This document shows, piece after piece, positions 1-64,000 of a stretch of 64,000 nt of DNA. The notes under the pieces were generated by a model, which saw only the letters and a list, made by a program, of their open reading frames with translations, did no database searches and had not been told where the DNA came from. The stretch's first letter is position 1; every line of letters starts with the position of its first letter. Made by a program: the position numbers and the translations under genes. The stretch is taken from positions 1,426,001 through 1,490,000 of the forward strand of contig NW_026570235.1 in the NCBI RefSeq assembly GCF_019649055.1, in the 5' to 3' direction. The stretch is from Paramacrobiotus metropolitanus. Taxonomy: Eukaryota > Tardigrada > Eutardigrada > Parachela > Macrobiotidae.

Positions 1-539
1 TGAGTATACCTTTTTTCGTTAACAAGCAAAAAATTAAAGTTGTACGAGTGGTAGAGGGGGGCACATAAGGTGAACCGCAAAATAATGGGTTGCGCCGCGC
101 TTATTGTGAGTGATGGCATATTCCTTCAATCGCCACCGACATCACTGGTTGGCACTGAAGTAATCGCAATCAGGTGCGATCAAAATCTGCAACTGCCCCA
201 TCCAGCTTTGTTGAGCTTGTTGGCAAGAAAGAGAAACAAAAGACGCCATAAAAGCAAATCTGCCGTCTGATTGCGGTCTTTTGTTTTAGTGTCTATGACT
301 GCATCAGTCTGCATGAATGTTATATGGCTGCCTGCCTGTTCTGCGTTGCTCCACATGTGCATGTGCTTTTGGGTGCGGCAGCCAGCACCTCTCGGTACCG
401 GCACCAAAGCCGTGAAAGAGGTATACTTTTGCAAGCTAACAGTGAACAAAACGTAAAAAAACTTTGAAAATCAGCTGTGAATACACTTGTTTGCCAAAAA
501 TTACGAATAAAATCGCAATAAATAAAGTACCGCAGCCTG
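1..539. other. no supported gene
   Basis: The short open frames here overlap on both strands and show no splice pattern, domain or codon bias that marks coding sequence. Nothing else stands out. Confidence 0.4.
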
Positions 540-696
540 AGCTTATTATACGGACAGAATCTCTGTTTAGGGTTTTGTTCGGCAGATATGGTCAGAAATA
601 TCCAGGGGTAGGGTGCCCCAAGCACTTCTTTGGCACCCCCGATTTTTTTTCTTTTTCTGTTTTTTATCAATCAAAATTCTGTCCGTATAATAAGCT
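540..696. mobile_element. MITE-like element with 21-bp terminal inverted repeats
   Basis: Positions 540-560 and 676-696 are perfect 21-bp inverted repeats reading agcttattatacggacagaa plus one base. They enclose 115 bp containing a GC-rich stretch (about 603-640). A 157-bp length, no coding capacity and perfect termini suggest a non-autonomous DNA transposon. If the TA dinucleotides inside the repeats are the target site, the true terminus would be TACGGACAG, as in Tc1/mariner-type elements; this is inference. No second copy was seen in the window. Confidence 0.55.
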
Positions 697-1403
697 TCTA
701 ATACTTCACTCTACAAAATTACCGTTTCAGAATATTTTTTTTCATATCTCTACTCTGTAAAAATCGACTTTCAATTTTTCACTTTAAAAGCTGATTTCTC
801 AGTAACAACAAATGCGGTACTATTACTGAACCCATTTTAAAGTACAAAAATCATTTCTGTATGTGTCATATGCTACGGTTTTGCCTAAAAGTGTAACGCG
901 TCGACGGTATGCCCGTTTCCGCAGAAGGACCGAGTTGCTAGCCACTTCGCGTTAACTTGAAAGTGTGCACGCCTTTGTCCCTTCAGTTACCTTGCCGTGC
1001 TGGCAAAGGGACCAGACATATAAGTACTCCTATGTTCCCGCAACGAAATGAAAACTGGAACTCTTATCTCCCATATGTCCGGCCATTGATGATCCCGAAG
1101 ATGTCCGCTTATGACTGACACAGAGCTTCGAGATGTATCAATAAAATCAGACTGTGTTCACTGTAAGCATACTTTGATAACTTATGTATTTCACCGTTTC
1201 TGTTTTTATTATAATTCAGCAAGATTTTTTAAAAATTTCTCCGTTGTTCCAGGTACAAATTCAAACAGCGGGTCTACAGTACCCTGTACACAGCAGAGCA
1301 TGGTCTGCTGAGTGCTGAAACTCGATTTTTAGTGAATTACTTCGCGCAGCCAGAGCTAAAATACCGCGTATCAATCACATCTTTTTATTTTAAACGTGAT
1401 CAC
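697..1403. other. no supported gene; upstream of the coiled-coil gene
   Basis: I see no convincing coding exon. The stretch may hold promoter and 5' untranslated sequence of the gene starting at 1454. A splice-acceptor-like ttgttccag at about 1244-1252 could open a 5' untranslated exon. Confidence 0.3.
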
Positions 1404-1454
1404 ATGTCTGCGGAGTCCGATTCGACTCGATGTCTGGATAAATTCATGCCGTGA
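1404..1454 (+). promoter_or_regulatory. upstream ORF whose stop overlaps the main start codon
   Basis: An ATG at 1404 opens a 16-codon frame (starting MSAESDST) that ends in TGA at 1452-1454. The A of this stop is the A of the main ATG (TGATG), in a different frame. If both lie on the mature transcript, translation of the coiled-coil gene would depend on leaky scanning or termination-reinitiation. Whether 1404 is transcribed is unknown. Confidence 0.35.
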
Positions 1455-2787
1455 TGCCCATGTCCAAGAATTTGGCTCGTTCCACGGTGTCCAGTCGTGC
1501 GCACCGCGTCCATCCGATGCAGTACCGCAACCATTCGCCTGTTGCGCTGCCTGTCCCGATGCGATCGCGCCCGTTGCAGCGTTCGCAATCCTGGACCCGG
1601 AGTAATTCGCGCCGATCAGAAAATTTTAACCAATCCAATGTGTATTCCGAATCGGAGTCCAGCGCCGATACGATCAGTGTTAACAAGACGGATTTCGACA
1701 ATACACTAGATTTACTGAAGCAGTTGAACGGTCAGCTGGAAGCGGAGAAGAAACAGAATGCGGTCTTGTTGAGGGAGCTGGAAAAGGAGCGGCTGTATGG
1801 GAAAGATCTGGAGGCGCGTCTGGAGCGGAATCGCCAGGCAGTGAATCCCAGTAATCAACCTTCCGAATCCAAGAGGCGGATTCTGGATAATGCCAGCAGC
1901 CAGGGGGACGGGACAGCGCAGGAAAATGTGAAATTAAGGAATCTCTTGAAACAGTACGCCGAGGCTGTGCATGATCTGAAATTGGTTACTAGAGAACTGC
2001 ATAATGATCACCGCAGCGTCAAGGAAAGTTTTGGGGAAAATGCCAGTGAATTACATACACTGCAGCACATTGTACGGGAACTCGCACTGACAGCGGATGA
2101 TCTCCAAAAAAAGCCCAGTGTAGATGCGACGCAGGTGACTAACGATAAAAAAATATTTATTTCTTCTAAGATTATTTTTGCGTTGCTTTTGTGCTCATCT
2201 GTGTTTTTTGATTATCCTCGAAGCGGTTTTTATTGTAGTAAATTATGGAATTTATTTTTTAGTATTTTTCTTTAGAAATTCACTTTTGTCTCTATGCTAT
2301 GCTTTTGTACTTATTTGTATTTCTTAGTTAACAAGGAAAAGGTTTTGGATTCCGATAAACTGAGAATTTGTGCATGTGATTGGTTATAATGTTATAGTGT
2401 AAGCGTTAGCGAAACAGGAATTCGTTGGCTTTTGTATGTTGTTTTGTTTGGTTACTTCTACAGGATTACTGCAATCTGCGCCGTGCCAATTTAGAACTCC
2501 AGTCGCGATATCAGAGTGTCGCCAGAGAATTGACCCAGGCCAGGCAGGAAATGCACCTGCTGCGGCGCGGTGCCGCCGGCCCTGGCTCCGGCAATGGACC
2601 AGCGGAAGTGCGGATGTTTGAGCAACTGTACGACGCTATAGCCGAGGCCCGTACGGAAGCCATATCTCTTGCCAAATCCCCTGTGGATTCATCCGAGTTT
2701 TCCGGCTGGTTCGATTCTCTCTGTAAGGATATCGAGATGCGTTTGATGATAAACAAAACGCGGACAAGCCAAGAAAACTTCCGCTGA
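1454..2787 (+). CDS. two-exon coiled-coil protein, 334 aa, family not recognised
   Basis: Exon 1 is 1454-2134 and exon 2 is 2464-2787 with a TGA stop. The intron has donor cag|gtgact and acceptor ttctacag|gatt, phase 0, joining DATQ to DYCNLRR. The N-terminal 70 residues are basic and Ser/Arg-rich (RSQSWTRSNSRR). Heptad-rich helices follow at about residues 83-127 (DLLKQLNGQLEAEKK, LLRELEKERL) and 157-185, and continue into exon 2 (LRRANLELQSRYQSVAREL). The C-terminus has an Ala-rich helix (DAIAEARTEAISLAKS). It is probably a cytoplasmic or cytoskeletal scaffold, but no known family was identified. Read without splicing, exon 1 runs into a hydrophobic, low-complexity tail and a stop at 2275, which supports the intron. 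Coding exons upstream of 1454 cannot be excluded. Confidence 0.75.
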
Positions 2788-5700
2788 AATGACCGTGAAA
2801 TGTTGACCTTCATCGTTAAGAGGTGTGCGTCAACTAACTAACTGGAATAGCAATTTTGGGAACACTTTTGTTTTGCGGTGCTGATGACGAGTTGTATGAG
2901 TCTGTTCTTGTGCCTGGACCAGCCTGGTTATAGCTTTTATCGTGACGCCAGACCTGCCCGAGAGTTGCGTCGGAATCTAGTTTAACAGCCGCAGTTTCGC
3001 AGTGTTTTTTTGTACGTAATAGAAAAGTTAATTAAAATTAAAGGGCAATGAAAATGATTCGGGATAGTTTGTGCATTGTATTGGCGTGCACAGCATTTGG
3101 TTCAGCGATTGCATCGACGTGACGCAGTGGGTCTCACGCAATCGCCGTATGGAGCGCAAGTCAACGATGGCAGTCGGCCGGTACTGGTTACCGTCAAACC
3201 ATATTAATACCGTAGAACGGTGTATAAAAATTAAGTTTTTAGTGGTTACCAATGTCGTGGCGAGTGCGGCCTGCGCACACTACATAGTTTCTCTGACGTC
3301 GCACATAATCGTAGTTTCAAATGCGTACATAATTTTCTGCTGGATTCTGCCGGGAAGTGATGAGCAATTTTGCAGGTTGCCTAAAGCATGCATAGGTCAA
3401 CTTTGGTATAGAATGGCATAATCAGATTGAAAACGTTAAATACAGCTTGGCCATGGCTAGTTATTCATTAAAAATCCTGAAATCCTAACTCATTTGAAAA
3501 GCACCAGTTCTTTGTGGTCTTTTACGTGCTTCCACTTTGAAACCGCAAATTCGTTAATTACTCTTGTTAAAGGTACAGCGTGATCGTGTTATTGTGCAAT
3601 AATAAATACATTTTATGCAACTGATTCATGCTCCACGCCGGCGTTTTGGCTTTTAAAGCGTACTGCTATTGCGAAATTGTTACTTCATAAATTATTATGA
3701 AACCCCTACAACTACAAGCAATCAACAGCTACGTGTAAAGTTATAAGCTACCACAAAAGACTATGAGTCTAGAGGTGCAGTGTCATATGCATCATACTCG
3801 CTTTTTCGCGTTATTATTCAAAAAATTCCGGCCATCACCCAAGTTGTACCATTCTGCGGTATCGCAAACTGACAAGATACTACAATTTCTTAATAGCAAT
3901 GATGCAGCAACGTATCCAACACTAGCGCAGGTGCTTAATATTCTTCCTACAGGCAAAATTATGTAATTCCCATGAGTCCTATTAAAATTCTGTTTGCTGT
4001 TTTTCTGTTTTACCTGAAATCGTATATGGTGTTTAATTTGCTACGGAAAAAAATAAAGTACTTATCGCAGATCTTTTAGTTCTCAAAATTACACTTATTC
4101 CTAGTATATGCTGCTTCGCATCCGGTGAACCCCAGGTTTAAATACTGTAGTCTTTCAGACGAAACAATAAAAAAGCAGTGTGGTACATACAGTACCTATA
4201 CAAATACAGAGATATAATTATTCAATGTTAAGTTTGAGGTTGCATACGAGCATATTAAGATTATCATGATGTTACATACATATTATTTTGTCACACTCGT
4301 ACATATTATGATGCTACAATACGAGCATGTAGCTATTTATCGTTATTTCAGTACCGAAATAAATTTAACAAGTTTATGTGACAATGAAGTCTACGGTCAT
4401 CCGGCACCGGGCTGTCTAATGTCTATCGGTTCGGGAAGTTCGTTTACGCATTGTTACAAATTATCAAGGTTGTTACCTGTTAGTTGTTACCGTCAGTAAG
4501 TGGTTACAAACAGTATCAATAAATTCAGAAACACTGCCCTCCGAATTTTATCCATTATCGTTATCGTTTATTGACCGAGTTGATGATCTTAAATAACCGT
4601 TTAATCTTAATTTCAATATGCGGAGAATTAATAATAATGACGTGAAGAATTAGCCTGAAATCGTGAACAATGGATTCTTAATTTTTCTAGCTGGGGTTGC
4701 GGACTGATGCGCCACTACTCTGTACAGTTAAATTCAATGCTCTTATAATGTGTAGGGCGTATTGTACATTAAGATTAAAGCGAATTTTGTAGATGACATG
4801 AAAAAATAAAACAAATTATAACGGAACAGCTATAATTATTTAGTTAGTATATATGCGGTATATTTTTACAAAAGTTTAAACTAAACTACCATTTATGTAT
4901 ATATATTGCTCGTGTCTCATTTGTGAAAGTGCTATAATAATATAATCACTGTAATAAAAATTACCAGTACAAATTACTGATAGTTTCACGGCATACAAGT
5001 AAACACCGAATCAGTATTACAAGAAATATGGAATTTATATATCTTTATATCGCCGTTTTAGCCTTTTGGCCTTTTTACAAGTACATCACGGTATGCACGA
5101 ATGTCATGAATCGCGAGGTTTCATCATTATTGTTAACAACTAATAACAGCGGCTGACCCGTTGTAAATTTGTGAATCATCTTGACTGAAAAGAAAACTAC
5201 CTTCTTGTGTGTAAGTGCTAATGAGTGCATTCTTTTTACAGCAGTGCTGACGAAAGCAAAAGGTTGCATTTTAAATAATTACTACATCGTACAGCAAAAA
5301 TGGAAATCGTTGGTTATGCTGGGCACATCCGATGCGCTGTTTAAATGCGTAGCATTTTTTAGCCACAACTCAGCTGATTACCGACATTTACACAATTCCA
5401 CTTTGGAAACATCAAGAAATGTGATCAGTTTAGTTACATAAACTTACCGGCAGGTGTCTAAGGCGAAAGAAAAACTACACATTCAGTGTTGTATTTGTAA
5501 GTCGGCATTCACATCAACTTCCAAAATAAATTTCCAGTTTGCAAGCAGCTGCTCTGTAGACTTTTTAATCTATTTCGTTCAAAAGATATTGAAAATTTCA
5601 ACATAATAAAAATTTCCGGGACATTACTTACCCTTGCGTCATTCTCTGGTGTTATGAGCCAGTTTTTCAGTTGTTTTTTTGTGGTCTGCGCAATAATTGT

Positions 5701-6680
5701 AAGGCTCTGTAATTTTTGATAAAACAGTATTTCGATTGAAATTCATGATGTTATTATAATATTATTATGTTCGCATGGTTTTCCGCAGTTATAGCTATAT
5801 AGAAATACTTAAAGTAAACGCTTTATCTACATAAGCTGGGAATTGATCCGGTGACCGGCACCAACTAACCAAAAGTCCAAAAGTATAAGATATTTTAACC
5901 ATAAAATGATTGCCACAAATAATGGGATATTCATTTACACTACCATAACAGAAAGACTTAACCTTTTTTTTGCATTTGTTCAATATTTTCTGGCTTTCTG
6001 TCCTTCCTTACTTAAGTACTCTATTTTCGTTTCGGAAGTTCACAAATTAAAGTTAAGAATTAAATCCAAATTTTGGCATTACCATCCACTTGCCCGTGTG
6101 GCTTTCCATGTATTGTGTCACATGTGACTCGCCACAGCAGCAGGCGTGCAAACGTTATCCAATCGCAACGTTGCCAGTTATCTGCCCACCCAAAAATGGG
6201 CCGGCCAACAGTGGTGTAATGCTTCGCTACTATCCGAGGTACAAAAGCGCGCGTGTTATTTCACGAAGCCGGGCATTGCTAAAAAGCGTAACCAGTTCTC
6301 CTGTTTGGACTTCTTCCATTTTTATGTTTGATAACTTTGACGAAAAGTGTTATTATTTGTTACATACGATAAAATACCCTTGCTGTTTGTTGGTTGCAGT
6401 TATAACCTTATGCGTTGACTGTTTGAGCCTCATTTGATCTACTTTTCCCTTTGCCGTGTTGCAAAGCAAATCCGTTTGCCGGTGCTGATTGAAGCCTCTA
6501 TGGAACCGGTCTAAATTTGTATTGCCGTTGCCGGTTGCATTCGTACAGCGCGCTTCATAATAAATTGACCAACTGTTTTGTGTAACGCGGATTAATTTTG
6601 CGCTGGGATTGCATATATATTCATCTGTTTCCCTAATCTGGTTGTTATCAGTTGTAAAAGACCATCCGAGCAGCTCACAA
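2788..6680. other. intergenic region, no supported gene
   Basis: AT-rich sequence with only short, overlapping open frames. No exon with both a convincing acceptor and donor was found, and no tRNA-like element. Part of it may be promoter or 5' untranslated sequence of the TIS11 gene beginning at 6681. Confidence 0.4.
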
Positions 6681-9600
6681 ATGGGCAATCCAAGCCGGCA
6701 GTTTCCTTCGACATCCAGCAATGGATCGCTTGTTGACGAACAATCCCGTTTCTGGTTGCCTAACAGTGTACCCGCATCACCGACCGTAAGTGCCGCTGTT
6801 ACGTCGTTACACTGGTAACCGCACACACACAAACACACACTCGTAGCGCATCTAATTGTACATTCTGACCAGTTAGCAGCGAACATTCGTTGAAAATTTA
6901 ATGTGCCCTTCGCTTTAATCATGTCATGTGAGCCGCGTAGGGACGATTTCTGAGGATAGATTTGTTTCTCGGTTGTGTTTTCGATTCGATTTTCAGATTA
7001 CATATTCCGATAAGTAAATGCGCCGCTACACTGGCTGCAGTTGTCGTGGGTATGTATGCGTTGCTATGAGTCATCGTTGCGCAGAAGTTCACAAAACGCA
7101 GGCGAAACATCTCTGCCATTGTGACGTTAATAGCAAAGTTGAGTAACGTGAAACACAAAAGCAGCTTATTTTTAGCGTAAACCCTTTTGTCCTTTACGGT
7201 TTTAAGCACTTTTGTATGGAGATGGTATTCAAAACCTTCCTTAGCTGTTCAAATAAGTGGCCTGGTAAGCTAATAAAAATACGGTCAGAACGGAAATACT
7301 ATGCGGCCAGATTGCCAGTGAGCAAAAATCACCCTCGACCAAAAGGTCCAAAATATGAAAAGACATGATAGTTTTTTTCTCGCCTATAACACGGCACGTC
7401 GATTAGGCACGCGCTCTGGCAAACAGCAATAAATGTTCCTTCGGTTATATGTGCGAGAAGAAGCAACGAACAGGATGACGTGCCATGTTTGTGACCTGTT
7501 TTCTGGCAAATCCTAATGATCATACCGATAGCCAGTGCCAGCGCTCGGTTGCTATAGCCAGGCAGCGCAGTGCCGGGCGCTGTCTTTTATGCAACTACTT
7601 GTCAGCTGATCAATGGCTTAACGGGCTGTCTTTGTTCCTTTTTATAGAAAGCGCCGACAAATGCGGTGCCCTATTTCGATCTATACGCGCCAGCGAAGCC
7701 GATGCCCGGCACCGGTCAGCGCGATAGCCATTTGCTACAGCAACAGTCCCGCCGGCACTCAGTGACCGCATCAGCCGGAAGTCCGGTGCTGTCGTCGCAT
7801 AAACTGTACAGCAGGAACAATTACGATGCCGTCTTTGTGGATCTGGACGACACCGACACCAGCAGCAATTCCACCGCCTCGCCGACCATCCACCGCAAAA
7901 TTGGCCGCTCCCGTAGTGATCCCATCGCGCCGGTCGCTCTGCAGTCGCCGGTGCCGCAGTCCGGCACCATCCAAGCGAGCCGCTACAAAACCGAGCTGTG
8001 TAATACCTTCGTGGAAAACGGGAAATGCCGCTACGGTGAAAAATGCCAGTTTGCCCATGGACTGGATGAACTGCGCAGTATTGCGCGTCATCCCAAGTAT
8101 CGCACGGAAAAATGCCGCTCCTTCCATACGACAGGTAGCTGTAGCTATGGCCAGCGCTGCCATTTCATCCATCTTGAGCCGCACGGCCAGTTGTCGTCGT
8201 CGTCGTCTTCCCACCATGATTACCCAAGCGTTCCGCTGACTGCGCCGGCTGCCAGCGGAAATGCCATCATTTCTCAGCCGCCTGGATCGAAGTTCGTTCA
8301 CAATCCCGCAGCAGCCGCATTGGCACTGCAGCAGGCTGCAGGCGCCGGACGACCACGGGCTGTTTCGCTAAGTGCGTTTTCACATCCGATTCCAATTGCA
8401 AACGGCTTTATTGCCGACCACCATGCTGAACTGGGTAGCTGCTCGGATAGCCGAACGACGAGCATCTCCTCGGGATCATTCCCGTCCACTCCGCTATCTC
8501 TGTCGCCGGGTGTCGATGGACACTGCCATTCGTGGTTCACGGCTCATCAAGATTTTCCTCTTGGATCATGTGAGTATCCTCGTTTTATGTGCGAGTAATT
8601 TTCTCTTTCTGGAAATGTATTACGTAGTGTGGATTATGCATTCGCAAATAGCGGTACTTCTTGAATAGTAATTGCTATTTTCTAGATTCTTATTATTTTA
8701 AATAACCCTTAAAATTTGTTTGAATTTAAATTTAGTTTCCTTCCTTATGGCTTATTAAAAGTTAGTAATAAAAACATTTCAGTGAGATCAGCTATACGCA
8801 GAAGAAACGCTACGGCAATCTGTGCCAAATCGATTGCAGTTTATTTATTGCATAATGAGTTGAAACTTTAATTTGATCATCAGATACGGTTTTCGCGCCG
8901 CTTTCCGCTTTAATGCGTCTTCGTTTTCAGTGAGATAATGACATGGTTGTCGTGTTCTCGTGAACGTCCTAGCCGTTCGATCTAGGTTATTACAGAATAT
9001 TTTTTGATAACTACATCAGTTTTTTGGATTGTCTGTTTTGTCTGGACCTGCGTGGACAGATTTGAGTTAGATTTGAACAGTGTGTTGCGAAAAAGCAGGT
9101 TACGATTGGATGATTGTGTAGTAGCGCAGTGCCAGTTTGTCTGTCGAGTTTTATGTTAACTTTGGACTTTTTGTCTAGTTCAACGCAGTGTCGAAAGCTG
9201 TGTGCTGATATTCAGATAATAATTTTATGGCTTGGGACAAAGTTTATAATTCTGACTCAATAGTGCAGTGGGTAAACAACATTTGTACGTTGGGCTTTCG
9301 GTTATAATGGTAGTTTCAAGAAAATGATTATTATGCAGCTAGTCCGAAGAATTTTATTAACCAATTTTGGGAGAAAAAATGCTGGCAGTCCTTATTTTGT
9401 GTACATGAAAATTTAATAGGAATAAGGCAATTATGCTGTATAATGTAATGCACATCAACATAACTTTTTAGCACAGCTTGATGTCAATTTGGTGTTCTGG
9501 TATTTGCAACGCATGAGTGATGCGAAATTGTAGATAGCCGATGTTGACAGCTTTACTATATGATCATCGAATACAGCCGGGCTCAGAAATGGTGCAAAAT

Positions 9601-10190
9601 TTTTGAGGCGAGGCGTTCCAGTTTTTATGACGAGCAAAAGTTGGCTGGTTTCTTTGTTGTCAATTGCAATTTAGCGTGTTACAGGTATCCATAAACCAAG
9701 AGTGAATTTATAATTATTTTCGTTTTGTTGCTCGGCCAAGGGCGATAATTAATAATAAAATTGACAACTAGTAATTATTCGGGAAATGTTAGCTGAGAAA
9801 TTCTACAACTTTGCGTTGTATAATGCCGTGGCTGCCGGGCACATTGCATATCATTTTTTTCCGCTGATGACATCAGTAGCATCCGGCCATGGTTGTGGTT
9901 TTACTAGGCGATGTTATTACGAAATAAATCGGCGGTGGCTGTTGGATAATACAATTTGCGAATGCATAATCGTCTCATTTCCCAAAAGGCACATAAATTT
10001 CCGCTGTAGCTTTCGATTCCGTTTCTTGTTAGCGTGGTGTATGTGAGAAGTTTGTTGTATTACGTTTAAATTGTTGGTTGCAGTGTCCGGTATTGATGGA
10101 TTGGGCAGTGTCACGGAGGAATGCGGTGATGTTCCGGGACCATGGACTGTAGCGCTGTCATGCATTAACATTCTGGACCTTGAGGACTAA
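6681..10190 (+). CDS. ZFP36/TIS11 (tristetraprolin) family CCCH zinc-finger mRNA-decay factor
   Basis: Exons are 6681-6785, 7648-8569 and 10084-10190. Lengths sum to 1134 nt, giving 377 aa plus stop with matching phases 0 and 1. Two CCCH fingers spaced as in the family sit at residues 153-172 (C153, C162, C168, H172) and 191-210 (C191, C200, C206, H210), led by RYKTEL and KYRTEK. ZFP36 proteins bind AU-rich elements in 3' UTRs through these fingers and recruit CCR4-NOT deadenylase. RRHSVT (Ser73) and RSRSDP (Ser125) resemble the family's phosphorylation/14-3-3 sites. The last exon encodes a short C-terminus ending [12 protein letters not shown], in the place of the family's NOT1-binding motif, but its similarity is weak. 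If intron 2 is retained the protein ends at 8598 (CEYPRFMCE). Upstream in-frame codons before 6681 lack an ATG. Family length (about 330-440 aa) fits. Confidence 0.85.
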
Positions 10191-13100
10191 AAATGATCTT
10201 TCACGTGTTATGGCGCCAACAGGAAACGCAATGTTTTTATATTGGAGGACATTTCCCTGTTGTTTCTGTTGCTCAGTGTGTGTGCGTGGTGCATGGGTTT
10301 TTTCCGGCGTCGTTACATTGCTGCTCCTCTGCCGCGGACAGGCGCAACTGTTGATGGCTTCGATGATCAAGGATGCGTTTTTTGGGATTTATTCTCATTT
10401 TTTTGTATCTGCACATGTTTTGCGAGAATTCTGCCGATAATAATTGAGTTCGCGTTTATTCTTTACTGGCGCATAATAATTATTAATTTTTTGTTTTTTC
10501 TATGCGTTTAGTTCACTTTTAATATTAGCCCATAGATTTATTTGTTATCAAATTTGATGATGAAATTTGATACTTGAGTATTGTCTGTCTCTCTCAATCC
10601 AAATGCCTATGTATTATTTTATGGTTATATGTCTGATTTTTTATGGATGCATCGATATTATGTAAATGAAAATGATTGGCCTTCCGTTTATTGATTTTCT
10701 TCGCCGCTGAGCATGTCAGTATTACACACAGCCCTACACACACTACTGCAAACGCAAGATCGAGGGGTCATAAACGAAATTTAGCCGCGACAGAAATGCG
10801 CACCACCCTAAAAGCGCTGATAGTGTGCAATTTATTCCCCACAAAGTAAACAAAATTAGAACAAATCTGTATGCACAAATTTTTATTACGATTACTCCAT
10901 GTCTTTTGAGCAACTTGAGTCACCTGGGCCGGAAAAACAGAACATTTTGGCGTTTTACTGTTGCATAATGCACAGTGAAGTGATGTACATCCAGCTCTGT
11001 AACGAAAACAAGTTTACCCAGCGAAAAATGCAGATATGTAATAATTGTGTATACACATACGTTCTAAACTTCTAATGCTACATGAATATATCTCTTGTGT
11101 ATATGTGCCACTGGTCGGCTGATAATGCACGAGCAGCTATTACTTAAGTTTGAAGGTGCCTCTCTAACGATTTTTGGCAGCTAGCACTGCCACACAAGGA
11201 CCGGTTAAATGCCGAGTGTGTTGCCGAGAAAGTCAGATTATTGAGAAGGGGAATTAAAGTACCGGAAAGGCATTGACGCTGCTATCAATTCCTTTGTATA
11301 GAACGACGATCATGAAAGTATATTACGACTGCACTAAGGTTCTTATGATCGTATCGTTACCGAAAATGGGTAGGGTCATCCATTGCAAACTATTGGTTCG
11401 GAAACCGTATCAATATGCGTTCCAAACACACAGTTTCCTGTCCGAATCAATTCTAAACTGCGCACGCGGGTGAAATGCTTCGTAAACAAGTCACATTTTC
11501 GTCCGTTCCAGGTAGTTAAATTAAGAGTGCTTACACTAAATATACTTTTCATTTCCGCACGATTTTCCACTATTCAACCTAAAAATACCGTTTTGTTACA
11601 TTTGACCGCAAGCAATAAAGGACACGCCAGGTATAGTGTAGACTTTTATGACTTTAAAAACCAAGCAGAATTATTTTCAGGACACGTTGTATTATATCAT
11701 CAAATGTAAACTATGCAGCGATCAATAATCAAAAAGCCCATGACGTTTACAGTTCATATTGACACATGAGGTAGAACAATCTCTTACGTGGAGAAAAGAT
11801 GCCTGTGCCAAATGCACAGACGTCGTTGCAGTAAAATATTTTCTACTTATGATTATGCACAGCTATGTCAGTGACATAAGCGTTGGAAAGAAGCTACCAT
11901 TAATTTACATGGTCACAAAAACGCTATGTTCCAACTTAACAACATACCGCAGCAAACACGTTTATTGTGCACTGTAACAGTTACTATGCCGCAGGCTCTC
12001 ACTCTGTGCCGCAAGCTTCCGGCTATCGATGATATCGTTAAGGTAGCGTTGAGAAAATGTTCTCTTTGTTGGCGGTCAGCGTTCTTATTCATCGGCAATC
12101 AAGTAATTTATATACCAGGTTTACACATTTCACTCTACACTAATCGGATGCGGGTTGCAGCGGGAATATGTATGAGTAAGCATCGTAATTCGGGTCATTA
12201 TTTGTTATTACCAGCTGCCACTATGCCAGGCCCGGCATTAAACAGCAAAACGAGTCAGCATTATCAGGAACGGTAATTCGTTGAAACACAAACAGAAAAT
12301 GTCCTACACGATACATGTGTGTGTGGCTGTGCACCTCCATCGGCAGCCCGCATCAGTACAGTGTGTATACTGCGCTATCCTCTATCGATTACAATGCTGC
12401 GTGACAGCATGATAAAACTGTAAACTAGCAGGAAGTCATATTTTTTGCGGGCATTTTTGACAAGGAGAATGAGAAAGAGTTATGATGTGTAACTAAATCA
12501 AAGCAATATGTGTGCACAATGCTAAGTGCGCACAGCTGTTTTCTGGGTAACATACACAGTACACACAAGTATTACACAACCGCGTAATCGCTAATTTTAT
12601 GGAGCAAGTTGAGCGCCAAACATACATACTGCTTTTTTTCCCGACCACTGATCATCTCTTCCTCCTGACGCGCTGTGCCACTTTTTTCTTCCTTGACTAC
12701 ACATGACAGTGTTATTATTACTGTGTGTGTATGCCGCATTTGATTTTTTTGCTGAAACCTCTCTGAGTCCTGCTTGACTGCATTCAATCACCCCACGCGC
12801 AATTCGCGGTAAAACTTGTGCGTCTGGTATTCCCGCTGGTTACCGCGGGGTCCAAAGAGTAGGAAATATGGGCGTCATATTCATGGGAACGCGCTGTTTA
12901 TTTCTTCGCAAACATACGCATGCGCTTTACGTCCTGTGTGTATAAATATGTTGCGCTTTCTCCGCACGAGTCAGTCTTACCGTATCGGTTGGCTACAAAC
13001 ACACATACACACACACACAAAGAAAAACATGTATCCATTTTTTGCGATTACGCAGTTGACATGCCACTTGGAATATACACCAATACTGATCATTAAGACT

Positions 13101-16100
13101 ACTATCAGCTGGCTGCAGTTTTTTTCTGGGTGGTAAGCAGGTTTTTCCGACTGCTTGATTATTCATGCACAGCGCCACTGTACGTGCGTACAGTTGTCGA
13201 GTTATATTGGGCGTTCGGTCTCTCTTTTCGCTTTGTGGACCATTTCGTCAACAAGGAAAAAACATATATCAGTCGTTCTTCAATTTCCGCTTGATTGATA
13301 TATGCACATAGGGGTGGTATTTTGAGTAAAATGAGCATACACAGCAAACCACGTTTTCACACTACGTGCTCTTTGTTGCTCTTATTCTTTTGTAATGGAT
13401 CCATAAATATTTTGACAATATCCAAACACTACACAGCTGATTTGCCCGAACCGTGTGGGCTATTTTTTCTCTACTTTCTTCTTGGCTCCAGTCATGTCTA
13501 AACATACTTACTATCGGCTCACCGCTGGTGTAAAAGTATGAAAGGTTGCACAAGAAAGCCGTTAAACTATTAACACTCACTCTCCAGTTTTGCAAAATAC
13601 TAGGTGTAAGCGTATATGAATACTCTACTTTTGTGATGCACACCGGCTTTTCTCTCTTGGCTTATGTAATAGTTATTGCACATCCTGATTTGCAAGCAGC
13701 TGGTACCGCTGAATTTAATTACAGGTATTACCGACTTTATACGGCAGAACAACACAATGTGGGCACTGGGCAATTCCGCTCATCAATGATTTACACACAC
13801 ATACCATCGTACGGATGAAAAATATTTAGTAGTATATTTTAGTTCCACATTAATCTCGTAGTTCATAGTTTAGTACTGCGTAATTACTTTTCATGTGGTA
13901 TTGATAGCCTAGCCTGCAATTATTGAGATATGCTCCGATGGCTTTCCATACTGCACATACACAAAAATATATGCGCTATCGAAAGCAATGCCGATCGCAA
14001 GTGTATCGTAAAATGTTTTTTACTAGGAATCCTGTGTGCCCTAGTTCTAGCATAAACGAATCATGCAATGTCATATTCATAAGGTTACGAAGATACACCG
14101 CACAGGGGCTTTACAAACGCTATCGATCGGTCGTAACTTTTCTAATTTGGGAGAAAGCCGGATCGCGATGTTACCGGCTAACTGCGGAATCGCGTGAGCA
14201 AAACATGCTATGTTGTAAATCACATGTGACCTCTAGAGAGAATGTTTTTCGTCCGCTCCGAGTTACTCACTTGTAGAAAAAGCGTATGAGATTACAGGAT
14301 TGATTAGAAAAATGAATCCGCAGCTTCTCCAGAAAACCCATCGACAAGCAAAAGGGTAATTACAATTGACATTAACTTTTGCACTCAAAGGAAACAAAGA
14401 GCAGTACTTCAAACTTTTTTTATGGAATAACATACATGACCAATGACAGCTGAAAAATAAGCATTTTATTTTCATAAAATATTCAAGCAGTTGCGCACCA
14501 GTCCCAGGTGTATTTCTCTGTCAATTAATGAGTTAGGCAAATAGAAAGTGCATTTCGCAAGCATGCATGGCATTAAGTATGCATATATGTTGATTTTGCC
14601 TCGGGTAACCGAATAACGTAAAACCAGCATAATCAAGTTTAAGTCAGCGAACACTTAACGTACATGCAATACGCCTACAAAAAAGCAAATACATTTTTGC
14701 TGAATATGGAATAACGATGAAATCCGTTACCGAAATTCTGGGGAAATGCCTACTAGCTAAGAAAAAGGTAAGCATACATATTCACATGTACGGTTAACCG
14801 CGAATGACTGGTATTGTCGCTAGCTAATCGACTAACCAATAAAAATTACGTAAGAATAACAAACACAGTGAAATATTCTATCTGTACATATTTACATACG
14901 CAGATACGCTGATGCATATACTGTTATGGACCGCGGGTATCGCAAGAATTCAAAGCGAAGTACGCGCGGAAGAATCAATGGCGGCTACAACACACATATC
15001 TGTACAGACACACTGCGTTCCCGTCTCGAAACCGTTTTCCCAGTATACACTTAAAAATCACTAATCAGAAAAGTGATGTGCTTGTATACTGTGTAAATCT
15101 TTTTAATCTAGTAATCTTCTTCTGATAGTTCTCTCTACTTTGCTTCAGCGGCAATCGGCAACTGCGCCACTGCGCTCACAGTTCCACCAATCTTTTCTAC
15201 TCCCACGGCCAATGCATGCATCATTACGATTTTTAGCCAGTGAAAAATGGCTTGACATAGTTTCACGGACAGTTTAAAACATCAAACTGGACTCGAATGA
15301 TCCAGCTGCCTGCGCCATAAGATGGCACTTAAGCATATTATCTAAGAAGAAAAACTCTTGTCACAAACAATTTGCTTTACTGATAATTTCTGTCGCAACC
15401 AATTCCAGCAATATAAAAAAGTGAGTAGTTGTATTATGTACATATTTAATGCGAGTGGTCTAACATTGCTTGCTTTTATAATCCCGCGTAAATTACAAAC
15501 AGTAATTACGGCAGCCGGCAGATACAATCTACACCCGCATGGTGTAATCAAGCGGCGAGTCACTATGTTACTCATACTTTGCAGATAAAGTTCATCGCTG
15601 CATCATCTGGAGATACAGTAAACATCACAATTCAGCAGTTGCTACTGCTAGCAGTCAAAACCACTAGAGCCAAAATGTCTTACACAACGTGCACCAATTC
15701 ACAGTTGTTAGTTGAAGGTACCGAAAGTATAGAATTAATTAATTCCCACAAAAATAAAGACAAATCTAGGTCCGCATTGTGTATATAACTACCCATATAT
15801 GGCTTAAATTGGCTGTGCAGATAAAGCAAAACACGGAAAACAATCTATTGACAATTCAGAGTATACATTTCCTTACAATAGGCGGAAGACCTTTTACTCT
15901 CTTTCGCGATGACGACGCTAATATAAAGAGCAATTAGCAGTCGCGTGTTACTCTGACGATATCACACCGAAGGGTTAATCTGGAATCAGTGCCTCATTGA
16001 AATCCTAGTAATTTACCCAAATCAGCCTATACACATATATGCCGCTGTTGCTATACATAGGCAGATCTTTTGTCGCGTGTGTGATCCCTCGCGCTCTGTG

Positions 16101-16769
16101 CCCTAAACCTAGTTATATTCTCACACCGACCGAGAGGAATAGAAAAGCGGAAACTAGCCACAGATGTATCGCCACATCACTGGGTGGCATCTCAGGTTCC
16201 ACGTCATTAAATTAATTGTTGGCAAATAAGATTTATGCGTTTCCTGGACAAGGAAGTCAACAAATACATTCGGTATCCTATTCGGGCTTATTGTCCTATT
16301 CCCATACCGTTCGGCGCTCGCTGCTCTTTTGCGCGGAATCCCTGCATACAGAAATACACAAACGTCAGTGCCCTGAAACACACTAGGATATAATGGGCAA
16401 GCAGACAAAATTATTCTAATATTCCCTTTTATTTAAGTATAAGGACAGTCGCATAAGCGTTATCAGTGCGATCGCACGAAATATTATCTGTCTACTGTGG
16501 AAGCATAGTGCAAACAAAAATAAAGTATTCGATATTCGCACCAAAAATCAATTCCACCCAGCTCACACCGGTACCGTTCTCTTAACGCATCATCCCAAAT
16601 GTCTTGTTCCGCTCTTTTTTGTTAAATACTTGTATTTCACATTCCAAATATGTGTTAAATTCAAGTATTTACAGGTTATGTTTACTTATTGAAACACGCA
16701 TGCGTAAAACATCCCACCGCACCAGAGACACCGAAGAGATAAATAAATGTAAAATATATATAATAGTGC

Positions 16770-16772
<3 letters not shown>
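10191..16772. other. long region without a supported gene
   Basis: More than 6 kb of AT-rich DNA with open frames up to about 115 codons that overlap each other on both strands and contain no recognisable domain. CA-rich stretches occur near 12995-13020. A short ATG frame at 14717-14767 ends at a gtaagc donor (MKSVTEILGKCLLAKKK), but no partner exon was found. Coding exons too short to recognise by eye may exist. Confidence 0.35.

Positions 16773-16815
<43 letters not shown>
16773..16815. repeat. (AT)n microsatellite, 43 bp
   Basis: An uninterrupted alternating AT run. Both strands give an artificial open frame of alternating Tyr-Ile codons through it, which should not be read as a gene. Confidence 0.95.
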
Positions 16816-16819
<4 letters not shown>

Positions 16820-19728
16820 ATAGTACTTTCAGAATTTTTTCGGGATATTTAATGTATTTTATCGCTAATCTGTACAAATAAGTAATCGCAGAGTTGATAG
16901 CAAAGGCGTATCAGATATGAAAACATACAAAACACGCATGTTACAATGGCCAAATTACCGCTAAAAATACCCCGCAGCGAGAAGGTACGCGGTCAGAACA
17001 AAGGAATTCTATTACAGTAGTGCGCCACCTAAATGCGGCATCATCATACGGTGTACGTAGCGTGGTATAAATTTGCGCCGGCGTGTCGTATTTAACCATA
17101 TTACAAGGCCGGACGTCGCTATTGCTCATTTGGGAATTCTTAATGATATTGAATTAATTTATGTGGCATGGTCTCTAGCATCATTTTATTCGCTCCACAG
17201 CTGAAATGGATATTAGATACGTCTAGTTAATGAGGCAAGCCACTACCTATCATGCTGGTGTCACATTTTATGGTAGTCCATAATTGCAAGATTTTGCCGA
17301 CAAAATGACCGCTCCGCTAAGCGCTAATCTACCACGCGAGAACGAGAAAACCCTTTTTCGAACAAAACAACATGGATAAGCACTCCTGCATCGCGTACAT
17401 AACAGAAAACTATCGATTGAACCATAGAGGTTCCATAGTTCCCTCTACGATTTAACTGCAAATGGATTTATGTTGGCAATATATATAAAAATATAAAAAG
17501 CAAGAAAAAAAAGGATATAAAAAGCAATCTCCGGTAAATTATCTGAGGAATCTCGATTTACTATAACTATTAAGTCTTCATAAAAAAGTAAAGTCATCAA
17601 TTTTTGTATGAAATTAATGCGAAGTGTACTCTAAAAATCGTTTGCTCTGTAGACTTAATCAGAATTCGGTAAAGCTATTTGTTTTTCGTTTAAATGCATC
17701 ATGCACACCACCATGAAAAGAAAGAACCACGCGAAAAATTACTCGTAATAACTATCCGTTACCGCAAAACGAATAACAAAATACTTTTGTTGGGATGTTA
17801 TCACTGAGTAGTAACTATGGTTGCAAAGCATTTCCTGTACGTGTAGTACACGTTCGCTGAATTTCCTATTTAAACTGAAAAGGAAAGATATGGCAACCTT
17901 CCAATAATACAAACTAAACATGAGATTTTGTTTATCGGTGACCGTGTAGCATACGAACTACGAAGCGCAGTGTGTGTCACTATATGCTATGACGTCAACG
18001 CGTGTTGGCGATTTGACAGAAAGGAAGCGATAATTAATGTTGTAAGACAGATGTAATGATTTTTAGTTCAATGTTCTGGAATGTGAGCGTCCATGAACAA
18101 ACGTGGTTAATGATTGGAAAAATGAGCGACATATCCAGCTGTGTTATAAGAAGACGACTGCCACAGCCGAGCGACCGTGGATTGTGCCAAAGAAATCGTG
18201 TATACCGTAGATTACAGAATTTGCTGTACAACCCGGGAAAAATAATACCGTTTCTGAATTCAAATAATCTGAGAACTCCGCGAAAAATCAATGCGACATC
18301 AGTGGGTAACCGTTTTGATTACAAAATTGATACGGTTTAAAACAGAATTCACATTTACTGAGTGCATCAACTGCACTAGACACTTGTTTATCACACATCT
18401 ACATTACCTTTGAAATATATTTTTATATCGCAGAAAGTGATGCGATGACATATCATCAAAACATTAACATGATCAAGTTAAACAAAAACCCATTTTATAG
18501 CGTTCTCAAAAGGCTCCATACCGCAATTGTGAACAATCTGCAAACAAAACAATTAAATGCTCTTTCGGTTATCACGTTGACCAGGCTATACCGAAAATAT
18601 TAACAGACCATTTTAAGATATCCAAAATGTACTCGTGTTTAATGACTTCATACAATATCAACATCATCGCTAAAAATATAGCGCGTTTGTTTGAAACAGG
18701 TAAATATAGACAAACAATGCCTAAGTTGAATTTTTAACAAATTTTCTTTGACCTGTGCCGGCGTGACAACAAGATGGCCTAGATGGCAGTTTCGATCCAT
18801 CGATGTCAGAAGCTGATAATGTTATACACTGTAAACTCCTCTTTCTAAATGTTGTACAAACTATCTTATCAAACATTTTTGTTGTACACAAGACACCTAT
18901 ATTTTTGCCAACCGGGTCGATAAAACTGCGCATGCACCAGGTGGTGTTTATTCATCCAAGCCGTTAATTTTAGAACATAATTTCGTTCTAGCCAGTAAAT
19001 CGCTGAAAAATTCACCATTGATTCCGCCGATTGACAAGCTAAGCCATAGTGCAATCATCCATGAATTCTCTTCCGCTCTCCTCACTTATATGGTATCAAT
19101 CGTTTATGATCAAGTCGCTGAAAAAAGCCAACTTATGCATAATAAAACTTATTTTTAGACTTTCACCGCATGCATGCATGAGAAATTATACATTATTGGA
19201 TACATCCTATTGTGGTTACATTTGTGTCATTAAGATTTTGTGTATGTGGTTCTTATCGTAAATTTGTTACTAAATGCGTGATAACAAAAGAATGCGGATC
19301 ATACAACCCATAAATTTTCAACTGAAGCAGCTATTTTCATCCTTCGATGCATGGGCTATCCAAAATATGCCAAGCGTATAAACATTTTCACCATCATTGC
19401 ATCATAAGGAAAAAAGTCGGTGAAATTGATATAACTGTTAACGTATAATAGCCACCCATGTCGATACATACAAGTGACACAACCACCCCGCGGCTATTTA
19501 GGATAAGGTGGAGTTTTTGCTCATGTTCGGCTAAAACGCTAAGCCAAAATTACCGGAAATGCTGGTATCAAATTTACTATGCTTAGTGTTGTGGCTCTAG
19601 CGCAACACGTGACCCTATGCTTTCATTCCACCGCGACTATAATCAACAAAACAGAAGTTAGAGCTAAACTCAATCACACAAAATTACAAAAAACCGTAGT
19701 TAAAAAAATTTCTCAAGACAAAACATTA
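16816..19728. other. region without a supported gene
   Basis: AT-rich sequence. The ORFs of 60-95 codons overlap on opposite strands and I see no domain or consistent splice structure. Confidence 0.35.
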
Positions 19729-20945
19729 TTACGATGCCATTATTTCGCACCAAAAGAATCTATAAACAGTCGGACAGCACGATCTACCCAGTAGATGTGC
19801 TGCAAAGTCCGCGTTATCAAGCCGCTTTCCCACAACCGGCGTCATAAGTTTGATAAGAAAATTTTAACGCGCTAAAACAGCAAGTGGCAATTTAATTTTA
19901 CAAAACTGCGGAAAATACTGTACCAAACCTAGGCGGATTCCCAACCGTATTTTACAAAGATTCCCATTGAACCGGCCTCTCGTGCCAGAAAATTAACAAG
20001 CGTGAGCCACAACTTAGCATCGATTTTGGCATGACAATGTTTGTGTTTACAGGTCCATCGACCAAGGGATCGTCTTGAGGGTATAGTCAAAACCGTTTAA
20101 AAAAGCCCCGGTTAAACGCAACAAATTCCCTTTTCCCCATGTCAGGCATTCGGGCTAAAAACCGCTTAAATAGTAGCTAACGATCCCGTCACACGATTAC
20201 CCTGGTGCCACAAAACACAGGCCCACTTAAGCATCCAGGGAGAGGCCGTTCCTGACAGCCATTTGGCAATCACCACGGAAAAGAGATGGTATAGCATCCC
20301 TTGAGATTATCCATGTTGCCTTAAATTCCATCCCATAAGACACTTGCACCAACATCGCTCATATTACATACTTGCTGCATCCCGGAAGAACATTTAATGG
20401 ATAACTTAGTCCTACATGCATTGAAGTACTCTTCAACTGAAACTGACTGACAAGTATCCGTATGGAGCTACTCGCTGGGTTCGGCATTTTTAAAACTCAT
20501 GTACAAGAAATATCACAATTTTAAAAACATATGAAGCATAATTTTCTCTTGTCCTTAGCCTGAAGTTAACTTCGAAAAAGTTATCATCAGTTTATTGAAA
20601 TGTTCACAAGCCGGCTTGTCTCCTAATGGAATATTTTGTCACACTGTCACACGCCCTGCGCCAACACGCATTGTTTTTAAAAACTCATGCATCGCCAAAT
20701 TATGTATTTCACTGCAAACGGGTGTTTTCAGGAAGCTTGTTTTCGGGGGACTGATCTGTAATGGCTGTCTAATTAGATCGATTTACGGCTGATCAAAACT
20801 AATCTGGCAATCAAAGCCCACAAACACAGCCAAATTTACAACTTCCAAGAACGTGAAAGGCAAAAAAAGTGCAGGAGGCATGGATCCAGAACCGCATTAC
20901 TTGGAGTCAAACAAAGGCCAAATTGTTTTCCGGATGATTTTATGA
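19729..20945 (-). CDS. unrecognised multi-exon gene (tentative exons)
   Basis: Six candidate exons were read by eye on the minus strand, in order of transcription: 20755-20653 (ISPPKTSFLKTPVC, ending phase 1), 20436-20372 (EEYFNACRTKLSIKC, ending phase 0 at a gtatgt donor), 20319 onward (ATWIISRDAIPSLFRG), 20154-20051 (PECLTWGKGNLLRLTG, ending phase 2 at gtaaac), 19978-19929 (GRFNGNLCKIRLGIR, phase 1) and 19799-19729 (HLLGRSCCPTVYRFF, TAA stop). A further open stretch begins at 20945 (IKSSGKQFGLCLTPSN). Most boundaries agree in phase, and acceptors such as cagtttcag and gactttgcag are good. Weak points are the donor of the 20319 exon, whose frame otherwise stops at 20227, and the acceptor at 19978. 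It may be the 3' part of the locus at 21238-21950. No family was recognised. Confidence 0.35.
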
Positions 20946-21237
20946 CTAGCACGAAAATTGCTCCGTCGCATCCGGTAAGAAAACAAAAAAACCCATTAAT
21001 CCAATCTGCCTGCATTCGGACAGGAAGTACTGTACCAGCAATTACACGTTAACAACCTTATACCTGAGCCTTGTCTGAGACTGAGAGTATAGGTCCCATT
21101 TGACCATTTCATTGATAGAAAACTAACTAACTTACAATACGCAATTTTCGTGACCTTATTATTAACAGTACTTGCTGTTGCAATCCCTTCGTAATTTAAG
21201 ACAGAAACTTCGTTGTACTTCATTTCATCATGTTTAT

Positions 21238-21950
21238 TCAATTTTTGGCACAAAAGAACACTACTCGTACTCGAAGTACTGTTTTAAATTTAAACGGGAA
21301 AGTTATCTGAAAGTGAATTTCAGTTTCGGAATTGCAGACCAAAATTCTCTGTTCTCTGGTTTTATGCAATTTCAAAAGATACGTATTCGCAAGTCATGAT
21401 ATTTTAAACATTCAACCCCACGTGCACCACGAAGTACGTACACAATTTCAAGAAACTTACCGTCATTAACATTTGGATACCATGGTAAAACGCCGACTAA
21501 AAAGTTATCTCCATCAAAATGTTGTCTGGACGATGTGGACGTAATGACTAGCTGGCATCCTGTAACAAAAACGTTATCGTCATCTACTACCCTTTTTGCA
21601 GGAGCAAAATCCTTTAATCAGAATGGCCATCGACATCGTATCAGCAGACGGAAAACAACATCTCACTACGTAATCAAAGATCAGTAATTTCAGCAATTCC
21701 TACAAATCTGATATCTTTTCACGTGTATTTATTACGCGCTCTACAAAGGCTACGCTGATAGAAATGTAGCATAATACACCGTTTGGCCGACAACAAAACG
21801 ACCAAATTCGTATGACTCCTTCCGCTCTTAATAAAACCTTTGAACAAAATATCGAGACGATCATCAATAGAAAAAAAACCTTCTCAACCTATAACATTTC
21901 GTGGTCACTTTTTTGCCTTCGCGCAGAACACTCTGGCACACTGCAGCCAT
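21238..21950 (-). CDS. unrecognised multi-exon gene (tentative exons)
   Basis: Candidate exons: 21950-21889 (ATG, MAAVCQSVLREGKKVTTKC, donor tatag|gttgag); 21699-21591 (ELLKLLIFDYVVRCC to SCKKG, phase 1 out at gtagta); 21559-21461 (CQLVITSTSSRQHFD to WYPNVND, phase 1 out at gtaagt); and 21278-21238 (VLRVRVVFFCAKN then TGA). The last three join in perfect phase with good acceptors (atttgtag, ttgttacag, taaaacag), and AATAAA directly follows the stop. The first exon does not fit in phase without an intermediate exon, for which 21840-21780 offers a candidate. The locus begins about 330 bp past the REV7 stop on the same strand. I recognise no domain. Confidence 0.4.
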
Positions 21951-22281
21951 GTAACAACCTGCTATTCCAGTGTGATGTAATGGCACGATGAAAAAAAGAA
22001 CTTAAGAAAAACGATTACTTGAACTTGAAAATACATCTCTTCAAGCCAATGAAAATTTTGAAAAAAACATATTCGTTGTCTTTCAGAGTGGTTATGAAAA
22101 TTGTTCCAAACTTTTAAACGAAAATCACATTCATGCTTTCAGACCGCAACTGAACACATAAGTAATATAAATTCTTGACGTAGTTAAACAGTTATAAGAA
22201 CAGTTATCAATGACAAAGCTGTAAAAACTATTTCGAAATTGTCAAACCTTCAAGATCGATGAAAATCGGCGACGGCCGTAC

Positions 22282-24400
22282 TCAAATCGTTTCCTCGGAA
22301 ATCTTCGACTTGACGACAGCGTTCAGTTTATTTTTGGCTTCTTCTACATACATTTCTACCTGTAAAATTAAGTCAGTCAGCCGAATTTTTGATTTAACAA
22401 AACAACAGACAGCGGTACCGGGCAAACACCCTCAACTGGACCCCGAAGAAGGTGCAAATTGCCTCCCTCTTTCATGCTGCGTTCGCGATCATCCACCACG
22501 ATCCATGGGAAACACTAAAAGATTCACATAATTGAACACGGTAACCTTCCAGACGTCATATAAAGTTCTAGCAAGCAGATCACAATCAAGGAACAACTGA
22601 ACTCGGCGAAAAGAGAATTACGCGAACTGCCGTACACTGCCGAATTGTGACTGATTCAGTGAATATTCTAAAACAGGCTCAATCGCTGCAGAAAAGGGTT
22701 CGAAAGGCTTCGTTCATTGTACAATTTGTACGCACCAAAAGCAACGTCAAAAAGTGGAAAAACTCAGCTACTCGGTAGCCTACGATGAAGTTATGAATTT
22801 TCATAAAAATCTCCACAAAAAATATGGACTTTAGGGACCAGTTAAAGTGTACGGGTTGTGGTATCTCAAATAATTTTTAGCAGTCATGTTTCACAGATTT
22901 ATTATGCGCTGTTAATTAGCCGATAATCGATGAAGAATTTGAAGACAGGTTTACCGCTGCACTTTCTTGTTCGCTGATTTCCAGCTGCGTCTGGACATCC
23001 GTAACAATCTGGAGAGCGCAAGTGCAACCTGAAACCACACTAATGTTTCACTAGTTCGACTTCTAGAATATCGTTTCGCTAAATTAAAATGAATGAAAAT
23101 TTATGAACATAACATACAGTCGATACGCAAATTGCGAACGCAATAGTTTTGATGCACGATGTCATCACACGCCGGTTCAGAATCTCTGAATCGATCTTGA
23201 ACGCACAGGTTACACTCAGCAGCTCATTATTTCCAAAAATTCGCAACAGGCATGTGCAAAATCGACCTCAGCGGTATGGTTCAAGGCATATTGTTACCAA
23301 ATTTGAATTTAACAACGGAACCTACCTGGCGGTAGTGGCTTCAAATATGACTTGCATGCCGCGATTTTCAACATAAACGCTTTCAGAGCTTCTCCAAATT
23401 CAAAGTAGAATTTCCTGCAAGCCAAAAAAAAAATTCAACAAACCGCGTAGTTTTCATAGAACTATGACAATCTGTGCAAAAATCGATGGACCACAAGCAC
23501 AACAATGCGCACTTAATACATATGGTAGCCAAAATTTACACATGCTTGCAGGACGATTACTGTACGACACTTACCGGGAGTCTGACGGTTTATCTGCCAT
23601 TAGATTGGCCGAAAACTTCTTATCGTCCGGAGCCAGATGGAAGACAAATCGCTCCAGCGGAACTCGACTGTGAGGCGAAAAAATGGCAATCATCAGTCTT
23701 CGCACGCTGCCATTATTTATGAACGGTTTAATCCCAGAAACACAATTGGCAACGTATTCCTGCACGGCGGGATGAGAGGCAATCTGCAAAAGAAATCGCT
23801 GTTATCTTTTAAAGTAAATGACATCCACGTTTGACGATAAATGATGGCTTAACGCACCGAAAAGGAAAATAATAAATTAATTTGTAAATTATTAAATAAG
23901 TGCTGCAACATTTTTCGTACAATCGTGACAGAGTCTGTAGGCCTGACACTATAAATTGTAATGTTAATAATTAATTTACTACAAGCTTCACGCGGTATTT
24001 TATTTTTGAAAATGAAAAACAAAAATCACAAGAATTTTCATGTGTGATCTGAAGTTCGCCCAGCCAAAACAATCAAAGCTCTCACCCAAACAGGCACTTC
24101 ATACTTCTTCTTTCGCTCGAAAATCCCCGATGGGTACAACTCCCGATGATACAGGATGGCGTGGATGGCGATTTCAAAAAATTCGCACAGCAATTCCGGA
24201 ACGGCCACTGCAACGAAAGATGGGGAACCGTTAGTGAAATATGTATCAGATCTGTTATCTGTATTGTAAGTTTTGCTGCAAAGTATGAAAGTCGTAAAGG
24301 AGCTTACGGTCTTAGTCTGCTTACCGTCAACATCAACTTCGAAAGGGACTGGCTCTTTTCGCCCATGTGCTGGATATGCGGATCCGTGTTTGTTAGCCAT
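22282..24400 (-). CDS. MAD2L2: REV7/MAD2L2, HORMA-domain subunit of DNA polymerase zeta
   Basis: Seven exons: 24400-24325, 24207-24086, 23783-23575, 23414-23326, 23028-22955, 22514-22419 and 22359-22282. All phases match, giving 744 nt and 247 aa. The product follows human REV7 along its length: [79 protein letters not shown] and the C-terminal VEMYVEEA. Spacing from PPGC to FPW equals that of human. REV7 is the HORMA adaptor that clamps REV3 peptides in translesion polymerase zeta; in vertebrates it also acts in shieldin and in restraint of APC/C. The N-terminus has about 15 extra residues compared with human (211 aa). The donor at 22419 (ccg|gtaccg) is the least certain boundary. The small plus-strand gene at 24900 is divergent, so the 500 bp between probably serve as a shared promoter. 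Confidence 0.88.
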
Positions 24401-24899
24401 ACTTGTTATAATCGCATAATTCACACGAATTCACTGATAAATCTCGCGAAGCGACGAACAAAAAATGAGATAAAAATTAAGTTCAAAATACTCGTATAGC
24501 ATTTACCGATTTACGAGCAACAGCATCGTGCATGGAGCGTGTAAGTAGCTGTCGTCTCGAGAAGACTGCCATAGCGCACTCGCATTCGACCGAAAATAAC
24601 TTCAAATAAGTACACCCTGGGACTCGAGCCTAGTTGGCGGGGCGGCATTGTGGTTTTCTGCCGGATCGTGGCGCGACTGGCGTCGTGCATGTGTTCCCGA
24701 TCTTTTTAAAGTTTTCAGTGCAGTTTTCTGTTCGCATTTACGAGAATAATTGCAACAGAGTTTTCGTTACGATACCGCGATAGACACTTTCCGAAGCGAA
24801 AGCATTGAGCGAGCGGCTGTGACGCTGATTGCAAAACTTAATTCGGGATTGACTTCAGGCGCGCCTGGAATAGAGGCCATTGTGAAGAGAAGTAAGAGA
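24401..24899. promoter_or_regulatory. probable bidirectional promoter region
   Basis: About 500 bp separate the start of REV7 (minus) from the ATG at 24900 (plus). There is a plus-strand open frame without an ATG upstream of 24900, so this is likely 5' untranslated sequence. I recognise no specific motif. Confidence 0.35.
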
Positions 24900-25299
24900 A
24901 TGTTTCGTGGAAAAAAAACGGTAAGTCAACGGCTGAAGCAAAGGTGCAAAGGCCTTGACTAACACAACGTTTCGCTTTCCAACCGCAGCGCGGGTTATAA
25001 AAGGTGATGGTGGGCGGGTGGCCAATGCAGACTGCATGGGATATGGATCGCCGTGCGCTTAGGTTGCGGATGGTGGTAAAAAATTTAAAGCTCAATACTT
25101 TTTGGGTCGTATTTTATCGCGCTTGGTCACAGAGGACTTCCTATTCTACGGCGACCCCCCAAAGGATGTCGTCCTGCATTTTGACCACGCCCAAAGTCAG
25201 ACCGCTGCCCCGACGCAGAAGTGGCTTCAAATCAGAAGGGGTGAAGTCGGTCCCAAAGGACCACTGGGACGTTGGACTACGTCATATATCAAGATTTAA
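24900..25299 (+). CDS. small basic protein, 85 aa, unrecognised
   Basis: Model: exon 1 24900-24920 (MFRGKKT, donor acg|gtaagt) and exon 2 25063-25299, phase 0 (VADGGKKFKAQYFLGRI, then EDFLFYGDPPKDVVLHF, ending TTSYIKI). Exon 2 shows strong C/G bias at third codon positions in this frame, which argues for coding. The acceptor cgcttag at 25062 lacks a good pyrimidine tract. A better-looking acceptor at about 24987 would stop the exon-1 frame after three codons, and a competing 102-codon frame starts at 25004. FKAQYFLGRI faintly recalls the first strand of PTB domains, but I do not claim it. The gene is divergent from REV7 and followed at 25487 by a foldback element. Confidence 0.5.
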
Positions 25300-25478
25300 A
25301 ACGAATTGTTAGTATTAGAGATACTCTGTAGGTAGACTGTAGCTGCACTTGCAGCGCGTTTTTAGAGACGTCTGCTCCAGTTCAAATTTTTCTGCCATTT
25401 GTAACACTCTTAAACTTTGCAAAAGATAAAGTTCAAAAAGTGCAAAAGATGTTGGATAGATTGCGTGATCCCGTAGAA

Positions 25479-25536
25479 TTAAATGAATCTTAATTTATTA
25501 ACCAGTGCACTGGTTAATAAATTAAGATTCATTTAA
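25479..25536. repeat. perfect 58-bp palindrome centred at 25507/25508
   Basis: Reads the same on both strands around ccagtgcactgg. Its partner lies at the other end of the foldback element, around 26800. Confidence 0.95.
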
Positions 25537-26824
25537 CTTCTACATGACTTTAACATTTAACTTTAACATTTAACTTCGCGCCAAGTTGGTGGTTTCCCTT
25601 AAAGCTTCATAAAATTTCTTGTAACCACGTGGTTACAGGAAATTTTATGAAGCTTTAAGGGAAACCACCAACTTGGCGCGACCAGTGTGTATTTCGATGG
25701 TGCAGGTCACGCGAAATAATGGTTGTTGTATAGAGTTTCAGAATCTACAGACAGAATACTCGTATAAGTTGTATACTAGTATACAGTATCTAGTTTCTAT
25801 AATTATTCACTACAGAATGCATCACGGAAAACAATAAACAAATTGAAACTTCGCGGTGCGCTAAGTCAGCATACATGCTGTCTGAGGAAATAAAACAACT
25901 GCTTTAAATTTTTATCCGGTGGAGCTGTTCCCTGAACGGAGCGAGGCCACTTCTAGGGTTGATTGATGCTGATCCGCTGACCAAGATATTCCGTAATCCG
26001 TACGTTTAGCTTTTGCCTCGCCGGTTTCTTGTCGGTTTCTTCTTTCTGTTTCCGTGATTAGCGGAGCAGCTCCCGGGCCGAATGTTCGAACAGTTTCGGA
26101 TCCCAATGGATAAAAATGATAGCCCTGGGCGGTATTCTCACATCTGGTCACCTTATCCTGTTCAGCCTGTACACGGATGTCCGCTGCGCCCGCTCGCGCA
26201 AATGGGTGTTGACATCGTGTCGTCGCGATGTTGTCGCGATAAGGCCATAGTAGCAATATATGGTGTGGAGTACCGAAAATCTAGTTTTATAATAAAACTA
26301 GATAATAATAATAAAAACAAACTAAAAACTAGATAAATAATAAATCTAGTTTTATAATAAATTTATTATAAATTTATTTATTATAAATTTTTTTATTATA
26401 AATTTAAAGCAGTTGTTTTATTTCCTCAGACAGCATGTATGCTGACTTAGCGCACCGCGAAGTTTCAATTTGTTTATTGTTTTCCGTGATGCATTCTGTA
26501 GTGAATAATTATAGAAACTAGATACTGTATACTAGCATACAACTTATACGAGTATTCTGTCTGTAGATTCTGTAACTCTATACAACAACCATTATTTCGC
26601 ATGACCTGCACCATCGAAATACACACTGGTCGCGCCAAGTTGGTGGTTTCCCTTAAAGCTTCATAAAATTTCCTGTAACCACGTGGTTACAAGAAATTTT
26701 ATGAAGCTTTAAGGGAAACCACCAACTTGGCGCGAAGTTAAATGTTAAAGTTAAATGTTAAAGTCATGTAGAAGTTAAATGAATCTTAATTTATTAACCA
26801 GTGCACTGGTTAATAAATTAAGAT
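25487..26824. mobile_element. foldback element: about 425-bp inverted arms with internal palindromes
   Basis: Arm 25487-25911 is repeated in inverted orientation at 26399-26824 with only a few mismatches (for example tatactagta against tatactagca). Each arm carries two palindromes: a roughly 50-58-bp one centred on gtgcac (left copy 25479-25536) and a 104-bp one centred on cacgtg (left copy 25577-25680, one mismatched pair). The 487-bp loop 25912-26398 has a GC-rich half (to about 26256) and an AT-rich half with another palindrome at 26278-26302. No transposase and no clear target-site duplication were seen. This architecture fits a foldback or non-autonomous DNA transposon, or a segmental inverted duplication. 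Confidence 0.85.
25577..25680. repeat. 104-bp near-perfect palindrome centred at 25628/25629
   Basis: Arms run from cgcgccaagttgg to ccaacttggcgcg with one mismatched pair beside the central accacgtggt. The inverted copy in the right arm is at about 26631-26734 and carries the reciprocal order of the mismatch. Confidence 0.95.
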
Positions 26825-26827
26825 AAA

Positions 26828-26856
26828 TCGGATAAATAAAACTTTTATTTATCCGA
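26828..26856. repeat. 29-bp palindrome flanking the foldback element
   Basis: tcggataaataaaa, one spacer base, then its reverse complement. It starts four bases beyond the right arm and has no counterpart at the left end. Confidence 0.9.
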
Positions 26857-27789
26857 CTTCATCGCTATTGGTTTATACCGCTTTATACTTCTAGCCTATG
26901 TGATGGATGCCGAATGTACAACTTAGTATTGGCACTCTAAGTGTATAGTGTATGTATACTGTATAATTGTATATATATCTGTTCCTGCAGACGTCAGCTG
27001 TATTAGGGAATCCCGTCTGGGCATTTCTGGATAGAGAGAGATTCATTTTGTACTACAGTACGCTGTTTAGCTCGTGGATATTTTCATTCAAGCTTCCAAA
27101 ACCCATTCGGAACGAATGGAAGCATCCTGCGAACCCGCCACGCTCTCTATGATCGTATATTAAGTATTTATATTTTCGCAGTTGCTAATAAATATCCAAG
27201 GTCACGCAGTTTTGTTGACATTCTCTAGTGCTGATCGAACAAACTCCAAAGACTACTCTAGAGCAGTGGGCGAAGAGCCTTTAAATTTACTTATTAACTA
27301 TACGTTGCTTCAATATGTTGAAATTTGGCGCGGATATTTCTGTACGTTAACAACAAAAACTAGAAAAAATTATTAATTCCTATATTTTGCCAGACAGACA
27401 ACGACCGGTATCTACTGAAAAGTAAAAACCGCACGGTAATCATAATCCATTACAGTAGCACAGCCATTAATTTAAGGTGTGCCTAACCGTAAGAAAAAGT
27501 CAGTACTTTGTAAATTTGTGAATCAGATCCAAGTTTTTTGTAGCACAAGACTATGAGAACTATATTATTATACCGCGAGCCACGTGGTGTCGTACAAAGA
27601 CCATACGCAAACACACACACACAACTTATAGGGTAATTATGCTTTAAGAGACCACTGTCTCTTTACCGTTAGCTACAAATATCGTACGATTCATCATGGC
27701 TCTGGCTGTACCAAACCGGAAATGAACAATCCAAATCCGGCTCAAATTAGTGAATCGTCAACAGTTGTGCAAGCTCCAGTTCTAACCCG
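26857..27789. other. no firm gene; two open stretches after acceptor-like sites
   Basis: After ttcctgcag at about 26991 a plus-strand frame stays open to 27152 (TSAVLGNPVWAFLDRE). After attttcgcag at about 27180 another stays open to 27376. No matching donors or start were found, so I do not call a gene. A CA-rich patch lies at 27609-27622. Confidence 0.3.
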
Positions 27790-28459
27790 CTACAAAGCGA
27801 CAAGACTAATGGAAAACATTAGTGTCAGGATTTTAAAGTAGTAACAATCTTCAGTAATTATTGCAATAATGCACTGCGTTGTTGTGTCGCTCCTGTGAAA
27901 TATGTAGATGGAGTTAGCCCCTCCCAAACCTCCTGTTAGGTCGGTATTCAGCCCGCCTCTGCTTGCGTAAACCTTCCTTATATAAATATTAAAGCTATAG
28001 GTAATGCTCGTACAGCCGGTACAGGTGATACTGTAGGTGCTGTTACAATAAAGATAAATCTGCAGCACGATCTAGACGAATTACACGCACCGGTCCGGTA
28101 TTGTCCGGTGTGAGAGTTTGATCTGTTTCGTATTAAAAAAAACGCGACGATGACGATGAGTGGAATTATGTGCATGTACTTATTTATGACTAGAGTGCAT
28201 TAACGTTTCGCACTTCCTTAAACTGGCGACGTGCGCTTTCATGCGACCACCTTTGAGAAAACAGCGTTACAGCATTGAAAAGCGAGAGTAGAATCGATCA
28301 ACTACTTTATCGAAAACATGATTCCATGAATTTTCTGCAGTGCATTTTCCTCAGCATCACTTCCGTCTTTGGTTCCAGTACGATTTTGGCGCTTATGGAA
28401 CCCTTGTCATTGTCGAAAGTGTGCCGCGTTGTATATGTCTTGCCGATGCCTGTGAACAT
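27790..28459 (-). CDS. tentative unrecognised gene, possibly secreted or membrane-anchored
   Basis: Two minus-strand coding stretches: 28459-28307 (MFTGIGKTYTTRHTFDND, then EPKTEVMLRKMHC) and a terminal exon 28059-27790 (acceptor gtgctgcag; IYLYCNSTYSITCTGC, ending FKILTLMFSISLVAL). The last exon is Cys-rich, and its hydrophobic C-terminus could be a membrane segment or GPI signal. A middle exon near 28247-28205 (GRMKAHVASLRKCE) would join the first stretch in phase 1, but its exit phase does not fit the last exon. Upstream of 28459 the frame is stopped by TAA, and a competing plus-strand frame (28495-28707) is also protein-like. Treat as an uncertain model divergent from the receptor gene. 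Confidence 0.3.
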
Positions 28460-28767
28460 ATCGCCTGGATAGTGCACCACGATGGAAATCGGTTATGCTA
28501 TCTGCAAGTGTAATTCATTCCGAATCAATTGTTGATTTTTTTATTCCTTCCGGGTTATTTCACTTTGAATCTAAAAAAGGTCTGGAGGAGCGATCTGTAG
28601 CAATGTGTATCAGCGATCGCGAAATGTACTACGTCGCAGATTTTGTTGTTACCGTACGCGTTAAATGCTCAACTCATTGCGCACACGGAAGTTACCGGAT
28701 CAATTGAATAACTTCCGTTGAAAGTGGTTTTTTGCAATTTTGAAAATCAAAAATTCTTATTTTTATT

Positions 28768-31700
28768 ATGCTGAGCATCGGATTTTTTCTAAATAAACCA
28801 GCGATGAGGATTATCCTTTGGACATTGTTTACTACGCTAAGCATCGTCAATGTTGCAACCTCCGGTACGTTATGCACATAAACCTTAATTTTAATGTCGA
28901 AGTAGTAAGAAATACAAATTTTGTATGGGTACGTTCGTAGCTTGGCATATTAGCCTAGCAAGCCACCAGCGCTGTTCCAGCACAATTTTGTGTGAATATT
29001 ATAAATGAGGTTAAAATTATAGATTCACGGCTTAAAACAGCAGTTTTTATATCAGTTTGCTATTAAGCGCAGTTTAGCGAGCCGAGCTACACTAAATATG
29101 GTTTTATTTTAGCAGACAAAGGCAGCAGCTTCTGCAAAAGCAGAAGTATTCAAAGTCGTAGCGCTTTTTACTTAAAAGTAATACATGTTGTAGTGACATT
29201 AGACGTATGTCAAATTACAAGCGCTATTTATTAAATCAACGACGTCCTGTATTGTAGGACAATTAGTTTCCGGTGGTAGTTCAAACTTTTCCTGTCCTAC
29301 AAACTTCTGTCAAAATGGCGGCATATGTTATGGCACTAACGACGACAGCAGCGCGATGCCTGAATACTGTCCCGATGGATCCATTCTTTTTGCGCATGGA
29401 TGCTATAAAGTACATCGTGAAAAAAAGAATTGGTCACAAGCCGCCGACTATTGTGCACGGTCTAACGAATCGCTGGTCACCGCGCATGATATCACCGAAA
29501 GACTGTTTTTGGAAAACTTCGCCCGAGGGCAAGACCTCCCAGGTATGTTTTGTAGAAAACCTAAGCCAAATCCCCCAAAAGGTCAGGTACACAGAAAGAA
29601 AACAGGAAGATCAATACTAACTTCCGGAAATTAATTTTTTGCAGTAATGCAATTATAATTACAGCTCCCGTGTTTGATTTTTACATGGGCTGCTTAATAT
29701 TTTTTGAGCTACAGAAATTTTATTTTTTGAACACTTATAAGTTATAACGACGCTATCGCCATTGATTCGAGACTGCAGCACGTAGCGATGAATTATTTTT
29801 GGTTGGATAATTACAGGACGACCGCATGTCTGGAGTGGTGGCATTGCCAATCAAAGTGCCGTATTTATTTGGGCTGATAGCGGTGAACATGTGAATTTAA
29901 CGATATTTGACATGAAAATGACACGGTATCCCCGCCAAACCTTCACACCGGGGAACATGACGAGAAGGATAAAAAGCAGCCTTCTACCAGCCCGTGACCA
30001 ACGTATATTGTGCTTGGCACTTGACGGAAGCGCCAATTATACATCCTGGATCATGACGTCGTGTACTGAGGCTAATTTCCCATTTATCTGCCGACGAAAA
30101 GCCGAGCGCTGGCCAGGTATGTTATTACTGTCAATTCATGGCGGATTTTCTAACATATAAAGTCGATAATTAACTGACAGGAACTTTTCTTCGGGATCAT
30201 ATTAATTGCCTGTTTCTTAAAATTGCTCGGCGGCAGCAATAAAATGTCAAAGGCACAGCAATAAATCATTAACTCATTGGCGTAAATTGGTTTTTTAAAA
30301 TAGCTGCGAAACGTAAATGGGGGATCATTGGCATCTGACAGCATCTTCCATTCAACAAAAGAAATGAATGGGAAGTCAATTTCCTCAAACGCTCATTCAT
30401 TCCCATTTTCAAGGGTATATAACACCGCCACCGAACCCAACCGTAACGCCAGCCATCAAAAGCCGGCTTTACAGTGGATGCGGTGGTGCTCAAAGTAATT
30501 TAAATTAAAGAAATCTCAACCAGCCCATCCATCCATCGTGCTCCGAGATTTAATGTTGAATTTTAAAGTTTACTATTGAACTTATGACACTGGTTACAGG
30601 GGTTGAATTTTTCATCATTTTAACTAAGAAACACTTTAGAATGGTCAAAACTGAGTTTTGAGTCGATATCGCAGGATCTCCACATTCGCGAACGGTAAAA
30701 GCCAAAATAGGGGTAACCTTAACCGGTTAACCGAATCAGTCAGCAAAGATGCAAAAACATCTTTATTGAAAACGTAACGTCTGTGTTGCCGAAATTAATG
30801 TTCTTGAAAACTGACTCACTAAGCAGTTGGTCCGAAGTGGTCTGCCAAAATAAACATTTGTATCATTTATGTGTCATACGCGGCAGGTAACTACTACAGT
30901 AGTAGTTCGTCCCACGCATTAATGACTATATACATATAACAAGCATTAGTGACTATAGCGAGCTGCTTGCGATAAATTAAATACATCGTTCCATTATTTT
31001 CAAAAAATAACCATCGCAACGGTTTGCTGGTATAAATATAATAAATCTAATACTTACTTAAATAATCATCCCATGCTTTTAAAAAATGAACTTCTTTTTC
31101 TGCATCGGTTGCTATACGGAAACCAACAACGGAATAATTTCAAACGTATGATGCGTATGCCGGCATTTCCTTTACTTGCATATTTTAGTACATAAAATGG
31201 TACATAATAATTAATTAATTCTTCTGTTAAAAACTGCTAAGTATTTTATTGGGGCTGTGATTGTTTGCATTACAGACCTCTTGGGCACTTTCCCCCATCA
31301 ATGCCAATGTGGTCTAGAATTTGAAGGGCTGGAGTGTGAAAAGAAACTCGACACCGGTGGTAAGTTGTGTGTTAGATAAATACGACCCATGTTATTCATC
31401 ATTTTTGGCAGATCAGTTCCTGGTTGATTACGTGTACGTAGGGTGTGAAGCACACGTGCATTATGTGATACAAATATGTCTGCGTAAAATAACATTACAT
31501 TAAAATGATACTGCATTGCAGTGGTGAGCTATGGCTACGGTTTAAAATGTGCTGACGACGTGGCGGCCCTCTCCTGTCCCTCGGAGCCGCAGGATCTGCG
31601 CATTGAGATCGAGTACGCCATGTACGGTGTCATTGTTAATCAGCGTGCGGTGTGTACAGCGCACAGCACCGGCGAAATGGCCGTGTTCGATCCCCAGTGT

Positions 31701-34700
31701 TCCCTGCCGGCCGTTAAATATTTACGAGAAAACTGTCAAGGCCGCAAGGATTGCATTGTCAAAATGTCGGCAGCGGATTTCCGTGTAGATCCCTGCCCGG
31801 CCACACCCAAACAGCTACAGTACCGGTATCGCTGTGTGGACAAAACGCACAGTTGTGGTGCCAATCAGTTTTACGTGAACAATGCCTGCTACGAAGTATA
31901 CAATACGAATAATAAAGCCACGTGGAATGAAGCACGCTCGTACTGTCAGGTGTACGGTGGGCAGTTGCCGGTGGTGACTGCCGCCGAGGCGGAAGGCATA
32001 ATGCGGGAAGCGGTGGTCACGGATCGTACCGGATACGGACAGAAATCACGTTTCAATGGGGAGAAGAGAGTGAATCTGTGGCTGATTTACCGCGAAGCCG
32101 GCGAGTCAGCCGATCAGCTGGGTAACTTGTCAGAGGCGGTAAATAATCAATCTCTGGGGAAATACACCGACCGCTCACGGGATAAGTGTGCGGCTTATAA
32201 TGTCAAGCTGGGCCGCTCGCTGGAGAAAAGCGAGGTGGCGTGGAGTTCTGTCAACTGCAACCGGAAGCTGGGATGGATTTGTAAATTTCCCACATTCTCA
32301 CTGGCGGAAAGCATACCACTTACCGGTGAGAATGTGTCGGTGCATTCGCGCTCCGTGGCGCAAACAAATTATCCAAAATCGGCATTTCCGGGGAATTTTA
32401 TGAGTACCGTGGTTCCACCGTTGAATCTGACGTTTCCCACCATAACGCCTATTCCGCAAATCCCTTGGTTTACCAATGTGTTGACGTTTCCCACCATGCA
32501 TCCGCCCAGTGACCGGATTACCGCGTTCACGGTGGTCAACAATGGTCAGGAAGAGACCGGGTTACAGTTTGCGACCACACCGGCGCCGGTCCCCGACAGC
32601 AGTATGTGTGAATCGCGATTAATTAAAGATCATGTCTGGGGGAAAACCGAGCCGGGGTTCGTTATCCAGCCCTGCAGCGACCCGAAACCTTCCAGTCGAA
32701 TAAGTATATCTTTGATTGAAAACGTCCGACACGTTGTGCAAATGTACGCATCCGATCAGTCGAGCCAATTTGACAAGAACGTCGAAAATTATCCTTACGG
32801 TAAGGAATTCTGTCAGCCATCCTTTCGTAAATTAATAAAAACTCTGGTATCAAGTTATGCGTTAAATGGCGGTAAAAGTCGTATTGTAATTTTTTTTAGT
32901 TTGGTGGCTTTAAAAAACCATAAATAGCAAATAATATTTAAGCTAAAAAGTGCGTAATTGTACTGGTTTTATTTTTACACAATTACATACTAATCTGAAA
33001 TTATTTTCGTATAACACGCTGTGAAAACTGTCCATAAACTGAAACTGTCCACCTTCTTGAAAAGGTTTTTCATTTTGGATGTGCACGAAAAAAGATAACG
33101 AGTCGAAACCGCGATACTATCCAGAAAGCGGTCCTGTTGATGACCTTTGCACGGCAGCAGCTACACCTGCGATTACAGTAACAACATTAATGACGACAAC
33201 CGACGAGCCGGTGGCGGTGCTAAAGGCAACAGCACAGCAGTTTGCCAATTACACATCATCCGGCAGTATGAACGGTTCTGAAATACTCGAAGCGTGTAAT
33301 TTTCTCCAAGGACTCTTATCAGAAAAGCAACGCCAGAGCAAAGCGGCAGCGCGCACTATGGATTTTGATCAAACGTTCGCTACAACGGAGGAATTCGTCA
33401 ACGTCGTCTCACAGAGTGTCAGCAATATGCTGGCAGATAACCATAAACGTGGTTGGATTGAATTAGACGACGGTATAATTCAAAAAGTAGGCATGGTTTA
33501 TCAAGATTTTTATTTACCAGTTTTGCTTGCACAGACCAAAGATCGGACGCTGCGACCAGCCTTATGAAGGCCGCGGAGGATTCCACATTTCTTTTAGCTA
33601 ATATTAGCCCAGAACAAATTCGGAATACATCAAGCTTTCAAAAGCGCTTACAGTATGAAAATATTGGTATGCGACCTTGGCATATTTTGGTGCAATTGCA
33701 TTGTAACAGCCGAACAAACGCAGCATACATACAACCTATAATTACTGTGTGTTAAAAACGGTATTGTCAAACCGAAACAATATAACGTTATGTATGCAAT
33801 TTACAGACATTCAGGTGGTTGTGCTACCAGCCCAAACTATAGATGCTCCGATGACCTTTACCTCTGTTTCCGCGGATCCAAATTCGTCTAACGAGATTTC
33901 CGACCAAAGTGACGCATTGTTCGACGTTATAGAACTTCCTCCGTCGATTAAAAACTTCAGTGACAAACAAGGAAATGTTCGAGTTTCCTTCATACAGTAC
34001 AGTCTGACACTGTCTGCCCTACTCGCTCCACAAAACAATACTCTTAAGTAAGCCGTATTTTTATTTGTTTAAGCTGCGCAGAGAAATACACAGGTCAATT
34101 AACAATTAATCAGCTTTAGATGCACTAGACGGCGTAAATTTGATAGAATAGTTACGCATTTTATTTAAAAATCCTAAAATCGATTAATAACACCAAGAAA
34201 AAAGAAGCGTACGACCGTACATTATAAAACCAGGTAAAATTTACAGAAATGGTAAATTAAATGAAAAAACATTCGCAACTAAGACTTTGAAAGTAACATA
34301 AACCATAGAGAGAATAAACATACGCCGCTTCGCTTTGCTCCGCTCTGTATGAGAGCGGAGCAAAGCGAAGCGGCGTATGTTTATTCTCTCTATGCATAAA
34401 CCTGGCGGTCATAGATTTTAATTTACATCAGAAAATTATTTTATTTTAATAAATGGAAGAGATTGCTCTTCCGGAATGAATCAGATACAATTTTGTTTTT
34501 TTTGTTGCAAAACTTTTTGTCTACGTTTGGTAACGTAGATTAATTTCACCGGTTGTTGCAGTGCGACAAACTCCACAACCGGACAATTAATTGTCAACTC
34601 CAAAGTTTTATCAGCAACTGTGCTGGACAGCAACAATCAACGGCAGTCGGTCAGTCTGGATGAAGAAACCGTAACTCTGACATTTAAAAACACATTTACG

Positions 34701-37210
34701 AATGGTTCCGCTGCAACCTGCGTATTTTGGAATATGCGTGATCCAACCAACTCCTTCTGGGATGTCACCGGATGTTCATTAGTCGACCATTTGTCCAATT
34801 CCACGCACACCGTTTGCCGATGCTCTCATCTGACAAATTTTGCAGGTACGTCACTGTTTAAGCTCCTTGCCCATTCGCCTACATATATTGCAAATACTGA
34901 ATAAATTGCCTAACGAATTATAATTGTTAGTATTAATGGACATTAATGGAGCCTTGGCGACACTTGGAAAAAAGGATCGTCTGGCACTGAACATCATTTC
35001 CTATATTGGATGCATTATCTCCATTGTCTGTCTTATTCTCTGCCTCATTATCTTCACGTTTTTCCGGTATGTTCTGCGTATAAACGTGTTTATAGGAGGT
35101 CGCATGATGTGGAAAGTGCTTACTTCTTGTAACAACACGGACTGCTGTAAATGGATTTTCTCAACAATGATGCGGTTCTTTTCAGGTCATTGTGGTGTGA
35201 TCGTGTGACCATACACCGTAATTTAACGTTCTGCTTACTGATCGCACAGTTTGTTTTTGTTCTGGGCGTGGATCGGGTTCACAATCAGGTACTGCACAAC
35301 TGCAAACAAAAATATTTAACAAAAATCTAGCAATTTTTCACCATTGGAATTTAGTGCAATATACAGTTACTCGTAACCGCGTAAATTAAATTTCAAACAA
35401 ACCATGCGAATATCGACCATGCGACCATGCGTAAATTTGACAGTTGAGACAAACGCACAGCTGACCTTTTATTTCAGATTGGGTGTGCCATCACCGCTGG
35501 GATTTTGCATTACACACTGTTGGCGGCATTTGCGTGGATGTTGTTGGAAGGGCTGCAGCTGTACATGATGCTTGTGCAAGTTTTCGAGGCGGAAGAATCC
35601 CGAAAAGTCTGGTATTATGCGTTCGGTTATGGACTTCCAGGAATTATTGTTTCTGTTGCGGCCGGCATTCGACCGGATCACTATGGAACGGATAAATAGT
35701 AAACGCAGTCTTCGTTTTCTTAAAATTAATTCTTCTGCTTTTTATTTCATGTTTAAATTTTCCATTTTATTAGCGACAATTAATTAGGAAGCGATAACCA
35801 GTTTACGTCCAGCCTGAATTGTTTTTTTTTAAGCTGCTGGTTGCTGCCGAATGACGGGTTCGTGTGGAGTTTTGCCGGTCCTGTGCTGGCAATAGTTTGC
35901 GTGAATACGGTTTTCCTAGTCATTGCGTTGCTTACGGTTTTCCGTGTGCGGAATCCAGTGCGAAAACAGAACAATCTTGAAAAAATGAAGTAAGGAACCA
36001 CAAGTATTCAGATTCGTTGGTTCTAAAAGTGTCTTGATTTAACAAACCTTGTTATGTTTCCAGAGGATGGTTGCGAGGATCGGTCATGTTGCTCTGCTTG
36101 TTGGGAACAACATGGTTATTTGGATTTTTATACATCAGTCACGCTTCAACCTTAGTTTTTGCTTATTTGTTCACTATATGCAACAGTCTCCAGGTAAACG
36201 GACAAATCCTGCAAACTGTCCTAATCCAACTGCTCAGTTAGGCTAGTTAAAAATTGTGTGAACTATCCACTCAAACCAATCTTTTCGCGTAATGAGAACT
36301 ATACTGTCCTGTCACGCATATCAATGGTTATGTTGATGAAACGTATTTTGCGCATTTCTTAAAATATTTGTATGTGCGTTTTTACAGGGGTTTTTCATTT
36401 TCGTTTTTCACTGTGTGATGAACGAGAAGGTTTTTGGCACGGTGCAAAGATATATCCGGCGTTGTTCATGGTGTCCACAATGGTGCAAAGATTGTATCGG
36501 AACACCGAAATCTTCTAAATCATCATCCGGAAAAGAAAGCAGCTCTCAAGTAAGCACAACCGGCATAACGCATCGTTTTGTTGTTTATAAAGTCACTTGT
36601 TTAGCAAGCAAAACAATTAAATTTTTCCGCTGAAGCGCTAATATTTTATTACTTAAGCGCGAAAGTGACGCAGAAAATCTGCTATTCCCTATAAAAGATA
36701 ACTATTAATTTCAAAACCAAGTGTTAATCAATGCAGTAAAACCGTATTACAGAGCTCACGTATGTTAGATGTACTCGTATTTTGTACATCATAGTTGAAT
36801 GGTGAAGGCAGTCTGATTTTAATACTATAAAAACCATTAATTTTTAGTCCCATCAAGGCAGTATGGTTTGGAATTTTTTGAAGCTGCGCCGACTTTCCCA
36901 TGAATCGAGCATCTCATCCCAGTCGGCGATAGCCAAACAGCTATCGACGGAAAGCGATTACCTTAGTAAATCATCTTCCTTTAAAAGCAACAAAAGCCGA
37001 CGGGGCCAGCGTCCACCCATAAACCACCACAACGGTCTGAACAATATTTCCGACATGACCACGGAAATCGCACTGAAGAAACCGGGGCGAGCCCGAACAG
37101 TGAGTGACGATCTGGCTGATGTGGAACGCTCGGTGATAAAAGTCGGTTTTTCTAATCCCGCATTTTCTCACCAGGAATACAACGCCAACTCCGGTGGTAC
37201 TCGCGTTTAA
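28768..37210 (+). CDS. latrophilin-like adhesion GPCR with two C-type lectin domains and a CTLD-split EGF domain
   Basis: Sixteen exons: 28768-28864, 29258-29542, 29817-30116, 31276-31359, 31522-32703, 33065-33472, 33535-33666, 33807-34047, 34562-34845, 34931-35066, 35186-35288, 35478-35698, 35834-35989, 36064-36193, 36388-36549 and 36848-37210. They total 4284 nt (1427 aa) with every phase matching. Domains: signal peptide 1-32; first EGF half 45-56; C-type lectin domain 70-219; second EGF half 237-248; SUEL/RBL lectin 265-360 (DPCPATPK); second C-type lectin 367-509; Pro/Thr linker; HormR from 618 (HVWGKTEPGF); GAIN; GPS with WNM, CRCSHLTNFA and predicted cleavage L1000/T1001; seven helices; Ser-rich tail ending GTRV, a class I PDZ ligand. 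The Stachel start TNFAVLM matches vertebrate latrophilins. EPN, QPD and WND calcium/sugar motifs are absent from both C-type domains. Latrophilins are G-protein-coupled adhesion receptors of synapses and tissue polarity. Confidence 0.9.
34304..34394. repeat. perfect hairpin, 43-bp arms, 5-base loop, in a receptor intron
   Basis: Arms 34304-34346 and 34352-34394 are exact reverse complements around gtatg. It lies in the intron between exons 8 and 9 of the adhesion GPCR, in otherwise AT-rich DNA, and its centre is GC-rich (ccgcttcgctttgctccgct). It could be a hairpin-type MITE; no target duplication is evident. Confidence 0.95.
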
Positions 37211-40089
37211 TTTGCGCTTTGTTGTGATTAAAACTTTTATGTTTTTATTAGGGCTTCGTTTCGCTTTTTTAGATATGTACAGCTCTTTCGTTTATATTTT
37301 GATCTGAATGGAAAAAAGTGCATGATACCGGAAAATTTAGTAATTTAATAGGTACATTCCATCGCGTGATCATTTTCTATTTGATAAACCTAATTTACGC
37401 ATGCTGGCTTTTGCGTTATTTGTTCTGAAAGGTTTACAAAAGGTTGCGTTACAAGCCAATGTTGCTTTGCACTTACTCTGAATTTTTTTGTTACCGAAAA
37501 AAGCGTATGTGTACGTTTAAGCCATAAATCGTCGACATGGCTCTAAGCGCTGCTGTGTATACTTATTTCATCCTTAAAATAACTAGGAGGGATGCGTCTG
37601 CATGGTTATAAAATTGGCCTTGCACGGCTGTCACAATTATGAATTCTTTTGTCATGGTTTTCCAGCGAACGTTACCAGTTTTCCTGGTTTCGGCACATAA
37701 ATTGTTTTTTTATGCCTTGCTAATTTGCATTCAATAATTATTTTTGCAAAGCAAAACCACTGGAATGCTTGATTTCACCAGAATTCGTAATCGACGGACG
37801 CACGATGGATGAATTTTGGTACATCAATGGACGAAGAGAGTACTGTTTTGTCAAATACGTTTGGGGTATTGGAGGAGTACCGTTTTCTTAAAATAACAAA
37901 AATCCAAGTAAAATCTCGCCAGGTGCAAAAGAAATAACATTCTGTTCAAATCACAGTAAATCTAATAATCAGGTATACTCGGTTGCTAGCGTTTAGCGTG
38001 TCAGTATTCAGATTGTAGTAGTTGCTGATGTAAATATTAATACAATTAATATGCAAGATTGTAAAATTAACAAGTAATTTCCACTGTTCCAGTCTAAGTT
38101 CTCTGCTTACAATAATTAAGTACCAACTGCCGCTGGTAATATTGGCGTATTTTGCATTGTGGTTGCTAGTAAAGTATGTATGGCAGTACATTGCCACCAT
38201 TTTCTGTTTAACTTTAATGGGTATTTATGTTTGCCGATTTTAAATTTGTCGCTCCACATCACTTGAATAAAATTTACGATGGCGGGAAAAACAATTGTGA
38301 TTTATACAATTTAGCTTATCCACACGCTATTTGACTTTACATCTATTGTCAGATTTTAAGAAAGGTCAGTATCTAAGACACACTACTGATGTGATGTGGC
38401 ACACTGCTGATGTACTACGTGACCGTAAATTAAGCAATTAATAAGCCTAAAAATGCGTGAATGCACAATCGAGCTCAAAAGTGGTAATCAATGGACAGAA
38501 AGTAACAAAGATGCACAAGGATTATAATCCGGCATATACTGTATGACAATATGGTTAGCGCACCTAACGGCCGAGTTAGACGATCCATAATCATATCCGC
38601 ACAACTGAAATACCACATGGTGCAGCGCGAAGTTTCTAACCGTAACTTAATTCTCGAAAAATCCATTTTTACCTTGTTCGTTCAAACACATGCAGGTTTC
38701 GTGTTGCATGCGCGGTCAAAGCATCAAGGTGAATCCTTGCTGTTCGTAGCCTCGCTGCGGTAACTTACAACGCTACGCCGCAAGACTGCCAATCCCAACG
38801 CCGTAAGTAAAACGGATCAGATTTCACCACTTTGTACACAAATCGGCAGATCTTAAGGGTAAAAACTTACGTGATCAGAAAGTAAACACAATTCAATGAT
38901 AATTACTTATGCAAAAATTTGTGTTTTCGGACAAATTTCTGCCAAATTCGACTGTTCAGATGGCGTAAGTCGCTCTTGAGCTTTTGGATTACCGCCACGC
39001 GTTGCGGCTAAACGTAATGCGATACAGTACAGACGTAACGGCTAGCACCGGTATGCCAAGCTAGCAGTTAACGAGTCACAAAACATACTTTTTTCTTCCG
39101 AATGTATCTTTTTGCTTGGGTGAACTTATTTACAGTTAAAGATGTTATAGTTAAAAAAGTTTTAAGCTTTTGTTGTAATAATCAGCAACATACTATTGAA
39201 TTGCGCGTTTTTGTACTTACATCACGCCCGGGTTGACTTTCCAACTTGTTATAACACAGCTATTTCAAATGATTTCAAAGGTCACCAACATTGATGAGTG
39301 CAATTTAATATCTAACTACGCTATTTGCGCGAAATTTAGCTATCTATAAAATTAATATTATGCATACAACCAAGAAAGTAACTTGACCAGTGTATGCATT
39401 TTCAGTATTCAAGAAGTACTTTGTAAATGATTTTCGGTAACGTTTGTTATAATCAGTCACAGGCAGCAAAAACAGATTTTTCATTGTGTGGTTTCTGGAC
39501 AGATCTTCGTACTGCCGATCGCTGTATTCTTACTCCAGAATTTCGCAAACATCAAACCGCACCGAGTACGTAGGAATCTGAAACAGTTTCTATTTGCTAA
39601 AATAATACAACACATTAGCAAAAATTACCATAGTGTGATACAGAGATGCGCTTACTTGTTGATCCTGCTCACATTATGCGCTGTACAGTTCGTTGCCAGC
39701 GATCCGCAGAAACTCGTTTTCGTGTCGCCTACTCATGCTGCTGAACTGGCTTCAAACCCGCTGACCACATCACAAAGTCCCACAGCTCCGCCGCCGATTT
39801 CCAACTACCAAAACATGCACGCAATTTTTTCCAGCACGGTATAACGGCGTAGGAAAGCAGCCGCGGACACTGTACCGCCACCAATCACCACACAGTGAGC
39901 CATCATCGCTGTCATACGTAATAATCCATTTCGATATGCTAAACCAGCATTTTTAACCAAACCGCGGATGGGGACTGACTGAAATTTTTTCCATGACGAC
40001 TTAACATTTTTTCACTTATCCAAATACATCTTTTCCTGATTGTTAACAAATAAGGAAATTGCTGTTTACCGATACAACTGTCAGGTTGA
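37211..40089. other. intergenic region, no supported gene
   Basis: AT-rich. One open frame at about 39488-39844 contains a signal-peptide-like stretch (CAYLLILLTLCAVQFVAS) and ends at a gtataa donor-like site, but it has no usable ATG and does not join the exon at 40090 in frame. It may be upstream regulatory or 5' untranslated DNA of the NK2 gene. Confidence 0.35.
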
Positions 40090-40403
40090 ATGGCGCAGAC
40101 GCAGAATTCGCCACCGGATATTCTGGACAGCAGCGCTAATTTATCCCGCCTGGGAAACGGAAGTGGCATGTACGCCGACGCTCTTCTCGGACAACCTGTT
40201 GATGAGGGCGATGATACCGGTGAAAGTATTCCGTTGACGAATTTCGACTGGGTTAATTATTCATCGAATCTGGCGCATTCTATGCAAGACCCAGGAGCGG
40301 TCACGGGGACGGGTTATCCCATCCCAATGCACTTGAGCCACGGAAATGACTATGTGGAATTACAGACAGCCAATCTGGCTAATCAGGAACTACTGTGTGG
40401 AAG
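40090..40403 (+). CDS. probable first coding exon of a long NK2.2/vnd isoform
   Basis: An ATG five bases after a cag acceptor (caactgtcag|gttga) opens 104 codons with coding-like composition (MAQTQNSPPDILDSSANLS, FDWVNYSSNLAHSM) and ends at donor ggaag|gtacg in phase 2. The acceptor ttgtattacag at 46354-46364, inside the first NK2.2 exon, continues in exactly this phase (R-SLDAGSAM). The combined exons 40090-40403, 46365-46867, 47585-48162 and 48658-49224 total 1962 nt (653 aa). The intron would be 6 kb. Alternatively the exon belongs to an unrelated gene. I see no known domain in it. Confidence 0.5.
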
Positions 40404-43400
40404 GTACGATTACCGATACATGCTTAAAACTTGACCTGTACTAGCACTACTAAAGGCATAATTTTGGAATTGGCAATCGGAAGTTTCACAACAAAAATTG
40501 CGAACGTTAAGAAATGACTTGTACTTACAAGTTATTTATAACATTCAATGATATATGGATAATATTTTGCAAAAAGTAGCATCATGTCTGCCATTTAAAA
40601 ACTAGCACACCATTTAAAAACTGGCGGCATTAGTTGGAAAAAACCTTTTTGGAGAGAAACTGATAAAACTTAAGCGAAAAAACCCGGTGCTAGCGTAATA
40701 GATGAAACGTTTGCTTTAACAAAACTTTTTCCTTGATGCTCGAGCTTATGTCTGTACTCCATCTTAATTGCTATATATAAAGTCTAACTTAAATATATAA
40801 AGTCTAACCTAGTCTTAAAAGCTTACTGCCAGTATGCATAACGCTCAAATTAGGGTGAGACGACTGAAAAAATGAGTAGTTACAGAATAATTAGGTAGTA
40901 TTACTTTTGTGAACCAGCATCTGATAAATTTTTGATTAATATATTCAGCGGCTTCATGCATTTTGCGCTAGCAGTACAGAATATGTGTATATCCACATTA
41001 TTTTGACTTTCCAGTTGCCTACCGGGATATACGAGTATTATAGATACAATCAAATGTTGTTGTGCAAATTTTGCTAACAAAATGACAAAGTCACGTACAG
41101 TAGGCTGTGAGCTCGGGTGAATAGTTATACTTATACAAAGTACCTTTGTTCAAGTGTTTGTGAGCAAGCAAAACTGTATTCACTAAAAGTTATAAGATTT
41201 ACATTATTTAGGTTAGAAATCTGTACAGTGCAATAAGTGGCTGCGGTTAACGTGCAAATGAATTACAGCACCGCATTGTTGCAGTTAATTTGAACTGCAA
41301 ACGTTGATACCGAATGTTGAGATAATTTATTTATACCGTTTTCTTCAAAACACACTTGAGAACATTACATTTCAGTCTGAGCGCACAATATAAAATTATT
41401 TGCTTTAGCAACTCCAACTGTGTCTATCAATTTTTATTAGCTAGTCCTATGTAAAATTAAAAAAAAACATTTGTTTTAATCATGTTTCTTTTATTTGTGC
41501 GTTTTCAAATAGGTTTACAGTTTGCTGCGTAAAACCTTATTACGGTTTGTGCTGTGAGTTACTGTCAGCCAGCAGGCCTACTCTAGCACATATATCCCGC
41601 TTGGAAGGTTAGGAAAACAACTACTGTGCGCCACTTACCGGACGGCGGAAACCTCCTTTTTATGATCACTATATAATTACCAAACCTTGTCAACGGGACA
41701 TTTGTCAGCAATAAAATTTAATAGAATTAACTTAATCAAGGCAATGAGTTAGACGAAAAAATTGTAACCTAAATAGGATAGTAATAATAAAGCACAAGAT
41801 GGCAGACAAAGAAGCAATTTTAGGAAAGTAGCAAAACTGTAGCATAGCGTCGAATAAGGGGTTATTTAAGCGGAATGCACGGTTGTAATAGATAGAAATA
41901 CTACACACGCACATCGCCACAAACTTTAAATACTTTCTAACCAACTTATAAGCTTTAAATACTTTTTTGGCACGTTATCTGACGTGCTCATTAATTAGCA
42001 TAAATATGAAATTTGCAAATTTGCTTAAAGCGTATCAGTTTTTTTATCAGTATAACAATCGGCACTTTGCAGTTAATAATGCTACAGCAATATTTAAAAC
42101 ATTATGTTGTTTATGATGCGTTTCATTGTGTCTACTTGCATGGTCGCAGTAATCAATACTTGCACCAGGATACGTTCTAAAAACTAGCAACAAAACCAAA
42201 GTCTCTCCACTTCGCAGCGGAGTCGCAAAATTGTCCCTTGCGCTTCCTGAAATGAACTTGTAGTTCTCAGACAAAATCGATCGATTGAGGTTAGCGAAGT
42301 TTCTTTGAGCGCTACCAGTAATCTGCTTGGTAAACAGAAGATCAGACAGGTAATTCGTCTACTGGTAGACAAAAAGCAAGGATGTCAATTAGGGGAAATT
42401 TGTATTTATCATACGGCAATTGCCTTCAGAGTAAAGATTAACTATATGGATGTACCGTCATCATCTCACAAGTTAAATCTACGGCCGCTTTTGAGAAATG
42501 CGATCAGGGGAGCTGTATGACGGTGCTGTGCATACAGCTGTACAAAGGGAATCGATTATCAAACCCTTAAATTTGCGCCTAAATCAACATTTTGCTCGCA
42601 GCATTATCTTCAGGTTTCAGCTGGTCATTGTAAGAGTATACCAACGCCTTAAGTATTTTCATTAATTTACACCCGACCGGTCAAGGTAGGCCGGTTAATT
42701 AAGAGTCTGTGCTGGAAATTGGATTACACCACATTTCAAGTGTGGCTCTCTGGAAATGATTTTTTGCTCAGAAGACGCTTTCTTCAGTCCGACTTTACGC
42801 TTCAATTGCCTGAACCGAATATATGCAACGGTCACTAATACAACCACGTGTAGCACTGGGCCATTAAGTGACAATAAGATTCAACTAAATACATTTATAT
42901 ATTCACTGCACTACCAATTAACAATTATTTTAAAATAGTTTTTTTAACAAAAACTTAAAAGTACACATTGGTGTCTTGTTGCTTATATTGCACAAGCTGT
43001 GAACATCCTTAAGCCTTGGTTGTATTGTACTTCATTAGCATGATAAATACACACCGTCATTCGTCGTATGATTGACGCTGTCTGAGAATTTACAACAGTT
43101 CCAGTTAGTGTGCCGTGGGAGTGCTGCTTTATTGGGACTTGATATAAAGGGCATCAGCCAGCAACTATTTCCGATTAACTATGTCCAAGAATGGCCTCTA
43201 TAGAAATAAAGCAGTTTATCCAACAATGAATTAAATGATGCACGTGCACCGGCGGGCATCTTGCTGGGCGATATTGTGTCAAATTTGACGCTTGACTGTG
43301 GTTTAAGCTGTAAACGGATAATATCGCACCACACCGGTCGATTTCTCGCCAATTCGATATTCTGTCAGTATTTTCTGATATGTCTACAAAACTATAACTG

Positions 43401-46350
43401 GATAAAACTCCTCTTGGTAAAATTTTTTCTTTGGAATAATTAAAGGATATAATGCGTTATATGGTAGCGCAAGATTGTCTGACCGTGTTCTCTATGGCAT
43501 GGCGGTAAGTCAATGTTATACGCCTTTATCGTAAGGTAAACAATACAGTACTGTATTACCCACTGTCCCGTCTGCAGTATTGCTCCGACGTTTCATATTC
43601 TCATCAGGTTGATTAAATAAAATTTAAGAACTGGAGCGTCTGCCGCCATATTCAGTGCGGCGGCTGCTCGTTTAATTTTTAAATGATAGCTCATTTTCCA
43701 TCCGTGAAGGTGCAGACTGGCGTACTCGCGCTATGAACAATCGCTTGTCGAGTGGCCTGACGCCAAATGAGGCTAGCACTGCCGTATCGATCGGAAGCTG
43801 TGTAAAGTGATGCGTTTTCCAAAGCCCCATTACGGTTCAGTTAACACCAACTTTTGTCCCTTGCACCTTTTACCGGCAGGTCACCTGCCCGGTCTTTAAT
43901 ATGAGACTTGTTATGCCGATACGATGAATTAAATGTAAACAGAAATCTGAATAATTAATTAACATAATGCAATTTCGACCGCAGAATTCATTTGAATACG
44001 ACGACGGTATACAATGGGATTTATCTACGGAGGCGCACGCCAAATAGGTCGGATGAGACTTCATTTACTGAATAAATTTCACCGCTGCGTTATACCAGTG
44101 GAACAACTCTATAAGCACACAATAATATTACATTAATTAAATTTCGTTACAAAACTCTGCTCGCCTCGCATCTTAGCAATTTATTTACCCGATTAGTGTC
44201 TTGCAAGGTTGCTGAAAAAGTGTCCATGACAAAACCAAACGTTTACTGAGCATGTGAAAGGCAGCCCTAATCATATTTAAATTACCTCGTAAGACTTTAT
44301 AAAGTAGCTGCTTTTCCCACGATGACAGCATAATCTGCGGCGTTTAGCTACTGACTTTGCGGACAGTTTATATATGATTTTGCCTTTGGGTGGCCTAATG
44401 GACACCGTATCGATCACAGTCAATGAATTCAATAACAGCGTGAACAATATTTAAGGGTTTATGTGTGACACCATTAGATGAAATAATCAAATGCAATATG
44501 ACAACCTTTGAATAACTTTAAGCCTATTTGAGATGCAAACAAGTTAACTTAACACCCTGTACAAACGTCACATCAACTGTGCTACGGGTATGCAGTATTC
44601 TATGTATGATATGAATGTCTATCAAACCGATAATCCGCAATCGAATTAAAATAATGACCGTATGGTTGCAGATACGCATGTCTTAAACTTTTGTTGCTGC
44701 GTTCCGAATTCACGTTCGCACAGTGAAGGTTAAATTTTCTGTTTTATTTAACTTCTTTACATTTCTTACCGAAATTTTGTTTCTAGCGTCAAATACTTTG
44801 TTAAACTTTTACGGATAATAAAATCTGTGGAGTACTACAGAAATACTGAGCCGTTTATGCACATTTACTAAATAATAATTGTTTTTCAGCCTGTGACCTT
44901 TCGATTACCCAGCCATTTGCCATTTGCAGTTGTCATTTGTGAAATTTTATTGAGCTTTTGTTATTTGACATTCGCACAAGGTAGATGCGGACGTCTGCAG
45001 ACTAAACGTTCGCCGAATGAATAATAAGTGCGAAAACGATCGCAAGTTGCACCGGCTTCGTATCAACTTGAGATTTCAACAAGCCTATTAAAAGTTTGAA
45101 AAATCATTAAGTTATTTATAAGTAGTTGATATTTTCAATTGCAATCGTTTAAAGCTGACAGAACGAGAGTGGCACTACAGAACCGCTTAACCACGGGAGA
45201 GAATTGCGCTGTGTTGGTCCGCTGTGGTGTATGTGTGTTGACTACTGTGCGCAATCGTTGATCGTTTGGCAAAACATTCGCAGCGTGCCGTTATTGAAAG
45301 GCGGGGTTATTCACAGTTAAATAAACATTTGACATTTATTCAAAATCCATTACATTATTGATTGGAGGGCATGCATATTGTACATATGTACTGCTTGGAG
45401 ATGACGCTACTTCATCCAGAAGAATGCAATTTTCACAGTGGATGCGGCTGCCAGTGCAGGCGCGCGCGCGTATAGAGACCCGGCGCGCGATATATGTGAA
45501 GAGGAAAATTATCCTGGGCTCAAAACGTTTTGAGTATGCGGCTGTTGTGCATCCACAGATGAACCTATCACAAAGTGCCGAGATATCTCTTGACGTACGA
45601 GTATCATTCTGAGTGTTCCCCCTCATCCCGATCTCATCTAGTACAATCCAGTGCAATCAAGTGGGATTGCAGTGGGAGGATAAAAAGATAAAATCACAAA
45701 GGATACAAGTGGCTAGCGAAAATCAACGCAACATGCAGCAGCTGACAAGTGTATCTATGCTTGTACTCTAAGATCTTTTAGGTATAGGTGTTAAAATTCA
45801 CTTGTTCCACTGTAACTTCAAATACCTATTTCTTTTTAAGGTTTTTCATAATGAACTGTATAGTGAATGTTGCTTACTAAAACTGACAGGCGCAGTATCC
45901 AGTCTGGATATATCTGCTATCGTGCACACTAACGTTTAAAACCGGCTGCTGGTTGTCAGTACACAGCTTTAGCCAGTTGCTTCAATGGCGCTTTCTATGT
46001 GGTGGATTATATACGGCTAATGGTTATTATTGGTCAAAGACATAATGTCGCCTGCAGCGTGATTATCACCGTGTGGATTTTCTAGTTGTCGAGAAATTTC
46101 AGTAAGACATCAGCGTAGCGGTATTCATCGCGGTGATCCGTGACCACGTTTTCTTTAGTATTCTGCTTCTAAATGCGCAAAGGATGACAGTTTTTTTTCT
46201 CGCGCATGTTTTACTCCGACTAACTGTCGTAATTCTCTATGCGCGCAGTTTATCGGGATTGGCATTGTAGTCTGCTGAATATGTGAAATCTTGCATTTCT
46301 GCGTGGATTATTATATGATCACTACTGGCAAGTACATATAGGGAAGAAAA
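40404..46350. other. 6-kb region, probably first intron and regulatory DNA of the NK2 gene
   Basis: No convincing internal exon. One stretch after an acceptor-like aaggtgcag near 43711 stays open for 18 codons in the phase of the 40090 exon (LAYSRYEQSLVEW) and could be an alternative terminal exon; this is weak. A local tandem duplication (tataaagtctaac) occurs near 40776-40810. Confidence 0.4.
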
Positions 46351-49224
46351 ATGTTGTATTACAGATCATTGGACGCTGGTTCAGCGATGACACTGCACAA
46401 CCTTAACGCTACTGTCTCCAAGTCGTCAAGTAGCTTCCATGTGAAGGATATTCTCCAATTACCCGAAAGTAAACTTAATGGCGGAGGAGGATATGGCGAT
46501 GGTAATGTTAATACGACAACGACTGGTGTGGCAGTTCCGGCCAGTGGCGGTGGGGCTACGGCAGCGGCGGCTGCAGCAGGGGCAACTGCAGCAGCCGCTC
46601 ATGCAGCCGCCTCGGCTATTCATACCAGTGTTATACAGTCAGTGGGCGCAAATAACCATAGTCGAGCAACCGGTCAACAACAATCACCACAACCACCGTC
46701 TTCATTTGCCGCACTGGATCATTCCTTTCCGCATTTCGCTACCGGCAATCTTACCATGGACCAAGTGTCCTTCATGTCTTCCACGATGCCCTATTCATAC
46801 TATATAGATCAATCGGGTATGGATAACCCGTACACCCGATGGATGCATCATGACCCTTATTATTCCGGTAAGTGTTGATTTCTTTTACTTATTTTTGTTA
46901 CCTCATCGTATAGCAGTAGTCGACATACTTTAAAAATATAACAACATGCAAGTACATATAATTAAAGATTAAGGAAACATTTTTTGCATAGTGTTTAAGC
47001 TTCTACTTTGCCAACTGGCAATCTGAAAAGTGACGCAAAGTAGCTTATGATGAGCGCAATGAAGCGCTCTCTCTTCTTAAAGTATCAAACCAGTGTTGCA
47101 TGGAAATTAAAAGATAAGTCAGCAATGTGCCATAATTGCATTATTAAAAAGGGCTCTTATTACCAACAGGCAGCAATTTTTTAAAAGCTGCATAGAATTG
47201 TTTTTTGGAAGCTACACCTTAATAATTCACATAAAAGAATGCTGATAAGAGAAATACGACAGCTGTGCCACGGTATTAGCGTGTCCTTTAAAAGGACAAG
47301 TAATAAGTAAGATTACGCACTTGCCGGCGCGTGTTTGTGCATAAGCTAAATTAAGTATTGACTATTACAAAGTAAGCTGTCGTCACTTAATGTAATCCAT
47401 GTAATCGGAAGTTGAATCAAGAAATTAGCTGGCCGCACACTTTCCGATAAAGGATAATTGCTAGTTGCAGTTTTAACGATAGGGACACGAACGCCGAACG
47501 TGTCAACATTGGCGTGACCCTTTTGATAGAAATGTACATGATGTGTGCGCGCGCCGAGCCTATAGTGCTGACTATTAAATGCAGGTTATATGCAATCCAT
47601 CAACACAGCCAACTCCGGTCTCGCTCAATTATCCCTTGACGTTCACCACACGATTCCCGAATCAACAGCACCCGCTGCTCCCGTTAATCCCGCGCTCATA
47701 CATTCCCCATCCACTAATGTGCCGGCACCGCCGTACGTTAGCGCCAGTCCGGTGTCTGTGTGTAAGGAATCCACAACGCCCAATATAGTACACATTAACA
47801 GCGTCGACAGTAAGCACGGCCTCCTGGATGAGGCGCCCTTTACATCGCCGCGCTCTAGTGCATCCACGCATGAAGTTCCTAACGATCTGTCCGATGATTC
47901 CAATGATGATATTCTGGATGATAAGGGCGGTGAGAGCGGTGATGAGGATGGGGATTCCGATACGGATTCCAAGAAGGGCGACGACAAATCCGATGCCGAT
48001 GGGAAAAAGGAGAACGGGGATCCGCCCAAAAAGCGCAAACGCCGGGTACTGTTTACCAAAACACAGACCATGGAACTGGAAAGACGTTTTCGTCAACAGC
48101 GATATCTGTCCGCTCCGGAAAGAGAACACCTTGCGAGCATTATTCGTCTGACCCCGACTCAAGTATGTGATAACGCATGACTGTTTGTGCCTTTGATTAA
48201 ATGTGCGCAGCGTGTAAATAAATTTAAACCAACTCGTGCCAATGAATTACAACTTCGCAACGGCTCAGGCATTATTAAAATTAAGCATCCACCTAACAAA
48301 AATAAGGCACGAGCACATGTACAGGCTGTACTGTACTAGTACCGAAAGTTGCGAACAGAAACATTTCTGCGAAGACAAACAAACATTTTCAAAGCTTTCA
48401 TTTTAATGGTCACAAAACACAAATTTTTACTTTAACCAGGCACTGATAATATAGCTATATGCCCACGTATGATGGATAATTTGTACTTAACCTTTAGCTG
48501 CTCCATGTACGATAGTAAATACATAAATTCTATCCTAAGGAGTTTTTATAATATTGCTTAGTTATTTAATAATGTGATACTTTTACTTTTATTTACTAAT
48601 ATTATTAATTAAATAACCGACAGAGTAAATAATAACAATTATTTCCTGTTCCATTAGGTGAAAATATGGTTCCAGAACCATCGTTACAAGACTAAGCGAT
48701 CTCATAAAATGGACGTAAACCACACATATTCACCAAAGCGCGTTGCCGTCCCAGTATTGGTACGCGATGGAAAGCCCTGCGCACCGTCATCAACTGGAAA
48801 TTCCTGCCTAATGAAATCCCCCACGGGTATGCACCACATGATGCATCACGATCCATTAGCAGCGGCAGCGGCCGCTAACGCCGCTGCGGGTCTACAAGCC
48901 ATGGCCAACAGTGCAGCCGGTGCCGGTGGATTCTACAGCAGTAATACCTGTATGGGACCCGGCAGCCAAATGAGCGGATATGTCACACCAATGAATGCAT
49001 CCGGCGCAGCCGCCGCTGCCGCGGCCAATTCAGTATTGCAGGGCATGTCGCAGCATATACCATCTTCCCTTAACGGTTTTGCCAATCCCTGCATGAATCC
49101 CTTCCCCCAGTCGCACCATCTCAGTAATATGGCCATGCAAATGAGCAATTCATCCAATTTCACCCATTTATCCATGCCGCATCCGGGTGCTAACCAGCAA
49201 CGACCTTGGCCGCAATGGTCATAA
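46351..49224 (+). CDS. NK2.2/vnd-type homeodomain transcription factor
   Basis: Exons 46351-46867, 47585-48162 and 48658-49224; 1662 nt, 553 aa, phases 1 and 0. Numbering starts at the ATG at 46351. The N-terminus carries a TN (tinman/Eh1-like) repressor motif, [11 protein letters not shown], then Gly/Ala-rich runs. An acidic stretch ([12 protein letters not shown]) precedes the homeodomain at about residues 322-381: [19 protein letters not shown] then [14 protein letters not shown], with W48, F49, N51, R53 and the NK2-specific Tyr54. The intron falls between homeodomain positions 44 and 45. After it comes the NK2-specific domain [14 protein letters not shown], identical to that of vertebrate NKX2.2, and a C-terminus rich in Met, His and Ala ending RPWPQWS. 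NK2.2/vnd factors bind CACTTNA-type sites and pattern the ventral/medial nervous system. An upstream exon at 40090 may add about 100 residues. Confidence 0.9.
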
Positions 49225-52200
49225 ATGCCGGGCGTTGGCCGTTGCTGTTCATGTTGTACCTTATACATACAAATTCGGTGCCAGTATTCGTCTACCTTCG
49301 GAATAAGCGTGCATGTGCCCTTGAGTCAACTGGACAAAAAATAAGCGGATTATCCAACCAAATAGTAATCCATTAGCGCGGTTGTGTAGGGTTACTGGAT
49401 AAAAGTACGTTTGATTAATGTGTTACATGTATTACTCTCATTTGTTGTGGATGTCAGCGAGTAGCGTAGTCCACGTCCAGTATGGGCAGGGCATGCATGT
49501 ACTGACTTAGCTGTTAAAGTGCAATCAATGTTGTTTTATATCTATATTCTTTGGTCAATTTACTCGGTTAAATCAGAGTGTTCATATGTAACCATGGGAA
49601 AAAATATTTTTCTACCAGTTTCGATTCCGATTCTCCAATTCACCGTTACACCAAAACTAAAAAAAGTTTTTTATCAATTATACGCGACGCGGACAGCAGC
49701 TTTACGTGCATATTATGCACTCTGTATTCGCACATTATCAATTAAGTTTTTCTACGTAGTAATTTCTCTATTTTGCACACTGCGGTACGTGGTACAAAGT
49801 GATCGTCACTTTTCCATATATAGTGAGATTTTTAAATTTGAAAAGAAAACACGTACGCTTTGGCAGTTTCTCACGTAGGAGGTCTCACAAAGTATTGCTG
49901 TAGCCATCTGTATTAATTGTGACATTTTGAAACATGGATGGCTTCCATTCTCGTCGATGTCAGGACTAAAGCCATCATTAATTTCAAATTTGTCAAAGCG
50001 CATATATTTAATGACTATTTGAGATTCTGCCAATGCTTTTGAATTCTACATTTTGATTGACTGAGATTAACTTTATTGTCACATGTAGCTTATTGTAACC
50101 GATTACGAGTTGCAAAAAAGGGGCAGAAAAAATTCATGCTCAGTAGTTAAGCGTTTTCTCGGGTAGCTGGTGGACGATAAACTTTAATTGACCTCTTGAT
50201 ACTGAAGTATTCCAAAATTGTTAAATATTTTGCGCCTTATATTCTTTAAACCTCGAATGAGGTGAGATAATCTTGCCTGATTCGCAATCTTCTTTGGCTT
50301 ATCTTGTTGTTCGACCAGCTAATCTCTACATCGTATCCAAGAACAATTTCCAGCATTAATATACTGATTTTAAAGCTTTAAAGACGATTTGAAATTCTCG
50401 TAAATGTTTCACACAAAGGCGCATGCAGGCAATATTTGCGGGTCAGATTAATCTGTGGAGGCACTTATCGATGTAATCAAACAGTTGATCCTTCTCAACG
50501 ATGGGATATAATGATAAGAAATGCAAACATCTTTGGGTAATTTACACATCTTGCTGTTGGATGCTGACACTTAAACCAAATGCAAATTTCTAATTCAAGA
50601 TGACGCGAGAAAACTATAGTACTCGTATAAGGAGCTTATTAAATTTAAATGTTGCAGTTAGAGGTTCTGAGATGTTCGCTATGCATATATATGAGTTCGA
50701 AATAAGTTAATGTTCGCCAACATTAAGTGACACATTCAAATAATTATTGGCCTTTTATACCGTGCAAGTAGTTCTTTCAGCCACATAAACACTGTTTTCA
50801 AAAATAACGTAGTATAATAAACGCATGCAATTTGTAACGACAAATTAATGAACATCCTCTACAAGTCTAAATACTTTCGGTCACAGTGGCATTATTGCCA
50901 AATCTGCTTAGTGTGGTTTCACTATCGTCATAAATTCCAGTAATATGATAACCGACAACCATTAACGATCTTGTACACTGTTCAATTGCGCGGAAAATAC
51001 GATAATATTGTCCGCGCATATACAAGCGCATGTACGAATTGCGCTGGCGCGCAGATGAAGTGCAGGCGATCCAAGAATTACTGAACCTCTTTGCATTCTA
51101 TCAACAACATGGTATGACCTTTCTGTTACACAGCTTCTCCTGCATGGATTCACTGTTCGATGACCCTTGACGACGATTGCCGGAATAAATCTGACGATTT
51201 CCGAGCACGTGTTTTTGAATTGCTACCACCGTGCGACGGATGAAAAGAGACAATACACCGCTCTGTAGCGGCAATTGGTTAATATAATCAAAAGGATCGA
51301 TAGCCGATTTGCATGCACATTTATTAATACGATACAGAATCCCGGACGTCTGCAAATGTCAATGCTTTATGCTTTCCTATCCATTTAGGCCTGCTTTTTA
51401 ACCATGAACTTTTAAAAATGGTTGTCTTGGTTAAATAATTTATTTATACGCACATACGCCTGGCAAAACTTTGAACTAAAAATTGTACTTAAATAACAGA
51501 ATGCAATACAGTCATATTCGCACAGCGCACTGCAGACTGCAAATTTTGTTTCCCCCATAATAAGATATGGGGAAGTAAAACAAACTCCAAGTGCTGACCA
51601 CTTGAAATCCGTATCAGTAAGCAGTTCTCAGGCCAGTTGGAGGAACAAGACATAGTTACAGTCGCAAACTGGTGAGGTAAAATTTCAATTCTGTATACTT
51701 TCATCATCCTTGGGAATGTAAAAATGCAAAACACGAACTTGTGTGACACCCAAACACAGAAATGCTAAATAATAAAATGGCATACATAAATAATTTGAGC
51801 ACGTTTATCACGTTAACCTTGAGCTACACAATGAAATATTCTGGACTTCATCGAAAGCATAAATTAATAAATACAAGAGATTATTCCTGTGCATGTCGTG
51901 ATACTGTACTTCATTAACATGAAGGACAGCGCCGCGTCACCGGCACAATATTACTATATATGATGTGTTAGCTTAACAGAATCTGGCTAATTGAGTGCGG
52001 ATCAGAGTGACAATTAATATGGTTGTAGATTATCGCATGGAGTCAATTAGAAAAATAAATGAAGAATTAGGCGGACGTAATTGCTTATCCATGTCTAAGT
52101 AAATGACGATAATAATTCGGTTGGTCATACAAGCATATTAGATGTCGACACATACAGCGTCCAATGTGAATGCAAACACTTAACTTCCGATATAAAGCCG

Positions 52201-53829
52201 AAAAACAAAGAAACAACACACGGGGAGGTTAGTTAGCCCATTTATGGATGTCCCTTCCATTTAGACCGCGTCTGCACAGAAAACAGCTTATCTGTCTTTG
52301 GAAAATGGTGTACCTAACCTGTGTACTCATCATTAATAGTTAGCGCCGCCGGCAAACAGTAGTAATCTTGCTGATGTTAAGCAAGGTAATTGAAAGTCGA
52401 TCTGACGTATATTAATTTTTAGCAAATCCGACTTTAAACAATGTTGCAGCAACGGCTAGTATGGGCTCAAACCATCAACAAATTATTTATATCTTTGCAT
52501 GTACGTACATGTTATAACAATAGCACATTGAAATCGAGCAACAATATCAAATAATCTTCTTTCTCGAAATAATTACTATTAATCCATTAGCGTGTTAAAG
52601 TGGTATTAGAGGTCACGCAATGCAGTCATTTTGGTCGGCCAGTTACCAGTCAGCCTGGGGAACTGTTCATGTTTTATATTCATATGCACATATATGACTG
52701 TATAATGATCAAGTCTATTTAGGTAAATCACACTTTTGCACATAACGTGTTAGCACTTTGACGCCCCACAACTCCCTGTGGAGCGATCAATACACAGTGC
52801 ATTTCCCACTGCGCTGCTGCGGCCAGCTGCAAAATATGTATTTACAAAATGAATAAAATGTTCCGAGCCTGTTAATGTCACTCTATTCAGCTGCGAAAAT
52901 ATTACCCCATCATAAATGCTTGTTGGCGCATTGTCAAACACGCCAGAGCACATTTCCGGCTTGACTTCCGTTTCACCGTGTCACGGATCGTTGCGGTTCG
53001 CCAGATATATACATGTGCGTGTGCCGGCAGTTTGTACAACGATCCAAACTACTATCTGTAAGCTTCCGCTGCTGTATTCTCTCCTTCACTGTGCTGTTGA
53101 AAATCGATGTTTTACGAGATAATATTCCATCTAAACGGCTTTTATTCATTATTTTTGTCCGGTCGCCGGTCGCGCGCGCAGACACATTCCATCTTTGCTT
53201 TTGCGAATATAGTGGAAAACCATTAACACCGTATTGAATTGAGGCACTTCTTGTTAACAAGCGCTTTATTTACCAAATGGCAATATACAACAAATATGGG
53301 GATTTGTCACTCATATCGCCGTAGTGGCAAGTAGGTTCTTATAAAATTGAAGCACCTACACTCAGCTAAACTCTTGACGAACTACGGCTGCTCTTCCGGT
53401 TTCTCGATTATGATATGAAAAGCCTGACAGTTCCTCTCATTGAACTCTAGTGCCGGATCCATCTTGCGGTAATTGAACAGAAATTAATACATTCACACTG
53501 TAGAAAGTCTTCAGGCGTATGGTTGAAGAGGTTGATCATTAATTTCAAATTATTGCCAAACCGTTATGTTGTTCCACATGTTATGGTCTGACCTTTCGAG
53601 CGAAGGGCCATGCAGCAGTACTTTAATCGAAAAACCTGGTGCACAGTAAACTGCAGGAAAGCAAAATTTTATTAAAACTTTTTATTAATTTTATAAAATT
53701 TCGCGAGGATATTATCGAAAGCGCCGCGGTAAACAGTTTATTGTCAAAGCATTGTATTTGGTCCTACAAAATGTATAGAAAATGTAACACTTCAGTATTG
53801 TGTAAAATTTTGTCCAACGTTGTACGTCA
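49225..53829. other. gene-poor region; uncertain coding hints at 50990-51360 and 53360-53470
   Basis: Two protein-like stretches lack complete models. Near 51030 on the plus strand an ATG frame (MYELRWRADEVQAIQELL) reaches a gtatga donor-like site, while the opposite strand at 51355-51101 is also open (SAIDPFDYINQLPLQSGV), so strand is undecided. On the minus strand near 53470-53370, MDPALEFNERNCQAFHIII ends in a stop and could be a terminal exon of a small gene. The open frame at 49519-49878 directly after NK2.2 looks like a chance frame in 3' untranslated DNA. Confidence 0.3.
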
Positions 53830-53830
53830 G

Positions 53831-53891
53831 TTTGTCTACGACACCTGTACCTAATAATAATACATTTTGTCTACGACACGTGTACCTAATA
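53831..53891. repeat. two direct copies of a 26-bp unit, 35 bp apart
   Basis: tttgtctacgacac followed by tgtacctaata occurs at 53831-53856 and 53866-53891 with one mismatch. A local duplication with no evident function. Confidence 0.85.
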
Positions 53892-55359
53892 AGCCCATAT
53901 ACCGGTAGTCGCTACCGAAGTACCGATATTTTCGTAGCCATGAAACTGTTTTAAAAATTTGAATTGCTTTGGAAAAGAAAACACTGAAATTTTTGTTGGA
54001 CTATAGACTTGATAGTGCACGTACACATTAGCAAATTTATTCATATGGAAGATGCACGAATAATCGATACACAGGACATTTCCACCGGTTGGATTATATA
54101 CCTTCGTCTTTTGCTGCATTTCTGTTTCGTAGGTATTTAAAAACTATAACCATTATTTGGAGGTTGACTATCAGCTGTGTGAATATGAGCCGGCCGACAT
54201 TAATACCCTTGTTCCGCCATTGTTCCACCATACACGGTATATACTCGTAATATAGATATTAATGTTTGCCACCATTTATATGCGCAATCTGCGTGATACG
54301 TACGGTGGGTAGTTGTGTTACAGTTATTAATGAAATTGTAGTTGTAATATTTCCTGCATATTGAAAACCAGCTCAAACGGAAAGAAGTCAGCAGATATGC
54401 ACGAACAAAACAGCTGACGCGTGTTGTCCACTGGGGTCGGCATAGATATATACGGTTGCGCATAACAATAAATGGATATCAAATAACCTCGTTCATGTTT
54501 CCATCTGCCAGACATTTTCAAGTGTTTTACGGCGCACAAGCCGGGATCGACTGCATCTCCTACGTGGTCATGCAAAGTATTTGGCAAACAATTTCATTTA
54601 TCTGTGCGTGCTTCAGAACAGGTCTGACGATCCGTGGAAGATGGCATACGATGAGTGCCCGCAGCTTGCAAACGACCAAATTCAACCATATGACAATGTT
54701 ATTCTCGCACTTGAAATTAAGAAGTAAACTGACTTCGAAATGCAGAAAACTGAGAAGCCACACATTTTTCGTTTCATAACTTCCCACATATTTGATCAAA
54801 TTTCTCACCAGGTATTACAGCTTAGTTCACATAACAACCACTGCATGGTTGTTGCTGATGGTTGTTGCTGATGTCCCAAAACAAAACACTTGTAAAAAAA
54901 TTAAAATTACCATGGGTGTTTAGAGGCAAACAAAATGAGAAAAACGCATTGTGTATTTTGATCCCTTTTTCCATATTTATTCGTTTCCGATCATAACAGT
55001 GCTCTCAACAGGTATGTATTCATCGAGCGCGTGAACGCTACTGAAATTCAGAGTCACTGTCAAATCAGAAAGATCATCTAAAATGTCCAAAATGCGCACA
55101 ATTATCTTAACCGATGTAGATAAGACCCGAAAAAGAAAAAAATATCTTTTTACTTGATGTGCCCAAATACTTATTCAGGCGTATGACAAATGTACGCCAA
55201 TTACCGGGAGTTTCCTATTGACTGCATGCAAAAGTGCATGCACCGGTCCAGATTTTGCGAAATAGCAGACACTGCATTAATGTTCAACAATCTCGCACAG
55301 CGGCAGCGTCGGCTTTACTGAATTCCCGGATCGCACTGCAAGAAGAATATATCGACTGC
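53892..55359. other. no supported gene
   Basis: AT-rich sequence with overlapping short frames on both strands. A small duplication of ggttgttgctgat lies at about 54847-54875. This lies downstream of clpP and may include its 3' untranslated region. Confidence 0.35.
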
Positions 55360-57347
55360 TCACGGAGTCAATATCTTGGGTTTCTCGGGTTTATCTACAG
55401 ATTCAACGGGATAATCGTTTCGGGCTTCGGGCGGACAATCCTCTTTCGCAACGGGTGGTGGTGGGTGTTCAAGAATTTTATCGATTAAACCGAATTCTAA
55501 GGCGTCTTTCGGGCTGAGAAACCTATCTCTTTCCATAGCATCTTCTACAAAATGCCGCAATATGAATGAATACTGGATCAAATCCTACATCGCTACAATT
55601 ATAGTGTGCGATTGAATTTGTATTTGTTTCGAATGTTTTTCCGTAATACCTGAAAAAAATTTCGAAACAAATACAAATACTAACTTAAAAACTGCTGGCA
55701 AACAAAATCACAAAAGTGTCGTACAAAGTAACGCAGCATTAACTTAGTTCTCTCGATGCTTTGAATTCTTACCTAGTTTTTTATAAGGCTGTCCAGTATG
55801 CTTGACATAAATATTTATAAGTTGTCGCTTTATTTTAATTATTTCTTCCGCGTGGATCATGATGTCCGTGGCTTGGCCCTGGAAAAAAATATTTGTAACA
55901 AGAACTGGTTGTATACCACTGCCAACAAAAAAAACGTGCAAACCCAAAACATACTTGATTAATGTATATTTTTTTGTTAATTCAGACTCCTGATTTATTT
56001 ACACTACATACTACTTAAGGTTAAATTTTAGGCACATCAAATGACAGTACGGAAACTTCAGTGCGCTTAAATTTTTAATAGGGACGAAAGATCCACACTG
56101 CCCAACAAATATCTCCGACACCCAGTCATATCGAAACAGCCGCTGTCTGTCGAGCGCCAGGACATACCTGTGCCCCGCCGGATGGCTGATGGATCATAAT
56201 ACGAGCGTTGGGCAAAGAATGCCGCATTCCCGGTGCCCCTGCGGCCAGTAGAAGGCTGCCCATACTGGACGCCTGGCCGACGCACCACGTGGCCACCGGC
56301 GACTGAATATACTGCATGGTGTCGTAGATGCCCAGGCCGGCCGTCACAGATCCACCGGGACTGTTAATGTACATGTGGATGGGCTTCTTGGCACTCTCCG
56401 ACTGCAGGAAGAGCAACTGAGCAACAACGAGACTTGAAAGATCATCGGTTACCTGTAGAACAAATAATGTACTGTATATGAATTCAAACATTAAAAAAAT
56501 AGCACACACACTTCATCAATTTCGCCATTTTGCCAAACAAGATGCTCCAAAATTTTTACAAATTACAATCGCTAACTTTTGCACCCATGATTCTAAAAAC
56601 AACACTTGTTGCCGGAGAAAATTCAAAGCTATAAGGCATTATTAGCATTTGCGAATAACAGTTGTAACAAAAGCTAAATATTTAGTGTTGAGCTTAATAC
56701 GCTCAGACGAAGAGTTTTTCATATTATTCTGCAGTTTTAATAGCAGTAAGTTCCTTATCAAAAATAAAAACTACGGTGAGAAATTAAGCTGATACAAATA
56801 ATAAGCTGTTTGTTGTGAAAGAAAATCAAAATTTAATGTAGTATGACTATCAATAGCAGCCTACAGCACAAAACAGAACCATTCAAAATGAAAAAATAAA
56901 GAAGTAAACGATGGTATTGGTAAGTACAAAAAATTGTTATCATAAATATTCATGTACAAATTTGAAATGACGCGAAGGCAATAAATGATTGGCGCGATTT
57001 CGGCCCTGAACGTTCATCACTTCCATTTGAGCGGAGTTTCAGTTATTCTTATTTTTAACAGCTGTCCACAGGACGTGAAAATTATAAGTATCACTCACCG
57101 GACCCATTAAGCAAATTATGCGTTCCTTAAGCAGACGGGAATAAATATCGTATGCACGCTCGCCACGTCCTGTCTGCTCTATTACAATGGGAACGAGAGG
57201 TGCGCTGCGGAGGACGGAAGCGTGGTACGTTCGCAACACCTGTTTGGTTCGCCATGATACCTGCCCAGAAAACCACGTACAGTCACCAGGGAACCATGTG
57301 AAACCACGAGGCCTTACCCGAGTTGTCAGCTTTGAAACAAGGAACAT
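55360..57347 (-). CDS. CLPP: mitochondrial ATP-dependent Clp protease proteolytic subunit (ClpP)
   Basis: Four exons: 57347-57099, 56452-56168, 55878-55773 and 55544-55360; 825 nt, 274 aa (human 277), phases 0, 0 and 1. The N-terminal 45 residues are Arg/Ser/Thr-rich with aromatics and no acidic run, as expected of a mitochondrial presequence. The mature part starts near [19 protein letters not shown]. The serine-protease triad is complete: Ser146 in GQASSMGS, His171 in MIHQPSGG and Asp220 in AMERDRFLS. The handle region and the [11 protein letters not shown] segment are conserved. ClpP forms a double heptameric barrel in the mitochondrial matrix that degrades unfolded proteins delivered by ClpX. 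The C-terminal tail is Pro/Glu/Lys-rich, as in other animals. Confidence 0.96.
55616..55678. repeat. inverted repeat with 18-bp arms in the last ClpP intron
   Basis: Arms 55616-55633 and 55661-55678 are exact complements (atttgtatttgtttcgaa) around a 27-base loop. Confidence 0.85.
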
Positions 57348-58579
57348 TCTGCAATAAGAAGGGAAACCAGATTCCTTGCAATTCCCAGCAAATGAGCAAT
57401 GCAGTTGAGAGTTTGCTCTCCAGATGGCGAAAATCGATCTCCGCTTACTCCATGCGACAGTTACTACAGTAACTTCGCGACCAAATTACAAGGAATGAAT
57501 TTTTTTTTCACTAACCAGAGCAGTTCGAACTGCGAAGTCTAAAGTTTTACGGGCACAAATAGCTGTAGTACATAAACAAAATACTTCATACATAAATACT
57601 GAGTAAACAGTATAAACTACAGATGGCAGATGCCAAATACAAGATAACAAAAACCTGAAAATCTTTAGCGAATGATAAATCCAAATCGAACAGCAAAATC
57701 AAATTATTTAAATATCAAAGCGTAAGCACATGCCGCCGCGTAAGCACATTATTTAATTCTGCAGCGTAAGCACAAACCGCCTTCCGCAAGGTGGTCGGCT
57801 ACCACGATTAATAAAACTTAATATTGATCTTCGTCCTTTAATACAATAATTATTGTTTTCATCGGCAGAATCTTTCATCCATCGATCTAGATCTTTGATC
57901 CTATTCTAATCTAGATATTTAGATATGGATGTAGTATGTATGTAGTAAGTACATTTAACCAACCAAGCGAGCAGCAGCGGCGCAACGGATGAAAAATATG
58001 AAATGCCTACCGAAAACGACTGAATTATAAAGGTCAACGAATAAGTTACATAAGTACATGCTAAAATAACATACTAACTGTAGTGTCTTCCTCTGACATC
58101 CAAACAAACAGGACGTAGAACCCGGAGAAGACAAAACTTTGGTAACACAAAGCAGTCGAAATAGCCAAAAAATAATTAATTAACTATTTGGTGCCAGTTT
58201 CTAAAGCGAGGAGCATCCGTTTGTCTTATTTTTAATAATAAGAATCTCGTCCAAGAAATGGTTACTGATATGATCATTAATTTTACAATCAGTTTTTCGT
58301 AAATATCACCTATTATTAACTTTCATGCTGCGATTTCCTCCGCATTAGCGTTCAAACCGTTTTGCACAGTTCAAAACATAATCAAAACTTTATGGATGCA
58401 GTATATATGTGCGACATTCGTAGTTATCGCTTCGTATAGATCTAAAAGCGATAACTGTACGGTCTGTACCGATTATCCAACGAGCAAAAATCCATCCGTG
58501 AATTTAAGCTATCATTCGTGCTTCTAATATTGTAAATTCGTTTGCATTAAATTAAACTTGAAAAATGTCTCTGCAGAAA
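57348..58579. other. intergenic, no supported gene
   Basis: AT-rich. The 11-mer gcgtaagcaca occurs three times between 57720 and 57775, partly followed by a ccgcc, a small imperfect tandem repeat. Nothing else was found. Confidence 0.4.
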
Positions 58580-59785
58580 TTAAACCGAAGAAATATTTTT
58601 TGGATTTTCAGCTACTGGCGAAGATTCGTTTAACCGGTTCAGAAGGCGAGGAATTCGCGGGTTATTGGCAATACAGTTTGGATCTAAGCGATCGACTCTG
58701 CTTCTCTGAGGATAAAATGGAACAGATTGGTAATTTTCCTGGGAAGTATTGCCATCGTACTCCGGCTCACCGCCATCTGGGGGAAATCCATCGTTCTGCG
58801 GTGAAACATTTATACCACTCTGCGATGGACCACCGGCGTCACGATTGTTGTTTTCAGGTTCGAAATTGACCAACGGAAATCGGTTTGATGGATCGCCGCG
58901 TACTGGAAATTGGTTTGCATAGTATCGCTGATCCGCGTTTTGCCAACGGCCGGAATCCGACGTGTATGGTAAATTAAGGTCACCAGTAGTGTAGTCACGT
59001 GGCCTATGGTCAGTATAGCCGCCCGACTGCTGCACCGTGTTGCGAAATTGTTGTAATCGGGTTTGGCTATTTTGAATATTCCGCTCCAAATTGCTGTTGC
59101 GTTGGGAAAGCTCTTCCAGTGAGTGCTGTTCCGTCTTTTCCTTTGCAGGCGGTGGGTTCTGGACTTCATCCAGTGCAAAGCGATTGAAGCTGACCGACGA
59201 TGATCCGGGTGGCGGTTGACTATTATCTCGAACCGGCTCCAATACTTCCGCTCCAATATCAACGTAGGAACTGGGCGGAGCCATTAAATCAGCTCTATCG
59301 GGGATCTGTATAAATGGCTTATCGGTGGTTGGACTGAAAAATGGTGGGTAGAGATCAGTATCCCAAAATGGAGATTCTGGTGCGGCGGGACGGAAGACTG
59401 GCGGAATGGGCGCCCGCGTGCGGTATGGCATTAGCGGTGTCCGCGCGGTAGGCGCTTGAGTGGTCACATCGGATGGGGGTTGCATGTACGGCGTGTAGCC
59501 GTTCATTTGTGTAACCGAGTAGAAATTATTCAGCGCGGGGTCGTTGTTACCATTAATGTCGGCATTGGGACGGAACGAGATATCCAACGGTGGCGGCACG
59601 CTTGTGTCGCGGGAATATGGTCGTTGCGTTCGCATATTATTATTCACTGGGAAATTACCATCGATAGAGAAGGGCACTTTGTTGTCGTTATTTTTGCTTT
59701 CGGCGATTTGATCGGCGTCCAGCATTAGATTCAGCAGTACTTTATCGTCCCAAGTGGAAGTCCATATTATTAGCCAGTACAAAGG
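58580..59785 (-). CDS. Pro/Asn/Gln-rich protein, 3' exon of 401 codons, unrecognised
   Basis: A single long exon follows the acceptor ttttgttgtag and reads PLYWLIIWTSTWDDKVLL, then low-complexity sequence rich in Pro, Asn, Gln, Ser and Asp (APIPPVFRPAAPESPFWD, RDNSQPPPGSSS), a short heptad-like helix near the middle (SLEELSQRNSNLERNI), and ends KNISSV. The hydrophobic start could be the end of a signal peptide begun in an upstream exon, or the first ATG (MLDADQIAES) could be used. It is probably an extracellular, matrix-like or intrinsically disordered protein; no domain is recognised. Another minus-strand frame is open for 150 codons across 59262-58810 and looks like a shadow. Confidence 0.65.
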   Translation of the reverse strand, partial: PLYWLIIWTSTWDDKVLLNLMLDADQIAESKNNDNKVPFSIDGNFPVNNNMRTQRPYSRDTSVPPPLDISFRPNADINGNNDPALNNFYSVTQMNGYTPYMQPPSDVTTQAPTARTPLMPYRTRAPIPPVFRPAAPESPFWDTDLYPPFFSPTTDKPFIQIPDRADLMAPPSSYVDIGAEVLEPVRDNSQPPPGSSSVSFNRFALDEVQNPPPAKEKTEQHSLEELSQRNSNLERNIQNSQTRLQQFRNTVQQSGGYTDHRPRDYTTGDLNLPYTSDSGRWQNADQRYYANQFPVRGDPSNRFPLVNFEPENNNRDAGGPSQSGINVSPQNDGFPPDGGEPEYDGNTSQENYQSVPFYPQRSRVDRLDPNCIANNPRIPRLLNRLNESSPVAENPKNISSV

Positions 59786-61490
59786 CTACAACAAAATGAG
59801 TCAGCAAAATTATTACCCTTTTATAGGTGATCTACCTCAATGAACGATCATCTAAAAAGTGTAAAATTTATGATGTTCTTTCAGTTATCAGTTGTAACAA
59901 CTATAGCCGCAAACGAAAGGCTACGATTTCAGACTAAGTGAGAAAAAAAGGCGCGGAATGCTACATTTGTCACAACATGCAAGTGAAGTGCTATGCTACC
60001 AAACGTTATTATAACAAGCAGATTTTTTGGAAGAAATGAATAATATTCACTATATGTACAGATAATATGATTAGCTAGTGCCTGAAAAAAACATTATTTG
60101 CAGCGTACCGCCCAGAACATCGCTATTTGCACCGATCATCGTGCAGGTGATCGTCGAAGTCTACAGGCATAAAAGTCGCGGATATATAAATGCAGATAAT
60201 TAACTTCATCCAGATCTGGATAACCGTTATTGATATCATGTGGCAAGAATCCAGAGCTGTCGATTGCATAGTATCGCGGACAGCACAAATCCCCCACTTT
60301 TATCCATGATAATTGCTAAAACTTTGCCCTTTCCCGCAGTGCAGTGGTCCGAGCTCACATCCAACTAACGCAAGATGATGACTTTGCTCCGCAGATAATT
60401 AGTGTATAATACGAGCAAGACTAACTGGAAATACCAAATCTCGCTACTTTTCATTAAAAAATAAATTCAGCACACGAAATCCAGCCGTGAACCGAATGTT
60501 ACCGGTCGGCTACCTACACGCACAGTACTGATACCTTAATTATTATGGCGTTTGTCGGCAACTGACCACTTGATATTCTAATGGTTTACAGTATCATGGG
60601 CGGCTTTTAAATCGGCTTTGCAAACGCGTGGTCGTTTTTTCCTCTTAACCCTGCAATTAGCAATCACAAGACAAGAGACCTACACCGTGCATATATTATG
60701 CCGGTTCGTACGCCGATGAAGCGCTTCCGCATTACTGTGTTTGCTACTGTACCTAATGACATTTTAATTTACTTTAAAGTTAAGCCAACTTTCCTGTTGC
60801 ACGTAGATTAGTACAAGTACGTTACAGTAAATTAAAAAGCAAAATTTAAAAAAAACTGTGTATGCGCACTTATTAATATTAATTTCATTATAGCCGCCGG
60901 AGAACTGCTATACCGTATATAGATATAAATGATTGTTATGATTACGCCCGGTACGATTAGATAAGCCAAGCAGAGAAGTCTGAATCAGAATCATATGTTT
61001 ATGAGAATCTGTTTATGAAGTCTGATTCAGAATTATATGTTTATGAACGCTTCTAGAATCATATGTTTATTATTTGTTTGCAAATGAATATGATCTTGAA
61101 AACTTTGGCAGAACAAACGAGCGTCCAAATTAAAGCCGCTCACGATAAAATTGTCCAATCATTTCTTTCAAAACTGAAATAGTATTAGAACTTAGAAGTA
61201 CTGTATTAATACTGCCTCTAGCTATGCAATATACGTTGTGTACGGCAGTTTGTAACCTTGTACCGGACAGCATGTACATGCGAATTTCTGTTATGCATTA
61301 TCAATTCTCGTACGCTATAAAATTATCTTAAGCTGCAAATATGTCTTATAATTTTGATTCACATACTTTTAAAAATGTGACGACGATGTTGCATCTTTTA
61401 ATTGATATGCAATAATTAATACGGTGCTGTATTCCTAGTTATAAAACAGTATACAAGCTTAAAACCAGTAGGACACCGGGAAATACTGTG
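59786..61490. other. no supported gene; contains a local repeat near 60975-61070
   Basis: The motif tcagaatcatatgtttatga recurs three times with variation between 60980 and 61070. A first exon for the 58580-59785 gene may lie here on the minus strand but could not be identified. Confidence 0.35.
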
Positions 61491-62437
61491 TCACCCGTAT
61501 CTTAAATTATGTTTTGGAGAAAACTTTCTCACCACAATAAAACTAACAATGCTTAAAATAATGATCGGACAAACACAGAACAGCAGAACAAAAAACCAAT
61601 CCCTGGCCTGACAGTATGTCCAGATCTCCACATTAACCGTGGGATCTTCATCCACCGAACCAATCTGCACCACTACTGCCTGACTGGCACCGAAATCAAA
61701 CTGCATCATACACATGTGCTGCTGAATACACTCCGATATGATATCCGTTGCCGTGCTCCTGTATGTCTTGCCCACTTCGATGATTTCCGCCAAATTTCGT
61801 CGGCGATTTCGCTGCGGATCGCTGGCAAATACCACAAACACATCGGTCGGATGATACGCCACGAATAATGCCCGAATCCAGTGATCTTGGGATGTCTTCT
61901 GCGCTGACCAATCACAGTGGCCCATACTCTGTACGACATACGTGTGAATAACTTTTCCGCAGATCTCATCCGTTGCCGATGGGGTATTCGTACACGGTGT
62001 GCCACGGTTAATGTGTTCGGTTAACAGGGTAAATGCGTCCAGAGATGTCGCAATAAAACTGTCAGTCCATATTCGGAGCACACCCGCACGTCGACATAAT
62101 CTTTGGTATAAAGGCGATATTTACGGAAAAAGTAATGCACATCCGACAACCTCACGTCCAAGTGGTCCACTTTGGTCTCGGATTTCTGGAAGTGTTTCCA
62201 GTCCCGTACGAAAATATTCTGACCGGTAACGTAACCGGATGATTGTAGCATGACAGTCTCACAGAAGACACCATCGTGTTGCCCAGTGAACAACACCACT
62301 TCCTCACCGGGAATGAAGATATGCCGTCGCCAACCAAATAATCCAAAGCGCAGTCCCAGACCGATAGACAAAGCAATAATTAATCCCGCTACCCAAAGAA
62401 AGACAAGGAAGCCCAACAGGTTGCGGCGCACTTCCAT
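61491..62437 (-). CDS. two-transmembrane protein, unrecognised, with an apparent frameshift
   Basis: The frame from 62437 (MEVRRNLLGFLVFLW) encodes an N-terminal membrane helix (LVFLWVAGLIIALSIGLGL), then an extracytoplasmic-looking region (FIPGEEVVLFTGQHDG, VHYFFRKYRLYTKDYVDV). Near 62067 the coherent protein moves to the frame ending at 61491: SFIATSLDAFTLL, several Cys residues, then a second membrane helix (DWFFVLLFCVCPIIILSI) and a short basic tail ending NLRYG. No intron larger than about 25 bp could bridge the shift, so a one-base error in the sequence or a real lesion is likely. The total would be about 313 residues. The layout (helix, Cys-containing domain, helix near the end) suggests a membrane protein with a large lumenal or outer loop. 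Family unknown. Confidence 0.65.
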
Positions 62438-63780
62438 TCTGCGGGTGACGGCTGCGACAAATCCCGGAAGTTCTTCAAATCATTAATAAACTCGAACACA
62501 AATTTTATTGGATTAATGCGCATTGTTTTTCCAGAAGTCAAGCAATTGCTCTCGTACAATAAGTGCAGATTCATAGCTGAAAGGATAATTTTTGCGCGTA
62601 GGTCGTACCATTTTTCACATCGGAATTCTAATTTCTAATCGTTTGCACCATACATGTGCGATTTTTGGGGCATGTGTACTGTTGGTGACTGTGTTCCACA
62701 CCTGCGTTTCTTTATGCGCTTTCATATTGAGGCAGTCATTCGGAGTTTAATATTCGGCAAGTTTAATACTCGATGCAAACATATCTATCGCCTATAAATA
62801 CATAACGCATAATTTCTCTTGTGGTAAAGTCCACGTTATCGCCGAGGCTGTGTGAGCCTGTGTTCCATTTTGTACCGATGGTGTAGTAAATGTGATACGG
62901 TATACTTGCAGACTATAGGTGTTGCACAGTAAGTAGGTAAATAATGTAATAAGCTTTAATGCACATGGCGCAAAAATAGTTTCTACAACCAGCTCCCCTG
63001 CACGAAAAGGAGGTGTGTGCATTATATAAATATTCTCGAAAAGTAGTATTTGGTAAACTTTGTGCATGGTCCAAGTCTAAGAACAATTAGGGCATAATTA
63101 TAACAGGTGTGCAGTGTACACGTCAAACGTATCATTCAGTATAATAAGAAATTAGTAGTAGCATGTTTAAAATATGCCGGCAAATTTGGGACAAATAATG
63201 CCACAGCGATTATGTCGGTATTAATACAAAGTAAATGCTGCTTTTAACAAAACTTTGTTGGATATTTACTGCAATATAATAAAACACTTTGTTCTTTTAA
63301 CAATTTTTTACGTGCCATGATTCATCAAATGAACGCCAATGTGGAGCAATTTTATGCATTATACAGTGTGTGATATATAAATGCAGTATTATGGTGCAAA
63401 ATTTACTCACCCTACGGTACACGTTTTCTTAACGATCGACACAGTTAAAAGTGAAAGTAGGTGTCTAGAGTTTTTGACTTGCAATGTTCTTACACACCGT
63501 TCTATACTGTAGACCCAGAAATTTGCTCTGATTAACGCATACGTAACAAATTACCCAATCAACCTTACAGTAAATCATTTCCAAGCACACGCTACCATTT
63601 AGTTGTTAAATTGTAAGGTAAAGTAGTTCACTAATTTAGCTCAAATGTTACAGCCGAGATGGTAAGATTCAAGATTTAACTACAACGTTGCTAATCATGA
63701 TGAATGCAATATACCGCTATATTATGCTACTGTTAACCAGCTGTCCTTAAATTAATTCATATCTATATTTTTTTGTTTAG
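62438..63780. other. intergenic or intron, no supported gene
   Basis: AT-rich with short frames only. It probably contains the divergent starts of the minus-strand gene ending upstream and of the gene whose exon begins at 63781. Confidence 0.4.
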
Positions 63781-64000
63781 GTACTTTGTGTCTCAATAAC
63801 CTTTGCTGTAATATCTATCATCATACACATCCGGAAAGAGTGCCATGCTCAGCCATGGATGCCGATGCCGCCATTCTTCCGCCCAGCCTACCAGCAAGAC
63901 GATACCGACGAGCTGGACAATTTCTACCAACCAGCTATGGTAATCCGCAGAAAATCTTTTACTCCCGCACATTCTGCACCGGACCCGGTAATTACATTTC
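63781..64000 (+). CDS. partial exon of a single-pass membrane protein (cut by window end)
   Basis: After a strong acceptor (ttttttgtttag) the phase-0 frame is open to the window end. It encodes a hydrophobic helix (VLCVSITFAVISIIIHI), a basic stop-transfer (RKE) and a Pro-rich, acidic tail (PMPPFFRPAYQQDDTDEL, then IRRKSFTPAHSAPDP). Third positions are C/G-rich as in the other real exons. The start and end of the gene are not in view or not found. No family is recognised. Confidence 0.55.

Follow-up and report, generated by a model that had tools for sequence, protein, structure and literature searches.

In the window, a 64,000-nucleotide stretch of the Paramacrobiotus metropolitanus genome, a receptor gene was found whose product, judged by its sequence, is a latrophilin-type adhesion G protein-coupled receptor (GPCR), and whose outermost module is probably a single EGF domain carrying a complete long-form C-type lectin-like domain (CTLD) in the loop between its third and fourth cysteines. 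Pull on the outer domains is believed to switch adhesion GPCRs, and the way in which the head is mounted therefore bears on how such receptors work; the nesting may fix the ligand-binding head rigidly at the outer tip of the receptor.

Gene model and domains of the receptor

The gene model, which was rebuilt from splice sites, spans positions 28768-37210 on the plus strand and comprises 16 exons encoding a product of 1449 residues:

28768-28864, plus strand: exon 1, start codon at 28768 or 28804, hydrophobic leader that by eye resembles a signal peptide; ends in phase 1
29258-29542, plus strand: exon 2, phase 1-1, first half of the EGF (C45, C50 and C56, with CQNGGIC), then the start of the inserted CTLD (C70, C81, C98)
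29817-30116, plus strand: exon 3, phase 1-1, remainder of the inserted CTLD (C193, C210, C219)
31276-31359, plus strand: exon 4, phase 1-1, second half of the EGF, CQCGLEFEGLEC (C237, C239, C248)
31522-32799, plus strand: exon 5, SUEL domain (galactose/rhamnose-binding type, residues 273-360), second CTLD (CTLD2, residues 387-511), then a linker
33095-33472, 33535-33666, 33807-34047 and 34562-34845, plus strand: exons 6-9, GAIN and GPS, with HL|TNFAVLMD
34931-35066, 35186-35288, 35478-35698, 35834-35989, 36064-36193 and 36388-36549, plus strand: exons 10-15, seven-transmembrane (7TM) region
36848-37210, plus strand: exon 16, cytoplasmic tail, ending in SGGTRV and the stop codon

All 15 introns of this model have the form GT...AG, and the spliced frame contains no internal stop codon and one terminal stop. 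The weakest ends are those of exon 6, with a donor of 1.5 bits and an acceptor lacking a pyrimidine run, while most other exon ends are good. The coordinates, the residue numbers and the phase 1 that the first-pass annotation had assigned to the four introns flanking the EGF-CTLD exons were all right when compared with the spliced translation. Additionally, intron 8 harbors a perfect inverted repeat at 34304-34394, composed of two arms of 43 bases and a 5-base spacer, which is probably a small inverted-repeat transposon; 45 matches to related hairpins were listed in the genome, its own site included and both strands counted.

The assignment of the receptor relies on its SUEL, GAIN/GPS and 7tm_2 domains together with ADGRL3 as the best match. 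The SUEL domain (PF02140) scored 41.7 bits against a cut-off of 31.4 (1.5e-10), and GAIN (PF16489, residues 726-952, 5.1e-21) and GPS (PF01825, residues 984-1028, 5.5e-13) were both recognised. The 7tm_2 match at residues 1045-1279 covers positions 3-250 of the 250 in the profile (1.4e-66), and Lectin_C was matched at 1e-11 across two stretches, the best of which, at residues 387-511, corresponds to CTLD2 (8.5e-10 alone). When the part from GPS to 7TM was compared with solved structures, whose constructs differ in length, ADGRL3 (1.3e-87) ranked first, followed by ADGRL2 (2.1e-80), ADGRD1 (2.1e-62) and ADGRL4 (1.4e-60), which, with the SUEL domain, upholds the earlier description of the receptor as latrophilin-like. 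The GPS sequence HL|TNFAVLMD, with its motif position at 1021, is intact in sequence, cleavage itself being putative. The tail ends in TRV, which we take to fit a class I PDZ-binding end. No olfactomedin domain appeared in the Pfam result for the receptor protein, and no Pfam family matched the 90-residue stretch where the hormone-receptor (HRM) domain was sought; in invertebrate latrophilins, according to the portion of PMC6422961 covered here, the HRM domain is at times degenerate or missing.

Cysteine pattern and profile matches of the probable divided EGF

The cysteines of residues 1-256 fall into three groups, at 45, 50 and 56, at 70, 81, 98, 193, 210 and 219, and at 237, 239 and 248. The outer six fit the order of an EGF domain, with spacings of 4, 5, the insert, 1 and 8 residues, and its third and fourth cysteines (C56 and C237) are separated by 180 residues, of which 13 form the linker from C56 to C70 and 17 that from C219 to C237. 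Counting in the spliced translation thus bore out what had been noted at first, namely three EGF cysteines in exon 2 (with CQNGGIC), three in exon 4, a gap of about 180 residues and normal spacing within each half. For comparison, 37 EGFs collected in 7 stretches of this genome have spacings of 4-7, 4-5, 8-13, 1 and 8-10, within a picking pattern that itself allowed only 3-9, 4-6, 6-14, 1 and 8-10.

The number of cysteines is also informative. The SUEL domain contains 8, each CTLD 6, the remaining ectodomain 8 and each EGF half 3. Since the halves hold three cysteines each and the inserted CTLD is self-sufficient with its six, a disulfide probably spans the insert; with pairing confined to the EGF cysteines, at least one such disulfide is unavoidable, an argument which assumes that they do not pair with the eight other cysteines of the outer ectodomain. 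The predicted disulfides would be 45-56, 50-237 and 239-248 in the EGF, and 70-81, 98-219 and 193-210 in the CTLD.

When the halves were joined without the CTLD, 40 distinct PDB sequences were matched at E values of up to 1, and these are, by name, mostly EGF-bearing. The matches to DLK1 (1.9e-6) and Notch1 (2.6e-5) refer to whole chains in which several EGF repeats are summed, their best single repeats reaching 0.001 and 0.027, respectively, and a lone EGF of the factor VII type was matched at E=2e-4 among the PDB sequences. On the Pfam EGF profile (PF00008), the join aligned with positions 1-30 of 32 and scored 15.2 bits, under the cut-off of 21.5, with E=0.027 for the whole sequence and no single stretch reaching 0.05 on its own; two further joins gave 13.7 and 13.0 bits, also under this cut-off. 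In a control with ten proteins, neither each EGF half alone nor any of four joins with a hand-scrambled partner produced a Pfam EGF match, and the unscrambled joins aligned with profile positions 1-30 when trimmed (E=0.079) and with positions 1-12 when 22 linker residues were kept (E=0.13). As the match lies under the Pfam cut-off, the module is EGF-like by pattern and not by Pfam membership.

A profile was also built from the 37 EGFs of the same genome, and the halves were shuffled 2000 times each, with and without HMMER bias correction. Without the correction, the trimmed join scored 30.7 bits and the one that retains 22 linker residues 22.1, against 18.4 for the first half and 10.1 for the second, while the genome's own EGFs, which themselves built the profile, scored 45.3-63.3. 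The 30.7 bits were reached by none of the 2000 shuffles of the first half and by 2 of the 2000 of the second; when the cysteines were held fixed, 2/2000 and 82/2000 shuffles did so, respectively. With the correction, the first half, at 17.3 bits, lay between the trimmed join (19.2) and the join retaining 22 linker residues (14.4); here the trimmed join was equalled by 0/2000 shuffles of the first half and 37/2000 of the second, and by 3/2000 and 274/2000 with cysteines fixed. The corrected 19.2 bits against 17.3 for the first half alone indicate that joining contributes little. Therefore, the first half reads as a convincing EGF half, and the second is degenerate, being supported mainly by its cysteine spacing.

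Such results invite another explanation, that the half-motifs are decayed flanks of the lectin domain, a truncated EGF on one side and an unrelated CxC...C segment on the other, which share no common fold and serve as linkers. The EGF match under the Pfam cut-off, the degenerate second half and a bias-corrected join that barely exceeds the first half are what would be expected of decayed flanks; however, both sides keep the exact order and spacing of an EGF, each flank has three cysteines where the other counted regions have even numbers, and the patterns CxCx8C and C4C5C occur only three times each in the 127,996 codons of the six-frame translation of the window, one occurrence of each being that of the receptor gene. 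On this balance, the explanation by decay is considered unlikely. One EGF divided by a CTLD, as proposed in the first-pass annotation, still accounts best for the cysteine pattern, the cysteine counts and the profile matches, although the join stays under the Pfam cut-off and its second half is degenerate, and a nested EGF is thus graded as probable.

The domain between the halves was claimed at first to be a complete CTLD, and this was sustained by a Pfam Lectin_C score of 23.2 bits, a narrow pass over the cut-off of 22.6, and by six cysteines of its own, which fit the long form of the fold. EPN or QPD and WND are the motifs of calcium-dependent sugar binding, and none of them was present in either CTLD of the receptor, making a protein ligand, or a sugar bound via another site, likelier. 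Such absence is common in this genome, given that, of 9 other CTLD-bearing frames compared, only one has EPN, and their sole WND-like string, a WDN that this frame also contains, lies off-site by eye. CTLD2 is also of the long form, with six cysteines, and shares the large exon 5 (31522-32799) with SUEL, no intron lying between them. As for the fold itself, the termini of a CTLD lie close together and the pairing C0-C0', C1-C4 and C2-C3 is standard, according to the portion of PMC6468738 covered here.

Splicing of the proposed nested unit and its occurrence in the genome

Exons 2-4 have AG/GT at every border, and introns 1-4 are in phase 1, with one base of the interrupted codon on the upstream side. 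This phase had been put forward as a sign of domain shuffling, an argument weakened in two respects: introns 5-7 of the gene are likewise in phase 1, so that the phase is not peculiar to the EGF-CTLD part, and, although intron 3 falls at the 3' edge of the CTLD, no intron marks its 5' edge, which is located within exon 2. Among the 3754 GT sites of the window, the donors of introns 1-4 rank within the highest 0.11-0.85% on a matrix made from the 15 donors of the receptor gene itself, these four included; when each was left out of the matrix in turn, they scored 10.2, 11.3, 11.3 and 7.6, the 99th percentile being 8.6. A transcript from which the CTLD is removed so that a simple EGF remains was considered and rejected, because the two GT sites bordering the linker scored -5.6 and -8.3 bits, whereas the true donor reached 11.9; with no usable donor in the EGF-CTLD linker of exon 2, a lectin-free EGF would be hard to splice.

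A different possibility is that exons 2-4 together form a removable cassette and that the main transcript runs from exon 1 directly to exon 5, from the leader to SUEL, the nested unit being then rare or absent. Exon 1 ends and exon 5 starts in phase 1, so that the skipping of exons 2-4 preserves the frame, and neither EGF nor CTLD is listed in the genome for a linked latrophilin paralog, although such lists miss exon-split domains. Against this stand the strong donors of introns 1-4 and the fact that the exons are open and domain-bearing, and the cassette is regarded as quite improbable. Finally, that the exons of a separate lectin gene lie by chance upstream of the receptor without being spliced onto it is very hard to credit, even with a model known here from genomic sequence alone, considering the 15 regular introns, the open frame up to a single final stop and the fact that exon 4 continues the frame of exon 2 and completes its motif.

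The nested unit, taken as the preferred reading, was looked for in the whole genome, which consists of 533 contigs with a total of 169.8 Mb. Five matches were listed when the 223-residue EGF-CTLD unit was searched in six frames, three of which are the receptor's own exons and two of which are weak (E 0.011 and 0.99); the former of these weak matches was rejected as a second copy of the unit, since it is a plain CTLD. When 100 of the 106 CxNGGxC patterns in the DNA were compared by eye with the 109 listed CTLD matches, obtained by a search that overlooks exon-split CTLDs such as the inserted one, only the receptor's own pair lay less than 9 kb apart. The nearest other pair among the matches listed is on another contig (C39), at 9.3 kb and on opposite strands. 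Many of the CxNGGxC patterns are due to chance, as indicated by the 48 occurrences of the backward control pattern. Additionally, at least six contigs carry both 7tm_2 and CTLD matches, and among the matches listed, as assessed by eye, the closest pair is that of the receptor gene (2.9 kb), the rest being at least about 45 kb apart.

The latrophilin paralog mentioned above is found on the contig of the receptor gene itself (C15), at about 1372-1380 kb on the minus strand, approximately 75-80 kb away and in opposite orientation. It has SUEL and 7TM matches, a GPS-like sequence recognised by eye and 46% identity to the receptor over 135 residues of the 7TM region; EGF and CTLD are absent among the matches listed for it.

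Comparison with known proteins, proposed action and origin

Latrophilins (ADGRL), which include mammalian LPHN1-3, fly Cirl and worm LAT-1 and LAT-2, have SUEL (RBL), GAIN, GPS and 7TM in common with the receptor described here, which differs from them by an EGF-CTLD unit before SUEL, a second CTLD after it and an HRM domain that was not recognised. Laminin-type EGF domains can hold an inserted laminin IV (L4) domain, which is also a globular insert in an EGF-like module; however, the EGF subtype and the inserted fold are others, and laminins are matrix proteins, not receptors. In selectins, thrombomodulin and lecticans, a CTLD and an EGF are adjacent, in tandem there and nested here.

The lack of olfactomedin is shared with other invertebrates, and several invertebrate latrophilins carry EGF, Ig, LamG and FN3 domains, as stated in the portion covered here of a survey that spans tardigrades and a nematode (PMC6422961). 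The closest published match found is Bu_11124 of the nematode Bursaphelenchus xylophilus, a single protein that has, like the receptor, two CTLDs together with GPS and an invertebrate 7TM of latrophilin-like type; the comparison is one of text and not of sequence, and in the part of PMC9085898 concerned, its description names neither EGF nor SUEL and states no order of the domains. LAT-2, the second latrophilin of C. elegans, is expressed in the pharynx and excretory system (PMC13197933, in part). The term C-type lectin is absent from the main text of PMC6629964 and from the first 300,000 characters of PMC13197933, the lectin passages in the part of PMC6510184 covered concern the rhamnose-binding type, and the covered parts of PMC5531438, PMC7308585 and PMC8191316 contain nothing on EGF-CTLD nesting. 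The literature search returned no report of a nested EGF-CTLD latrophilin, which is weak evidence of novelty given that it covered mostly open-access papers and no animal protein databases. The original statement that no latrophilin with this arrangement was known is therefore overstated, since the two-CTLD nematode protein and EGF-bearing latrophilins had been published, and the nesting alone is unreported in the literature searched, as far as the portions of these sources covered here extend. An annotated LAT-2 entry could already display the same domain order.

In an EGF, a two-stranded hairpin is framed by cysteines 3 and 4. Considering that the ends of a CTLD are adjacent, the lectin could replace the tip of this hairpin and leave the EGF unbroken. 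The lectin head would then be held by two strands and the 50-237 disulfide instead of a single flexible linker, and it may bind a partner, probably a protein, on an adjoining cell or in the matrix. Such a nested mount could relay pull or twist via SUEL and CTLD2 down to GAIN, for which self-cleavage at HL|T is predicted, and shedding of the outer region would present TNFAVLMD as a tethered agonist to the 7TM region. In the simplest scenario for its origin, a CTLD unit would have been inserted into a phase-1 intron that interrupted an EGF, the upstream intron being lost afterwards, with the consequent fusion of EGF and CTLD in exon 2.

If the arrangement is true, a lectin within an EGF hairpin would represent a natural domain insertion with an inbuilt disulfide clamp and would show that exon shuffling yields nested, and not merely tandem, domains. 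It may tentatively be proposed, with considerable doubt, that the nested head is characteristic of an old class of LAT-2-like latrophilins with two lectins, common to nematodes and the animal of the window, in which the rigid mount is conserved and turns the pull of a ligand into removal of the autoproteolysed ectodomain. Should nematodes share the nesting, it would provide a defined and testable trait of the little-studied receptors of the LAT-2 type.

Elsewhere in the window, frames at 46342-49221 seem to encode a homeobox of NK2-like appearance together with alanine-rich runs, a long frame at 7648-8595 contains two putative CCCH zinc fingers resembling those of TIS11/ZFP36, and a frame at 56129-56512 on the minus strand resembles the ClpP protease.
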